From assembly GCA_030680795.1 (NCBI GenBank), contig JAUXUL010000011.1:1-64000 (forward strand): 64,000 nucleotides of DNA, written 5' to 3'. This document shows positions 1 through 64,000 of this stretch, piece after piece (position 1 is the stretch's first letter; each line of letters opens with the position of its first letter). A program made the translations under genes and the position numbers. This DNA comes from Anaerolineales bacterium (GTDB lineage Bacteria > Chloroflexota > Anaerolineae > Anaerolineales > Villigracilaceae). Below the pieces are notes generated by a model. The model did no database searches. It saw only the letters and a list, made by a program, of their open reading frames with translations, and was not told the DNA's origin.

Positions 1-2
1 CT

Positions 3-134
3 GACTTCCAATCAGTTTCCAAGAAAGAGATTGAACAGGCTATGGCAAGGCTGAATTTCAGACCACGAAAAACCCTTCGTTTCAAAACACCCTTTGAGGT
101 GTTCTGTCATTCATCTGTTGCACTTACCAGTTGA
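3..134 (+). pseudogene. 3' end of an IS30-family-like transposase, running off the left window edge (may be intact upstream)
   Basis: Frame-3 translation DFQSVSKKEIEQAMARLNFRPRKTLRFKTPFEVFCHSSVALTS* matches the typical IS30 transposase C-terminus (LN.RPRKTL.FKTPFEVF). Confidence 0.7.
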
Positions 135-277
135 ATTCACAAATATAAATAATGTCGCTGCGAGGCGCTTTTGTTCTTAGCCGAAGCAGTCTCCTAATAA
201 CAGGGGATTGCTTCGGCTGGAAGAGCAAGTGCCCTTTTTGCAACGACATTAATGAGAATTGCTGGTGTAAAGTGTAA

Positions 278-340
278 AGACTTCGGAAATCTGTCTTGAT
301 GCGCCTAAAACGGGAGTCTTCTTAAATATTTCCGAAGTCT
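278..340. repeat. Inverted repeat agacttcggaaat...atttccgaagtct
   Basis: 13-nt complementary arms separated by about 37 nt, between the IS30 remnant and ruvC. Confidence 0.5.
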
Positions 341-361
341 GAGGTTGCTTGATAGGTTCTT

Positions 362-844
362 CTATTCATAACGTTTTGTATTCAAATGTGTAATTGCTAT
401 AGCGAGCGCATCGGCGGCGTCGTCGGGTCTTGGGATTTTTTCCAGTTGCAGCAATGTGCGCACCATGTCCTGTACTTGGCGTTTGTCTGCTCCGCCGTAG
501 CCGGCGACAGCTTGCTTGACTTCGTTGGGGGTGTATTCAAAATGCTCGATGCCTGCTTTTTGCAAACAGAGCATGATCACGCCGCGTGCTTGTCCCACTG
601 CGAGGGCAGTTTTGACATTGCTTTGAAAGAATAATTTTTCAACTGCGGCGGTATCGGGTTTGTGTTTTTTCAACAGGGCGTTGAGTTGGTCGAATACCAT
701 TTCGAGGCGCGCAGCTGGCGCCGAGTCTTTTGAGGTGGAGATAATGCCAAAGGAAACAGCGACCAGTTCCCCGTCTGGCAGGAGGCGCACGAGTCCGTAT
801 CCAGTGGTGGCAGTGCCGGGGTCAATTCCGAGGGCGAGGGTCAT
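362..844 (-). CDS. ruvC: Crossover junction endodeoxyribonuclease RuvC
   Basis: MTLALGIDPGTATTGYGLV... typical RuvC N-terminus, C-terminal DDAADALAIAITH. Confidence 0.93.
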   Translation of the reverse strand: MTLALGIDPGTATTGYGLVRLLPDGELVAVSFGIISTSKDSAPAARLEMVFDQLNALLKKHKPDTAAVEKLFFQSNVKTALAVGQARGVIMLCLQKAGIEHFEYTPNEVKQAVAGYGGADKRQVQDMVRTLLQLEKIPRPDDAADALAIAITHLNTKRYE

Positions 845-895
845 TTAAATTTGTAGGGACACAGCGCCGCTGTGTCCCTACATGAATGATTATGT

Positions 896-1651
896 TTACG
901 CAGCTTCGAGAGCAGCCAGCGCTTCGTCTGAAACGTTGACGTTGTGGAATACATCCGCCACGTCGTCGAGTTCTTCGATGGCTTCGACCATTCTCATGAA
1001 TTTCAAAGTTGATTCCAGATCAAGTTCGATTTCTTGTTTGGGAACCATGCGCAAGCCGGCTTCCTGCGGATGAACATGCACCTGATGCAGAGAGTCGGCG
1101 ATGGTTTTGAATAATTCAATGGGGCCATAAATTTCAATTGTATCGCCGCCGTCCACTACGTCGTCTGCGCCGGCAACAATGCCGAATTCGAATGCTTTAT
1201 CAAAAGAAAATTCGCTGGATGGAAAAGCAAAATAAGATTTGCGATCAAACTGCCAGGCGACTGCGCCCGGCTCTGCCATGTTTCCGCCAAATTTGGTGAA
1301 GGCATGACGCATATCCGGCACAGTGCGGTTGCGGTTATCGGTGACGCAAGTGACCATGAGCGCCGAACCGTGCGGACCGTAGCCTTCGAAGGTGATTTCT
1401 TCAAATACCGTTCCGTCTTTATCTTCTCCCGCGCCGCGTTTGATGGCACGCTCGATATTATCCTTGGGCATGTTTTCTGCGCGGGCTTTATCTATTGCGA
1501 GACGCAACCGGAAATTGGAATCAATATCGCTTCCGCCTTCGCGGGCAGCGATCACGATTTCACGGGCGAGCCGTGTGAAAATGGCGCCGCGTTTTGCATC
1601 AGCAACGCCTTTCTTGCGTTTAATGGTGGACCACTTTGAATGTCCAGACAT
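896..1651 (-). CDS. yebC: YebC/PmpR family DNA-binding regulatory protein
   Basis: MSGHSKWSTIKRKKGVADAKRG; true start probably 1651 rather than 1675. Confidence 0.95.
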   Translation of the reverse strand: MSGHSKWSTIKRKKGVADAKRGAIFTRLAREIVIAAREGGSDIDSNFRLRLAIDKARAENMPKDNIERAIKRGAGEDKDGTVFEEITFEGYGPHGSALMVTCVTDNRNRTVPDMRHAFTKFGGNMAEPGAVAWQFDRKSYFAFPSSEFSFDKAFEFGIVAGADDVVDGGDTIEIYGPIELFKTIADSLHQVHVHPQEAGLRMVPKQEIELDLESTLKFMRMVEAIEELDDVADVFHNVNVSDEALAALEAA

Positions 1652-1752
1652 GACTTTCTCCTTCAAAATAACCACGTTTGTGGGGAATTACGCAATAACG
1701 ACGAAATTATACCATTTGCCTTTTGCTGGCGAGGTTATTTTTTTGATGTGAA

Positions 1753-1780
1753 AAAATGCGACAGCAAGCCGTCGCATTTT
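1753..1780. terminator. Bidirectional Rho-independent terminator
   Basis: aaaatgcgac-agcaagcc-gtcgcatttt hairpin between two genes. Confidence 0.65.
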
Positions 1781-1785
1781 AGAGA

Positions 1786-3069
1786 CTACATTGATTTCGC
1801 GCGTTCAGCCATTTGGCGGCGCAGATCTTGTGTGTCTTTATCAATGGTGAAGATCGCGCCGAGATAGAAGAAGAAACATAATATCCAGGCTGTGGTGCAT
1901 ATGAGCAGAATGGCGGTCTTGAGATCAAAGGCATCTGCGATGATACCGGTGAGGAAGGGAGCGAATGCCGCGCCGGCATTTTCAATGAAGTATTCCGAGG
2001 CTTGCGCCGTTGAGCGGACTTCCGGTGCGGTAATGTCATAAACGGTGGCGATGACGTTCGCAGAGGAAAGCGGCATGAAGATGGCGGTCAGGCTCATAAA
2101 GGTGAAGAATTGATTCCTGGCTTCGATGGGCGTGGTGATGGCTAGATACATGAAAAGCGCGCCCATCAAAACGCCGATGCTTGAAACAATGATGCGTCCT
2201 TTGTTTGTATATTTGAAAGCGAAATCACCAAGCGCGCCGCCGACGAAGTATCCGCTGGCGAGGATCAGGATGACGGGCGCCATGGTGAACAGAATGCCAT
2301 TCGCGTCATAGCCGCGTTCTCTTTCAAGATAGGCGAAGAAGAAGAAAGTGATCACATTCCACGGGAAGACTCCCGCAAAACCTTGCAGGAAAATAAACCA
2401 CATGGTTTTCTTCTTGAAGATTTCCCTGGCTTCCTTCCATGAGAATTTGAAGGTCTGCATTTCAGGCATGTTCTCAAATTCTGGTTCGGCCTGGCCGCGC
2501 GGCATTTCCCTCACACCGAAGTAGATCAATAAGGCAATCACCAATCCTAGCGAACCGGTAATGTAAAACACAGAACGCCAGCCGCCAATGGCAGGCGCAA
2601 CAATTAATGCCAGGATCATGCCGACCAAATAACCGAGAGGCTGGGCGAGTTGTAAAATGCCGTAAATTTTTCCGCGCAAGCGGGGACCAAAATAATCGGC
2701 AATCAAAGTGTACAAGCCGGGATACGAAGAGTCGTCAATGCCGGTGGATGCGCGCGTGGTTAAAAATCCGCCATACGTGCGCACAATGGCATTCAACCAT
2801 GTGGTGGCGCCCCAAATCAATGATGCAAGTGAAAGTAATTTTGTGCGCGAGAAACGGTCATATAAATATCCCCAGATCGGGTAAAGCACGGTGGCAACGA
2901 TCAGCGCGCCTGAATTGATCAATCCCCATTGTTTGTTGTTAAGTTGAAAATCTTCGCTGATCTGCACTTGCAGCGAACCGATCATCAATTTATCGGTCTG
3001 GTGCAAAAGCATGAAGAAGAAAAATACGACAACGACGAACCAGCGATAACGTGAATGTTCCTTGGACAT
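1786..3069 (-). CDS. MFS transporter
   Basis: About 12 TM pattern; LYPIWGYLYDRFSRTKLL MFS signature loop. Confidence 0.9.
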   Translation of the reverse strand: MSKEHSRYRWFVVVVFFFFMLLHQTDKLMIGSLQVQISEDFQLNNKQWGLINSGALIVATVLYPIWGYLYDRFSRTKLLSLASLIWGATTWLNAIVRTYGGFLTTRASTGIDDSSYPGLYTLIADYFGPRLRGKIYGILQLAQPLGYLVGMILALIVAPAIGGWRSVFYITGSLGLVIALLIYFGVREMPRGQAEPEFENMPEMQTFKFSWKEAREIFKKKTMWFIFLQGFAGVFPWNVITFFFFAYLERERGYDANGILFTMAPVILILASGYFVGGALGDFAFKYTNKGRIIVSSIGVLMGALFMYLAITTPIEARNQFFTFMSLTAIFMPLSSANVIATVYDITAPEVRSTAQASEYFIENAGAAFAPFLTGIIADAFDLKTAILLICTTAWILCFFFYLGAIFTIDKDTQDLRRQMAERAKSM

Positions 3070-3131
3070 GATGACCTCGCGAAGACGGGATGGAAAAGTT
3101 TATAACAAAAGGAAGTTGAAGTCAATCAAAA

Positions 3132-3163
3132 CACAACAGTCTCCCGTTTGGGAGACTGTTGTG
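3132..3163 (-). terminator. Rho-independent terminator
   Basis: cacaacagtctccc-gttt-gggagactgttgtg followed by a T-rich run on the minus strand. Confidence 0.6.
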
Positions 3164-3177
3164 AATATTGAAGCAAG

Positions 3178-3321
3178 TTATCGGTTCAAGACGAACAATA
3201 CGCCTGCGATCAAGGCGCACACCCCTGCAATGACGCCGGCAAGCGGGAAGTTAACCCCCAGTGCCATTAAGCCGGTAATAATGAGATAGATGCCAAGTAA
3301 AAGCCATTTTAAGTTTTTCAT
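3178..3321 (-). CDS. Small membrane protein (47 aa)
   Basis: MKNLKWLLLGIYLIITGLMALGVNFPLAGVIAGVCALIAGVLFVLNR; two hydrophobic segments; gaggag-like RBS upstream. Confidence 0.6.
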   Translation of the reverse strand: MKNLKWLLLGIYLIITGLMALGVNFPLAGVIAGVCALIAGVLFVLNR

Positions 3322-3370
3322 TTTGTCTCCTTTATTATTAAGAACCCGAAAGTTGCTTTTCGTTGCGAAT

Positions 3371-4585
3371 TTAGTTCTCTTCCGAGATGATTTCCTGCGC
3401 AAGTTTTTTTAATTCACCAGCATTCGTCACTTTTGCCGCATCAAAATATTGCTCCAGCAAATCCAGGGGACTCAAACTGCTCACCAGCTGTCCCTCAGGG
3501 ATGCGCACCCGCGATTCACTTTGCGGTTTTTTCACGAGATGAAATTCGAACGTGCCTTCAGTGTATTTTCGCAACGCCGATTCATCAATCAACGAATCCC
3601 ACTCCCTTGGATATTCGACAACGAGCCGCAGGATCGCCTCAGACATTTCCTTCGGTTTAGGCAATGCGTCTTTAAGGAACTCGATTACGTTCTCGCTGGA
3701 TTTTAGGATTGCTCGGCGGTCGATGAACTTTCTCACCCCTTTGAGTTCTCTCCATTCAAATTTGGTGTCTTCTCCTTTTTCAACATTCGCAATGACAAAG
3801 AATCTGTCTTCCTTTACTTCACCAAAATCCACGCGCTCGATGGAGCCAGGGTAAATGACAGGCGGCTGATAGCCTTCATTTACATCCTGCGGTTTGTGAA
3901 TATGTCCCATGGCCACATAACTAAATTTTTGATTCCTTACCAAACTGCCAGAAAGCACCAGGTCATTGCCAAGCATCACAAGCCGTTCACCGCCAAATTT
4001 CGCGCCTTCGATGGACGCGTGCGCAGTGAGGATGATCGGCAGGGACGGGTCGCATTTTTCGATCCAGTCTGTAATCCGCCGTCCCATATTTTCTTCGATG
4101 CGTGAAAAAGCCTGCGTGGAATCCGTTTCGCCAGTTTCCGCCATCAAACCAGAGCGCGAGATCCACGGCATGGCGATGACCTGCACGGGCAAATCCCACA
4201 GGCCTTCAGATTTCAACAGGCAGGGAGCATCCAGCACTTTCACAAACGGCACTTGCAAGGTCTTGAATTCCTGCAAGGCATGCGCGCGCCCTGTCGCAGG
4301 GGAAATGTCATGATTGCCGATCAACAACAATGTGGGAATTTTTGCCTGTGACAAACGCATAATGCGTTTGTCCCACTCGCGTTGAAAGGTCGGTGCGGGT
4401 GAACGATCTTTATACGCGTCACCCGCAAAGATGACCATATCCACTTTTTCGGAGAAGGCAGTATCCACGATGGTATCTAATGATTTGAGAAAATCAAGCA
4501 CGCGGACAGGCAAACCCGTTTCAGGGTCGTGGCGGCCATAATTGGCCATGTCAATATGTGCGTCGGCGAAGTGTAATAGCTTCAT
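3371..4585 (-). CDS. SbcD-like DNA repair exonuclease / metallophosphoesterase
   Basis: MKLLHFADAHIDM...GDAYKDRSP...LIGNHD...AHASIEGA...GHIHKPQ phosphoesterase motifs. Confidence 0.9.
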   Translation of the reverse strand: MKLLHFADAHIDMANYGRHDPETGLPVRVLDFLKSLDTIVDTAFSEKVDMVIFAGDAYKDRSPAPTFQREWDKRIMRLSQAKIPTLLLIGNHDISPATGRAHALQEFKTLQVPFVKVLDAPCLLKSEGLWDLPVQVIAMPWISRSGLMAETGETDSTQAFSRIEENMGRRITDWIEKCDPSLPIILTAHASIEGAKFGGERLVMLGNDLVLSGSLVRNQKFSYVAMGHIHKPQDVNEGYQPPVIYPGSIERVDFGEVKEDRFFVIANVEKGEDTKFEWRELKGVRKFIDRRAILKSSENVIEFLKDALPKPKEMSEAILRLVVEYPREWDSLIDESALRKYTEGTFEFHLVKKPQSESRVRIPEGQLVSSLSPLDLLEQYFDAAKVTNAGELKKLAQEIISEEN

Positions 4586-4611
4586 AGTTAAGTAGTTGGA
4601 TGGTTAGGTAG

Positions 4612-4850
4612 TTAGTTGGGCGGTTTGGATTTTCGTAAGTATCCTATCATGCCATTGATTAGACGTTTGGTTTCGGTTGCGAGGTTGTAGGCTGTTGTGA
4701 GTTCATCCTGGGTTATATAATTGCGGTCAAGCGCAAGATACAACTCGGATTGTACCTCGATGGCAGAACGCCTTGAGATTTTAAGGAAGCGAATGAATTC
4801 AGGATTTGTCCCAGCGTCAAAACCTTCGGCTATGTTGTGCCAGCCCGAAA
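4612..4850 (-). pseudogene. Truncated four-helix-bundle protein (23S rRNA intervening-sequence/S23 family)
   Basis: Minus translation ...NIAEGFDAGTNPEFIRFLKISRRSAIEVQSELYLALDRNYITQDELTTAYNLATETKRLINGMIGYLRKSKPPN*; the N-terminal half is absent. Confidence 0.65.
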
Positions 4851-5086
4851 GCGGCGCACTGAGCCCTGTTGAAGTGGCTTCCCTGTACTATTCAGGTTAA
4901 CCGAAGTTGCCTAACAGAAAGACCAGCGGCGTGTAAGAAACCAAGGAGCAAGTCTAGTCGACGGCTTTGCTCGCTTAAGCATGGAACGAATTTCCTCTTT
5001 AGTGCCCGGGCGAGCATTTCTGAGATGTTGTTTGACATTTCCATGACAATACTCTTCTATTAAACTTGAATTAATAAGACACTTTT

Positions 5087-5173
5087 TCATTCATACCTAA
5101 ATCTCATTACACCTACAGCAAAGAAAACTCCCGCAAACCCAAGCAGTGCTCCTGCTTCGGGGAGAATATCCAT
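5087..5173 (-). CDS. 28-aa ORF resembling an orphan C-terminal sorting signal
   Basis: MDILPEAGALLGFAGVFFAVGVMRFRYE*: (L)PEAG motif, single hydrophobic helix, basic tail; missed by the ORF track because of its length. Confidence 0.3.
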   Translation of the reverse strand: MDILPEAGALLGFAGVFFAVGVMRFRYE

Positions 5174-5194
5174 CAGCCCTCTCCTGCGTATGTA

Positions 5195-6268
5195 CTATCT
5201 ATGATATTTCCTCAATAAGTCCTTAACTTCTTTATGCGGCAAAGCTTTGATATCCAATCCATTAAACCCGGTCATGTCCTCTGCCGCAACCATGGAATTG
5301 ATGATCGCTTCTTCTGTCGCGTAAGCAGTCGCAGATAACAGCGGGTCAATGGAATTGTTGGATAATACTTGAATATTTGATAATCCTTTTTTATCTCCAT
5401 GTGCCGCATTGGGATTGGCCGTTGAGAACGCAAGGAAAATATCCCCGGAGCCATTGCCTCCCAGACTGCCTGTGCGCGCCATGCCGATGGCTGCGCGTTT
5501 TGCCAGTCGCTTGAGTTGATGGGGGAGCAGGGGTGCGTCCGTCCCAATGAAGACGATCAATGAGCCATCATCCTGTTTGAATGGATTTTCGCCATGTGTG
5601 AAAGGTGCGTTGTTCAATAAATGTCCTCCCACGGGCACGCCCGCGATCATCAGGTGATATCTTCTACCAAAGTTTGATTGAACTAAAACACCGACTGTCC
5701 AATCGCCAAGTTTTTCGGGAAGTTTACGCGAAGAAGTGCCTGTTCCACCTTTGAATTCATAACAGATCATTCCTGTCCCGCCCCCGACGTTCCCTTCCTC
5801 AATCACGCCCGACTTGGCAGAATTTAATGCAGTCATCACGTGCTGTTCTTTTACATGAAAACCATTCATGTTATTGAGCCAGCCATCCGCAGTTTCTGCA
5901 ACCACCGGGCAGGACCATTTTTGATACATGGCATCATTCTTCACCTGCCAGGCAATTACGGCATCGCGCACAATGCCTACGCTGTGTGTGTTCGTGATTC
6001 CAAGCGGACCTTCGAGCAAACCGCCTTCTTCCACCCATGCCGCGCCTGTCATCTCGCCGTTGCCGTTGAATGAATGCACGCCCGCGTAAACAGGTGTGTG
6101 ATCCTTGCTTCCACGCGGATGAATCATGGTCACTCCCGTTCGCGCTGAGTGGCCTTCGATAATGGTGGCATATCCAACGCTTACGCCTGAAACGTCCGTG
6201 ATCGCGTTGAATGTCCCGGTGCTGCCCTCAAATGGTATCCCCAGATCACGTGCGCGTGTTTTCATCAT
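5195..6268 (-). CDS. P1 family peptidase (DmpA/S58-like)
   Basis: ...DVSGVSVGYATI...HTPVYAGVHSFNGNGEMTGA...GTGMICYEFKGGTGTSSR...GRTGSLGGNGSGD. Confidence 0.9.
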   Translation of the reverse strand: MMKTRARDLGIPFEGSTGTFNAITDVSGVSVGYATIIEGHSARTGVTMIHPRGSKDHTPVYAGVHSFNGNGEMTGAAWVEEGGLLEGPLGITNTHSVGIVRDAVIAWQVKNDAMYQKWSCPVVAETADGWLNNMNGFHVKEQHVMTALNSAKSGVIEEGNVGGGTGMICYEFKGGTGTSSRKLPEKLGDWTVGVLVQSNFGRRYHLMIAGVPVGGHLLNNAPFTHGENPFKQDDGSLIVFIGTDAPLLPHQLKRLAKRAAIGMARTGSLGGNGSGDIFLAFSTANPNAAHGDKKGLSNIQVLSNNSIDPLLSATAYATEEAIINSMVAAEDMTGFNGLDIKALPHKEVKDLLRKYHR

Positions 6269-7152
6269 AAAATATCCTTTGCAATTTTTACAAGTTGAAT
6301 AACGATGCTGTTAATCACTTCATCGGGCACGCCGTCCATGGCCTGTGATTGGACACGTGTATCAATTTCATCGTTGACATAATCCACGACGATGAATTCA
6401 TCAGCCAGAGCAATTTCTGTTGAAAACCAATCCAGCTTGCAGATGGAGACGATGCGCTTCGTGACATCCCTCAACCCCCCGAGGCGATACTGGGACTCAT
6501 CCTGCGCTGTGACAGTTGCATAAATGTGCGTGTCCATATCCCACCAGCAGGGATAGGTTTCGCCATTGGCATAAAAGACTCGAAACCATGAAGGGCTTTC
6601 TTGTATTATCTGCGGCGTGACGTGTGCCTGAATTAAATACTTCTGCTCGGGGAATTCCATCCTCGCCTGTAAAATTTCATCCACTGAAGATGCGCCAATA
6701 ATTACGCCTTCACCGCCTCCCCCATTCGACGGCTTGATCACAAAATTATCACCAAGCGGAGTTAAATCAATTTGTGGAATGACGGGCTGCTCAAGAAAAG
6801 GTGCAAGCAAAATTGTATAAGGCGTGTGCAATCCGCTGTTGATTAACTCAAGGTGCATGGTGGCTTTGTCTTCAGACCACGCAGAAACCTCGGCGGGATT
6901 AATGCGGCGTGCGCCATATTCATGTGCCCAACGCGGGATCGGATCGAAAGTTGTCTCACCCTGTCCCCGGTCGAGCAGGGTTCTGAAGGTTGTGACTCCT
7001 TTGTAAAGGGCGGTGATGGATGCGAGTAAATTATCTGGCTTGATCTGCCAAAGTGAAATGCCTTTATCAATACAAGCACGCTCGACCATTCCTGCAAAGG
7101 TATCATCATATTCCCAGTACCAGGGAAGGCATAAGTCGTATTGCATATGCAA
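6265..7152 (-). CDS. ATP-grasp domain protein
   Basis: FVIKPSNGGGGEGVIIG P-loop-like ATP-grasp segment; 4-bp overlap with the downstream P1 peptidase. Confidence 0.7.
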   Translation of the reverse strand: MHMQYDLCLPWYWEYDDTFAGMVERACIDKGISLWQIKPDNLLASITALYKGVTTFRTLLDRGQGETTFDPIPRWAHEYGARRINPAEVSAWSEDKATMHLELINSGLHTPYTILLAPFLEQPVIPQIDLTPLGDNFVIKPSNGGGGEGVIIGASSVDEILQARMEFPEQKYLIQAHVTPQIIQESPSWFRVFYANGETYPCWWDMDTHIYATVTAQDESQYRLGGLRDVTKRIVSICKLDWFSTEIALADEFIVVDYVNDEIDTRVQSQAMDGVPDEVINSIVIQLVKIAKDIL

Positions 7153-7297
7153 ATTATAAGGTAGGAATTAGTGATTAGGCATTTGGGATCTTATGGTTTA
7201 AACCTCCGGCTTTCAACTTTGAACTTTCAACCTTCAAACCATCGACCTGCTTTTTCACTGGTAAAATGGACGCACAAATTTTAGAAAAGGATAAAAA

Positions 7298-7786
7298 ATG
7301 AGCAAAAATACAGTGCAGGATGGCCTGGTCGTTTCGATGGATTACAGATTAACTGTGGATGGTGAAGTGCTTGATTCTTCCGACGACGAGGGTCCCTTGC
7401 AATTCCTAGCAGGGTATGACAACATTGTCCCCGGGCTTGAACGCGAGATGATCGGCATGAAGATCGGCGAGAAGAAGGAGGTGGTGGTCAAGCCCGAGGA
7501 GGGTTACGGCGAATTCGACGAGGAAGCCTTCATGGATGTGCCGCGCACTGAATTCCCGGAAGATTTGAAACTGGAGGAAGGCATGGAATTACACCTCACC
7601 AATGAAGATGATCAACCTCAAGCCGCCTATGTGACAAGTTTTGACGATCAAACTGTCCAGCTTGATTTCAATCATCCGCTTGCAGGCGCGGAGTTGCACT
7701 TCAATGTGACAGTGGTGGCGTTACGTGAGCCGACCAAAGAGGAACTCGATCATGGTCACGTGCACGAAGAAGGACATCATCACTAA
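7298..7786 (+). CDS. FKBP-type peptidyl-prolyl isomerase (SlyD-like)
   Basis: MDYRLTVDGEVLDSS...IVPGLEREMIGMKIGEKKEVVVKPEEGYGE and His-rich tail. Confidence 0.92.
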   Translation: MSKNTVQDGLVVSMDYRLTVDGEVLDSSDDEGPLQFLAGYDNIVPGLEREMIGMKIGEKKEVVVKPEEGYGEFDEEAFMDVPRTEFPEDLKLEEGMELHLTNEDDQPQAAYVTSFDDQTVQLDFNHPLAGAELHFNVTVVALREPTKEELDHGHVHEEGHHH

Positions 7787-7818
7787 TTCAATAGACATCT
7801 TGCGAAGCACCCTGCGGG

Positions 7819-7852
7819 CGGCGGCTCTTTGCGAGTAAATCTTGCGCCGAGG
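7819..7852. repeat. Left copy of 34-bp direct repeat flanking the SIR2 gene
   Basis: cggcggctctttgcgagtaaatcttgcgccgagg identical to 9907-9940. Confidence 0.85.
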
Positions 7853-8117
7853 CTTGTACTGAGCTGGTAGGTTGAATTGTTAGATTGACGGTTCGTCTCT
7901 CGCTCACCGTGTCGAAATCCTGTCGAAGTGACGGCGCAAGGAGCAATGACTTGTTGAGTCTCCTCTGGGCGCATGAGGCTGTGCGTTGGGCGTTCGCAGA
8001 ATTGCCAAGCCATGTGGCTGTGGTGATGGGGGATTGGCGGAGATTTGGGGAATTGCCGATGCTGGAATGGGGATTTGTAGTAACGGTCCGACAGTAACCG
8101 AATTGTTGTAACATGGT

Positions 8118-9836
8118 TCAATGCTGACTGCAATATCGCTGTATTTTCTCTGCCTGCTTTGCCCAGTGCCGTGTCCTAGCGTCATCATGCAGAATAGCGA
8201 TCAGTCTGTAGATTTCAGGGATGTCTTCTTGTGCTTCCTGACATTGTCTGAGATGTGCCAACGCTATGACCCGGTATACCAACACGTCAATACGCGAGTG
8301 CAAATGAATATCTTTTGCGTCATTGATGGTGGAACGGGCAACTTCAAAGGGCTGCAAAATCCAATCGGACACCGGACGAATGTTAATCCCCAGCCAGCCA
8401 AACAGCTTATAACGTAGTCTTCCTGAGTAAAGATGAAGTAGAGACTTGTGTAACGCAACAGATTCTTTGTCAGTAGTCTCTCTTTGGAGAGTATCGATAT
8501 CCTGCCGATATCTGCGAAAGAGTCCGGGGACTTTCAGCAATAGCCAGGGCCGCGACTTCAAAGTGATAATAGTCATTGAGAGCAGACCAAAATCGTTGTT
8601 TAGTTGCAACCATAGATCAGGTTTTTCTTTTAGAATTTTGCGAGCTTGTTCCAGTGATTTTCTGGCTCGACCGGTTTCTCTGCCTGTTATCTGCTGTTGC
8701 AAGAGAGCTATTTCTTGTAAAGCCGCGTTGCGTTCACCTGGCGTCTCGGCCAGTTCCAGAGCCGTTTTGATTACCTTTTCGGACTCCCCATACTTACCAG
8801 CACGCCGAAGCGTGATTCCGACCATTCTGACCAAGCCCGATTTCGTGCAATTACTGATCGACTCGGTAAAGTCAAAAGACTCGGCTTGACGTTCTGGATT
8901 AGGCATTGACTGAATTCCAGCCCAATGTAGGAATCCCCCAAAGCCCCGATCTGCATCCGTCAGGATAGGATGATCACTGGCGTATGGCTTTACAAAATCC
9001 GAGCAACCTTCGATGGCAGTCTGTAATGATGTAGAACCTGGAGGACACTCTTCAAAATGGATCCAAAAAGTTGGCAGCGAAGTGTCCCTTTTATCTACTA
9101 GCGCATGTAACAATGGCGGAATATCCGGGTCCACACCCTGCCATCCGACAAAACATAAAGGTCTTGTGCGGATGATCTCTTCCAGCAATTGAGCCCTGTT
9201 CCCTGTCAATTGGGTTCCCACATGTTCAAGTGCGCCCAGACAGCTATCAGGATCGTCCAACGAGCCGTGTATCTTGAACAGACAGCCTCCCTGACGCAGG
9301 TCTTCCTGCCATCCCAAAAAGGAGTTGGTGCCTTCTTCGCGATACCTGCTTTGAATGGACTTACCTGTTTTCGCCCACTCGCTTTCTATCAAGCGATCAT
9401 AGTTGGTCGTTATGACCGTGCCACCAGTAGACAACCAATGGGCAATAAAACTATGAACACGGTTTGGAGTACATATCTTTTCAAGGTCGGCAAAAGACTC
9501 ATAGAGAAGAACCGTTGCCTGCCTGCAAATTTGCCAGAAGTCGTTCAGGGTGATTTCAAAACCAATGTGGGAACTGATTTCTTTTAGAGTGGCTTGTAAG
9601 GTGTCGCGCTGAAGGTCGAATTTCCCCGAAGAGGATAGAGCTTGCAGCAATAGGTGGTAGAGCAAAGAGGGTGTGCGAGGCATGCCTGTATTCCCGGCAA
9701 ACGACGCGCCAGCGCCAACGAAGAACACCAGGGAACGGTCATGGTTTATAAGATAGGGCTGTAACATATCAATGCTTGATGACGAAATTAAGAAATCCGC
9801 CTGTGAGATAAGTGGGGAAAGAATGGACTGGGTCAT
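8118..9836 (-). CDS. SIR2-like domain protein with TPR-like C-terminus (candidate defence NADase)
   Basis: LVFFVGAGASFAGNTGMPRTPSLLYHLLL...HSFIAHWLSTGGTVITTNYDRLIESEW...KIHGSLDDP; helical repeats at C-terminus. Confidence 0.8.
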   Translation of the reverse strand: MTQSILSPLISQADFLISSSSIDMLQPYLINHDRSLVFFVGAGASFAGNTGMPRTPSLLYHLLLQALSSSGKFDLQRDTLQATLKEISSHIGFEITLNDFWQICRQATVLLYESFADLEKICTPNRVHSFIAHWLSTGGTVITTNYDRLIESEWAKTGKSIQSRYREEGTNSFLGWQEDLRQGGCLFKIHGSLDDPDSCLGALEHVGTQLTGNRAQLLEEIIRTRPLCFVGWQGVDPDIPPLLHALVDKRDTSLPTFWIHFEECPPGSTSLQTAIEGCSDFVKPYASDHPILTDADRGFGGFLHWAGIQSMPNPERQAESFDFTESISNCTKSGLVRMVGITLRRAGKYGESEKVIKTALELAETPGERNAALQEIALLQQQITGRETGRARKSLEQARKILKEKPDLWLQLNNDFGLLSMTIITLKSRPWLLLKVPGLFRRYRQDIDTLQRETTDKESVALHKSLLHLYSGRLRYKLFGWLGINIRPVSDWILQPFEVARSTINDAKDIHLHSRIDVLVYRVIALAHLRQCQEAQEDIPEIYRLIAILHDDARTRHWAKQAEKIQRYCSQH

Positions 9837-9906
9837 ATGTTTCCTTGTTTCCTGTTGATTTCCGAGGTGGAATCACTATGTAATAAATTGCTCAAGACGC
9901 CGTCCT

Positions 9907-9940
9907 CGGCGGCTCTTTGCGAGTAAATCTTGCGCCGAGG
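9907..9940. repeat. Right copy of 34-bp direct repeat flanking the SIR2 gene
   Basis: Identical to 7819-7852; followed by ggcgcaaggagcaatga also present at the left side. Confidence 0.85.
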
Positions 9941-9954
9941 GCGGCGCAAGGAGC

Positions 9955-10319
9955 AATGAAGAGAATGAAAAGCAGTTATTCGGAGAATCTCAAAAACTGG
10001 AAACCTGCATCAACACGACACGCCGCCTACCTGCATTAGACGGAAAAACGCCACATGAATTCTCGTAGCAAAAGCATTGATTCGTTTCTTGCCTTCAGGA
10101 TACAACTGGCGCAAGCGCAATCTTCAACTGGTAAAGGGCAAAGTTACTTTTATCCGTTTGGTACGCAAAAGCGGCAGGATTACACTGGCAGGTGACGATA
10201 AATTCTTGGTTGGCAAGAAATACAAATGGCAGTACGTCCAAGCGGGCGTAAGTGTCCAACAAAAACAACTCGGTTTTTATTTGATGGGCAAATTGATCAA
10301 GTCGGTTGCCTATCCATAA
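9955..10319 (+). pseudogene. Decayed DDE transposase/integrase C-terminal remnant
   Basis: EENEKQLFGESQKLETCINTTRRLPALDGKTPHEFS*QKH*...(frameshift)...FLPSGYNWRKRNLQLVKGKVTFIRLVRKSGRITLAGDDKFLVGKKYKWQYVQAGV; two stops and a frameshift. Confidence 0.65.
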
Positions 10320-10408
10320 AACTGTAACCCAGGTTGTTGCAGCGCTTTGCATTAGAATCAGGTGTAACCAAGGTCATTACAGTCCGCAACTATTCACTAT
10401 TCACTTTC

Positions 10409-11671
10409 CTAATCCTTCCACTCCAACTCAAAATCACCGATGTAAACAGTATCACCTTCTTCAATGCCTTCTTCGCGCAGGGCATTATCCACGCCGAGTC
10501 TTTCCAGCAGTTTTTGGAATCTGCGCAGAGAGCCATCGTGTTCGAAATAGGTCATCTTTGCAGAACGTTCAATGGCCACGCCCGTGACGCGCCAGTTGCC
10601 GTCATCTTCACGTGTGATCTCGAATTGATTCGGGTCAACCTCAGGCCTGTAAACTGGCAGGGTTTCGTCCACTACTTCCACGGGTACGTCTGCCAGTTTT
10701 TGATACGCGGCGATCAAAATATCGCGTGTGTTCGTACGCGCCATTGCAGAGATCGTGACCAACTCCACTTCTTTCTTTTTGAAACTTGCTTTGATATTTT
10801 TCAAACGTTCCTGCACGTCGGGCTGGTCAATTTTATTGAGGGCCACGATCTGCGGTTTGGTGGCAAGTTTGGGGTCGAAGAGAGCCAGTTCGCTGTTGAT
10901 CTGGCTATAGTCTGCGAGCGGGTCTTCAGAGAGACCATCCAACATGTGAATGAGTACTCGCGTGCGTTGAATGTGACGCAGGAAGTCGTGACCTAGCCCT
11001 GCGCCTTCAGCCGCGCCTTCGATCAAGCCGGGGATATCCGCCATTACGACGGTTGTATCTTCGTCAATGTTTGCCACGCCGAGGTTTGGCTCAAGCGTTG
11101 TGAATGGATAATCGCCGATCTTCGGTTTGGCGTTCGTGAGCGCTGCCAGCAAAGTGGATTTGCCCGCGTTGGGCAAGCCGATGATGCCGATATCTGCTAT
11201 CAGCTTAAGTTCGAGGCGGATCTTTCTCTCTTCGTGTGGTTCGCCGCGCTCAGCTGTACGCGGAGCCTGATTGCGTGAAGTGGCGTAATGCTGGTTACCG
11301 AGTCCGCCGCGCCCGCCTTCGCATACCAAAAGCTGCTGGCCAGGTGTGGTTAGATCGCCAAGCAGGTCGCCTGTTTCTGCGTCGTAAAGCACCGTCCCAG
11401 GCGGCACATGTACGATGCGGTCTTTTCCGCTGCGTCCTGTCTTTTCTGAGCCCCCGCCATTTTTGCCATCGTCCGCCGCGAATTTCTCGTTCTGTCGAAA
11501 TGCGGAAAGTGTATTGAGCGTAGCTTTCACTTCAAAGATGAGATTACCGCCCCTGCCGCCATCGCCGCCATCGGGGCCGCCAAGCGGCACAAATTTCTCG
11601 CGGCGGAAATGCACCATGCCGTCGCCGCCCTTGCCTGATCTTACGTGAATATTTACATGATCTATGAACAT
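10409..11671 (-). CDS. obgE: GTPase Obg/CgtA
   Basis: MFIDHVNIHVRSGKGGDGMVHFRREKFVPLGGPDGGDGGRGG; GLPNAGKSTLL; C-terminal OCT domain. Start likely 11671. Confidence 0.95.
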   Translation of the reverse strand: MFIDHVNIHVRSGKGGDGMVHFRREKFVPLGGPDGGDGGRGGNLIFEVKATLNTLSAFRQNEKFAADDGKNGGGSEKTGRSGKDRIVHVPPGTVLYDAETGDLLGDLTTPGQQLLVCEGGRGGLGNQHYATSRNQAPRTAERGEPHEERKIRLELKLIADIGIIGLPNAGKSTLLAALTNAKPKIGDYPFTTLEPNLGVANIDEDTTVVMADIPGLIEGAAEGAGLGHDFLRHIQRTRVLIHMLDGLSEDPLADYSQINSELALFDPKLATKPQIVALNKIDQPDVQERLKNIKASFKKKEVELVTISAMARTNTRDILIAAYQKLADVPVEVVDETLPVYRPEVDPNQFEITREDDGNWRVTGVAIERSAKMTYFEHDGSLRRFQKLLERLGVDNALREEGIEEGDTVYIGDFELEWKD

Positions 11672-11812
11672 GCCTCCATTATAACGTGCGCCTCTCCCAT
11701 CCTCCCCCAAATCCGCAAGGCAAAAAAATCTATTACACAAGTAAGCAGGCAGCACAAAAAGAAGTCGGATGATTTTGATCACCCGACTCCCTAATCACTA
11801 ATCCCTGCTCTT

Positions 11813-13135
11813 TTACTTCTTCTTCCCAAACTTCTTCATCAAAATATCCTGTAACGTCGGTTGACCGATCTCCTGCAACTCATACCTCACGCGCTGATAC
11901 GGCTTCTCGATCTTCATCACGCGCGACAGGTCAATGGGTGTGCCGATGATGACCAGATCCACATCGGAGTTGTTGATCGTCTCTTCGAGGTCTTTCGTCT
12001 GCGCATCGCCGTAACCCATCGCTGGCAAAATAGGACCAGTCTTTGGATACTTCACGTATGTCGCTGCGATGGACCTAACTGCAAATTGACGCGGATCAAC
12101 AATTTCTTTTGCGCCGAATCGTCGGGCGGCGATATATCCAGCGCCATAAGCCATCTCACCGTGAGTCAGAGTCGGGCCGTCTTCGATCACCAACACACGC
12201 TTGCCGCGAATCGCAGCGGGGTCATCCACAAAGAGCGGGGAGGCGGCTTCGATCTGGATCGCAGTCGGATTCAACTTGCGCAGTGACTCGCGCAGTTTGA
12301 TCACATTCTCCGCATCCGCCGTATCCACTTTGTTGATCACGATCACATCCGCCATACGCACGTTTGTTTCGCCGGGATAATAAGTTGATTCATGTCCGGG
12401 GCGATGCGGATCAGCCACCACGATTTGCAGATCGGGGATATAGAACGGGAAATCATTGTTGCCGCCGTCCCATAAAATGATATCCACTTCTGCCTCGGCC
12501 TTACGGATGATCTTCTCATAGTCCACGCCCGCGTACACGATCACGCCGTTATCGAGATGTGGTTCGTATTCCTCGCGCTCTTCGATTGTGCAATCGTATT
12601 CATCGAGGTCGTCATAATTTTCGTAGCGTTGAACTTCCTGCGCCACGAGATTTCCATAAGGCATCGGGTGACGAATAGCCGCGACTTTATATCCCATTTC
12701 TCTGAGGATCAAAGACACGCGCCTCGTTGTCTGACTTTTGCCTGATCCCGTCCGAACGGCGCTGATCGAAACGACAGGCTTGTTCGACTTCACCTGGGTA
12801 TATTTCGTACCCATCAAGCGGAAGTCTGCGCCCGCCGCATTGACCATGCTGGCTTTGTGCATCACATATTCATGCGGTACGTCGCTATATGAGAATATAA
12901 CCTGATGCGCGCCATGCTTCTTGATCAGATCGAGTAATTCTTCCTCGGCATGGATCGGAATACCTTTCGGATATAGATTGCCTGCGAGTTCTGTTGGATA
13001 CAAGCGGCCTTCGATATCAGGGATCTGGGTCGCCGTGAACGCCACGACCTCATAATCCTTGTTCCCGCGGAAGAACGTGTTGAAGTTATGAAAGTCACGT
13101 CCAGCCGCACCCATGATGATGGTTTTGATTGGCAT
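11813..13135 (-). CDS. Predicted GTPase related to cyclic 2,3-diphosphoglycerate synthetase (COG2403-like)
   Basis: MGAAGRDFHNFNTFFRGNKDYEVVAFTATQIPDIEGRLYPTELAG; RTGSGKSQTTRRV. Confidence 0.75.
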   Translation of the reverse strand: MPIKTIIMGAAGRDFHNFNTFFRGNKDYEVVAFTATQIPDIEGRLYPTELAGNLYPKGIPIHAEEELLDLIKKHGAHQVIFSYSDVPHEYVMHKASMVNAAGADFRLMGTKYTQVKSNKPVVSISAVRTGSGKSQTTRRVSLILREMGYKVAAIRHPMPYGNLVAQEVQRYENYDDLDEYDCTIEEREEYEPHLDNGVIVYAGVDYEKIIRKAEAEVDIILWDGGNNDFPFYIPDLQIVVADPHRPGHESTYYPGETNVRMADVIVINKVDTADAENVIKLRESLRKLNPTAIQIEAASPLFVDDPAAIRGKRVLVIEDGPTLTHGEMAYGAGYIAARRFGAKEIVDPRQFAVRSIAATYVKYPKTGPILPAMGYGDAQTKDLEETINNSDVDLVIIGTPIDLSRVMKIEKPYQRVRYELQEIGQPTLQDILMKKFGKKK

Positions 13136-13458
13136 AGTTATTCTCCTAGTTCCAAGTCACACTGAGGACAGTGTCCGAGAGTCTCCGCTTTGGTTTTGAG
13201 CCTCTACGTTTTTACTCAGTACGACAATTACATTTGGTTGGATGTCGTTGCGACGAAGCAATCCCCGTTTATAGGAGATTGCTTCGCCAAAGAACGGCTG
13301 GCAATGACATGGCATAAATTGATTATTAAGAAAACAGGCTACGAAGTGCCGCATAAATGACTAACCCAGAGTGATGATAATTACTCGCAATTTTTTCCAG
13401 CAAGTTTAATATTTTATGCGATAAGCGGTAAACGTATATAGAACGTTTAGCCTGTTTT

Positions 13459-15276
13459 TTACATGACCTCTGGCGCTTGGATATCCAATAAGCGGAGCGC
13501 GTTCTCGATCGTCTGTTTCGCCGCCATCACCAATTGCAAACGGGCGTTTTGTATTTTTTCATCTTCTGTCTGCAACACATTGACCGCATGATAGAAAGAA
13601 TGGAATATATTTGCCAGATCATATGCATACGCCGCCATCACCAGCGGACGATATTCATTCGCGGCCTGTTCCACTGTCTGCGGGAAGCGTGAGATCAACT
13701 CGATCAACTCGATTTCGTGTTTGGTTAATTCATAATCGAAAGACGTGCTTACCTGTGTACCTGCTACTTGTTTACCGGCTTTTTTCAATATCGAATTTGC
13801 CCGCACATACGCATTCTGAATATATGGTCCCGTTCTGCCATCAAAGGATAACGCTTCATTGATGTCAAAGACAATGTCCTTGTTGTTATCCACCGAAAGC
13901 ATGGAGTAGACCAGCGCACCCAAACCGATCTGATTAGCGATCTTCTCGCGTTCACTTGCAGGGATATCTCCGCTTTTTTGAGATTCAACTGCCAGCACGC
14001 GTCTCACGGCTTCATCCGCTACATCTTTGAACAGCACCACCCGTCCCCGCCGCGCGGACATGGCTCCCTCGGGCAGGCTTACAAAGCCATAGCCCAGGTG
14101 ATAGCACTTCCCTGCCTGTGGGAAGCCCCACAATTTGAGAATGGCAAAGGCTTGTTGCAAATGCAGTGACTGACGCACATCTACGACATAGATCGAGCGA
14201 TCCACATGATATTGATCGAATTTCATTTTGGCTAAAGCAAGGTCTTTTGTTAGATAAAGTGTCGTGCCATCTGAGCGCAGAAGAACATTTGTGCGATACT
14301 TCTCTTTGGTGAGGCCAAGTTTTTCATCAATCTTCACAATGACCGCGCCGCCTTGCGGACGTTCATCAGTGGCTATATCCTTTGCAATCAGCTCATCCAC
14401 AATCGTTTTGGATGCTTCGTCCACTTCACTTTCGTAGAACCACACATCCATTTTCACGTCGAGCATGTGCAGCACAGCACGCAGTTCTTCCAAACTCCAC
14501 TCACGTGTCGTGCGCCATAACTCACGCACATATGTATCGCCTGTGTCCCATCTGCGATACATCTCGCGCCGCTCGGCATCATACGCTTCGCGCTGGGCAG
14601 TTTGTTCAGGCGTTTCGTTTTCCTGCTTTTCAAGCATGGACGTGGCTTCCACATAAAGGTTCGCCAACCATTGACCACGCTCATGCACGCCTTCAGGTTC
14701 CTGCCCCTTGTATAGCTTGTCATAGATCCACATCACGGTGATGACGCCGAGTCCCAGGTCGCCGGGGTACGAAGCGCGGATTGTTTCAAAACCCGCGAAC
14801 TCCACCAATCTGGCAAGAACTTCACCTAAAATTGTATTGCGCGCATGTCCAATATGGAATGAATGATGTGTGTTTGGCTGGGCATATTCGACCATGACCC
14901 GCTCATTTTTTTTCGCACCCCGCCCAAAGTCTGCGCGAGAGGCGAGCACTTCTTCCATAACCCGACGCGCATATTCAGCAGTCGAATAATATAGATTGAG
15001 ATAACCTTTGACCGCGTCAATGCGGCTGATCCCAGCCACGCTTCCGATCTGCGCCTTGACCAGCTCGGCAATTTCCTGGGCACGCTGCGGCACTGGGGCT
15101 TTGCTCCCCCTGCCAGCGCGCGCTTCATTGGCGGCGGTTTGGAAGAAGGCTGTGGCTAAACCCCATTCGCCCGAAAAAGGGATGGGTTGCCATTTAAGTT
15201 CAGCCAGGGGAATATCATTGGCCGTGCAGAACTCTTTTATTTTTGTTTCGATAAGCTGCTGTTCTTTTTCAAACAT
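13459..15276 (-). CDS. argS: Arginyl-tRNA synthetase
   Basis: VEYAQPNTHHSFHIGHARNTILGEVLARL (HIGH), GAMSARRGRVV, C-terminal anticodon-binding domain. Confidence 0.94.
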   Translation of the reverse strand: MFEKEQQLIETKIKEFCTANDIPLAELKWQPIPFSGEWGLATAFFQTAANEARAGRGSKAPVPQRAQEIAELVKAQIGSVAGISRIDAVKGYLNLYYSTAEYARRVMEEVLASRADFGRGAKKNERVMVEYAQPNTHHSFHIGHARNTILGEVLARLVEFAGFETIRASYPGDLGLGVITVMWIYDKLYKGQEPEGVHERGQWLANLYVEATSMLEKQENETPEQTAQREAYDAERREMYRRWDTGDTYVRELWRTTREWSLEELRAVLHMLDVKMDVWFYESEVDEASKTIVDELIAKDIATDERPQGGAVIVKIDEKLGLTKEKYRTNVLLRSDGTTLYLTKDLALAKMKFDQYHVDRSIYVVDVRQSLHLQQAFAILKLWGFPQAGKCYHLGYGFVSLPEGAMSARRGRVVLFKDVADEAVRRVLAVESQKSGDIPASEREKIANQIGLGALVYSMLSVDNNKDIVFDINEALSFDGRTGPYIQNAYVRANSILKKAGKQVAGTQVSTSFDYELTKHEIELIELISRFPQTVEQAANEYRPLVMAAYAYDLANIFHSFYHAVNVLQTEDEKIQNARLQLVMAAKQTIENALRLLDIQAPEVM

Positions 15277-15356
15277 ATGGGCGGGATTATATCAGGGTAA
15301 CAAAAGCGGGAGCGCCGAGTTGCCGGCGTTCCCGCTTTATTCTGTGAGTGATAAGA

Positions 15357-15731
15357 CTACGCGTCTGTCTTTTTAGTCGATGTCTTTTTGGTTGCTGTCT
15401 TTTTGGCTGCTGTCTTTCTAGGAGCCGCGACTTTCTTCTTCTTGGTCGCGGCTTCTTCAACCGGCGGGGCGGCAACAAAAGCGGCAAGGTGTTTCATCAA
15501 ACGGCCCTTGCGGCGGGATGCGTTGTTCTTATGGATCACGCCTTTTTCGGCGGCTTTATCCAATGCGCTGATAGCCTTCAAAACAGTTTCTTTAGTGTCA
15601 GGTTCGTTCTTTTCAAAAGCTGCGCGGGCGGTATTGACAGCAGTGCGGGCCGCACCACGGAAATTGCGGTTGTGTATGCGGCGTTTTTCATTCTGACGAT
15701 TGCGTTTGATCTGTGACTTAATGTTTGCCAA
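15357..15731 (-). CDS. rpsT: 30S ribosomal protein S20 with Lys/Ala/Thr-rich C-terminal tail
   Basis: MANIKSQIKRNRQNEKRRIHNRNFRGAARTAV...KGVIHKNNASRRKGRLMKHL. Confidence 0.92.
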   Translation of the reverse strand: MANIKSQIKRNRQNEKRRIHNRNFRGAARTAVNTARAAFEKNEPDTKETVLKAISALDKAAEKGVIHKNNASRRKGRLMKHLAAFVAAPPVEEAATKKKKVAAPRKTAAKKTATKKTSTKKTDA

Positions 15732-15830
15732 GGTTTTTCTCCAAAAATGACTTACTTTTCTTTATGACTGCGCTGTACGTGTGCGGTATGCAAGAGCGGT
15801 ATTTTACATGAGGGGTGTACATTTGTCCAG

Positions 15831-16622
15831 TTAATTGATCGGGGTAAATGTAACAGTTGGGAGTGTTGTGCCGGGTCCCGGCGGAATGGGAGTGCTGGTG
15901 GGTGGGCGCGTGGGTGTAGCTGTAACAAGGTTCGCCGGGACGACCAGCAATTGCCCAACCTGAATGGCATTTGGATTCGTGATGTTGTTTTCCTTGATGA
16001 TCTCGTCCGTGGTGCTATTGAAGAGTGCGGCAATGCCAGCCAGTGTATCGCCGGTTTGGATGATGTATTGCAGTTTGGTGCCGCGCGGCAGCCCGGGCGG
16101 GATGGGTGTTGCAGTGGGCAGTTCCATACCTGGGTTAGGCAGCAGAATGACCTGGCCAGGGTTGACAATGCCGGTCGCTGGGTCAACCCCTGCGGCAATA
16201 TCCGTGGTGGGGTCTATGCTATAGGGATTTAAGAGGTATATCAGCGCAATGCCATTATCTCCAAGGTTGAACTTTTCGACAATCAGGGCAAGATACTCTC
16301 CCTCTTGCACGGTGTAGTTGAAAGGTGTTGAGAAAGTTGCGGTGGGAGTAATTGTGTAGGTAGGCGTGACCGTTGGTGTTTCTGTGGGGGCGGAGGTGTT
16401 GGTAGGTGTGAAGGTCATCGTTGGGGTGGGTGTTTTAGTGGCAAAAAGCGCATTAATGGGTTTGCTTGGTCCCACCAGCCAAAAGATCAGCAATGCGATC
16501 CCTCCCAGTATAAATATGCCAGCGAGGATCGCAATAAGATTGGGGGCAAAGCGATTTTTGCGTTTGTGATACGGATTGAGCAAACCAGATGATGAAGATG
16601 AAATCGGAGGTCTGTTTTTCAT
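15831..16622 (-). CDS. LysM peptidoglycan-binding domain membrane protein
   Basis: TM helix, Thr/Pro-rich linker, YTVQEGEYLALIVEKFNLGDNGIALIYLLNPYSID and YIIQTGDTLAGIAALFNSTTDEIIKENNITNPNAIQVGQLLVVP. Confidence 0.85.
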   Translation of the reverse strand: MKNRPPISSSSSGLLNPYHKRKNRFAPNLIAILAGIFILGGIALLIFWLVGPSKPINALFATKTPTPTMTFTPTNTSAPTETPTVTPTYTITPTATFSTPFNYTVQEGEYLALIVEKFNLGDNGIALIYLLNPYSIDPTTDIAAGVDPATGIVNPGQVILLPNPGMELPTATPIPPGLPRGTKLQYIIQTGDTLAGIAALFNSTTDEIIKENNITNPNAIQVGQLLVVPANLVTATPTRPPTSTPIPPGPGTTLPTVTFTPIN

Positions 16623-16738
16623 GATCGTTTCCTTTTTACAAAGCGCTTTATCAGGAGGTTACCCATCCAACACAATGTAAAATAATTCTACCTGAAAAAT
16701 GATTGTTGTGTGCGCCAGGCGGTTGGAAACAAGTGCTG

Positions 16739-16822
16739 ATACACAGGTAAACAAGGAAACAGGTAAACAAGTTTGTACAACACTTGTCTACTTGTCTACT
16801 TGTCTACCTGTATACGTGTTCA
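16739..16822. repeat. Imperfect inverted/tandem repeat of (a)caggtaaacaag / cttgtctacttgtctacttgtctacctg
   Basis: caggtaaacaaggaaacaggtaaacaag paired with cttgtctacttgtctacttgtctacctg in an intergenic region. Confidence 0.6.
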
Positions 16823-16825
16823 CAT

Positions 16826-19702
16826 CTATCTCACATGCGCTTTTAAATATTTTCCCGTATAAGACTCTTTCACCTTCATCACCTGTTCAGGCGTACCTTC
16901 TGCGATCAATTCCCCGCCCCTGTCGCCGCCTTCGGGGCCGAGATCGATCAGCCAGTCTGCAATTTTGATGATGTCGAGATTATGCTCGATGATCACAACC
17001 GAGTTGCCTGTATCCACCAATCTCTGCAGGACCTCGATCAACTTGTGCACATCTGCTGCGTGCAGACCAACGGAGGGTTCATCCAAAACATAGAGGGTGC
17101 GGCCGGTTGCGCGCCGTGATAATTCCTTCGAGAGTTTTACACGCTGCGCTTCGCCGCCGGATAAAGTTGTCGCCGCCTGGCCAATTCGCACGTAACCAAG
17201 TCCCACTTCCTGCAGCAACTTTAATTTATTTTGCATTTGCGGGTAATTCTTGAACTCGCCCAGCGCATGGTCAACCGTCATATCCAATATGTCGGAGATC
17301 GAATATTTATCGCGGAACAAAACCTGCAAGGTCTCGCGGTTGAAGCGTTTGCCGTGGCAGACATCGCAAGGCACATACACATCGGGCAAAAATTGCATTT
17401 CGATGCGCAGCTCACCCTGCCCCTGACAGGCTTCACAGCGCCCGCCGTGCACGTTGAACGAGAAACGTCCGGGCTTGTATCCGCGCATTTTGCTTTCGGG
17501 TAACTCGGCGTATAACTTTCTGATTTCATCGAACAAGCCCGTGTATGTGCCAGGGTTTGAACGCGGCGTGCGGCCAATGGGGGCCTGGTCAATGTTGATG
17601 ATCTTATCGAGATGTTCGATGCCCTCGATCTTTTCATATTCACCCGGCTTAGTGCGCGCGAACATCAACTTCGCGGCCAGCGCGTTATACAAAATATCGC
17701 TCATCAAGGTGGACTTTCCTGAGCCGCTGACCCCCGTGATACAAATCAATTTTCCAAGCGGGATCGAGACATTAAGGCCCTTCAAATTATTTGCTGTCGC
17801 GTTGGTGACCGTTAGCGATTTGCCGTTTCCCGCCCGTCTCTTCTTCGGGACTTCAACCTGCATGCGCCCCGAGAGGTATGCCCCGGTCAATGACTTTGGG
17901 TGCGCCAAGATCTGCTTGGGTGTGCCTTCTGCAATGACCTGTCCACCATGTTCACCAGCGCCTGGCCCCAGGTCAATCACCCAATCTGCCTCGCGGATGG
18001 TTTCATTGTCATGTTCAACAACTAATACCGTATTGCCTAAATCGCGCAGGCCTTTGAGCGTTTCCAGTAATCTTGCATTGTCGCGTGGATGCAAACCAAT
18101 CGAAGGTTCATCCAATACATACAACACACCGACCAGGCGCGAGCCGACTTGAGTCGCGAGGCGGATACGCTGCGCCTCTCCGCCTGATAATGTTGTAGCC
18201 GAGCGATTCAATGTCAAATAATTCAAACCGACATTGACCAGGAAATTAAGTCGTTCGTGAATTTCTTTGATCACTCTTTCAGCGATCGTCTTCTGTTTTG
18301 AAGTCAGCGGAGAATTCTTGCCGGAGATTTTCTTGACCCATTCCAGGGTTGTTGACACAGGCCATGAATTTGCTTCCACAATATTGATGTCGTCGACAGT
18401 GACAGCCAGGGCGGCGGGATTAAGTCTTTTGCCCCCACAACTTGGGCATGGGCGGTCTGACATGAACTCGGAGATCTTCTCGCGGATATAATCCGAGTTT
18501 GTTTCTTTATAGCGCCTTTCCATGTTAGTGATCACGCCTTCAAAAGCGCGTGTGAATTTGAACTCATTGCCATTGGCACCCTGATAGGTCATCTGGATTT
18601 GCTTGTCACCCGTGCCGTACAAAACAATCTTCAATTGCTCTTTGGTTAACTCCTTTACGGGCTTGTCCAAGTCTATTTTAAATGCCTTTGATGTATTTAT
18701 CAGGCTTTGCCAGTAATAGCCGCCCTCCACTTTCGGTCCACTCCACTCCATGCTGATGATCGCCCCCTCATTCAGAGACAGGCCATCGTCAGGGATGATG
18801 CGAGCAGGGTCAATCTCCAGTTTCGAGCCCAGTCCCTGACAGTCCGGGCAGGCGCCTTGAGGTGTGTTGAAAGAGAAGGTGCGCGGCTCAATCTCTGCGA
18901 TGCTCACGCCATGTTCGGGGCAGGCGAGGTGCTCTGAAAATTGGATGTCATCTTTTTTATCTACGAGGTTTACGGTGATATAGCCTTCGCCAAACTTGAG
19001 CGCTGTCTCGACTGACTCTGTCAAACGAGTGCGGGCGGCTTTCTTTTCCTCTTTATCCTCATGTTTCGAAATGACCAGACGATCCACAACCGCCTCGATC
19101 GTGTGTTGTTTGTAGCGATCCAGTTCGATCTCGTCATCCAGCGACGAGACGCTTCCATCCACGCGCACGCGGGTGAAGCCGGCCTTGCGAATCTCTTCAA
19201 AGACTGCCTGATAGGTTCCTTTGCGGGCGCGCACCAACGGAGAAAGGATCAGCACACGCGTGCCATCGGGAAGTTTTTCGATCTTATCCACGATCTCCTG
19301 CGCCGATTGTTTGACCACTTCACGTCCGCAGACGGGGCAATGCGGAATGCCCGCGCGCGCAAATAGCAAACGCATGTAATCATAGATTTCGGTCACCGTT
19401 CCAACCGTCGAGCGCGGATTATGCGAGGTGGATTTCTGGTCAATTGAAACGGCGGGGGAGAGGCCGTCAATGTAATCCACATCGGGCTTGTCCATCTGGC
19501 CGATGAACTGGCGCGCATATGCCGAAAGAGACTCAACATAACGGCGCTGACCCTCGGCAAAGATCGTATCAAACGCAAGCGATGATTTGCCCGAACCCGA
19601 TAAGCCGGTGATGACTACAAATTTGTCGCGCGGAATTTCAACGGTAATATTTTTTAAATTGTGGACGCGCGCGCCCACGACGCGAATGACATTGGATGAC
19701 AT
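16826..19702 (-). CDS. uvrA: Excinuclease ABC subunit A
   Basis: [38 protein letters not shown]...LSGGEAQR(I/V)..., two ABC cassettes, CxxC zinc fingers. Confidence 0.97.
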
Positions 19703-19910
19703 AATTCTCCTTGGGGATTATGCAATTGTAGCACAAATGTTTTATCTTTAACCGTTCTGCAGGTCACCCTCCAAGCGTGAGCTGCGGTGGAGATTAATTC
19801 TTTTCACCTTTCATAATTCACCCTTCATCCTTTAGTTCGCGTTATACTCGGTGCAACTTCTCAAATCCGGCGGGGTTTGATTTATTAACCCCGCCGGTAA
19901 GGTTTTCAAC

Positions 19911-20483
19911 TTGTCGGATTCGGAATACAACGAAGAGGAAGTCCTTGCCCGGGCTTCGCAGGGTGACCGTGACGCTTTTGGTCAACTGTATGAGCGTTAT
20001 TTGGAACGCATCTTCAATTATGTGTACTATCGCACAGGGAATGTTCATGATGCCGAGGATCTCACTGCGCGTGTATTCCAGCGGGCAATGAACCACATCA
20101 AAAACTATACAGATCGCGGCGTTCCATTTTCTGCCTGGTTGTACCGCATCGCCCACAACCTGGTGGCGAACTGGCACCGTGACAGAAGCCGCAAGCAGGA
20201 AATCCCGCTGGATGATCTGCCCATCCTCCCGACCAAAGGCGACCACCCGGAAAAAAACCTGGTGCGCTCACAGGAACAGGAAGCGCTGTTGCGAATGATC
20301 CGCAAATTGCCGCCCGAAAGACAGAACCTGCTGATCTTGAAATTTGTTGAAGACATGTCCAATGCAGAGATCGGCGCGATCATGAGTAGAAGTGAAGGAG
20401 CTGTGAAGAGTCTTTATCACCGTACGCTTCTGGCTCTGCGCGATCAATTGGAAGACCAAAATCTTAATCTTGAAGGAGAGTAA
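19911..20483 (+). CDS. RNA polymerase sigma factor, sigma-70/ECF family
   Basis: DRDAFGQLYERYLERIFNYVYYRTGNVHDAEDLTARVFQRA...RIAHNLVANWHRDRSR. Confidence 0.88.
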   Translation: MSDSEYNEEEVLARASQGDRDAFGQLYERYLERIFNYVYYRTGNVHDAEDLTARVFQRAMNHIKNYTDRGVPFSAWLYRIAHNLVANWHRDRSRKQEIPLDDLPILPTKGDHPEKNLVRSQEQEALLRMIRKLPPERQNLLILKFVEDMSNAEIGAIMSRSEGAVKSLYHRTLLALRDQLEDQNLNLEGE

Positions 20484-20486
20484 ACC

Positions 20487-21329
20487 ATGTTAAGAATTGT
20501 GACCGACAGCACCGCAGACGTCCTTCCCGAATGGGCAAAGGAATACGGAATTGATACGATCCCCATCAACATTTTGTTCGGGGAAAAATCGTATCTTCAA
20601 GGGGTGGAAATGGATAACGAGGGTTTCTACAAGCTGGTGGAGGAGAGCAAGCGCATCCCAAAAACATCCCAGCCATCGCCTCATCAATTTATTGAGTTTT
20701 ACCGCAAAGTGGCTCAAAAGGGCGATACGATCCTTTCCATTCATATTACTTCAATATTATCTGGCACGTATGCTTCTGCAGTTTCTGCTGCTGAAGAATT
20801 GAAGGGCGAATTTAATATTATCCCTGTCGATTCCGTTGTTGCCTCGCTTGCTGTTGGCCTAATGTGCCGTGAAGCGAGAAGGATGGAACGCGCCGGCAAA
20901 AGCGTCGATGAGATCGTTAAATATATTGAAAATATCAAACAAAGTATCCGAATCGTTCTAACTTTGGATACGCTTGAATATGCAAAAATGTCGGGGCGGG
21001 TCAAGACCCTGCAAGCCGCGCTGGCTTCTTTGCTTAATGTAAAACCGATTGCCATCCTGCGGAATGGCGATCTAAATATGGCGGAACGAGTTCGCACTCG
21101 CAAGGCGGCGTTGGACCGTATTATCCAAATCGGAAAAGAAGAGTTTGGTTCCAAGCCCATCTACCTCGGCGTGGTGCACGCTCGTGATATTAAATCGGGG
21201 CAGGCGTTGTTGGAAGACGCAAAAAGTCACTTCAATTGCAAGGAAACCCTGATCAGCGAACTTTCCATTTCTATTGCGGCAAACCTTGGTCCGGGCACGG
21301 TTGGGTTAATTCTTTACCCCGCAGAATAA
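20487..21329 (+). CDS. DegV family (fatty-acid-binding) protein
   Basis: RIVTDSTADVLPEWAKEYGIDTIPINILFGEKSYLQGVEM...SQPSPHQFIEFYR. Confidence 0.92.
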   Translation: MLRIVTDSTADVLPEWAKEYGIDTIPINILFGEKSYLQGVEMDNEGFYKLVEESKRIPKTSQPSPHQFIEFYRKVAQKGDTILSIHITSILSGTYASAVSAAEELKGEFNIIPVDSVVASLAVGLMCREARRMERAGKSVDEIVKYIENIKQSIRIVLTLDTLEYAKMSGRVKTLQAALASLLNVKPIAILRNGDLNMAERVRTRKAALDRIIQIGKEEFGSKPIYLGVVHARDIKSGQALLEDAKSHFNCKETLISELSISIAANLGPGTVGLILYPAE

Positions 21330-21344
21330 ACCACAAGGAATAGA

Positions 21345-21620
21345 ATGACGACGCGCAAGACTGACTCGACTCGCGAAGAAAATTTGGATGCAATCGAAGC
21401 GCATCTGGCCGGGACCTTGAAGCCGGTTGCGCCTCCTAATGGCATCCTCCAACGCCTGCACGGACGCATCCAAATGCCCAGCCGCAGGGAGATCGTACTG
21501 CGCCTGACCGATTGGCGCAGGCTATTCTTTGTTTTTGGCGGCGTCATGTCTGGAATGCTCTTGCTGGTTACGCTTGCGCGCATGTTCTATTACCTCGGTG
21601 GGCGCAAAGACGCAATGTAG
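21345..21620 (+). CDS. Small single-TM protein downstream of sigma factor/DegV
   Basis: LFFVFGGVMSGMLLLVTLARMFYYLGG TM segment; 15 bp after degV. Confidence 0.6.
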   Translation: MTTRKTDSTREENLDAIEAHLAGTLKPVAPPNGILQRLHGRIQMPSRREIVLRLTDWRRLFFVFGGVMSGMLLLVTLARMFYYLGGRKDAM

Positions 21621-21640
21621 TTTGTTCGGTTGAGCTATAG

Positions 21641-21669
21641 ACCCTAAAGGTTTTGAAAACCTTTAGGGT
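21641..21669. terminator. Rho-independent terminator / accctaaaggtttt repeat
   Basis: accctaaaggtttt-g-aaaacctttagggt followed by ttatttattta. Confidence 0.65.
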
Positions 21670-21996
21670 TTATTTATTTAATAACCAATCACACAACAAA
21701 CGTGCCTCGGCAATGAGGTCCGCTTCGACGGGGAGTTTGAACGCCTCGGTGACGCGCACTGTCAAATGGTCAGCGACTAGTTTCAAGTCAGGCGGCAGAA
21801 GCGCATCTTCCTTAAGTAGATTAAGCAAGTCGTAGGCGCTCGAGCTTGGGATGCGCCTCCCGCGGCGGGTCAGATATTCCCGAATTGCAATGCCGGCCGC
21901 CCGCCTCGCGCAGACCCGCGCCTGGCCTTCGTTGCTGCGCGAACGGGATCGCTCTGCATTATCGAATTCCTTTTGTATTTGTAATTTCCAATCCAT
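21670..21996 (-). CDS. Hypothetical alpha-helical protein
   Basis: MDWKLQIQKEFDNAERSRSRSNEGQARVCARRAAGIAIREYLTRRG...; plausible codon structure. Confidence 0.55.
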   Translation of the reverse strand: MDWKLQIQKEFDNAERSRSRSNEGQARVCARRAAGIAIREYLTRRGRRIPSSSAYDLLNLLKEDALLPPDLKLVADHLTVRVTEAFKLPVEADLIAEARLLCDWLLNK

Positions 21997-22038
21997 TTCT
22001 TCATTATACTTCGGCGTTATAATACTTTAACTTTTTAT

Positions 22039-22217
22039 TCTCTACCGTACAACCGTCATTGCGAGGGCGCTCCCTTCGACAGGCTCAGGGCGACGCTTAT
22101 TTTTGCCCGAAGCAATCTCAGACTGTGGGGAGATTGCTCACCACACTGGCGTACGGCGCAAGTGTCGCCGCCGAAGTACAAAAGCGGCGTCCCGCGATGA
22201 CGGATGTACGGTAGAGA
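22039..22217. repeat. 179-bp MITE-like palindrome (gtcattgcgag/gaagcaatct family)
   Basis: Perfect 13-nt terminal inverted repeats tctctaccgtaca / tgtacggtagaga, extended by ccgtcat / atgacgg; internal gaagcaatct/agattgct. Confidence 0.75.
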
Positions 22218-22238
22218 AACTTTTTACAGGAGATAGAA

Positions 22239-24731
22239 ATGAAACCACGTTTATTTCAAATAATATCGGTTGTGATTGCGATGAGTTTGGCTGTCCTGGC
22301 TTGCGGGTTTGGGAGCGGGTTGACAACTTCACCTGCACCGCAAAGCCCGAACCGGAATGGCGGGCCAAAAATCGTTACTGGAACTGTTACCTATACCAAT
22401 GCTTTTTTTACAATGGGAGTGGCTGAACCGATTGTCATTCTTGAAGATCAGGGCGGCTTTGTGACTCGTGACCGCAAGTTTTTGATCCCGGTTGAATCCC
22501 AGGTGATCGGGCAGATCACTTCGGAATTTTATACTTCGCCTTTCACGTACAGCCTGACTTTGCCAGAGGTGCCGAATGGCAGCCTGCACGATGTTGATCA
22601 TGACGGTAACGATGAAACCGGTGTGATGGTTTTCGCGGTTGCCTATTGGACGAATACATGGGGTGATCCATTTCTTGAGCGCCGCGATCAGGGCGGCGGT
22701 GGGTGGTCTTCCGCTTATGCTTCCACCAATGTCAGTGATGATAGAGATTCCTATCTTGAGGTGTTCGGCGGCAAGTATCTGGTTTACGCGCCGGAGGATG
22801 GGCAATCCTTCCCAGCGGGGTTTGGCGATGACAAAAAATTGTTTACGGATGACGATCCGATCATGGCTATCCCTGCGGGCTGGTCTGTGATCGATTTGGA
22901 TCAGACTCCATTTGAGATTGACCGTTCAGAAAATCCTGAAATTCTGTTAATTGAGCCTGAAGGTTCTGCGCTGGATGATTTCTCTGCGTTTTCCTATACC
23001 GAGGCATTCGATAAGATGCTTGAGAAATTCAGGAATGAGTATGCTTTCACTGAACTCAAGGGAATTGATTGGGATGCAAGGGCGGCTGAGTTCCGTCCGC
23101 GTTTTGAGGCAGCAGATAAGAATAAAGACAGCCATGCGTATGCGCTTGCCTTGCGCGATTTCCTCTGGTCCATTCCGGATACTCATGTTGGGTTTGACAC
23201 CACCCCATTAAATGCTGATTTTCAAGCGGATATTGCCGGCGGCCTGGGTTTTGCCATGCGCGAAACCGATGATGGCAAGGTCATCGCCAATTTCATTACG
23301 GTGGGCGGCCCTGCCGACCAGGCTGGAATGGTGTGGGGGGCGGAGATCATTTCCATGGGTGGTGTTGCCACGACGGATGTTGTGGATGCGGTCATTCCGT
23401 GGTCTTCCCCGTTTAGTAACCTGGAGATTAAACGCTTGCAGCAATTACGTTATGCAACCCGCTTTAGGCTTGAAAAAGGCCAAGTGGATGTGACCTTTAA
23501 GAACCCTGCCGACGCTGAGCAAACTGCAGTTTTGAAAGTGGTCAATGAGGTTGAAAGTTTTAATTCATCTTCATTCCGTGCCGGCGAAGACCAGACCGCT
23601 TTGCCGGTTGAATTTGCCCTTTTGCCCAGCGGATATGGTTATATTAAGATTTCCAGTTTTTCGGATAATGACCTGCTTTCCATCCTGGTTTGGGAGCGTG
23701 CCATGCGGTTCTTTAATGAAAATGAGATTCCAGGCGTGATCCTTGACTTGCGGAATAACGGTGGCGGTAGCGGCTGGCTGGCAGACCAAATGGCGGCTTA
23801 CTTTTTTAACGGAGAGACTGTGGTTGGACAAAGCGCCTATTACGACGACAGCACCGGTGAATTTTTCATTGACCCGGATTATGAGCAGTTGATGATACCG
23901 CCGAGCGCAGATTTGCAATACAATGGACAGGTGGTTGTGATGGTGGGTCCCAATTGCGCCAGCGCCTGTGAATTCTTTTCCTACGATATGACCATCAATG
24001 ACCGCGCTGTGATCGTTGGGCAGTACCCATCGGTTGGAGCGGGGGGCAGTGTCGAAGGCTTCCTGTTGCCGGGTGACATCTATGCCCAGTTGACCATTGG
24101 GCGAGCCATGGATGGAAACGGCATTATCCATATTGAAGGCAGCGGCGTGGCGCCCGATCTGCGCGTGCCGGTCACTTTTGAAACGCTCCTGCAGCAAGCC
24201 AATGGGCAGGATGTGGTGCTGGATTTTGCCGAAAAGGTGATCAGTCAGCCTTTGGGCGCTGGCATCACCCCGTCTGCGCCTCCACAGATGGCAAGCCCGG
24301 CTGAGGCTTCGACGGCATTATCTGCGGGGGATAGATTCCTTGAAGATTTGGCGCGTGAGGAATATCAGGCAGGTGACTTTGCCGTGCCAGGCACGCTGAC
24401 CTATACGATCCCGCTCCTCAAAGAGGAAAATTTGATCTGGATCTATGCCTGGTGCGCGTCTACAAAGGAGATCCTTAACCAGAATTTCGAGAATATCGAA
24501 ATGAAGTTCACGCTCAATGGCGAGGATGTGGCTTTGGATAAGTTACGGCAGGAGGATATTGAAACCGAAACCCAGTGGTGCAAGTTGTATTACACTTCTT
24601 TGAGCAAATGGACTCCCGGTGAGCATCATCTTACGATCTCTGCAACTTTCAATGCGCTCATCAATGACGGCACGGCAGATTATGATGCAGGCGCTTATGT
24701 TTTGGACTACACGGTATATGTGAAGCCGTAG
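22239..24731 (+). CDS. S41 family peptidase lipoprotein
   Basis: Lipobox SLAVLACGFGSG; GGLGFAMRETDDGKVIANFITVGGPADQAGMVWGAEI PDZ-like; GVILDLRNNGGGSGWLADQMAAYFF; GPNCASACEFFSYD. Confidence 0.88.
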   Translation: MKPRLFQIISVVIAMSLAVLACGFGSGLTTSPAPQSPNRNGGPKIVTGTVTYTNAFFTMGVAEPIVILEDQGGFVTRDRKFLIPVESQVIGQITSEFYTSPFTYSLTLPEVPNGSLHDVDHDGNDETGVMVFAVAYWTNTWGDPFLERRDQGGGGWSSAYASTNVSDDRDSYLEVFGGKYLVYAPEDGQSFPAGFGDDKKLFTDDDPIMAIPAGWSVIDLDQTPFEIDRSENPEILLIEPEGSALDDFSAFSYTEAFDKMLEKFRNEYAFTELKGIDWDARAAEFRPRFEAADKNKDSHAYALALRDFLWSIPDTHVGFDTTPLNADFQADIAGGLGFAMRETDDGKVIANFITVGGPADQAGMVWGAEIISMGGVATTDVVDAVIPWSSPFSNLEIKRLQQLRYATRFRLEKGQVDVTFKNPADAEQTAVLKVVNEVESFNSSSFRAGEDQTALPVEFALLPSGYGYIKISSFSDNDLLSILVWERAMRFFNENEIPGVILDLRNNGGGSGWLADQMAAYFFNGETVVGQSAYYDDSTGEFFIDPDYEQLMIPPSADLQYNGQVVVMVGPNCASACEFFSYDMTINDRAVIVGQYPSVGAGGSVEGFLLPGDIYAQLTIGRAMDGNGIIHIEGSGVAPDLRVPVTFETLLQQANGQDVVLDFAEKVISQPLGAGITPSAPPQMASPAEASTALSAGDRFLEDLAREEYQAGDFAVPGTLTYTIPLLKEENLIWIYAWCASTKEILNQNFENIEMKFTLNGEDVALDKLRQEDIETETQWCKLYYTSLSKWTPGEHHLTISATFNALINDGTADYDAGAYVLDYTVYVKP

Positions 24732-24938
24732 GTGATGATGGAAGCATCTGAAACAAGATCAATCGTTAAAACCGTCTGCGGCGGGGTTTTGGCTGAACCT
24801 GAAAAATACCCCAGTGCGGTCTATCGCGGCGAGAAAGTGTATTTTTGTACGCGCGGATGCCTGCTTGCATTTGAGAAAGCCCCTGATGCATTCATGGCTG
24901 GAGAGATTGAACATCCATTGGATGATGATGAGGCATAG
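24732..24938 (+). CDS. YHS-domain protein
   Basis: KTVCGGVLAEPEKYPSAVYRGEKVYFCTRGCLLAFEKAPDAFMAGEIEH. Confidence 0.8.
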   Translation: MMMEASETRSIVKTVCGGVLAEPEKYPSAVYRGEKVYFCTRGCLLAFEKAPDAFMAGEIEHPLDDDEA

Positions 24939-24944
24939 AATAAA

Positions 24945-24970
24945 AAAGACGGGCATTCGCGCCCGTCTTT
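24945..24970. terminator. Bidirectional Rho-independent terminator
   Basis: aaaagacgggc-attc-gcgcccgtctttt between convergent genes. Confidence 0.75.
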
Positions 24971-24974
24971 TGTT

Positions 24975-25658
24975 TTAATCAACAAACCTGTATTTGATCA
25001 AAGTCCACACCGCTTCGAAGGCATCCTGTAATTTTATTTTTTTACCCTGCGCATAATCACGCGGATTAAAGGTGATCGGCACTTCAAAAATGCGGAAGTT
25101 GCGTTTGAGTATTTTGGCAGTGAACTCAGGTTCAAAGTCAAAGCTGTTGGCGTGCAAGACCATTCCATCAAGGACCTCGCGGCGAAATACTTTGTAGCCT
25201 GTTTCCATATCTGTCAGAATTGTATTGTATAGAATATTGGTCATCAGGGTCAGCATTTGGTTGGCGACCAAATGCCAGAACATCGTCACACGATGAGCGC
25301 GCCCAAGAAAGCGTGAGCCGTAGACCACATCTGCAAGACCTTCCTGGATCGGCTTTATCAATTCAGGGTAATCGCGCGGATCATATTCCAGGTCGGCATC
25401 CTGTATCAGGAGTACATCACCTTTTGCCGCGGACATGCCGGTACGGACTGCTGCGCCCTTGCCCTGGTTTTTTTGATGCAGGATGACCCGCACGCCCTTT
25501 TTTCCATCCAGTTTTTTTAGAATGGCTCGTGTGCCATCTTTTGATCCATCGTCAACCACAAGGATCTCTTGGGCAAGTTTGGTGCCTTGCACGCGCTTCA
25601 GGATGGTTTCAATACTTTCAACCTCATTATAAACAGGAATTATGACTGATAGTTTCAT
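24975..25658 (-). CDS. Glycosyltransferase family 2 (dolichyl-phosphate-mannose synthase-like)
   Basis: MKLSVIIPVYNEVESIETILKRV...VVDDGSKDGT...QDADLEYDPRDYP. Confidence 0.93.
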   Translation of the reverse strand: MKLSVIIPVYNEVESIETILKRVQGTKLAQEILVVDDGSKDGTRAILKKLDGKKGVRVILHQKNQGKGAAVRTGMSAAKGDVLLIQDADLEYDPRDYPELIKPIQEGLADVVYGSRFLGRAHRVTMFWHLVANQMLTLMTNILYNTILTDMETGYKVFRREVLDGMVLHANSFDFEPEFTAKILKRNFRIFEVPITFNPRDYAQGKKIKLQDAFEAVWTLIKYRFVD

Positions 25659-25735
25659 GGTGGGCAGGATTATAAACGAAAAGAAGTATAATCAGTTTGT
25701 AACTAAAAAATTCCCCGCTTGGGATAGTGATCATT

Positions 25736-27055
25736 ATGACAACACAAACAGGACAAATGCCCGCACCTGTCGGCGGTTTTTCACCCCCGCAAATCAACAG
25801 CCTTGAAGATACAGGTCTTTCCCCGCTCTGGTTGCAAGACCTGATCCTAAAAGTACTATATTTTCGCGGTTATTTGACGGGTTTCAAGATCGCGGAAGAG
25901 ATCAGCCTGCCTCTCGCAGGCGTGACCGACCAGTTGCTGACCATATTAAAGCAGGAAAAATTTATTGAAGTGAAATCTTCACAAGGCGGTTTGGGCGATG
26001 GCGCTTACACGTATGGGATTACCAGCGCTGGTGTTTTGCGCGCCCGCGAAGCAATGGAGCGCAGTCAATATGCCGGCCCCGCGCCTGTTCCTTTTGAAGT
26101 ATATAACGAAGCCATTCGCCGCCAGAAAAGCGGACGGTTAGCCGTCACCTCGCGCTCCATGCGTCAGATCCTTTCACAATTGGTTATTTCAGAATCCACA
26201 TTCCAAAGGCTTGGTCCGGCGCTTAACTCGGGTTCATCCATTTTTATGTATGGACCGCCCGGAAACGGCAAGACCAGCATCGCCCGCGCTTTTGGCAACC
26301 TTGTCCTCAGCCAAAGCATGTATATTCCTTACGCTCTTTATTTGGATGGACAGGTCATTAAAGTATATGATGCTGTCAGCCATAGTCTTTCACCAGATAC
26401 CGACTCAACCAACGGAGGCGGCCTCCGCACCATTACCCGCCGTGATCCTCGTTGGGTAAAAATCCGCAGACCGTTCATTGTCGTCGGTGGTGAATTAACC
26501 CTTGAAGGTCTCGACCTTGTCTTTGACGATACAACCAAATTTTATGAAGCGCCATTTCAAGTTAAAGCCAATGGCGGCATTTTGTTGATTGATGACTTCG
26601 GCCGCCAGCAGGTTCGTCCGCGTGACCTGCTGAATCGTTGGATCGTTCCGCTTGAAAACCGGGTGGATTATTTGCGTTTGCATACCGGCCGTAAAGTGGA
26701 AATACCGTTCGATGTGCTGATCGTTTTCTCCACGAACCTGCCGCCAAAAGATTTGGTGGATGAGGCCTTTCTGCGCCGCCTGCGCCATAAAATTGAAATT
26801 GTCGATCCATCCTTTGAAGAATATCGTGAAATTTTCAAACGTGTTTCAAAGGATAGAAACATCGAATACAACGATCAGGGTTTGGCATATCTTTTGCAGG
26901 AATGGTACATAAAACGCAACCGCAAATTGCGCGCCTCCCATCCGCGCGATTTGTGCGACCAGATCATTGACATCGCCTCGTATCTTGCCGTGCCGCCAGT
27001 CATGTCGCGCGAGATGATTGACCATGCCGGCAAGGCCTATTTTGTGGATATTTAA
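25736..27055 (+). CDS. AAA-family ATPase with N-terminal winged-helix-like region
   Basis: SIFMYGPPGNGKTSIARAFGN Walker A; GGILLIDDFGRQ Walker B; FSTNLPPKDLVDEAFLRRLRHKIEI. Confidence 0.85.
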   Translation: MTTQTGQMPAPVGGFSPPQINSLEDTGLSPLWLQDLILKVLYFRGYLTGFKIAEEISLPLAGVTDQLLTILKQEKFIEVKSSQGGLGDGAYTYGITSAGVLRAREAMERSQYAGPAPVPFEVYNEAIRRQKSGRLAVTSRSMRQILSQLVISESTFQRLGPALNSGSSIFMYGPPGNGKTSIARAFGNLVLSQSMYIPYALYLDGQVIKVYDAVSHSLSPDTDSTNGGGLRTITRRDPRWVKIRRPFIVVGGELTLEGLDLVFDDTTKFYEAPFQVKANGGILLIDDFGRQQVRPRDLLNRWIVPLENRVDYLRLHTGRKVEIPFDVLIVFSTNLPPKDLVDEAFLRRLRHKIEIVDPSFEEYREIFKRVSKDRNIEYNDQGLAYLLQEWYIKRNRKLRASHPRDLCDQIIDIASYLAVPPVMSREMIDHAGKAYFVDI

Positions 27056-27087
27056 ACCGCTTCGCACTTAACCGAAACCTGATACGC

Positions 27088-27840
27088 ATGTTTGAAAATT
27101 TTCCTCCCCCCATCATTCTCGCTCATCGCGGCGACCTGGCATACGCGCCGGAGAATACGCTTCCGTCATTTTCGCAAGCCATCCAAAAAGGCGCCGACGG
27201 TGTCGAACTGGACGCGAAGCTGACCCGCGATGGTCACGTCATCGTCATGCACGATTCCAGCGTTGACCGCACGACGAACGGCAAAGGAAAAGTTGCCTCT
27301 TTTTCACTTGAAGAAATCCGCAAGCTGGATGCGGGCGCGTGGTTCAACGAAAAATTTGCCGGCACACAAGTCCCTGTGCTTGAAGAAGTTTTTGAAACTG
27401 TAGGGAAGGATAAATTGATCAACATTGAACTGACCAATTACTCCTCCCCGCGTGATGGCCTGGCAAAAAAAGTATGCGAGTTGATCAAACGGCATAACAA
27501 CCAAAGCCAGATCATCTTCTCATCATTTTTTGCATCTAATTTGAAGATAGCCGCACTGCTCCTGCCTGAAGTGCCGCGCGGTCTGCTGGCCATGCCGGGA
27601 CTGATCGGTTTATGGGCGCGTTCTTTTGGATTTATGTTTGGGGATTATCAAGCCCTGCATGCTCATATATCCAGCACAAGCAGGGAGCAGATGCAGCGCG
27701 CACACCGCCTTAAACGCCGTGTACATGTGTGGACGGTGAATACCCCTGAGGAAGTAAAGCGGCTCAAAGAGTGGGGCGCAGATGGCATCTTCACCGATGA
27801 TCCTGAGACTGCTTTGCGGACGCTTGGGAGGGGCAGGTGA
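27088..27840 (+). CDS. Glycerophosphodiester phosphodiesterase
   Basis: PPIILAHRGDLAYAPENTLPSFSQAIQKGADGVELDAKLTRDGHVIVMHD. Confidence 0.93.
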   Translation: MFENFPPPIILAHRGDLAYAPENTLPSFSQAIQKGADGVELDAKLTRDGHVIVMHDSSVDRTTNGKGKVASFSLEEIRKLDAGAWFNEKFAGTQVPVLEEVFETVGKDKLINIELTNYSSPRDGLAKKVCELIKRHNNQSQIIFSSFFASNLKIAALLLPEVPRGLLAMPGLIGLWARSFGFMFGDYQALHAHISSTSREQMQRAHRLKRRVHVWTVNTPEEVKRLKEWGADGIFTDDPETALRTLGRGR

Positions 27841-30611
27841 ATTTATCCGAATGCCGGAAGCAGGCCGGGGCGGGGAACGCAGCGAATATCCGATTTTTTT
27901 TACTGGCTATCTTTCTTGTGACGCTCGTGCCGGTGCCGGTGCGGGCGCAAACCTCCCAACCTCCCGCTGCGATTCAGCTTATTTTGAATTCGATGACCCC
28001 CGAGGAACGGATTGGGCAATTGTTCCTGGTATCTTTTAATGGAACGGATACGAGCGCGGCTTCACAGATACATGACCTGATCGTCCGTTATCACGTGGGG
28101 GGCGTGATTCTGCAGGCTGGAAATGATAATTTCTCTGCCACAAATACGTTAATACAAACTCATGGGCTTATTGATGGTTTGCAACGCTTGGAATGGGATG
28201 CCGCCCTACAACCGGTGAGAGACTCTGTAAGCGGGCAGAATCTTTACCCTGCTTATGTGCCGCTTTTTATCGGGATTACGGAGGAAGGGGATGGTTATCC
28301 AACCGATCAGATCCTGAATGGATTGACTCCCTTGCCGAGCGAAATGGCAATTGGAGCAACATGGAATACAGAACTTGCTGATAGGGTGGGGCAGGTGCAC
28401 GGGAGCGAGCTTGCCGCGCTTGGCTTTAATCTGTTCATTGGTCCTTCCCTGGATGTGTTGGAAAATCCTTCAGGTTCCGGCGGTGACCTGGGCACACGCG
28501 TCTTCGGCGGTGACCCGTTTTGGGTGGGCGAAATGGGACGCGCTTATGTGGCTGGTTTGCATAATGCGAGCAAGGATCAATTGCTGGTGATCGCCAAGCA
28601 CTTTCCCGGCGTAGGCGGCGCTGACCGATTGCCTGAATTGGAAGTTTCCACAGTACGAAAATCGCTTGAGCAATTGAAACAGATCGAGTTGGCCCCGTTT
28701 TTTGCAGTGACAGGGAATGCCCCTTCCCCGCAAACAACGGTGGATGGTTTGCTCGTTTCACATATCCGCTATCAGGGCTTTCAGGGAAATATCCGCGCAA
28801 CCACACGCCCGATTAGTTTTGACTCGCAGGCTTTGAGTCAAATTCTGGCATTACCTCAGTTTTCCACCTGGTATTCTGAAGGCGGGTTATTGGTCAGTGA
28901 TAACCTCGGCACGAGCGCAGTCAGCGATTTCTATACTTCGGGGGGTGGTCAGTTTTCTGCGCGTGTCGCTGCGCGTGATGCCTTTCTGGCAGGCAATGAT
29001 CTTTTATATCTTGGCAATATTAAATCGAATGATGATCCGGATACTTATACAACCATCACCCGCGTTCTGGATTTCTTTACGCAGAAGTACCGCGAGGATT
29101 CGGCATTCGCTTCGCGGGTGGATGCGTCTTTGGCGCGCATCCTGGCCGCAAAATTGGATTTGTACGGAAATTTCACCCTTGGCAATGTAACCGTTTCTGA
29201 TGCCGGACTGGCCGGACTTGGCGCGGCAACGGATGTCACCTTTGACGTTGCCCGCAACTCGGCAACACTGATCAGCCCTGATCTGCAGGATATCACTTCC
29301 ATCATGCCTCTCCCGCCTCAGCCGGATGAGCGGCTGGTCTTTATTACAGATTCTACAACCATAAAACAATGCACAGACTGTGTGCCACAGTCACTTCCGG
29401 CGGTGGATGCGCTGAAGAATGCCATCCTGCAGCTTTATGGACCTCAAAGCGGAAATCAGACTGAAAATTTTAGAATATCATCCTACTCATTTCAGAATTT
29501 ACAAGCCCTGCTGGATACCCCGGATGGCAACCAATTCATATCTGAAGCCATGGATGTCGCAGACTGGATCGTTATCTCCATTAGCGATGGATCGCAGGGA
29601 CAGCCCGCCCTCATCAGCCGTTTTTTACGCGAGCGTCCGGACCTTCTGCGTGATAAGTATGTGATCCTGTTTTCTTTTGGCGCGCCGCATTATTTTGATA
29701 CGACCACCATTTCAAAATTCACAGCCTATTACGCGCTTTACAGCAAACAGCCTCAATTCATAGATGTGGCCGCACGTCTGCTTTTTCAGGAATTGACACC
29801 CATTGGCGCTTCGCCGATGTCCATTTCTGCTGTTGGATACGATTTGATCTCTGTCATGGCTCCAGATGCAGCGCAGATCATCCCGCTCTTTCTGGACCTC
29901 CCGCCTGTTCCTGTTACCCCAGGCTCTTCCCTGACACCCGACCCGACACCGATCCCGCTTTTCCGAATTGGCGACACTATTTCCGTACGCACCGGCGTCA
30001 TTACAGATGGTAATGGACATTTCGTCCCGGATGGAACGGTGGTGCAGTTCTCGATGATGCTGACTGGGGAGGGCGGCGGTATTCTACAGCAAGTGGAAGC
30101 GATTACCACCCAGGGCGTGGCACGCGCATCATTCGGTTTGGACAAACCCGGTCTGCTCGAAATCCGTGTTGCGAGCGAACCTGCCGTCATTTCTGAAATT
30201 CTTCAGTTGGATGTCTCTCAGTCTGGTGCTGTGGCGGTTACGGTGGTTGTGCCAGAATTAACCCAATCTATAGAGCCGACTCCTGCTGCGCCGGTTGTTG
30301 AAGAAGCAGACGGCTATATTTCATTGGACGGTTATCCGCGATTCTCAGCCTGGTTGGTCGTCATGTTCCTGGTCCTATCCAGCGCCGGACTTGCTTACTG
30401 GGTTGCCATCCGGGTGACACAGCGCCGCTCTGCCTTGCGCTGGGCCTTGGGCGTCCTGTTGGGCGGGCTGTTCGCTTATAACTTCCTTGCGTTCGGTTTG
30501 TTTGGAATAGCGAACTGGCTGATCAACGCGCAACTTTCAGGAGTGATAACCTTCGTATTTCTCGGAGAATTGCTTGGTTTTGTTGGGGGCTGGTTGTGGT
30601 CGCGCAGATAA
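27837..30611 (+). CDS. Glycoside hydrolase family 3 (beta-N-acetylhexosaminidase-like) with C-terminal TM region
   Basis: MTPEERIGQLFLVSFNGTDTSAASQIHDLIVRYHVGGVILQAGN...GFNLFIGPSLDVLENP...KHFPGVGGADRLPELEVSTV; GTGA overlap with the upstream CDS. Confidence 0.85.
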   Translation: MNLSECRKQAGAGNAANIRFFLLAIFLVTLVPVPVRAQTSQPPAAIQLILNSMTPEERIGQLFLVSFNGTDTSAASQIHDLIVRYHVGGVILQAGNDNFSATNTLIQTHGLIDGLQRLEWDAALQPVRDSVSGQNLYPAYVPLFIGITEEGDGYPTDQILNGLTPLPSEMAIGATWNTELADRVGQVHGSELAALGFNLFIGPSLDVLENPSGSGGDLGTRVFGGDPFWVGEMGRAYVAGLHNASKDQLLVIAKHFPGVGGADRLPELEVSTVRKSLEQLKQIELAPFFAVTGNAPSPQTTVDGLLVSHIRYQGFQGNIRATTRPISFDSQALSQILALPQFSTWYSEGGLLVSDNLGTSAVSDFYTSGGGQFSARVAARDAFLAGNDLLYLGNIKSNDDPDTYTTITRVLDFFTQKYREDSAFASRVDASLARILAAKLDLYGNFTLGNVTVSDAGLAGLGAATDVTFDVARNSATLISPDLQDITSIMPLPPQPDERLVFITDSTTIKQCTDCVPQSLPAVDALKNAILQLYGPQSGNQTENFRISSYSFQNLQALLDTPDGNQFISEAMDVADWIVISISDGSQGQPALISRFLRERPDLLRDKYVILFSFGAPHYFDTTTISKFTAYYALYSKQPQFIDVAARLLFQELTPIGASPMSISAVGYDLISVMAPDAAQIIPLFLDLPPVPVTPGSSLTPDPTPIPLFRIGDTISVRTGVITDGNGHFVPDGTVVQFSMMLTGEGGGILQQVEAITTQGVARASFGLDKPGLLEIRVASEPAVISEILQLDVSQSGAVAVTVVVPELTQSIEPTPAAPVVEEADGYISLDGYPRFSAWLVVMFLVLSSAGLAYWVAIRVTQRRSALRWALGVLLGGLFAYNFLAFGLFGIANWLINAQLSGVITFVFLGELLGFVGGWLWSRR

Positions 30612-30689
30612 TGTCGAGAAATCCATCCTGCATATTGCGTAAGGAATTCGCGGAACATACAATTTTTTGGTATGCTCCGCATTTATTTT

Positions 30690-30983
30690 TCCAATAACCT
30701 TTTTTGTATCCAGCATGTCATAGGATGCATGACTGGACGTGAACAATATAAGCGCGTTTTGCAAATATTCCCTGCGGGTTTCACCTTCAGAACGCTTCCC
30801 GATCTCGCGTAGGGTGTTGACTTCCTCCCACGGCATGGCGAGCTTTTGCGCGGCCTCTGCGCTGGCATGCCATTGTTTGAAAGCAGCTTTTTGTCTGCCT
30901 TCCAGCCAGGTTTGCATACCTATATGGTAGTGCAGGCAGTGCCAGCCCCGCAGATGTTCCAAAAATGGAGTGAGCCCAAGCAT
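30690..30983 (-). pseudogene. C-terminal fragment of a TPR/adenylate-cyclase-like protein
   Basis: LTPFLEHLRGWHCLHYHIGMQTWLEGRQKAAFKQWHASAEAAQKLAMPWEEVNTLREIGKRSEGETRREYLQNALILF; no N-terminal part; convergent with the GH3 gene. Confidence 0.45.
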
Positions 30984-31047
30984 CTCAGATGATTTCTATA
31001 TCATTGTAGGTGAAGATTCATATTTCACAAGGTTTTTTCAAAAACAA

Positions 31048-31080
31048 AGGTGACAGTCACATCGCAAATGACTGTCACCT
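31048..31080 (-). terminator. Terminator downstream of glnA
   Basis: aggtgacagtca-...-tgactgtcacct followed on the minus strand by ttgtttttg. Confidence 0.75.
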
Positions 31081-31163
31081 GAATTACCCTGCTCCCAAAG
31101 GCTCGGCCCGCTGTGCGGAGAAACCCATGGGAGCAAATACTTTCTAATATCTACTCTCTGCCC

Positions 31164-32504
31164 TTACGCTGTTTCCAAATACTTCTTGATCTCAAAATCC
31201 GTCACACTCAATCGGAACTCATCCCACTCTTCCCACTTGGCGCGCATGTAGGCTTCGTAAAGCGTTGTGCCGAGCGCGGATTTCAAAACATCATCGTTCT
31301 CCAACTCGCTCAGGGATTCAGCCAGGGAGCCGGGCAATTCGGTCACGCCCAACTTGGCGCGTTCTTCCTTGTCGAGATGATACAGATTGATGTTGTTGAG
31401 CGGCTTGGGCGCGGCCAGATTCCTGTCAATGCCATCCAGGGCGGCGGCCAGCATCACGGTGAACGCCAAATATGGATTGGAGGAAGGATCAGGGAAACGC
31501 AACTCAGCGCGCACAGCCTTGTCGCGTCCTTCTGTATAACGAGGAATCCGGATCAAAGCCGAGCGGTTCTGCTGTGCCCAGCCTATATACACAGGCGCTT
31601 CGTAACCGGGCACCAATCGCTTGTAGGAATTGACGGTCGGCGCAACTATGCCAGCTAAAGCGCGGGCATGTTCCAACTGGCCTGCAATGAATGAATAGGC
31701 CAGGGGTGAAAGTTTAGCGGAATCCTGCGCATCGAAGAACAAGTTTTTGCCCGTCTTTATATCGAAGAGGGACTGGTGGCAGTGCATGCCAGAGCCATTA
31801 ATGCCGTAGACAGGCTTGGGCATGAAAGAAGCGATCAATCCGTGTTGCGCGGCAATCGCCTTGACGGTGTACTTCAAGGTCAACACATTGTCGGCGGCCT
31901 TGAGCGCGTCTGCAAAACGGAAGTCAATTTCGTGCTGTCCCAACGCAACTTCATGGTGACCCACCTCCACATCGAGTCCCATGGCATCGAGCGCATCCAT
32001 CAACGCGGTGCGCACCATAACCGCTTCATCGAAGGAGGAGAAATCAAAGTAACCGCCCGTATCGTGGGGGACGGGATGAACGCCATGACCATTCTCCCCT
32101 TTGAAAAGGAAGAACTCAGGCTCAGGCCCAATATTGAGCATCCAGCCGCGCTCGGCAATTTTCTTGAGAATGCGCTTCAACGCCCCGCGCGGGTCGCCTT
32201 CAAACGGCTCGCCACCTGGCGTAAAGATATCGCAGAACACGCGCGCGCGTTTTGACTCAGCCGTAGACCACGGCAGCACTGCATAAGTTTCAGGATCGAT
32301 CTTCAAACGCATATCACTTTCCTGAATGCGCGCAAAACCTTCCACGGAAGAACCGTCGAACCAGGCGCCATCGTTCAACACATCTTCGAGGTGGCGAATC
32401 GGCATATCCACACTTTTGACCGCGCCCATCACATCAGTGAATTGAAGCGAGATGAACTTGACATTATCTTCCTTAACACGTTTGACTAAATCTTTTCCGT
32501 CCAT
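31164..32504 (-). CDS. glnA: Type I glutamine synthetase
   Basis: VKFISLQFTDVMGAVKSVDMP...WFDGSSVEGFARIQESDM...MPKPVYGINGSGMHCHQSL; start MDGKDL at 32504. Confidence 0.95.
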   Translation of the reverse strand: MDGKDLVKRVKEDNVKFISLQFTDVMGAVKSVDMPIRHLEDVLNDGAWFDGSSVEGFARIQESDMRLKIDPETYAVLPWSTAESKRARVFCDIFTPGGEPFEGDPRGALKRILKKIAERGWMLNIGPEPEFFLFKGENGHGVHPVPHDTGGYFDFSSFDEAVMVRTALMDALDAMGLDVEVGHHEVALGQHEIDFRFADALKAADNVLTLKYTVKAIAAQHGLIASFMPKPVYGINGSGMHCHQSLFDIKTGKNLFFDAQDSAKLSPLAYSFIAGQLEHARALAGIVAPTVNSYKRLVPGYEAPVYIGWAQQNRSALIRIPRYTEGRDKAVRAELRFPDPSSNPYLAFTVMLAAALDGIDRNLAAPKPLNNINLYHLDKEERAKLGVTELPGSLAESLSELENDDVLKSALGTTLYEAYMRAKWEEWDEFRLSVTDFEIKKYLETA

Positions 32505-32631
32505 TTTCAATTTCTCCTTTTGATTTACGATATTTCGACAACGTTTCGATAAACTCAACGCGGCGGCTCAATACAAGTTTTCGATTTTCGATTGACATCC
32601 GACTGCTGTTCACTGATTACTGATTACTTGA

Positions 32632-33564
32632 TCACTGCCCACGCTCCACTAAAACCTCCTTCGCCTCTTTCTTAACTTTCGGCTTGCTTCTGCTATTAAT
32701 GAACATGACCGACCCGATGATGATTCCTGTAGCCAGCCAAATGTGAGGTTCCAACTTTTCAGACGCGAGCCAACTTCCAAGCAATACGGCAACGATTGGG
32801 TTGACATAGGCATACGTCGAAACCAGTGAGATCGGCGCGTTCTGCAATAGCCAGCCATACGACACAAACCCGACCAATGAACCCACAAAAATAAGATACG
32901 ACAATCCATATAACGAGCGCGTTGAAACGGCGGTGGCGTCCCAGCCATTCAACTCGCCCGTGATAAGCGAAACGATAAACAAACTAACACTTCCCATCAG
33001 CATTTGCGCGCCGGTGCTCATCAACGATGCTTTTGGCAAGTCTGCTGTTTTGCTATAGATCGAACCAATTGTCCAAAACACTGCTGCCGAAAGCAACGCC
33101 GCCACGCCAAAGGGATTTATCTTTGTAGTGCTCCCAGAAATTTCAGCAGGACCAATGAGAATAAATATCCCTGTAAAGCCGATCAACAAACCGACTATGG
33201 CTTGCCAGTTTGGTTTAACGCCGCCAGGACGTAATGCTTCTGCCAGCACCAGAAACATTGGGCTTGAGCCAATAATCAGCGCTGCAATTCCAGAAGGGAT
33301 GAATTGCTCAGCCCAGGCGACCAGTCCGTTACCGCCGAGCAGGAGCAGCGTGCCGATGATCGCAATGGACATCCACTGTCTGCGCGTAGGCATTGATTGT
33401 CCTGTGGCGCGCTGCCAGACTACAAGAATGATGCCTGAGATGAGAAACCGAATCCCAGCATGAAAAAACGGCGGGATGGTTTCTATCGCGACCTTGATTC
33501 CCAAATAAGTCGAACCCCAGACGATGTATAAAGCTATTAACGCCAACCAAATTTTCGATTTCAT
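32632..33564 (-). CDS. EamA/DMT family transporter
   Basis: ALIALYIVWGSTYLGIKVAIETIPPFFHAGIRFLISG; 10-TM pattern. Confidence 0.92.
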   Translation of the reverse strand: MKSKIWLALIALYIVWGSTYLGIKVAIETIPPFFHAGIRFLISGIILVVWQRATGQSMPTRRQWMSIAIIGTLLLLGGNGLVAWAEQFIPSGIAALIIGSSPMFLVLAEALRPGGVKPNWQAIVGLLIGFTGIFILIGPAEISGSTTKINPFGVAALLSAAVFWTIGSIYSKTADLPKASLMSTGAQMLMGSVSLFIVSLITGELNGWDATAVSTRSLYGLSYLIFVGSLVGFVSYGWLLQNAPISLVSTYAYVNPIVAVLLGSWLASEKLEPHIWLATGIIIGSVMFINSRSKPKVKKEAKEVLVERGQ

Positions 33565-33572
33565 TTTTTCCT

Positions 33573-34532
33573 TTATTCGTAGCGCGACATAAATGTCGCG
33601 CCACTTGGGTCTACGCTAAACTCGCGCGCAAGTAAAGCTTTCTTCCTCGCCGCGCCGTAGCGATAATTTCCAAACTCTCCGCTTTTGCGAATTACACGAT
33701 GGCATGGGATCAATACCGCAATTGGGTTGTGCCCAACTGCCGTGCCGACGGCGCGGACTGCGTTCGGGTTGCCGATCTGCGCGGCGATGTGCTCATAGGT
33801 GGTCACTGTGCCAGCTGGAATTTTAAGCAATGCTTCCCAAACTTTGATCTGGAAATTCGTGCCGCGCAGATGAAGCTTGAGCTGTGGGTTGAGTAGTCCC
33901 ACGCGATTTTCACGGGACGTATCGAAACCATCCGCTTTATTGAAAGCCGAACCAGTTTCACACTCAGGAAAAATTCGCGCGATGAGCGGGGCAGTGGTTT
34001 TGTAATCTTCGATCATCTTCGACTGCTTCCAATCTGTGACAAGGTTGTCAATCGAATTGCCTTCCCCGGTTTGCACAAATCCCAAATGGCAGATGCCGCG
34101 TTCGGTTGTGGCGATCAGGCATTTGCCAAAGGGCGTTGGATGCAAACCATAGCGGATGGTCAACCCCGCGCCGCGCGATTTGTATTCGCCCGGTGTCACT
34201 GCCTCGGTGTTGACAAAAAGATCGTGCAAGCGCCCCAGACTCGAAAGTCCGACTTGATGCGTTGTGTCAAGCAGATTTTCAGAGCGGGCGAGCAGAACCT
34301 TGGCGTGTTCTTTCGTCAGGAATTGCATGAAGCGCTTCGGGCTGATGCCTGCCCAGCGAGTGAACAAGCGCTGGAAGTGATACTCGCTCAAGCCGATGGC
34401 TGAAGCGATCTCATTAAGTTCAGGCTGGCGCTGTACATTTGTTTCGATGTATTGAATGGCCTGTTCGATGAGTTGATATTGTCCTGAAAGTTCAGTTGCG
34501 TCGTTCTGCGCCTGTCGAAGAATGGATTCCAT
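33573..34532 (-). CDS. Bifunctional AraC-type HTH / methylated-DNA-[protein]-cysteine S-methyltransferase (Ada-like)
   Basis: AraC HTH GLSEYHFQRLFTRWAGISPKRF; NPIAVLIPCHRVIRKSGEFGNYRYGAARKKALLARE active site PCHRV. Confidence 0.92.
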   Translation of the reverse strand: MESILRQAQNDATELSGQYQLIEQAIQYIETNVQRQPELNEIASAIGLSEYHFQRLFTRWAGISPKRFMQFLTKEHAKVLLARSENLLDTTHQVGLSSLGRLHDLFVNTEAVTPGEYKSRGAGLTIRYGLHPTPFGKCLIATTERGICHLGFVQTGEGNSIDNLVTDWKQSKMIEDYKTTAPLIARIFPECETGSAFNKADGFDTSRENRVGLLNPQLKLHLRGTNFQIKVWEALLKIPAGTVTTYEHIAAQIGNPNAVRAVGTAVGHNPIAVLIPCHRVIRKSGEFGNYRYGAARKKALLAREFSVDPSGATFMSRYE

Positions 34533-34661
34533 ACTTATCTCCTTTGATGTTGGAGATTGTATTGGTCTTTGCTTACGGAAGCCACCCGATTCTTGCTCAT
34601 TTTCTCCTTGGGTTTCCCACTCCCGTTTTTGGGAGAGGGACAGGGGTGAGGGTTAAAAAAT

Positions 34662-34689
34662 AAACAGACATGCGTGGGCTTGTCTGTTT
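34662..34689 (-). terminator. Rho-independent terminator for an upstream minus-strand RNA
   Basis: aaacagacaagcccacgcatgtctgttt followed on the minus strand by tattttttaa. Confidence 0.65.
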
Positions 34690-34717
34690 AATTACACATG
34701 GGTATTAAAAAGAAACG

Positions 34718-34851
34718 CCCTTCCAAATGCTAACAGGCATGACACGCCTGTATCACCGCGCCCGTCTTGTCCCACACATCGCTGTCTGGTTTTCGACGGT
34801 GAGCAATAAAGTTTTATTAAACTCCTTGCTCAAACGCTTGCTTTGGAAGGG
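34718..34851 (-). ncRNA. Candidate multi-helix structured RNA (unassigned)
   Basis: Minus strand: closing stem cccttccaaa/tttggaaggg; hairpins gagcaa..ttgctc, caccgtc..gacgg..cggtg enclosing ccagaca-GCGA-tgtgtgg (GNRA loop), acaggc..gcctgt; terminator about 30 nt downstream. Confidence 0.4.
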
Positions 34852-34992
34852 AGAAGGAAGTTAGTGATTAACTTCAGAGGCATCCGCTGATCTATCCGAT
34901 TTTTTCCACTTCACCCCTCTCTCTTTGGGAGAGGATGGGTGAGGGATTAGCGTCCCGTTCGCACGGGAGAACCTCCACCTCGTGATCTTCAT

Positions 34993-35075
34993 GTCATTGC
35001 GGGGGCGTTTTCTTATCGAAGCAAGCTCCTGTTTAGATGGGGACTTCTTCGCAAAATACGCTTGCAGTGACATCA
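34993..35075. repeat. Palindromic repeat, gtcattgcg/gaagcaa family
   Basis: gtcattgcgggggcgttttcttatcgaagcaagctcc...ggggacttcttcgcaaaatacgcttgcagtgac. Confidence 0.6.
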
Positions 35076-35164
35076 AAGACCCAGCCGCTTATATCTCCGT
35101 TATTCAATTGATCTTACAATTGAGCGTATTGTATACGCACGCTGTCAACTCGTCAAGTAAATAA

Positions 35165-35345
35165 AAGACCCCGCTATTGCCGTGTACCGCCAAGTTTTGA
35201 ACCTGCTTGTGCAGGTGGTCTCGTATTGGGAAACGCCGCCTTGGCTCAGGCCTATCGCGTTATTTCTTCAAAATAAGAGACCGTTCAAAAGATGTTGGCC
35301 CAAAACGTGAGGGCGATATCACGCGCATAGCAGGGTTATGATTCT
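35165..35345 (+). ncRNA. ssrS: Probable 6S RNA
   Basis: Long rod-like hairpin of about 180 nt: closing stem accccgctat/atagcagggt; gccaagttttgaac/gttcaaaagatgttggc; ggtctc/gagacc; large central internal loops; just 5' of the asnS 3' region. Confidence 0.6.
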
Positions 35346-35544
35346 TATACCATATTCCAACAGACAGGGATAGATAAAAATTAAATTACATTCTTAATAA
35401 AGATATTGATTTTCTAAAAGTTCTGTGCTACCCTCGATAAGATGCCATTTAATTACTGCGGGGATGGATAGACCGTTTCCATTAAAGTTGACCATTATCA
35501 ATAAAACGCCTCTTTTCCGCGCCGACAACTGGTTCGGTTTACTG

Positions 35545-36888
35545 TTACGGATACACCCTCTTGATCGTGCGTGGAAATGCAATTGCCTCGCGGATGTGTT
35601 CGATGCCGCAGATCCACGATGTAACTCGTTCTATGCCCATGCCGAAGCCTGAGTGAGGGACTGAGCCATATTTGCGGAGTTCCAAATACCATTTGAAGGC
35701 ATCTTCAGGGAGTTTCTCTTTGCGGATGCGCGCCAATAATGCGTCGTGGTCGCTGATGCGTTCGGAGCCGCCGCAGATTTCGCCGTAGCCTTCGGGGGCG
35801 AGCAAGTCCACAGATTTGCAGACTTCGGGGCGACCCGGCCACGGTTCCATGTAAAAGGCTTTGACCGCGCTTGGATAGCCGTAAACGAAAACAGGCGTTT
35901 CAAATTGACTGGTGATGGCGGTTTCGTGCGGTGCGCCGAAATCCATACCCCATTCAAAGGCGAGCAATTCTTTCTTTTCGGGGTCAGTTTCTTTTTCGCG
36001 TAATTCTGCGATCATCTTCGCCGCGTCATCGTAGAAAATGCGCGGGAAGGGAGCGACGATCTTTTCAAGTTTGGAAATGTCACGCCCAAGGGATTTCAAC
36101 TCAGGCAGTCGTTCGCGCAGGACGCGTTGAATGATATGAGTCAGCATCTGTTCTTCGACTTCCATCAGCCCATCTAAATCGCAGAAAGCGATCTCAGGTT
36201 CGAGCATCCAGAATTCAGTTAAGTGGCGACGAGTTTTTGATTTTTCCGCGCGGAAGGTGGGACCGAAACAATAGACTTTTCCGAATGCGAAAATATTCGC
36301 TTCGTTATAGAGTTGACCTGTTTGCGCGAGATAGGCTTTGCCCTCGTCAAAGTATTCGGTCTCGAACAGAGTGGTTGTGCCTTCGGCGGCAGCAGGCGTG
36401 AGGATGGGCGTGTCCATCGCGATGAAACCGTTGTTATCAAGCCATTCGCGGGTGGCTGCCATCACGGTTGCACGGACTCGCAGGATCGCCCACTGACTCT
36501 GCATCCGAATCCACAGGTGACGGTTATCGAGAGCGAAATCGGGGCCGTGATCTTTGAGCGACATGGGATAATCCAAACCCGCCTCTTGCACGATCTCGAT
36601 CTGCTTCACACCGACCTCATATCCGCCAGGGATGCCAGGCGCGCGCTTATCTTCGCGGACGGAGCCCGTGATAATGACAGACGACTCTTGCGGCAGGCGC
36701 ATGACCCTGTCAAAGACTTCGGGGTCAAGGTCACCTTTGAAGGCGACGCATTGTACGAAGCCTGAGCCGTCACGCACGAGCAAAAAGACCAGTTTGCCTT
36801 TATCGGTGCGGTTATAGACCCAGCCCTTAATGGTCACTTCTTTTTCGACGTAATTTGAAATTTTTGAAACGCTGATGTATTCAGCCAT
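35545..36888 (-). CDS. asnS: Asparaginyl-tRNA synthetase
   Basis: class II aaRS; ITGSVREDKRAPGGYEVGVKQIEIV; FRAEKSKTRRHLTEFWMLEPEIAF; GFGMGIERVTSWICG; start at MAEYISVSK. Confidence 0.93.
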   Translation of the reverse strand: MAEYISVSKISNYVEKEVTIKGWVYNRTDKGKLVFLLVRDGSGFVQCVAFKGDLDPEVFDRVMRLPQESSVIITGSVREDKRAPGIPGGYEVGVKQIEIVQEAGLDYPMSLKDHGPDFALDNRHLWIRMQSQWAILRVRATVMAATREWLDNNGFIAMDTPILTPAAAEGTTTLFETEYFDEGKAYLAQTGQLYNEANIFAFGKVYCFGPTFRAEKSKTRRHLTEFWMLEPEIAFCDLDGLMEVEEQMLTHIIQRVLRERLPELKSLGRDISKLEKIVAPFPRIFYDDAAKMIAELREKETDPEKKELLAFEWGMDFGAPHETAITSQFETPVFVYGYPSAVKAFYMEPWPGRPEVCKSVDLLAPEGYGEICGGSERISDHDALLARIRKEKLPEDAFKWYLELRKYGSVPHSGFGMGIERVTSWICGIEHIREAIAFPRTIKRVYP

Positions 36889-37022
36889 GTGATGATTCCT
36901 TTTATTATTTATTGATCTGGGCAATTATAGCAGATGGTTATTTTGTTTCTGGAAAGCTCTCCGAGAGTAGTTTCGGAGAGCTTTGTTTAGTTTATCTAAA
37001 TTGAATACTCGTTCATTCGATA

Positions 37023-37955
37023 TCAGCTTTGATAAAACGTAAACCACTTTGCAAGTATTATTTTCTTATTGACAATGAAATATTTGTTTGATTTCATGCG
37101 AGTTCGCCAATTTACTTCAGTAACACTTTTAATCTCTCTCAATGGACCGAAATTTGAAAGATTTATATAACCTTTTTCACCTCTACGACTAAGAAAAATA
37201 CATTGAGAAGGTGATATAGGTAAATGAATTTCTATCGTTGGTGAAATTAAAGCACGACCAGCTAATCGAGAGTAGTTTGGTAATTGCGAGTCGAACCAGA
37301 CACATGGATCATCTGATGTTATGAAGCCAGGGCTGGTAGAGGTCTCAATAATTGCAAGGTCTAATTTTAAGAAAAGCGGGATCAAGATTTTGAACTGGGT
37401 AGGAATAAGCAATTTTAATGGTTCATCTGCTACTTCTTTGATTTCTTCATAAGTAATAACAGAACTATCTTTTGAAGACATAGATGGAATATATGATTCT
37501 AACTGTTCTGGCGTAGCATTCTCTCTCCACTCGGTGAACTTTCTCATAATGTCTGCGGTCTGATTGGCTACATCATTCCAGATCGGTTTCCATCTTTCTC
37601 CGTTTGCCAATGTTCTTGAATACATTGCAGCAGCAAAAGCACAGATAATAATTTTGTCTTGAATATTAAGCATTAAGTGCTTTTCTAACTTGTTTCGTCT
37701 TATATCCGAAAATTCACCTTCGATTTGGGCAAGATTTTTTTCTATAGACAGATCGCGTTTTCCATCAATTTTGATTGTATATAAATCTGTTTCATGAAAT
37801 ATATTGCTTGGAGCCTTCGGCTTTATATTGCTTCCGTCTTTAGATGCAATCCAAAGATAAGGCTCATAATCCTGTGGAGAACTGGGGTCACACCAAGCTT
37901 TGAGATAGAATTCTGGTATGTAGTGTTGTTTTTTGTAGTCACTCATAATGTTCAA
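37023..37955 (-). CDS. DUF4238 domain-containing protein
   Basis: MSDYKKQHYIPEFYLKAWCDPSS...YLWIASKDGSNIKPKAPSNIFHETDLYT...FITSDDPCVWFD; visibly AT-rich relative to neighbours. Confidence 0.8.
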   Translation of the reverse strand: MNIMSDYKKQHYIPEFYLKAWCDPSSPQDYEPYLWIASKDGSNIKPKAPSNIFHETDLYTIKIDGKRDLSIEKNLAQIEGEFSDIRRNKLEKHLMLNIQDKIIICAFAAAMYSRTLANGERWKPIWNDVANQTADIMRKFTEWRENATPEQLESYIPSMSSKDSSVITYEEIKEVADEPLKLLIPTQFKILIPLFLKLDLAIIETSTSPGFITSDDPCVWFDSQLPNYSRLAGRALISPTIEIHLPISPSQCIFLSRRGEKGYINLSNFGPLREIKSVTEVNWRTRMKSNKYFIVNKKIILAKWFTFYQS

Positions 37956-37991
37956 ATACAGAATATTTGTAATTTCTCTTTATGGAGATTA

Positions 37992-38117
37992 TTTTCTTCT
38001 CTCTTCCAACGCCTTCACCAACAACTCTTTTGCCACATTCGGGTCAGCCTTGCCCCTTCGACACGGTGAGCGAAAGTCGAACCGTCAGGACAGGCTTTGG
38101 TGGCGCGGGCGACTTGT
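37992..38117 (-). pseudogene. Displaced duplicate of the gatB 3' end carrying a 41-bp palindromic insertion
   Basis: 84 bp aligned to the gatB end (38820-38903), 79 identities by eye, split by ccttcgacacggtgagcgaaagtcgaaccgtcaggacaggc at 38055-38095. Confidence 0.85.
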
Positions 38118-38119
38118 CT

Positions 38120-38527
38120 TTATTGCGATGGAGTGAATTCGATTTCTAATTTTTCAAGGTCTATTTTTGCGCCAGCGGAAATTAGAAAATCCATCCCTAT
38201 AATTCCCTGAATATTGAAGCCATAATCCATGCCGCCGATTTCGATTTCAAATTGTTTTATTGTAAATGTCCCCACTTTCAATTCATCTATTTTGCGAGTG
38301 AAGACAACCTCACTGCCTCCCACCCCAAAAATGGTATGCAAGGTGTCGTCTGTTTGCGGGACAATTCCAATTTTGGATAAAACATCTGCCGCTAAAATCG
38401 TTCCACCTGAGCCAGTATCTACAAGCACGTTCTTGATATTAATCTTTTTGCCTTGATGCTTTACGTTGATTGAAACAAAAGGCAGGTTATCTCTGAGCTG
38501 CAACCGCATGTCCCCTCCGAATGCCAA
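38120..38527 (-). CDS. Retropepsin-like (clan AA) aspartic protease
   Basis: VSINVKHQGKKINIKNVLVDTGSGGTILAADVLSKIGI...IIGMDFL. Confidence 0.75.
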   Translation of the reverse strand: MAFGGDMRLQLRDNLPFVSINVKHQGKKINIKNVLVDTGSGGTILAADVLSKIGIVPQTDDTLHTIFGVGGSEVVFTRKIDELKVGTFTIKQFEIEIGGMDYGFNIQGIIGMDFLISAGAKIDLEKLEIEFTPSQ

Positions 38528-38765
38528 GCCATTGTCTTTCCTGAATATTCAATTGTTTGCGGCTGGTGTGGACAAAGTAAAACTCTCGTTCAGGATGCTG
38601 CTGGTGAAGCCTGCGATATTTTTGCAAGGCGTTTGTTCCGTCTGAGCAGGTTTCCATCACGGCGATTTTGTCCAACAGGCGTTTGGTCTTTCCGCTATGT
38701 GCCTTTACGGCTTCAATGACAAGCCATTGATTCGGATATGTTTTGCGAATGTTCATCCAGCGCAT
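38487..38765 (-). CDS. Small conserved-looking hypothetical, overlapping the retropepsin gene
   Basis: MRWMNIRKTYPNQWLVIEAVKAHSGKTKRLLDKIAVMETCSDGTNALQKYRRLHQQHPEREFYFVHTSRKQLNIQERQWLGIRR; ends inside the protease N-terminal region. Confidence 0.65.
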   Translation of the reverse strand: MRWMNIRKTYPNQWLVIEAVKAHSGKTKRLLDKIAVMETCSDGTNALQKYRRLHQQHPEREFYFVHTSRKQLNIQERQWLGIRRGHAVAAQR

Positions 38766-38815
38766 GAGATTACTCCTTGTTCTGTTTGAATTATAGCAAA
38801 AGATTCATTAGTTTG

Positions 38816-40273
38816 CTAATTTCTTCTCTCCTCCAGCGCCTTCGCCAACAACTCCTTCGCCACATTCGGGTCAGCCTTGCCTTTGGTGGCGCGGGCGACT
38901 TGTCCCATGAGCCATTGGACGATGGTCTCTTTGCCAGCGAGATATTGCTCAACTTCCTTAGGGTTATCGCTCAGAATATTTTCGATGGCTTCCTGAATAA
39001 ATCCTGTATCCGAAACTTGCGCGAGATTTTTGGCTTTGACGATCTCCTGCGGGTCGCCGCCGCGCTTCGCGTTGAGCATTTCGTTGAGCACGATCTTGCC
39101 TGAGTTGCCGCTGATGGTTTTATCTGTGACCATGTCTATCAGTTGCGCGAATTTTTCGGCAGGCAAAACAATATCTTCCAACGCCAATCCTGAGTCGTTC
39201 ATGTAACGCATGAACTCGCCCGCGATCCACGAGTGGATTGTCTTTGCGGGGCTCTTGGATTTTGAAACCACATCTTCAAAATAATCCGCGAGCGATTTTT
39301 CGGAGGTGAGTAACATGGCTTCCTGTCGTTTCAATTCATATTGTTCCATGAAGCGGCGGGTTTTTGCATCGGGCAATTCAGGGAGTCCACTCTTGATCGA
39401 ATCAATCCACGCGCGCTCGAGTTGAAGCGGGGGCAGGTCCGGTTCGGGGAAGTAGCGATAATCATGCGAGTCTTCCTTGCCGCGCTGTGAAATGGTCACA
39501 CCGCGCGCTTCGTCCCAGCCCAGGGTTTCCTGCATGACTTCGCCGCCTTTTTCATAGACTTTAATTTGACGTTCGATCTCATAAGCGGATGCGCGGGTCA
39601 GCGCGCGAAAACTGTTTAGGTTCTTTATCTCGGTTCTCGTTCTTAACTCAGAGCTGCCACTCGGTCTGACGGAGACATTCGCCTCGAAGCGCAGGATACC
39701 CTTTTCCATATCCCCAGAGTTGACTCCCAGATAGCGCAGGATGGCGCGAATTTTGGTCGCGTACGAAAGCGCGGCTTCCACGCTTCGCATATCTGGCTCG
39801 GAGACAATTTCGAGCAGAGGCACGCCTGCGCGATTGAAGTCCACAAGGGCGTAGTTTTTTTCGTGAGATAACTTGGCGGTATCTTCTTCGATATGCACAC
39901 GCCGAACGACCACCCGCAGTGGATTTTCTGTATCATCCAAAATATCCAGATAGCCTTTAGATGCAATGGGAAGTTCATATTGCGAGATTTGATAACCTTT
40001 GGGCAGGTCGGGATAAAAATAATTTTTACGCGCAAAGGTGTTGAATTCGTTGATGGAGCAATTCAATGCCAGGCCAACCAGTGTGGCTTGTTCAATCGCC
40101 TTTTTATTGAGAACAGGCATGGCGCCAGGCAAGCCCGTGCAAACGGGACAAATAAATGTGTTCGGCTCTGGCGCGTTGGAATAATCCGCTGAGCAGGAGC
40201 AGAACATTTTTGAGTTGGTTCGCAACTCAGCGTGGATTTCAAGTCCGATGACGGGTTCGTAGGTTAGTTGCAT
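38816..40273 (-). CDS. gatB: Asp/Glu-tRNA amidotransferase subunit B
   Basis: YEPVIGLEIHAELRTNSKMFCSCS...CPVCTGLPGAMPVLN. Confidence 0.96.
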   Translation of the reverse strand: MQLTYEPVIGLEIHAELRTNSKMFCSCSADYSNAPEPNTFICPVCTGLPGAMPVLNKKAIEQATLVGLALNCSINEFNTFARKNYFYPDLPKGYQISQYELPIASKGYLDILDDTENPLRVVVRRVHIEEDTAKLSHEKNYALVDFNRAGVPLLEIVSEPDMRSVEAALSYATKIRAILRYLGVNSGDMEKGILRFEANVSVRPSGSSELRTRTEIKNLNSFRALTRASAYEIERQIKVYEKGGEVMQETLGWDEARGVTISQRGKEDSHDYRYFPEPDLPPLQLERAWIDSIKSGLPELPDAKTRRFMEQYELKRQEAMLLTSEKSLADYFEDVVSKSKSPAKTIHSWIAGEFMRYMNDSGLALEDIVLPAEKFAQLIDMVTDKTISGNSGKIVLNEMLNAKRGGDPQEIVKAKNLAQVSDTGFIQEAIENILSDNPKEVEQYLAGKETIVQWLMGQVARATKGKADPNVAKELLAKALEERRN

Positions 40274-40293
40274 AGTTGGTTAGTTCCATAGTT

Positions 40294-40352
40294 GACCGTA
40301 GACTGTGGACGGTTGACGGTGGTGAACGGTCTACGGTCTATCGTCTACGGTC
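40294..40352. repeat. Imperfect repeat of gaccgtagac/gtctacggtc units between gatA and gatB
   Basis: accgtagactgtggacggttgacggtggtgaacggtctacggtctatcgtctacggtc. Confidence 0.6.
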
Positions 40353-41811
40353 AGATGTTTGGCAGTTGCTTATGCCAATCAGTTTCCTGTTGATAGGCGT
40401 GACCAACCTGGAATAAGGTTTGTTCATCCAAATGCTTGCCAATAAGCTGCATACCGACGGGCATGTTGTTCGAGAAGCCAGCAGGCAGGGCGAGGGCTGG
40501 GACGCCCGCTGGATTTGTGGCGACAACATAAATATCGGAGAGATACATTTCGAGCGGGTCACTTGTTTTTTCGCCAAGTTTGAACGCGGTGGTGGGACAG
40601 GTCGGGGCGAGGAGAATATCACAGGAAGCGAGAGCAGTTTCAAAGTCACGACGAAGAAGCGTGCGGACTTTTTGAGCTTTGAGATAGTACGCGTCATAAT
40701 ATCCAGCAGATAAAGCGTACGCCCCAAGCATGATCCTGCGCTTGACTTCGTCGCCGAATCCCTTGTGTCGAGTCTGCAAGTAGATGTCGATCACGTCTTT
40801 TGCGTTTTCTGAAACGGAGAGACCAAAGCGCGTACCGTCGAAGCGGGCAAGATTTGAGCTGGCTTCGGCGAAGAGCAAAAGATAATAAACGGGGAGTGCA
40901 TATTTTGTGTTGGGGAGCGATACTTCTTGAATCTTCATACCGAGTTTTTCGTAAGTGCGAATGGCTTCCTGAATGGAACTTTCCACGCCAGCTTCCATGC
41001 CCGACACAAAATATTCTTTTGGAATACCAATGGTCATGCCTTTGACGGATTTGGTAACGTGTTGTGTGTACCGTGGAACGGGTGAGTTGAAAGTGGTGCT
41101 GTCTTGCGGGTCGTGACCTGCGATGGTTTCAAGCACGGTCGCGCAATCGTAAACGTCGCGAGACATTGGACCGATACAATCAAATGAGGAGACGAGCGAG
41201 ATCAAGCCGTAACGGGAGACGCGTCCATATGTTGGTTTGATGCCTGTGACGTTGCAAAAGCCCGCAGGCATACGAACCGATCCGCCAGTGTCTTCGCCCA
41301 ATGAAAATGAACAAAGGCTCGCGGACATGGCGGCAGCAGAGCCTCCACTTGAACCGCCTGGCACTCGTTCCAGATCCCAGGGATTGTGCGTGTTGAAGAA
41401 GGCGGAATTTTCACAGGATGAACCCATGCCGAACTCGTCCATGTTTGTTTTGCCCATTAATACTGCGCCCGCATCTGCAAGTTTGTTGATGACGGTGGCG
41501 TTATATTGCGGGACGTAATCTTCAAGAATTTTGGATGAGCAGGTTGTGCGAATGTTTCGTGTGGAGATGCAGTCTTTTGCGGCGAAGGGAATACCTGTCA
41601 GGGGAGTGACGTTTTCGCCTTTGGCAATGCGTTCATCGGCTTTTTTAGCTTGTTCAATGGCGAGGTCATCAGTGATGGTGACGTAGGATTTTATCTTCGG
41701 GTCAATTTCATGGGCGCGTTGGAGAGTCGCATGCGTGAGTTCCACGCTGGATATTTTTTTTGTTGCAAGTAGATCGGATGCTTCACGAATAGTTAAGTTA
41801 GGTAGTTGCAT
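40351..41811 (-). CDS. gatA: Asp/Glu-tRNA amidotransferase subunit A
   Basis: GIPFAAKDCISTRNIRTTCSSKILEDYVPQYNATV...GGSSGGSAAAMSASLCSFSLGEDTGGSVRMPAGFCN amidase signature. Confidence 0.96.
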   Translation of the reverse strand: MQLPNLTIREASDLLATKKISSVELTHATLQRAHEIDPKIKSYVTITDDLAIEQAKKADERIAKGENVTPLTGIPFAAKDCISTRNIRTTCSSKILEDYVPQYNATVINKLADAGAVLMGKTNMDEFGMGSSCENSAFFNTHNPWDLERVPGGSSGGSAAAMSASLCSFSLGEDTGGSVRMPAGFCNVTGIKPTYGRVSRYGLISLVSSFDCIGPMSRDVYDCATVLETIAGHDPQDSTTFNSPVPRYTQHVTKSVKGMTIGIPKEYFVSGMEAGVESSIQEAIRTYEKLGMKIQEVSLPNTKYALPVYYLLLFAEASSNLARFDGTRFGLSVSENAKDVIDIYLQTRHKGFGDEVKRRIMLGAYALSAGYYDAYYLKAQKVRTLLRRDFETALASCDILLAPTCPTTAFKLGEKTSDPLEMYLSDIYVVATNPAGVPALALPAGFSNNMPVGMQLIGKHLDEQTLFQVGHAYQQETDWHKQLPNI

Positions 41812-41920
41812 AAAAACTCTTTCAGAAGTTGCCTAAAAACATTCTTAACGCAAAGCCGCTAAGACGCCAAGTTTTTTTCTTCGCGGCTCTGCCCTTTGCG
41901 TTAAATTATTTCGCTGTTGT

Positions 41921-42220
41921 TTACTCGTCGCCTAAAACGGTTGGCACTTTGACATAGCCGCGTTCGGATTGAGGCGCGTTGTTCAGAAATTCTTCGCGGC
42001 TCATGGAGGGTTTGGCTACGTCTTCGCGCAGGACATTTGTGTTGTTGGTGATGTCTGATGCGGGTGGGACGTTTTCCGTGTCCACTTCGTTGAGCATGTT
42101 GAAGTAGTCAATGATGGAAGAGAATTGTCCGCTGAATTTTTGTGCTTCTTCATCTGAGATTCCGAGGCGGACAAGAAAAGCTACGTGCTTAACCATTTCG
42201 GTATCTATTTGTTGAGCCAT
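41921..42220 (-). CDS. gatC: Asp/Glu-tRNA amidotransferase subunit C
   Basis: VKHVAFLVRLGISDEEAQKFSGQFSSIIDYFNMLNEVDTENVPPASD. Confidence 0.92.
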   Translation of the reverse strand: MAQQIDTEMVKHVAFLVRLGISDEEAQKFSGQFSSIIDYFNMLNEVDTENVPPASDITNNTNVLREDVAKPSMSREEFLNNAPQSERGYVKVPTVLGDE

Positions 42221-42243
42221 ATCTTTCATACTCCTGTTGGCTA

Positions 42244-43050
42244 TTAGGCTAAATCCAAGACGCTATCCAGTCCGCGGCGCAGACCGACAAATGTATTGAC
42301 CTTGCGAATCGCGAGCAGAGAACCATCCACATACGGTTGCGCGCTGCTGCCTGAGTCGTGGCGGATGGTGAGTTTCTGGTCAGGCATGCCGAAGATAATT
42401 TCCGCTGAAATGGTGTATCCTGGCAGGCGGATGGAATGTACTTGTGAACCGGTCATCCTTGCGCCGCGCGTTTCTTTGACACCTTGAGTTTGTTCCAGTG
42501 GAACGGTCAACTCAGAAGGTCGAACTTTAGATAAGCGATTCGCCAGCTCGCGCACTGTCCCGCTAGGCGAATCTTTTTTGCCATCGCTGGCATAATCAAT
42601 GATTTCCCATTGTGGAATAAACCTGGCGGCGATTTCTGAAAACTTTTGTAAAAGAACGACAGTCAATGCAAAGTTGCCGACAGCCAACACGCCTCGTTGA
42701 TATTGTTCAGCGGCTGTCGCAATTTCTTCGTAATCGGCATCTGTTAATCCAGATGTTCCAATCACGACATGCGCTCCGTGCTGTAACGCGGTCAGCACAT
42801 TTAATTTAGCTACATCTGGTTTTGTGAACTCGAAAAAAACGTCGCATGGATGCGCCGCAAGCGCTTCCTGCGCGGTTGCATATATTGAGCATGTCAGGCG
42901 CGGCTCTGCAAGCACATCACCTAAAGTTTTTCCAGCATGTGTGCGTGATACCGCAGATATAAGCTCTACATCATCGAGTTGAGCTATTGCACGGGCTACA
43001 GCTGAACCTGCCCATCCAGTAGCGCCAGCAAGACAAACACGAATTGTCAT
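42244..43050 (-). CDS. dapB: Dihydrodipicolinate reductase family protein
   Basis: MTIRVCLAGATGWAGSAVARAIAQ...VFFEFTKPDVAKLNVLTALQHGAHVVIGTSGL...DYASDGKKDSPSGTVRELA. Confidence 0.82.
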   Translation of the reverse strand: MTIRVCLAGATGWAGSAVARAIAQLDDVELISAVSRTHAGKTLGDVLAEPRLTCSIYATAQEALAAHPCDVFFEFTKPDVAKLNVLTALQHGAHVVIGTSGLTDADYEEIATAAEQYQRGVLAVGNFALTVVLLQKFSEIAARFIPQWEIIDYASDGKKDSPSGTVRELANRLSKVRPSELTVPLEQTQGVKETRGARMTGSQVHSIRLPGYTISAEIIFGMPDQKLTIRHDSGSSAQPYVDGSLLAIRKVNTFVGLRRGLDSVLDLA

Positions 43051-43081
43051 GGAAATCTCCCAAGACCTGTCAGGTTTGTTG

Positions 43082-44845
43082 CTATTCAAACTTGATATGC
43101 AGTTCTTTCAACTGCTTCGGCTCAACACCAGAAGGCGCATCAGCCATCACATCGCGTCCCGCTTGGTTCTTGGGGAAGGCAATTACTTCGCGGATGTTGG
43201 GTTCGTCCGCGAGCAGCATGACGAGGCGATCAATTCCAGGCGCCATGCCGCCGTGCGGAGGCGCTCCGTATTCAAAGGCTTCGAGCATGTGACCAAACTT
43301 CGCCTGAATATCTTCATCGCTCAAGCCAAGCATTTGGAACATCTTCATTTGAATATCGCGGCGGTGAATGCGAATGGAGCCCGACGCCGTCTCGTATCCA
43401 TTGCAAACCATGTCGTACGCGTCGGAGAGCACTTCGCCAGGGTCGGTGTCGAACTTGGGCAGGTCTTCCAACTTCGGCATGGTGAAGGGATGATGCTCCG
43501 ATTCCCAAGTCTTGTTTTCTTCATTCCACGCAAAGAATGGGAAATCCACGACCCATGCGAAAGCCATCATGTCTTTGTCGGCGAGATTTAATTTGTCGCG
43601 GAACCACAGGCGCAGTCCGCCCAGCACTTTGTTGGCAACTTTACGCTCGTCTGTTGCAAACAGGATGAGATCTCCTTCTTTGGCATTGACTTTGGCTTTG
43701 AGAGATTCTACCTCGGCGGCTGTTACAAACTTTGACGCGCTTCCTTTCACGCCCTCGGCTGTTACTGCCAACGTGGGCATTCCCTTCGCCCCGAAAGTTT
43801 TCGCTACTTCTGTGAGGGCGTCCACTTCCTTGCGGGACATGTCCGCTGAGCGGGGGGCGACAATGCACTTGATCACGCCCCCAGCCTCAAGCGTAGATTG
43901 AAAGACGCGGAATTCACTCTTTGCGAAGACATCGCTCACGTTGAATAATTCCATGCCGAAACGCAGGTCGGGCTTATCCGATCCGTATTTCTCCAGCACT
44001 TCATGGTGCGAGAATTTCGGCCACGGCGAAGAAAGTATTTTCTTGTGCGGCGTGACGGCTGGAATCATTTTTGTAAATAGATCTTCCACCAGAGCGAGGA
44101 CATCGTCACGATGAACAAAGGACATCTCAAGGTCGAGTTGTGTAAACTCAGGCTGACGGTCGCCGCGCAGGTCTTCATCACGGAAACAACGCGCGATCTG
44201 GAAGTATTTGTCCATGCCAGCGACCATGAGCAATTGCTTCAACTGTTGGGGAGATTGCGGCAGGGCGTAGAACTGTCCAGGATAGAGGCGGGAGGGGACG
44301 AGGTAGTCACGTGCGCCTTCGGGTGTGGCTTTGAACATGATCGGCGTTTCAACTTCGATGAAGCCTTGCTTATCAAGATAGTCGCGCATGAACTTGATGA
44401 CGTTGTGACGTAAGACCAGATTGCGGGTCATGCGTTCGCGCCGCAGGTCAAGGTAACGATATTTGAGGCGTGTATTTTCGTCGGGTAGGTCATTGTCGCC
44501 GCTAACGATGAAGGGCAGAGTCTTTGCGGGATTCAATACTTTCACTTCGCGCGCAATGATCTCGATCTCGCCCGTTTCCATTTTGGGATTCTTCATGCCG
44601 TCAGGGCGCAATTGCACCACACCTTCGATCTGCAAGACCCACTCCATGCGGACGTTGGCTACAAGATCAAGTGATTTTTTTGGAAGGTCTGGGTTGATAG
44701 TGACTTGCACAATTCCCGCGCGGTCACGCAGATCAAAAAAGACCAATCCGCCGTGGTCGCGGCGTCGGTGTACCCAGCCAGAAAGGGTAATGGTCTGTCC
44801 CACGTGGCCGGCCCGTAATTCTCCACAAGTATGAGTTCTATACAT
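43082..44845 (-). CDS. aspS: Aspartyl-tRNA synthetase
   Basis: [48 protein letters not shown]...[27 protein letters not shown]. Confidence 0.96.
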
Positions 44846-45199
44846 AGTGCGCCTCCGAAAAATTTTTAACCACGAAAGTCACGAGGACACGAAGAAAATT
44901 TGAAAGGAGTCATCACGTTGAGAAAATCGTCCCTCCTTTGTGCTCTTTGTGTCATTGTGGTAAAGGTTTTATATAAAATAAATCGCCCTTCGCATCCCTT
45001 CGGGAGCGTCGGGCGATAGGTTTTGACTTATTCCATCTCTCAACCAGCAAAGCTTCGCCCAACGATACAGGGATCGTCATTATTATTATCATTATTGGCG
45101 AAGTTGGAGCTAATTAGCATAATGGCGAGATTATAGCACAAAGTAAGTGGGGCAGAAATTATGGATTCCTTTTATAAATAAAATCAACCATTCCAGTAT

Positions 45200-45337
45200 T
45201 TATGCAGGCTGCTTTCTTTTTTTCACTTCGCTCCCTGGGATGCTGTTTTTACGGGCTTCCTGTTTCACTCTTCGATTATGTTTGCGGACCCCTTTGGACG
45301 GCCGTTTGGTTTTGGTCTTGACTGGTGTTGTGTCCAA
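45200..45337 (-). CDS. Small basic protein (45 aa, TTG start)
   Basis: MDTTPVKTKTKRPSKGVRKHNRRVKQEARKNSIPGSEVKKRKQPA*; strong RBS aaggag upstream; not in the ORF track (below length cutoff). Confidence 0.45.
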   Translation of the reverse strand: MDTTPVKTKTKRPSKGVRKHNRRVKQEARKNSIPGSEVKKRKQPA

Positions 45338-45357
45338 TTATATTGCTCCTTGTGTAG

Positions 45358-45591
45358 TTAAGCTTTACTTTTGTTATTGGCTTCGTATTCTGCCCAGAGC
45401 TTGCCAATTTCTTCTCTGGCTTTCTGACGGGTATATCCATATTTGACTTGAAGCATGGTGACGAATTTATCAAACTTCACATCCGCTTTGTCCACTTTGA
45501 TCAGGTCATACTCGACCATCAGGCTCCACTTGGCGTTGATCTGACCGCGGATCAGTGTCCATTTTTCTTCGAAGATCGCTCTGTTCATCAT
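45358..45591 (-). CDS. CsbD-family-like stress protein
   Basis: MNRAIFEEKWTLIRGQINAKWSLMVEYDLIKVDKADVKFDKFVTMLQVKYGYTRQKAREEIGKLW. Confidence 0.7.
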   Translation of the reverse strand: MMNRAIFEEKWTLIRGQINAKWSLMVEYDLIKVDKADVKFDKFVTMLQVKYGYTRQKAREEIGKLWAEYEANNKSKA

Positions 45592-46028
45592 GATGTAATT
45601 CTCCTCATCTCTATTAATCGCTCAATACACCTTCTCAGAGTGGTGTTTTTCAGGTATTTGCAATCATTGGGAGCTTCATGATTTTGTTTACAAGTGACTG
45701 TTCATTCCCCCGCTTACGGCGAAACAAAATGTACAAACTCTTTCACAATCTGATGACCTAATTTCATTGTACTACGTACTGTGGATAATGCCAGTACGTG
45801 TGGGTTTTTCTCCTTTTCCCAATTTCCCCTTTTCACCGTCAAAAATCAGTCGCCTTAAGCCTCTTTCCAATTCGGCGCCATGTGGACAGAACACCCTGCG
45901 CAATCTCCCTTGCCGACGCTTCGCGGGGGAGGGTGTCCGAAGGGGAAAGGACGAGTGAGGCAACTCACATCCCACCCGAGACCGTTTTTCATCTTCGCAG
46001 CTTCTTTCATTGCGGGATCATCCCATGG

Positions 46029-46502
46029 TTATCTGCCAGAGCCGACTCCCAATTCAAGCAGGTGCTGATATTGCCAATCTCGTTCTCTGGCTACGTCAGC
46101 ATCTGCATCAGAGGCATTGGTGGCTCTATGAATAGCCTGTAAGGCATAAATTGCCGCGCCAATGGAATGAGTGGGAACATGAGCAGTTGCCACGGCTTGA
46201 CCAGCGGCATGGGCGGCAGAACGAGCCGCATTATCCTCCCCTACTTCACGAGCAGCAGCATGAGAGATAAGCGAAGCCATGCGTATGACAGTCATCTTAA
46301 ACACCCCAGTATCGATCCATGCCTGGAGTGTTTCTATCGCCTGCCGAGGACGACGGTCTTCCGGGTATTCTTCTTCAAAATAGGGCAGAACACGCTCGGC
46401 GCAATCAATTGCCCAGATGGCTAGGGTTTTGTGGTCAATCTTCTTTACGAGCTCTATAAAATCGCATTTGTGTTTTGCAAGTGAAAACTTGGATTTTTTC
46501 AT
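46029..46502 (-). CDS. Putative immunity protein (Imm-5-like)
   Basis: TLAIWAIDCAERVLPYFEEEYPEDRRPRQAIETLQAWIDTGVFKMTVIRMASLISHAAAREVGEDNAARSAAHAAGQAVATAHVPTHSIGAAIYALQAI. Confidence 0.7.
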   Translation of the reverse strand: MKKSKFSLAKHKCDFIELVKKIDHKTLAIWAIDCAERVLPYFEEEYPEDRRPRQAIETLQAWIDTGVFKMTVIRMASLISHAAAREVGEDNAARSAAHAAGQAVATAHVPTHSIGAAIYALQAIHRATNASDADADVARERDWQYQHLLELGVGSGR

Positions 46503-46814
46503 TTGATAATTCTAGCATAGCCGGATAATGCCACTGCCCTGGAAATTCAAAAACCTCATTACACAGAAAAGAAGTCAACACCATGCCCTCTCCCTTGGGA
46601 GAGGGACAAACTGTCCCGCCGAAAATTTGTCACAATCAGGGTGAGGTCCCCTGCAATCTCTCTTGCGGACGCTTTGCGGGGGAGGGTGATCCCTTCGACA
46701 AGCTCAGGGTAAACTCCGGACGGGTGGGTCTCGTTGACATCACGCCCGAGACCGTTTTTCAACTATGTGCGGATGAAGGTATAATATTCCTAGAGATTTG
46801 AAGAAAGGTTAACA

Positions 46815-47000
46815 ATGACCAAACAATTTAAAATTATTGTTGAAAAACATTCTGATGGCTACGTGGCTTACCCGCTTGGCGTAAAGGGAGTTGTGGTCGG
46901 CGAAGGCGACACCTACGAAGACGCGCTTGCAGACGTGAAATCTGCAATCGCATTCCATATTGAAACCTTTGGCTCGGAAGTGTTTGATATCACACGCTGA
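46815..47000 (+). CDS. HicB-like antitoxin (orphan)
   Basis: FKIIVEKHSDGYVAYPLGVKGVVVGEGDTYEDALADVKSAIAFHIETFG. Confidence 0.75.
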   Translation: MTKQFKIIVEKHSDGYVAYPLGVKGVVVGEGDTYEDALADVKSAIAFHIETFGSEVFDITR

Positions 47001-47122
47001 AAAGCTCCACCTTGCGGACAATTCTCTCTCAATCGTGAATTTCGAGAGACGATTTTTTGAAAGCCTACGAAGAGTAAAACAAAAACGGTCTCGTTGACAT
47101 TACGTCCGAGACCGTTTTTCAT

Positions 47123-47575
47123 TCATTCCAAAAAATCATCAAGCACAATGACATCAATCAATTCTTGAAGCCTGGATAATCTTTTATCATTCGTCAAAAA
47201 AGCTTTAGCGCCAAAAGAAACACTTGCTGCAACTTGCAGAGCATCAGGCGGAGAGACATTGTACCTGGCTCGTAATTGAGCGGCAGTACGCGCCACATTA
47301 CGGTCAACGTCAACAATGGACAGGTTTGGGAAATGTACCAGAATTGCTTCGTATTCACGCGCCACCATTTCACGTCCCAACTGCCACGGGCGGACAGTGA
47401 TCTCCATCAATGTGATCGTGGATGTTACTCCCTGCCACTTGCCTTCTTCAATTCCTTTGATGGTAATTTGCGCAAGCGGAGCATAGCGCGGATTAGGCTC
47501 GAGGAAGTAAATAAAAATGGATGTATCCAGACCAATGACTTTTGCGCTGGCTAATCGCTTGCTGAATTCGTCCAT
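47123..47575 (-). CDS. PIN-domain toxin (VapC-like)
   Basis: VIGLDTSIFIYFLEPNPRYAPLAQ...LRARYNVSPPDALQVAASVSFGAKAFLTNDKRLSRL. Confidence 0.88.
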   Translation of the reverse strand: MDEFSKRLASAKVIGLDTSIFIYFLEPNPRYAPLAQITIKGIEEGKWQGVTSTITLMEITVRPWQLGREMVAREYEAILVHFPNLSIVDVDRNVARTAAQLRARYNVSPPDALQVAASVSFGAKAFLTNDKRLSRLQELIDVIVLDDFLE

Positions 47576-47805
47576 GCGTCACGCTCTCCGTTGAGGTATT
47601 TCTGAATGTCAACACCTTTCCAGATTTCGCCGTGCAGACCTGCAAGATAATCAGTATATCGTTTGGGTTGTGGAATTAAGACAATCACGCCATCTTGAAT
47701 ATCCACCAACAGGCGATCCCCTTTTTTGATATTCAGTTTCTTGCGCGCAATTTGTGGAACTGCGACTTGATACTTTGCGCTGACTTTGACAGAGGTTGTG
47801 GTCAT
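47551..47805 (-). CDS. AbrB/MazE/SpoVT family antitoxin
   Basis: MTTTSVKVSAKYQVAVPQIARKKLNIKKGDRLLVDIQDGVIVLIPQPKRYTDYLAGLHGEIW; overlaps the toxin start by 25 bp. Confidence 0.88.
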   Translation of the reverse strand: MTTTSVKVSAKYQVAVPQIARKKLNIKKGDRLLVDIQDGVIVLIPQPKRYTDYLAGLHGEIWKGVDIQKYLNGERDAWTNSASD

Positions 47806-47972
47806 AAAATCTCCTTGCTAAGCAAAACAGTCAATTTGCTTAGCATTTTACCATAACAAAAACGGTCCCGTTGACATCACGCCCGAGACCGTTTTTGTTC
47901 ATAGATCGGTAAGATATTTTTATTCAGAAACATCGTAAGTTTGTATTTTATTTAAGAAGGAGATAGAAAACT

Positions 47973-48380
47973 ATGAGCGATTGGAACGAGAAGGTTATTA
48001 AAGAATTTCGAGCCAATAACGGTAAAGTAGGCGGGCACTTTGAAGGCAAGACCCTGCTTCTTTTACATACAAAAGGTGCAAAAAGCGGACAGGAACGCAT
48101 CAATCCAGTAGCCTGTGTCAGGGACGGTGAGCGATTCGTTGTGATCGCATCCAAAAGCGGAGCCGACTCTCACCCCGATTGGTATTTCAACGTGGTCGCC
48201 AACCCGCAAGTGACCTTTGAATTTGGGACGGAAACATTTCAAGCCCAGGCAACAGTTGCCGAAGAACCCGAACGGACTCGCCTCTACGACAAGATGGCGG
48301 AAATGATGCCAGGCTTTAACGACTATCGGGCAAAAACCACACGGGTGATCCCAGTCATTGTTCTTACACCAATAAAGTAA
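47973..48380 (+). CDS. Deazaflavin (F420)-dependent nitroreductase family protein
   Basis: MSDWNEKVIKEFRANNGKVGGHFEGKTLLLLHTKGAKSGQERINPVACVRDGERFVVIASKSGADSHPDWYFNVVANPQVTFEFG. Confidence 0.88.
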   Translation: MSDWNEKVIKEFRANNGKVGGHFEGKTLLLLHTKGAKSGQERINPVACVRDGERFVVIASKSGADSHPDWYFNVVANPQVTFEFGTETFQAQATVAEEPERTRLYDKMAEMMPGFNDYRAKTTRVIPVIVLTPIK

Positions 48381-48652
48381 TGCTTCGATTGCATTATGTA
48401 CAAAACGGTCTCATTGACATTACGTCCGAAACCGTTTTTCATTTGACCCAACAATGTCCGCGCCAGCGGACAAGATAGGACTCAACACCATGCCCTCTCC
48501 CTTGGGAGAGGGGCAAACTGTCCCGCCGAAAAATCATCACCATCGGGGTGAGGTTCCTTGGGGAGGGTGACCGAAGGGGAAAGGACGGGTGGGGCTGTTG
48601 ACATCACGCTCGAGACCGTTTTTCATCCCTCACCATCTGGTAAAATCAAACT

Positions 48653-48976
48653 GTGACCGAAACTTTTGATGTCAACAAAATTCGCCGATCCATTAACCAG
48701 AGAAAAATTATCTGGCGCAGACATGCCCTTGAGCGCATGTTGGAGCGTGAATTGAGTCGCGATATCGTTCTGGATGTTGCATCAAACGGCGAAGTCATCG
48801 AAGATTATTCTACTGACCGCCCAACGCCAACCGCATTATTGCTCGGCTGGGATAAGAAACACCCCGTTCACGTTGTCTTGTCCATTGATCCTGATGGGGA
48901 AGTTGCCATTATCACTGCCTACGAACCAAGTTTAGAAGTATTCGAGTCTGATTATCGAACTCGGAGGAAACCATGA
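48653..48976 (+). CDS. DUF4258 domain-containing protein (toxin-like)
   Basis: IIWRRHALERMLERELSRDIVLDVASNGEVIEDYSTDRPTPTALLLGWDKKHPVHVVLSIDPDGEVAIITAYEP. Confidence 0.8.
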   Translation: MTETFDVNKIRRSINQRKIIWRRHALERMLERELSRDIVLDVASNGEVIEDYSTDRPTPTALLLGWDKKHPVHVVLSIDPDGEVAIITAYEPSLEVFESDYRTRRKP

Positions 48977-49209
48977 GCACAAAAAACATTTGCCACATTT
49001 GCGGTGGGACAAAAACGCAAGGCACAACTACTTTTACCGTTGACCTCGGCTTCGGCGTGGTTGTTGTGCGGAATGTGCCTGCCCTCGTCTGCGGTCAATG
49101 CGGCACGGACTGGATTGCCGATGAAACCGCCGAACGCCTCGAAATGACCGTCAATGACGCTCGCCAGCGTCACAGGCAAGTGGAAGTGACCGCTTACATG
49201 CCCGCGTAA
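48973..49209 (+). CDS. YgiT-type zinc finger protein (MqsA-like antitoxin)
   Basis: CHICGGTKTQGTTTFTVDLGFGVVVVRNVPALVCGQCGTDWIADETAERLE. Confidence 0.85.
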   Translation: MSTKNICHICGGTKTQGTTTFTVDLGFGVVVVRNVPALVCGQCGTDWIADETAERLEMTVNDARQRHRQVEVTAYMPA

Positions 49210-49225
49210 TGGATGGAGGTGTAAG

Positions 49226-49417
49226 ATGTGGAACGATCCAATTGTTGACGAAGTTCGCAAAGTGCGCGACACACACGCTAAAAAATTTAACTACGATTTG
49301 CAAGCCATCGTTGCGGATTTGAAAAAACAGCAGAAAGCCAGCAAACATAAATTTATCACACTCCCGCCAAAACAGCCGACAGTGTTGCCAAAGACAAAAG
49401 TGGACAAAAACAAATAA
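49226..49417 (+). CDS. 63-aa hypothetical, third gene of the DUF4258-YgiT locus
   Basis: MWNDPIVDEVRKVRDTHAKKFNYDLQAIVADLKKQQKASKHKFITLPPKQP; 16 bp after YgiT. Confidence 0.65.
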   Translation: MWNDPIVDEVRKVRDTHAKKFNYDLQAIVADLKKQQKASKHKFITLPPKQPTVLPKTKVDKNK

Positions 49418-49915
49418 CTTCTCGTAAGAGTAAAATACAAAAACGATCCAGTTGACATTACGCCCGAGACCGTTTTTCATTTGACCCAACAACGTCCTCG
49501 CTAGCGGACAAGTTAGAACTCACCACAATGCCCTCTCCCTTGGGAGAGGGGCAAACCGTCCCGCCGAAAATTCGTCACCATCAGGGAGAGGTCCCACATT
49601 ATGCCCGAGACCGTATTTCATTTGACCCAACAAAGTCCGCACCAGCGGACAAGATAAGACTCAACACCATGCCCTCTCCTTTAGGAGAGGGACAAGCCGA
49701 CATGCCGATCAATCGTCTTCATCTGGGGGAGGTCACATCCGAGACCGTTTTTCATCTTTGCGCCGCATTTCCCTCTCCAAATCCCCACCACATGGACAGA
49801 ATAACCTGTGCAATCTTCCTTGCGGACGCTTCGCGGGGGAGGGTGTCCGCGAAGTCCCCGAAGGGGGAAAGGATGGATGGGGCCGTTGGCATTCCGTCCG
49901 AGACCGCTTTCATTG

Positions 49916-50917
49916 CTAGATGTAATCGAGAAGCTCGTTTACGTTTTTCAGTATCGTAGTTTTATATTTTTTATCCACCTTACTTCTTTGAATTAAATCG
50001 TGCCAAAAATTTTCTGTAACAACAATATCACAATATGGCACTGCTATTACCAGAGATCGGATATCGGCCCAGTCGTTTTCATCAATCATTCTGTCCCAAT
50101 GAACGTTTCGCATTGTAACTAGTTCTGTTTCCAAATCCAAAGTTGGAATACTCTCTATGAAGCTAATAGTTTCTTCCTCTCCCAACGAAATAACATCATC
50201 TATAGTTTTATCGTAAATGGCAAGGGCGTTATTAAAAAATTCCCTAGTTTCTTTACCTCTAACATAATCTGAAATAAAAATTCGTTTTTGAGGTAGCTGG
50301 GATTTGGAGAAATGCTTGACCTTGGAACGGACACTTTCATTCAATTTTGCAAAATTTGATATACCAAATTTATAGCCAGCCAATGCATCAGTTAATTGAC
50401 TTTCGCTGATGATATTGCCTGTTAGAAACATTTTTATCATTTTCGGTGTTGCTAGAATTTTTTTGAAATTGGCTAGGAATTCTTTTGACGAAGCCATTGG
50501 CTCGTTTTTTTCTCCAGCAATCTTATTTGCTATTGCCTGCAAATTGATGCCCCAAATAAGAGAAAGGTCTTGCTCAAATACTTTTGGTCGACTAGGTAAA
50601 GGACATCCAAAGATTCTCGCGCCCGCAATTTGGACTTCAATAGGAGTAACATTATCAAGCAAAGCTATTCCCCACCCTTGAGAAAGAATTGACATGGTTT
50701 CAGCTAATTTTTCTTTTCGATCTATATTCCGAATTTTTTGTGTCTCTAGAAAATGATAAGCTGATAGAGGAAGCCTAACCTTGTCATTTTCAACCAAATC
50801 TTGTAACTTCTTCAAAACTAATTTATATTTTTCCCCTTCTTGAGAGTTGTAGTTAGCTTGTGCTAAATAAATCCACTGATTTTGGTCGAGATATATGAAT
50901 GGGGGATCATTATTCAT
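49916..50917 (-). CDS. PIN-like domain protein coupled to a UvrD-type helicase
   Basis: N-term FIYLDQNQWIYLAQ and C-term DWADIRSLVIAVPYCDIVVTENFWHDLIQR fit PIN acidic sites; ATG at 50917 overlaps the helicase TGA stop (ATGA). Confidence 0.55.
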   Translation of the reverse strand: MNNDPPFIYLDQNQWIYLAQANYNSQEGEKYKLVLKKLQDLVENDKVRLPLSAYHFLETQKIRNIDRKEKLAETMSILSQGWGIALLDNVTPIEVQIAGARIFGCPLPSRPKVFEQDLSLIWGINLQAIANKIAGEKNEPMASSKEFLANFKKILATPKMIKMFLTGNIISESQLTDALAGYKFGISNFAKLNESVRSKVKHFSKSQLPQKRIFISDYVRGKETREFFNNALAIYDKTIDDVISLGEEETISFIESIPTLDLETELVTMRNVHWDRMIDENDWADIRSLVIAVPYCDIVVTENFWHDLIQRSKVDKKYKTTILKNVNELLDYI

Positions 50918-53358
50918 TTCGTAAAGTTCTCCCACCACCCCATCAACTCAGACATCGCCAGACTCGGCGTCGCATCACCCTGACGACCTGAATTCCACGT
51001 CACGATCAAATCCTTCTTCGCGCGCGTGATGCCCACGTACAGCAAACGCAGACGTTCCTTCACATACCCCAGCCGCGACTGCATTGTCGCCGCGCCTTCC
51101 TCGTACCAGTCATATTCACTCGTCGACTCCAGCGCGGTCAACTGTGCCAGCGCCTCCGCTTCCAAATTCAATCCACTCCGCACGAACCACTTCTCCGAAA
51201 TAAAATGGTCATTCGGCATGTTCGACGGGAAGTCATAATTATTGACCGACATCATATACACGCGGTCCCATTCCATGCCCTTCGCCTTGTGCATTGTCGT
51301 CACCACCACCTTGCCGCGATGCCGTTCAGGGTCAAAGCCCGAATCGTCCGACGAGAAGCCGATGAAGCGCCGCTCGTTCTTCGCGATCACCGCCAGTTCC
51401 GACGTCAACTCAGGCAGGCGCCAATCCGCGTGGTCGTTCGCGGCCTGCCTCAGCACCAGCGCCAGTTTATGCGCCAGCGCCAGATCCGACGCTTCGCTGA
51501 ACACATCCTGCGCCAGCGTCAGCACCAACTGATCGATCGGAAGCGTGACCGCATTCAACCATCTCTGGACATTGACTCGAAACTCCATCAACTCCTGGAT
51601 AACGTGCTCCGCCTCAGACTCACCGACAGTTGCCAGCCAGTCATCGGCTTGACTCGGCGCGATGAATTTTTCCACATAAACGAGCCTCCGCAGAATAGCA
51701 GTCACCCCTTTCAATAATTCGGGGTCGCTCTCCCTAATCCCTAATTCACTAATCCCTAATCCCTGCTCCCGCCAATCCCGCCGAAAGACTTCATACGCCT
51801 TCGACAACTTCCGCGCCGATTGTGGGTCTGCCAGATACGACAATAAATAATTCAACGATCCCGCCGCCGCACGCGTATTCGCCGTGGACGAGATCAACTC
51901 GATGGCTTCCACGCCGCGCTTCCGCAGCGACTCAACCACTTCAACGCCGCGTTGATTGCGCGGGACAAGCACCGCGATGGTCGGCTTTTCTTCATGCGCT
52001 GAATTAGCAAATGAATCCAAATGACTCTTCACCGACTTCACCACCGCTTCCAATTCTTCTTCGGGCGTGAACTTCCTGCTGATGAACCGAATCCCCTCAG
52101 GGTTATCAGGCGGGTTGACAGGTTCATAGCCCGCAGGCACAGGCTCAATGTGGGGGAGCGACAATGCCGAGCGCACATTTGGGTCGGGATGTGATGTCAT
52201 CGTCCAATCAATCAAATGATTTGCCAGCGCGATGATGGATGGTTGTGACCGCCCCGACTCGGGCATGTCTGCATTGGGATTGGTACGAATAAACTCACGC
52301 AGCAGGTCAGGGTCAGCTGTTGTGAACGTTTCAAAGATGGCTTGATTCGGGTCACCGACACGAACCCATCCTGAGCGGAGCGACGAGCGCTCTCCGAGGA
52401 GCGTAGTCGAAGGACCTCCCTCTCCTCGCTGAGCGGAGCGACGAGTGCTCTCCGAGGAGCGCAGTCGAAGCGCATCGTCGCCAGCAACGCCCCCTTCGAC
52501 TTCGCTCGCGGAGCTTGTCCTGAGCTTGTCGAAGGACTCAGGGAGGAGGGAACCAGATAATAGTGACAATATCTTTTGCTGCGTCCTGCTTGAATCCTGC
52601 GCTTCATCTTCCAAAATAAATGGATAGCGAAAACGTAATCGCTCCAGATATTCTTCGTCGTTTTGAAGCAGAGTCAATGCGAGACGAATCAGATCGTCAA
52701 AGTCAACCGCGCCACGATAGGCGAGCGCGCGTTGATAGTCCGCATAAATACTCCAGCCGAGTTCAGCGAGAGGTAACGGGGCGAAAGATGAATCTAGTTT
52801 GAGTCGCAGGCTATCGGGAGTCAGGAGGCGATCTTTCGATGAGCGGATGAAAGCCAATGCCAGCGAGTCCACCAAATTGGGCAGCTGCTGACGTTTCACC
52901 CAATCCCGTTTGGAGGTATCCAGCGCGGGGTCGAGATAGTCATCCAGAAAATCGGGATGAGCCGCCAGCCACGCGTTAACCGACTCACGTCGGATGAAAT
53001 CCGCCTCGCGCTCGTCGATGATACTGAATTGATTTTCAAGCCCCACGCTCGCAGGCTTCTCGCGGACAATGTCATGCGCCAGCCCGTGCAATGTGCGCAC
53101 GCGATATTTATAAAGCACCTGAACAGGGTTCTCGAAAAATCCTTTGATTCGGTTTTCGAAATTATCTACCGCCGAATTGACCAGCGTCACGATCAGCACC
53201 TCCTGCCCATCTTGCAGTTGGTTCTCTTGAATGATCTGCGCCGCCAGCGCAGAGAGAATGTGCGTTTTGCCCGCGCCAGGCACAGCGGCAATACCCAACC
53301 GTCCGCCTGCGTAGCGGAGGATGTTTTGTTGGGAAGGTCTGGGTGAGAAATCAGTCAT
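50914..53358 (-). CDS. UvrD/PcrA-like superfamily 1 helicase
   Basis: LGIAAVPGAGKTHIL Walker A; FILEDEAQDSSRTQ motif II; WVRVGDPNQAIFETF motif III; VVVTTMHKAKGMEWDRVYM; LRLLYVGITRAKKDL. Confidence 0.92.
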   Translation of the reverse strand: MTDFSPRPSQQNILRYAGGRLGIAAVPGAGKTHILSALAAQIIQENQLQDGQEVLIVTLVNSAVDNFENRIKGFFENPVQVLYKYRVRTLHGLAHDIVREKPASVGLENQFSIIDEREADFIRRESVNAWLAAHPDFLDDYLDPALDTSKRDWVKRQQLPNLVDSLALAFIRSSKDRLLTPDSLRLKLDSSFAPLPLAELGWSIYADYQRALAYRGAVDFDDLIRLALTLLQNDEEYLERLRFRYPFILEDEAQDSSRTQQKILSLLSGSLLPESFDKLRTSSASEVEGGVAGDDALRLRSSESTRRSAQRGEGGPSTTLLGERSSLRSGWVRVGDPNQAIFETFTTADPDLLREFIRTNPNADMPESGRSQPSIIALANHLIDWTMTSHPDPNVRSALSLPHIEPVPAGYEPVNPPDNPEGIRFISRKFTPEEELEAVVKSVKSHLDSFANSAHEEKPTIAVLVPRNQRGVEVVESLRKRGVEAIELISSTANTRAAAGSLNYLLSYLADPQSARKLSKAYEVFRRDWREQGLGISELGIRESDPELLKGVTAILRRLVYVEKFIAPSQADDWLATVGESEAEHVIQELMEFRVNVQRWLNAVTLPIDQLVLTLAQDVFSEASDLALAHKLALVLRQAANDHADWRLPELTSELAVIAKNERRFIGFSSDDSGFDPERHRGKVVVTTMHKAKGMEWDRVYMMSVNNYDFPSNMPNDHFISEKWFVRSGLNLEAEALAQLTALESTSEYDWYEEGAATMQSRLGYVKERLRLLYVGITRAKKDLIVTWNSGRQGDATPSLAMSELMGWWENFTK
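51731..51770. repeat. Intragenic taatcccta micro-repeat within the helicase gene
   Basis: tccctaatccctaattcactaatccctaatccctg; related strings are intergenic near 11788-11810 and 32610-32636. Confidence 0.6.
52369..52550. repeat. In-frame palindromic repeat insertion in the helicase gene
   Basis: Contains cttcgacaagctcagg-type palindrome and two near-identical 42-bp units (52371-52412, 52429-52470); disrupts spacing between motifs II and III. Confidence 0.75.
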
Positions 53359-53364
53359 CAGTTT

Positions 53365-53490
53365 TCAGTAATCAGTGGATAGTGTGAGATAAATGTTGCC
53401 AAAATACAACTGCCGAACGTTAAAACAACAGAGCGTCCCCCGCACGCCCTGCATATCCTGAAAATATTCTTTCCCCTGTTCATAAATTAA
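53365..53490 (-). pseudogene. C-terminal remnant of a disrupted gene, abutting the YgiT gene
   Basis: Minus translation LIYEQGKEYFQDMQGVRGTLCCFNVRQLYFGNIYLTLSTDY* has no start; reads like real protein. Confidence 0.35.
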
Positions 53491-53723
53491 CTTTCCAATG
53501 CGAATTCTGCCACCGCCACACGGCGCGACTCAGTCATTGTTTTGCGGTGTAATTTTATCCGCTCGATTTCATGCAGAGTCTCGGCTGTCAGGTAACTTTC
53601 GCCGCAATGCGGACAACTAACCACTGGCACGTTTTCGATAACCAGCAAGTCCGCGCCTTTGCCAAAACTACGGCTGACGTGACGCACTTTTGCGCCTTGT
53701 TTTCCACAAATATCACAAATCAT
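53487..53723 (-). CDS. YgiT-type zinc finger protein
   Basis: MICDICGKQGAKVRHVSRSFGKGADLLVIENVPVVSCPHCGESYLTAETLHEIERIK. Confidence 0.85.
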   Translation of the reverse strand: MICDICGKQGAKVRHVSRSFGKGADLLVIENVPVVSCPHCGESYLTAETLHEIERIKLHRKTMTESRRVAVAEFALES

Positions 53724-53734
53724 GGTTTCACCTC

Positions 53735-54016
53735 TTATTCTCTAAAAACGGTAATCATCACAAGTTTACTAACAGGGCTGATCTTTCCAACAACGAAAAT
53801 ATTTTCTTCATCAAGAGTTTGACCTTTGAGCACGTATTTCCACTCTCCAGTCGCTGAATCTTTTTGCCGTTCTGTGATCTCTCCAGTCAACACGGCACTT
53901 TCCACGTCAAATATTGAAAGGTTGTCGTCATACATTTCATCCGCTGCGTGAATTGTCATTACATATTGTTTGGTTCGGATGCAGTCTCGCATTTGCTGGA
54001 GAATACGTTCGTACAT
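53735..54016 (-). CDS. DUF4258 domain-containing protein
   Basis: MYERILQQMRDCIRTKQYVMTIHAADEMYDDNLSIFDVESAVLTGEITERQKDSATGEWKYVLKGQTLDEENIFVVGKISP. Confidence 0.8.
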   Translation of the reverse strand: MYERILQQMRDCIRTKQYVMTIHAADEMYDDNLSIFDVESAVLTGEITERQKDSATGEWKYVLKGQTLDEENIFVVGKISPVSKLVMITVFRE

Positions 54017-54298
54017 TGTTATGCCTCTGAGAGATCAGATGGAGTAATTTTGAGCATGGGTTTCTCTTTGCTTATTTTAGCACGTTACATATTTTAGACC
54101 CTAAAGGTTTTCCGCGAGAACCCTCGTCACTTCTGGCGGGATGGTTTTGCTGGCAGGTTCGCAAGTCAGGTCAAGGAAGCCTTTAGGGTCTCGTAATTTT
54201 CTGACACTCGACACTTCGACACCTGACACCTATTTTTGTCACCTCTGGCAGGCTCGCGAGTTAGGTCAAGGAAACCTTTTTAAAGCCCAATGCCCTTG

Positions 54299-55207
54299 TT
54301 ACCCAATAAATTTTGAAGCGATCAGGAAGATGGTTATCAACACAAGTTGTGCTACTGGATAATAACTGGCTTTGTCAAACAGATTGGCGGCTTGGCGCCC
54401 TTCTTTATATTTGTAAAGTTGAAAGCCTGGCTGGATGAGAAATACATATCCAATGATCAAACTCACCAAGATATAAGGTAAGCCAAGATTTGCAGGAGAA
54501 ATTAATGGTAAAAAACCACTTGCTATCACCGTAAGCGCCATGGCAGTTATAACGATAAGCCCTGCTTTTTCAACTCCAAAACTAATGGGAATTGTTTTCG
54601 CATTAACACGCTTGTCTTCGACAGTATCATTCCAATCTGCCGGTATATTTTGTCCTCCTATTTCCCACAAGAATAACCAGATAAACAGTAATAACAAAAA
54701 ATATGGCGAAGGATTGGGATCCACGACAAAAACTGCGGCAATGGGACCGCTCGTCTTAACAACCCCGCTCACAAGGGTTCTCAGGTAGGTGACCTTGAGC
54801 AGGAGGCAATAAATGATTTCCAAAACAGCAGCAGCAAGAAGGATAAAAACGATAACGGGATTAAGCAAATATGAGCCTGCGAGAGCCAGTATGAACCAGG
54901 TTCCCATCCAAAACAAGCCGCCTTTAAAACTTATTAAGTTTTGAGCCAGAGGATATCTTTGCTCGGAAGTCTCAACTGAATATCCCGGATTAATTCCGCT
55001 GCCGGCAAATTTTTCCTTGTCAACTTTTACGCCAACCAGATCATTGAGAGCATATACGGCGGTGTATCCCGCAAAAGCTGTAAATAAAGATAATAAAATT
55101 ACCGGCAACTGCGGAAAATTGCCCAGCCATAACAAAGCGCAAAAGGCGGGGACAGCCAGGTCCAATATGCCATGACTTGTTCTTGACAATGCAAAAAATC
55201 GTTTCAT
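54299..55207 (-). CDS. UbiA-family prenyltransferase
   Basis: AVYALNDLVGVKVDKEKF (NDxx..D-like) and NIPADWNDTVEDKRVNAKTIPISFG (DxxxD) with multiple TM segments. Confidence 0.85.
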   Translation of the reverse strand: MKRFFALSRTSHGILDLAVPAFCALLWLGNFPQLPVILLSLFTAFAGYTAVYALNDLVGVKVDKEKFAGSGINPGYSVETSEQRYPLAQNLISFKGGLFWMGTWFILALAGSYLLNPVIVFILLAAAVLEIIYCLLLKVTYLRTLVSGVVKTSGPIAAVFVVDPNPSPYFLLLLFIWLFLWEIGGQNIPADWNDTVEDKRVNAKTIPISFGVEKAGLIVITAMALTVIASGFLPLISPANLGLPYILVSLIIGYVFLIQPGFQLYKYKEGRQAANLFDKASYYPVAQLVLITIFLIASKFIG

Positions 55208-55210
55208 AGT

Positions 55211-55933
55211 TTATGCCTTATCCGACAATGGTTTTCTAACGAAATGTGCCATGTAGTTTACGTCTTCCTTTTCCTCAACTGTAAATTTCCTGTTGAATGG
55301 GTTGTAGATTAAACTGGAAAGACGCAGGAAGTCCAGGTCGTTATCCTGTGCCCACTTTTTTAATTCGTTTGGGCGGATTAATTTTTTGTATGTGTGAGTG
55401 CCCTTTGGCAGGAGGCGCAGGATGTATTCACCGCCTATGATTGCAAATAAAAACGCCTTGGGGGTGCGGTTAATTGTTGAAAAAAAAGCGTGACCGCCCG
55501 GCTTCAACAACCGCGAGCAAGCCGCCATGGTTTTACCTGGTTCTGGAACATGCTCCAGCATTTCCATGCATGTTATAACGTCGAATTCACCCGTGTGTTT
55601 TTCGGCAATATCCTCAATGCTTTCAAAACGATAATCTATATTCAGTCCCTGCTCCCTGGCGTGCAGTTTTGCTGCTTCAATAGATGCTTCAGAGAGATCG
55701 ATCCCTGTTACTTGTGCATTGAACCTTGCAAGGGCTTCAGTTAAAATGCCGCCCCCGCAGCCCACATCCAGTATTTTGCAATCAGGCATATTCAGGTTTT
55801 CGGTAATAAATTTCGTGCGTAAAGGGTTGATCGTATGTAAAGTGCCCATGGATCCTTTAGGGTCCCACCAAATTTGGGCAACATTATCAAACTTCTTTAT
55901 TTCTTCATGATCAGTATTCGTAAATTGTGTCAT
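55211..55933 (-). CDS. UbiG-like SAM-dependent O-methyltransferase
   Basis: FDNVAQIWWDPKGSMGTLHTINPLRTKFI...KILDVGCGGGILTEALARFNAQVTGIDLSEASIEAAKLHA...VITCMEMLEHVPEPG...LKPGGHAFFSTINRTPKAFLFAIIGGEYILRLLPKGTHTYKKLIRPNEL. Confidence 0.9.
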   Translation of the reverse strand: MTQFTNTDHEEIKKFDNVAQIWWDPKGSMGTLHTINPLRTKFITENLNMPDCKILDVGCGGGILTEALARFNAQVTGIDLSEASIEAAKLHAREQGLNIDYRFESIEDIAEKHTGEFDVITCMEMLEHVPEPGKTMAACSRLLKPGGHAFFSTINRTPKAFLFAIIGGEYILRLLPKGTHTYKKLIRPNELKKWAQDNDLDFLRLSSLIYNPFNRKFTVEEKEDVNYMAHFVRKPLSDKA

Positions 55934-57056
55934 TGACTTCCTTCCAGCTTTCCAGAATTTTACAGGCAGATTGAATTTCCTCGAATTTTATGTCATTTAC
56001 AAATATGCAGTTTCCCAACCCATCAGGCAATGGGACTCTTTGCAATCCATTTCGATGGTATGTGCGTTCCTCCAGGGTTTTCCTTAACAGATCGGGGTTT
56101 ACAAGATCGTCATTTAGAACGATACCCAGTTTGGCGATTAGATCGAATATCCTGTTCAATTCCTGTTTGGATAATAAATTCCTTGCTCTGGCTAGAATCG
56201 CCGATATTACTATATCAATGAGGACAGCCTCGCCGTGAAGCAATTGTGAATCATCAAAGGTTTCAAGCCCGTAACTAAAGGTGTGACCGAAATCCACCTT
56301 GCGTGCCAGATCTTCTTCAAATAAATTAGGCTGCAGTTCTTCAAGCATTCCCTCCACGGAATGATCTAAAATAGACGCGCCGATATCATCCTGAAATTTC
56401 GAATCAACGCATTCGGCTCCATGAGATTCGAGCAATTCGAATAATGGAAAATCCTTGATGATGGCTAATTTTATGATTTCGCACACGCCATTTAAGATAT
56501 GGCGTTTCGGCAGGGTTTTCAGGAACGACCTGTCCAAAAAAACCTTTTTCGGGGGTTCGAACGAGCCCAGTCGATTCTTGTTGCTGTTGAAATTGATCCC
56601 GGTCTTAATTCCCACCGAGGCATCAATATATCCCATCAAGGTTGTCGGTATTTTAATATGCGGCACTCCGCGGCGATAACTGCTGGCGACAAAGCCAACC
56701 ACGTCAGTTAAAACGCCGCCGCCAATGGCGATGATTGGCTCATCCCTTCGATTAATGGGAAACGTATCCAATTCACGTAAAACCCAGAGGTAGTTATCTA
56801 TGGATTTGTTTTTTTCCCCCGCTGGGAAGGTTAGGATCTTTGCGTCAATATTGTGGTATTTAAAATAATCCCTTATCCCGGTTGAGTAATACTTTTCGAT
56901 ATTGCTATCCACAACAACAAACCTGCGGGTGTTTCCGCGTTTTCCCACAGATAATAAAGCATCATTCTGCGGATTGAAGAGGTCGTGGCTGTTCACTACC
57001 TCGTATTCAATGGTTCGCTGGTATGAGATGTGCCATTTATGCATTCCGTTCGTCAT
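55911..57056 (-). CDS. 3-dehydroquinate synthase-like / sugar phosphate cyclase family protein
   Basis: PIIAIGGGVLTDVVGFVASSYRRGVPHIKIPTTLMGYIDASVGIKTGINFNSNKNRLGSFEPPKKVFLDRSFLKTLP...KVDFGHTFSYGLE...LLHGEAVLIDI. Confidence 0.9.
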   Translation of the reverse strand: MTNGMHKWHISYQRTIEYEVVNSHDLFNPQNDALLSVGKRGNTRRFVVVDSNIEKYYSTGIRDYFKYHNIDAKILTFPAGEKNKSIDNYLWVLRELDTFPINRRDEPIIAIGGGVLTDVVGFVASSYRRGVPHIKIPTTLMGYIDASVGIKTGINFNSNKNRLGSFEPPKKVFLDRSFLKTLPKRHILNGVCEIIKLAIIKDFPLFELLESHGAECVDSKFQDDIGASILDHSVEGMLEELQPNLFEEDLARKVDFGHTFSYGLETFDDSQLLHGEAVLIDIVISAILARARNLLSKQELNRIFDLIAKLGIVLNDDLVNPDLLRKTLEERTYHRNGLQRVPLPDGLGNCIFVNDIKFEEIQSACKILESWKEVNDTIYEY

Positions 57057-57538
57057 AATACCTGCCGCCAGCTGGATTTGGAATCTAACAGCCTCCTGGC
57101 AACATCTTTTGCTTGATCTAAATTGTGATTCTCAAAATGGCCGCACTCCCTTATGTTGGCGTAGGGCACTTCCTTCGCAATTAAAATATCGTTTAATACA
57201 GCCTCATATACGCCGCAAATTTTTTGCGCGTCGCCTTCATTTAACAATACAAGATAAAACCCGGTCTGACACCCCATTGGAGCGACGCAGATAAAATTCT
57301 CGGGCATGTATTTTCTAAAACCCGCCAGCAGAAAATGCTCAAATGAATGCAATTCAGTCGTCGACAGGTAACTTATATTTGGCTGGTTGATACGCAGGTC
57401 AACGAAATAAACCGCATCACCATTTTCACCCTTTGTGATGGATCGCAGCTTTACATGAGGTGCTTTTAGTTTTCTGTGATCAATCTCCCCGACAGTGTGG
57501 ACTTCCCAGCCCAGTTGTTCAAGACTTAACATAATCAA
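57053..57538 (-). CDS. LuxS-like (S-ribosylhomocysteine lyase family) protein
   Basis: HRKLKAPHVKLRS...HSFEH metal motif, APMGCQTGFYLVLL, RECGHFENHNLDQAKDVARRLL; ATGA overlap with the next gene. Confidence 0.88.
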   Translation of the reverse strand: MIMLSLEQLGWEVHTVGEIDHRKLKAPHVKLRSITKGENGDAVYFVDLRINQPNISYLSTTELHSFEHFLLAGFRKYMPENFICVAPMGCQTGFYLVLLNEGDAQKICGVYEAVLNDILIAKEVPYANIRECGHFENHNLDQAKDVARRLLDSKSSWRQVL

Positions 57539-57594
57539 CTCCTAAACTTAATTCAATATAATCAACCGCTTTAACTTAATGGGATACGCGAGTC

Positions 57595-58845
57595 TTAATT
57601 CGCTTCAACATATTGGGACAGATGTTTAAAACTATCCGCCAGGGCTTTTTCCCATGAAGCGACATGGTGATACAACTCAACGGATGCATATCCCGAAAAG
57701 CCGTTTTCGTTTAAAGCTTTGAAACTTGCCTCAAAATCAAGGCTCCCTTCCCCTGGAATTTCGTGATAATGTACGATACCTGTAAGAGTATTAGCCACCA
57801 TCTTATCCATTAATATTTTGCCGTCTGAATTTTTGGTTCCTCTTAAATAACCAATTATCGGTTTTGCTCTTTCTAAAACATCAAAGCTTAACCCTGGAAC
57901 TGAAATTAAATAAGTGAAAATTTCATTGTCGAATTTGGTTGAGCCGGCGAATAAGCTATTGTAATCAACGTAAACCACCGTCTCTTTAATGTTTGCCCTG
58001 TCCGCTACTTGTTCGATCCTTTTCTTTTGTTCCTTGGCGGGTTGATCGTCATAAAAATAAATTGGGTTTTTCCTGTCAAGCAATAGAAAATCGGCGGTTT
58101 CAGGGAAATAGATCAAATACGCCGCAAAGTCCAAATCGATCTCCATGTTTTCCGACATCTTGATAATTTTTAAGTTATAGCCCTCCTGGGCGTCGGAAAC
58201 GTGCAAATATCGCGCGTGGGGAGCGGCTTTTGCCAGAGCGGAAATGTAGTCTTTTTCAGAGCAATAGTTGTGACACAAATCCAAATGCAATTTAAAGTTG
58301 GGTGAATTGACTTCGTTGACCAGATCAATGCCCTGATCCAGGGTCTCAATAAACATTCCCGGTTCCGGCTCGATCAATAGGGTAATATCCTCTCCGTCCC
58401 TGATTTCCCGCAGGCACTGGTGGATGCTGTCTATCAGCAATTCTTTTGGATTTACCGAAGGATTGATAACATGCTCGTCTCTTATAAAACCACTGCCAAA
58501 TGTAACGAGCGGAACGCCCAGTTTTCTGGCGACTTCAATTCCCCTCTTAACCAGATTGATACGGCGCTTTCTGCCAGCCAAATCAATACACATCAAGGAA
58601 GGCTCATGTGGTCTGGAAGGCATGAAAAAATGCGAGGCGGTCGCAACGCAGGCAGGTTTTACTCTTGTTGTTTCAAATCGTTTTTTTATCTTTGCAATGT
58701 ATTCGTCGGTTATTTCAAATGGATTAAACTGGTCGCGATGAAAGGAGAGTTCAATTCCCGGATACCCTGCTTTATCGACAACATCAATTGCATCAAGAAA
58801 TTCTAAATTTGTTAACCCGAAAGTGCTATAACTTAACTTTATCAC
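57595..58845 (-). CDS. Sugar phosphate isomerase/epimerase-like TIM barrel protein
   Basis: MIKLSYSTFGLTNLEFLDAIDVVDKAGYPGIELSFHRDQF...ITLLIEPEPGMFIETLDQGIDLVNEVNSPNFKLHLDLCHNYCSE...ARYLHVSDAQEG. Confidence 0.85.
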   Translation of the reverse strand: MIKLSYSTFGLTNLEFLDAIDVVDKAGYPGIELSFHRDQFNPFEITDEYIAKIKKRFETTRVKPACVATASHFFMPSRPHEPSLMCIDLAGRKRRINLVKRGIEVARKLGVPLVTFGSGFIRDEHVINPSVNPKELLIDSIHQCLREIRDGEDITLLIEPEPGMFIETLDQGIDLVNEVNSPNFKLHLDLCHNYCSEKDYISALAKAAPHARYLHVSDAQEGYNLKIIKMSENMEIDLDFAAYLIYFPETADFLLLDRKNPIYFYDDQPAKEQKKRIEQVADRANIKETVVYVDYNSLFAGSTKFDNEIFTYLISVPGLSFDVLERAKPIIGYLRGTKNSDGKILMDKMVANTLTGIVHYHEIPGEGSLDFEASFKALNENGFSGYASVELYHHVASWEKALADSFKHLSQYVEAN

Positions 58846-58995
58846 TGGCTCTGCTCCAAAATTATATATATACAGCCATCTATTCTAGCCACTTGATAGA
58901 TTTGGGTCAAGGGGGATTCCAGCCACCAGTTGATTCACGCTGCTGCATGGAACCTGGACCTTGATATTTGGAACTCGACACCTGACACCTGGCAC

Positions 58996-61089
58996 TTAAT
59001 CACCTGACACTTGGGTAATGACCTTCTGAAACGCCCGCAGCAAAGTCCCGCGTTGCTCGAAGCCAGTCTCACTTAGATCTGCGATTGCCAAAAATATTTT
59101 TTCGCGGCATCGGCTGAGCAATCCGCCCGCCAGACGCGCAAGCGATTTTGTTTCCGCGTTGACTTCATCTGTGTCCATCCACATGCGGCCAGCCTCCCAA
59201 TGACGGGATAACACATAAGGCTGTGTGAGCGGTTGCGAGAGGCGTTGTACCCATCCGTTTGAACCGGGGTCGAGCCAGAATTGAATTTTCACAGATCGGT
59301 TCATCATTAAGAAGGTATGCGCAGGCGCAATCAGAATTGCATCTTTATCTTCGTTTCGCCATGATTCCAAATATTGAGCGGCGATCACACCTTCTTCAAG
59401 CATGGCAAAGTATTCGCGTCCGAGGTCGAAGGAGGGGCTGTCCATGTTTACATACGAAGGTTCCATTGCATTGCGAAACTTCTTCATGGATTCGATCAAA
59501 CTCGCCGCCACACGCACTGCGTCCAAATTCAAATGGAAGCCGTAATCAGGCTGCGAGATCACTTCACCGAATAATTTCCGCAGGAAGAAATCCACAGGCA
59601 GGGGATTGTTTGAACGATACTCTTCCAGCCAGTTTCGTAAATTGGTATAGCGCGAGCCGAGAGAATAGGTAATGCGCTCCTGTGTTTCTGATTTTATTTC
59701 GTCGAAGGTGGATAGCCGAAAATCTTTTGACTGATAAACAATTTCAGTTAAGAGTTGTGCGCGGATTAAATCCGTGTTCAAAGCGAACATGAGCGCGTGA
59801 GACACGTCAAATTTTGTGGGGCGGATATTCCAATGCGGATGCGCCAGCGCAGAAAGTGTAAGTAATGTTTTGCTCGCGGTTTCATCACGCAATGAACGTG
59901 ACGGGCGGTGCGTGCGCCAGGGAATTTTTGCTTCCTCCAGGCGGTTTGTAATTGAAAAACGTAATGCGTCTGAAAGATACGGCGCCAGGATGACGATCTC
60001 TGAAGGTGAAATACCATCCTCTTCAACCAATGACTTAACCCTGCTTGTGATCTCATCCAGCATTTCAGGGTAATAATGTGAAAGGATGAATTCCAGGGTA
60101 TGGTTTGTATCCATAGCTGGAAAGGATTCAGCTCTTATCGCAGAGACAAGCGAGTTGGATAATTGGACGACATTTTCTGATGAGACGAATGATTCGTTGA
60201 ACTCGATGACTTGACCACACCCTTCGCTCAATGCCGCGCCTGTAACTGCATCGCCTCCGAGGAAACTTCGATACCCCGCATTATTGTCGTAGATCAATAG
60301 GGCCGAGTCAAAATCTGCGAGCCATTCCCCGATCATGTCATGTGCGCGAGGGATGTCTTCCTCCACGTTGTCATAAATGAGGTGATGATATGTATTCAAA
60401 AGATACGCGCGGACTTGCTCCTGCGGCCACAAAATATCGGTAAAGATTTCGAGCTGAAGAGAGAAATCCAGCAGGTTATGATTCAGGCAGTATTCACGGA
60501 AGAGGGTTGCGCATTCCTGAGTGTCCGCGTAGATGCGCCGTTGGGCTGGGTCGCCAAACCAGGCTGAGTCCAGCCGCGAGCCGATCTCTGTATATGGAAA
60601 GCCAACCACTGCGGCTTTGTTTAAATTGTCCAGGATCTGGGAATACAGGCGGTTGCGATTGATGGTCAGGGATTGAAAGTATCCCTTTTCTTCGAGTAAG
60701 GGGCGCACAAGATAAGCCATGTAATATTGCGCGGTTTCAAGTGTGAGAAATAGCGGGGGCAGTTCTGGAATTTTGAATCCAGCCGCTTCTGCCGCGATGG
60801 GCCAGAACAAGTCACACATGCGTTTGGCAAGACCGCCAATCGTGGCGGATGTCACCTCTCCGCCAGCGTGTCGCTCGGGGCTGTAAAGCAGATCCAGATA
60901 TGGCTCTTGTAGAGTCCTCTGGGGCGTGAGCATGAGAATGGAATTGGCTGGGACGCCCTGTGCGAGCAAGTATCGCATGCGCTCAACGCCTGCCGTAGTT
61001 TTCCCCGTCCCGGCCGCGCCCGAGACGAAGAGTTTAAGGTCAAGGGGAGATTCAATGATCTGACGCTGAAGCAGGTTGAGGGTAGGCAT
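58996..61089 (-). CDS. UvrD-like helicase with degenerate motif II
   Basis: LKLFVSGAAGTGKTTAGVERMRYLLAQGVPANSILMLTPQRTL Walker A; YHHLIYDNVEEDIPRAHDMIGEW at motif II position. Confidence 0.75.
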   Translation of the reverse strand: MPTLNLLQRQIIESPLDLKLFVSGAAGTGKTTAGVERMRYLLAQGVPANSILMLTPQRTLQEPYLDLLYSPERHAGGEVTSATIGGLAKRMCDLFWPIAAEAAGFKIPELPPLFLTLETAQYYMAYLVRPLLEEKGYFQSLTINRNRLYSQILDNLNKAAVVGFPYTEIGSRLDSAWFGDPAQRRIYADTQECATLFREYCLNHNLLDFSLQLEIFTDILWPQEQVRAYLLNTYHHLIYDNVEEDIPRAHDMIGEWLADFDSALLIYDNNAGYRSFLGGDAVTGAALSEGCGQVIEFNESFVSSENVVQLSNSLVSAIRAESFPAMDTNHTLEFILSHYYPEMLDEITSRVKSLVEEDGISPSEIVILAPYLSDALRFSITNRLEEAKIPWRTHRPSRSLRDETASKTLLTLSALAHPHWNIRPTKFDVSHALMFALNTDLIRAQLLTEIVYQSKDFRLSTFDEIKSETQERITYSLGSRYTNLRNWLEEYRSNNPLPVDFFLRKLFGEVISQPDYGFHLNLDAVRVAASLIESMKKFRNAMEPSYVNMDSPSFDLGREYFAMLEEGVIAAQYLESWRNEDKDAILIAPAHTFLMMNRSVKIQFWLDPGSNGWVQRLSQPLTQPYVLSRHWEAGRMWMDTDEVNAETKSLARLAGGLLSRCREKIFLAIADLSETGFEQRGTLLRAFQKVITQVSGD

Positions 61090-61197
61090 GAAGCGAGGGT
61101 ACAGGATGGAGATTGATTTGTCAATAAGAAGACCACTGACTAGACCGAGAACGATCCTTTGTCAATTGGCAGTGGTCAATTGACTATCGTCAAAACT

Positions 61198-61869
61198 TTA
61201 ATTCAAATACTTTGCGAAGAATTTTTTCGCGCGTTCCCATGCATCCTTCGATGCCTCGGGTATGTAAACCTGCGGGTCGCTGTTGCGGAAGAAGGCGTGA
61301 CCTGAATTTGGATACATAATGATCTCATGTTCCACACCGACCTCATCCAGAAGTGTATCGAATTCTTTCACAGTTCCAGAGGGAATGGAAACATCTGCAT
61401 CGCCGAAAAAACCAAGCACGGGCGCTTTTAGATTTGCGCGCAATTGATCGAAGACGGTCTGCATCCCGCCGCCATAGAAAGTGCAAACCGCATCAAGGGG
61501 ACGCGTTGTACTTAATAGAAGCGACATGCGCCCGCCGAAACAAAATCCCACACTGCCGATCCTGCCGTTGCAATCGGGGTGAAATTTCAATGCATCAAAA
61601 AGCGATTCCAAATCTTTGTGTGCGTCGGGACCATACTTCTGCACAAGTTTCGCGGCAGTATCGCCATCGCCGGGTTGGGCAAGTTCACCATGATAAAGGT
61701 CGGGCGCGAAGGCGAGGTAACCTTCCTTTGCAAAACGGTCTGCAATGGATTTGGTCTGTTCATCCAAGCCCCACCACTCCTGAATGACGATCACTGCGGG
61801 CCACGGAGTTTTGCTTTTTGGTTTTGCGAGATGACCTTGCACGGAACCGAGTTGAATGAGTCCGTTCAT
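61198..61869 (-). CDS. Dienelactone hydrolase family protein
   Basis: PWPAVIVIQEWWGLDEQTKSIADRFAKEGYLAFAPDLYHGELA...IGSVGFCFGGRMSLLL...YPNSGHAFF. Confidence 0.93.
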   Translation of the reverse strand: MNGLIQLGSVQGHLAKPKSKTPWPAVIVIQEWWGLDEQTKSIADRFAKEGYLAFAPDLYHGELAQPGDGDTAAKLVQKYGPDAHKDLESLFDALKFHPDCNGRIGSVGFCFGGRMSLLLSTTRPLDAVCTFYGGGMQTVFDQLRANLKAPVLGFFGDADVSIPSGTVKEFDTLLDEVGVEHEIIMYPNSGHAFFRNSDPQVYIPEASKDAWERAKKFFAKYLN

Positions 61870-62093
61870 TAGATATTCTCCTTGTTTTGGATAATGATAA
61901 TTCAGGATACAGTGGAAGAACAGCTTTGTCAACAAGGGCAAAATTCTCAATTTGAAAACCGAACATCCACAGATTAGACAGATTTAACAGATTTTCACAC
62001 GCTTTCTGCATAATTTGCCTGTACCGTGCTCAGGCGTGCGTGCGAAATCTGTGGATGATAAAACCATATTGGGAATTTTCCGTGCGAGAATCG

Positions 62094-62123
62094 TTGACAG
62101 GTGCGCCCACTCGCATGTATAAT
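62094..62123 (+). promoter_or_regulatory. Consensus sigma-70 promoter of rplU-rpmA-rpmE
   Basis: ttgaca (62094-62099), 18-nt spacer, tataat (62118-62123). Confidence 0.75.
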
Positions 62124-62278
62124 ATCAGCCGCTTCAGCCCCGGAGGTTAGAACCGGGGCAGTTGTCTGTAAATAACCCAGCTTCCCCACAGTTCGGCGTA
62201 GACCTGCCCTGAGTTCATTGAATGGGTGTAAGGATCCGCGGAACGCGCGGCGAAGTGAATGACTGGAGATCATAAATA

Positions 62279-62854
62279 ATGAGAACTGCTATTGTTGAAA
62301 GTGGCGGCAAGCAATACCGCGCCGTCGAAGGCTCCACCATTGATGTGGATCGCCTTGCCCATGAAGTAGGCAAAAAGTTTGACTTTGAACGCGTCCTGCT
62401 GATGGTTGACGAAGACGTGGTCATGGTTGGGACTCCCACCGTGGGTGAGATCAAGGTTTCTGCCACAGTTGTGGAACATGTCAAAGGCCCCAAGGTTACC
62501 TCTTTCAAATATCGCCCCAAGAAGCGCATCCGTGTAAAGGGTGGGCATCGTCATCAATATACCCGTTTGATGATCGATTTCATTGGCAAGCCCGGTGAAG
62601 TACGCAAGGTTGCCAAGAAAGAGACCGCAGCCAAGGTTGAAATAGACGAAGTGACCGAGGTGAAGGAAAAAGCCAGGGTCGAGAAGCAGGCCAAAGCGCC
62701 GAAAGAAGCGGCGAAGAAATCCGAAAAAGCGACCGTGAAGAAGTCTGAAAAAGCGACCGTGAAGAAATCCGAAAAAGGGCCCGCGAAGAAGACTGCGGTA
62801 ACAAAAAAACCGACTTCCAAGTCGTCTACAGCCAAGAAGACTGAAAAGAAGTAG
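62279..62854 (+). CDS. rplU: 50S ribosomal protein L21 with long Lys-rich C-terminal extension
   Basis: MRTAIVESGGKQYRAVEGSTIDVDRLAHEVG...RPKKRIRVKGGHRHQYTRLMI; tail (KKSEKATV)n. Confidence 0.95.
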   Translation: MRTAIVESGGKQYRAVEGSTIDVDRLAHEVGKKFDFERVLLMVDEDVVMVGTPTVGEIKVSATVVEHVKGPKVTSFKYRPKKRIRVKGGHRHQYTRLMIDFIGKPGEVRKVAKKETAAKVEIDEVTEVKEKARVEKQAKAPKEAAKKSEKATVKKSEKATVKKSEKGPAKKTAVTKKPTSKSSTAKKTEKK

Positions 62855-62866
62855 AGTGAGGTAGAA

Positions 62867-63127
62867 ATGGCACATAAAACAGGCGGCGGATCAACCCGCA
62901 ACGGCCGTGACAGTAACTCCCAACGCCTGGGTGTAAAGCGTTACGCCGGCCAATTTGTCCTTTCTGGCAATATTCTTGTGCGCCAACGCGGCACCAGGAT
63001 CAAGCCAGGTATTAATGTATTGGTTGGAAAAGATGATACCTTGTTCGCGATTGCGGACGGGATCGTGATGTTCGATGTTGTGCATGGCCGCAAGCGTGTC
63101 AATATCGTCCCCGCTAAGGTTGAATAA
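62867..63127 (+). CDS. rpmA: 50S ribosomal protein L27
   Basis: [48 protein letters not shown]. Confidence 0.97.
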
Positions 63128-63128
63128 G

Positions 63129-63635
63129 ATGAAAGCAGAAATCCATCCTACAGTTTATGAAGCGAACGTGTCCTGCGCTTCGTGTGGTAAAGCGTGGGTG
63201 ACCACTTCCACCAAAAAAGAATTGCGCATTGACGTGTGTTCGAATTGTCACCCCTTCTTTACCGGTGAGTCTTCAAGGCTTCTTGATGTTGAAGGTCAGG
63301 TGGACCGCTTCTACAAGAAACTTTCTGCCCGCCAGACCTATGTGGAACAGCAAAAATCCAAGGAAGAGTCTTTGACTTCCCCTGATCGCTCGATTGACGA
63401 TCTTGGCCTCGCACCTCGTGCAGTGGATGCGCTCAAGAAAGCCGGCCTTTTGACCATTGGTCAGATCATTGCAAAACTTGGCGAAGGCGATGCCTCGCTT
63501 TTGGAGATCGCTGGCTTTGGTCAGTCTTCATTGACTGCAGCCAAGAAGAAACTGCGCTCGCTGGGATTTGAAATTCCAGAAGTACTCAAGTCTTCCAAGG
63601 TCAAAAAAGCCGCTGAATCCGAAGCAGGTGAGTAG
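63129..63635 (+). CDS. rpmE: 50S ribosomal protein L31 fused to an RNAP alpha-CTD-like HhH domain
   Basis: [46 protein letters not shown]... then [64 protein letters not shown]. Confidence 0.9.
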
Positions 63636-63840
63636 GTTTTTCCCCCTACGGGGGACTTTGTCAGAGATAGGTTTCTCAGGTAAACTAGACAGGCAGATGC
63701 ACAAAGCGTCTGCCTGTTTTCATAATTCAGCTATCCCGAATCCCCGGCCCTTCCCCCGAAGGGGATTAGGGTAGGGCCGTAACATTAGATTATGAGCAAA
63801 ATCACCAATACCCTTTCTGAATGAAAGGGGGAGAGGTTTT

Positions 63841-64000
63841 ATGAAGCATACCCATGGTTTAATTGAGGTTATCTGTGGTTCAATGTTCAGCGGCAAGACG
63901 GATGAACTGATCCGCAGGCTTGTAAGAGCAACAATCGCGAGGCAAAAAGTACAGGTGTTCAAGCCTGCTATTGACGTGCGTTACACAATTGAAAAAGTGG
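63841..64000 (+). CDS. tdk: Thymidine kinase (partial, runs off right edge)
   Basis: [54 protein letters not shown]-loop GSMFSGKT. Confidence 0.92.

Follow-up and report, generated by a model that had tools for sequence, protein, structure and literature searches.

Between motifs II and III, a UvrD-like helicase encoded in the window (the whole 64,000-nucleotide stretch of Anaerolineales DNA analysed here) has a loop of 61 residues where insert-free orthologues have 4, and the reading frame is kept. Where does this additional DNA come from, and why do related species hold different DNA, or none, at the same codons?

An insert in a conserved helicase

The host gene (Table 1) matches the Pfam domains UvrD-helicase (E 8e-38) and UvrD_C (E 2e-21). 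With these N- and C-terminal domains and the SF1 motifs GAGKT, DEAQ (motif II, residues 251–254), VGDPNQ (motif III, residues 334–339) and YVGITRA, all of them conserved, it belongs to the UvrD/Rep/PcrA group of SF1A helicases. Outside the insert the gene is under purifying selection, with a dN/dS of about 0.10–0.15 against close relatives.

The first-pass annotation, made from the letters of the sequence, had proposed an in-frame insert of about 60 residues between motifs II and III, and we could locate its peptide (Table 1). It had also taken the spacing between these motifs to be normally short in UvrD proteins, and in relatives it is short: the alignment with PcrA breaks at chain residue 239 and restarts at 248 (residues 267 and 333 of the helicase studied here), the matching gap in the PcrA chain being about 8 residues. 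Orthologues were drawn from relatives and from MAGs of Anaerolineales and other Chloroflexota (27 named loci). Their alignments commonly run to residue about 270 and restart at about 330, and insert-free members have LLSG-x-G-x-N immediately ahead of WVRVGDPNQ. The comparison with UvrD homologues that the annotation had called for thus confirms an insertion. All 17 helicases outside the inner clade of congeners are insert-free, so an empty loop is most simply the ancestral state. Taken with the repeat content described below, the evidence supports the view that palindromic repeat DNA was inserted, in frame, into a conserved helicase.

A structural prediction, also called for at the outset, agrees with this. 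Our AlphaFold2 model (20-sequence alignment; mean pLDDT 69.9, pTM 0.52) gives residues 271–327 a pLDDT below 50, between a helix at 258–268 and a strand at 330–335, which supports a disordered loop around the insert. Given the middling overall confidence, the model backs predicted disorder and no detailed structural claim. The pLDDT also falls below 50 at residues 532–542, where the gene carries another in-frame repeat. This second repeat has 7 further matches in its own genome, mostly weak, and congeners hold other repeat types at its site, for example of the MSLRGQSPKQ type.

Table 1. Helicase gene, insert and repeat units in the window.
Feature	Position	Strand	Remarks
UvrD-like SF1A helicase gene	50914..53358	-	814 aa; from ORF, Pfam, orthologues and dN/dS
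In-frame insert between motifs II and III	52369..52551	-	residues 270-330; from alignments and pLDDT
42-nt unit, first direct-repeat copy	52371..52412	+	91% over 47 nt to own-genome C38:1780-1826
42-nt unit, second direct-repeat copy	52429..52470	+	95% over 42 nt to own-genome copy C38:1780
CCTGAGCTTGTCGAAGG core	52519..52535	+	15 exact copies genome-wide; reversed-pattern control 0
Older class-A element with a few nt of flanking sequence	52418..52557	-	83% over 140 nt to L086 helicase insert
Second in-frame repeat, same helicase gene	51722..51782	-	residues about 527-546; CTAATCCCTAATTCACTAATCCCTAATCCCT; length-variable site in orthologues

Layers of the insert and its relatives in the genome

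The insert contains two 42-nt units that are 95% identical to each other, as the annotation had seen, and the first of them is probably the newer layer. The first 140 nt hold an element of the class we call A; the insert in the helicase of L086, a distant congener, is 83% identical to it and shares its frame and orientation. Judged from these sequence comparisons, the window allele would be an old class-A element that was later overlaid by 42-nt units of a local subtype.

The palindromic nature ascribed to the insert needs one qualification. An inverted pair (52399–52413 and 52493–52507, 15 nt, 93% complementary) and dispersed repeat units are present, but the insert as a whole folds back weakly (z −1.44 for 182 nt; z −1.96 for the older 137 nt), because several repeat units make it up. 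We dropped whole-insert fold-back as evidence for the window allele since it is too weak. Inserts of several congeners fold back far more strongly (z −5.5 to −9.9).

The units of the insert recur throughout the genome. With the 182-nt insert as query, 42 other partial matches were obtained in the own genome at E up to 10. Alongside the exact core in Table 1, CCTGAGCNNNGCGAAGG has 19 genome copies (control 0) and the relaxed core CTGAGCN{2,3}GTCGAAG has 100 (control pattern 1). About 27 of the 37 distinct sites examined lie outside recognisable genes and about ten inside; within the window, the core has two more copies, at 22074 and 46693, and both lie between genes. These many dispersed and mostly intergenic copies are what is generally understood by REP sequences.

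The helicase is not the only gene affected. The same repeats lie in frame in PrmA, CobS, PrmC, TrmD, CobQ and an APH_6-like kinase of this genome, all six confirmed by Pfam. They are read in different frames, giving peptides such as FDKLRT, LRQAQD, LSLSKG and HPERSEGS, so no single peptide is conserved. In congeners, loops of PrmA (loci L181–L210) and TrmD (loci L151–L180) hold dispersed repeats of various kinds, much as the helicase loop does. The helicase thus strongly illustrates a habit of the whole genus and is not its sole case. For a genome-wide insertion rate, a syntenic comparison yielded about seven real genes that were comparable, synteny being poor. Two observations were made in passing. 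A tyrosine-recombinase-like ORF holds two palindrome cores (G000:C16:103250 and C16:103699; L045, L050), read as TELVERVSD and AELVEVSS. The G001 orthologue of the window gene at 38819–40273 has a CCCTCTCCC-like repeat in frame (SPARRGDSLPPSGEGLG), and the window gene is without it.

Turnover of occupants among congeners

Within the inner congener clade, the loop is occupied in 30 of 41 distinct helicases and empty in 11. Class A accounts for 5 of the occupied loops, B for 11, C for 6 and D for 4; the remainder are two more palindromes, both GC-rich, and two inserts left without a class. The classes are mutually unrelated in DNA sequence, and at least five unrelated palindrome families stand at the same helicase codons, all in frame.

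Occupancy changes often even between close relatives. On a quick maximum-likelihood tree, built with the insertion site left out and with some weak forks, about 26 changes are needed, 19 contrasts lie on branch-disjoint paths, and eight path-disjoint switches are each between two classified elements. Sister species with different occupants include L056 (B) and L066 (C) at a dS of 0.28, L061 (C) and L080 (A), L064 (A) and L078 (D), and L074 (D) and L082 (E2), while in another pair L063 is empty and L092 holds D. This turnover contradicts a single ancestral insertion, even if part of the A and B copies may have a common origin; insertion into the helicase loop has recurred. An unrelated conserved domain of equal length in orthologues, which the annotation had named as a finding that would undo its claim, is likewise rejected, since the occupants vary between sister species and are dispersed repeats.

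Which family a helicase carries seems to reflect the genome around it. Copy numbers of families A–C vary widely among 49 congeners. Without correction for phylogeny, family B has a median of 27 copies in genomes that carry B in the helicase versus 4 in others (p = 3e-4), family C has 46.5 versus 5 (p = 0.024), and a label permutation over 19 genomes links the carried family to its abundance in the carrier (p = 0.0035). For B and C, then, the carried family tends to be abundant in its carrier genome; for class A, carriage in the helicase and genome abundance showed no link. At the junctions, many inserts of unrelated classes have GGYGG directly before and GGNGGN directly after them, which is possibly a target duplication or merely the glycine-rich loop.

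Explanations and known systems

We consider it probable that REP/MITE-like repeats have landed in frame in this loop again and again and were tolerated there. Short, non-autonomous, hairpin-forming repeats of this kind would spread through the genomes of this Anaerolineales genus, presumably by transposition. One disordered helicase loop, running from the helix that follows motif II to the motif III strand, would tolerate the extra peptide, which would be close to neutral. Arriving copies would be retained if their length is a multiple of three and their frame is open, and retained copies could afterwards be overlaid, replaced or lost. Artefact or chance has next to no chance of explaining the pattern: the source is a draft genome, but about 30 separately assembled congeners are occupied at the same site with the frame kept. 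Assembly error as the source of the window insert is itself very unlikely because independent MAGs have the same site occupied.

Orientation is constant within each insert class and frame nearly always so, which is not expected of random landing; it is therefore probable that part of the A and B copies go back to older alleles held in common, by descent or by exchange. The same constancy, at the same codons, could reflect a directed hot spot, with the insertion machinery favouring the G-rich loop DNA (GGCGAGGGCGGC-type) as its target, so that several families arrive with the same orientation and frame. That many inserted alleles, in all classes, have GGYGG at the 5′ junction would fit such targeting, as would the eight switches between classified elements. 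We nevertheless regard a directed hot spot as rather unlikely, given that the families are unrelated in sequence and would hardly share one enzyme, and that the PrmA and TrmD loops, which have other sequences, are filled too. The inserts could also have few origins and have spread among congeners by homologous recombination across the loop. Some classes have a central spacer sequence common to distant species, and several sister pairs with unlike occupants (L063/L092, L056/L066 and others) differ markedly in the 30 nt that adjoin the loop on its 5′ side, where 18–20 of 30 positions are identical compared to about 28 beyond. Moreover, the class of a serine codon beside the loop is associated with occupancy, TCN with inserts and AGY with empty loops (Fisher p = 0.002). 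The flank divergence and the codon switch suggest that some of the cases involved either allele exchange or a sequence-specific event. As the main explanation exchange seems doubtful, because the divergence is confined to about 30 nt, unrelated elements stand on one 5′ haplotype (family B in L055 and family D in L092, 29/30 nt), and the carried family fits the carrier's own abundant repeats.

It is tempting to speculate that the loop is a true hot spot, entered in one orientation by several mobile palindrome families and also exchanged between species; we think this improbable, but if true, selfish hairpin DNA would have, in a bacterial repair-type helicase, a docking site that is used repeatedly and regenerates. 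That the peptide, or an mRNA or DNA hairpin, modulates the helicase, its expression or its repair activity is very doubtful. One site has been maintained over a long time, and published intragenic REPs are biased towards replication and repair genes (PMC3733652), yet the peptides are unrelated between species, eleven congeners do without an insert, non-repair proteins are hit as well, and the insert has low predicted order.

Repeated, tolerated landing has precedents. Rickettsia palindromic elements (RPE; Ogata 2000, 2002, cited in PMC10969869) are palindromes of ~150 bp that lie in frame in many unrelated conserved genes and form several families, the host proteins being presumed functional. 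The comparison with RPE made in the first-pass annotation is apt as an analogy: here too, palindromic repeats from several families lie in frame in conserved ORFs, and insert-free orthologues exist. The likeness is one of mode. Unlike RPE, the repeats belong to another phylum, unrelated families reoccupy one loop of one gene across sister species, and the repeats, read in several frames, do not give one conserved peptide. A further precedent is that of the intragenic GTAG/CGTC REPs, hairpin repeats within ORFs that include many replication and repair genes, among them UvrD/Rep helicases and recB (Di Nocera 2013, PMC3733652). In that study, recB of two Xanthomonas species had different REPs at nearly one and the same position, and GTAG repeats were reported in Chloroflexi. 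Repeats overlapping protein genes are also described as coding palindromes and inverted repeats in nematomorph mitochondria (PMC6649704) and as intragenic MITEs in Coxiella (PMC5896051), both in unrelated lineages. By analogy, the helicase case works like RPE and intragenic REPs.

A literature search returned no relevant published in-frame repeats in Anaerolineae, and in-frame coding palindromes have so far been known mainly from Rickettsia and from scattered intragenic REPs. The case is real and of a known kind; what is new is the unusually clear and broad reuse of one coding site across so many repeat families and species. With about 30 occupied and 11 empty congeners, unrelated elements and close sister pairs, the loop offers a natural replicate series, and for this reason landing frequency, neutrality, mode of loss and preference for replication and repair genes become testable.

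From the GTAG/CGTC REPs the case differs in that at least five families share one site in about 30 species, and neither a mobilising enzyme nor a transposase link was found. The GTAG tetranucleotide is missing at the ends of the window's class A units, and membership of class A in the GTAG REPs is not supported by their sequence; one class D insert, of the congener L078, starts with GTAG and finishes with CTAC. Y1_Tnp genes are present in 45 of 49 genomes. A RAYT link, with repeats flanking a Y1 transposase gene, was rejected for the own genome, whose Y1 genes are without flanking palindromes and where families A–C are absent at all five Y1_Tnp loci. Among 20 Y1 loci in other genomes, only four have a motif of any family nearby, at a distance of up to about 1.5 kb: B at two of them, C at one and F at one. 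A small Y1_Tnp gene (about 138 aa, MPYWKLYYHFVWGTKNR...), absent from the window, lies near the helicase in eight loci (L057, L061, L070, L079, L090, L092, L099 and L111).
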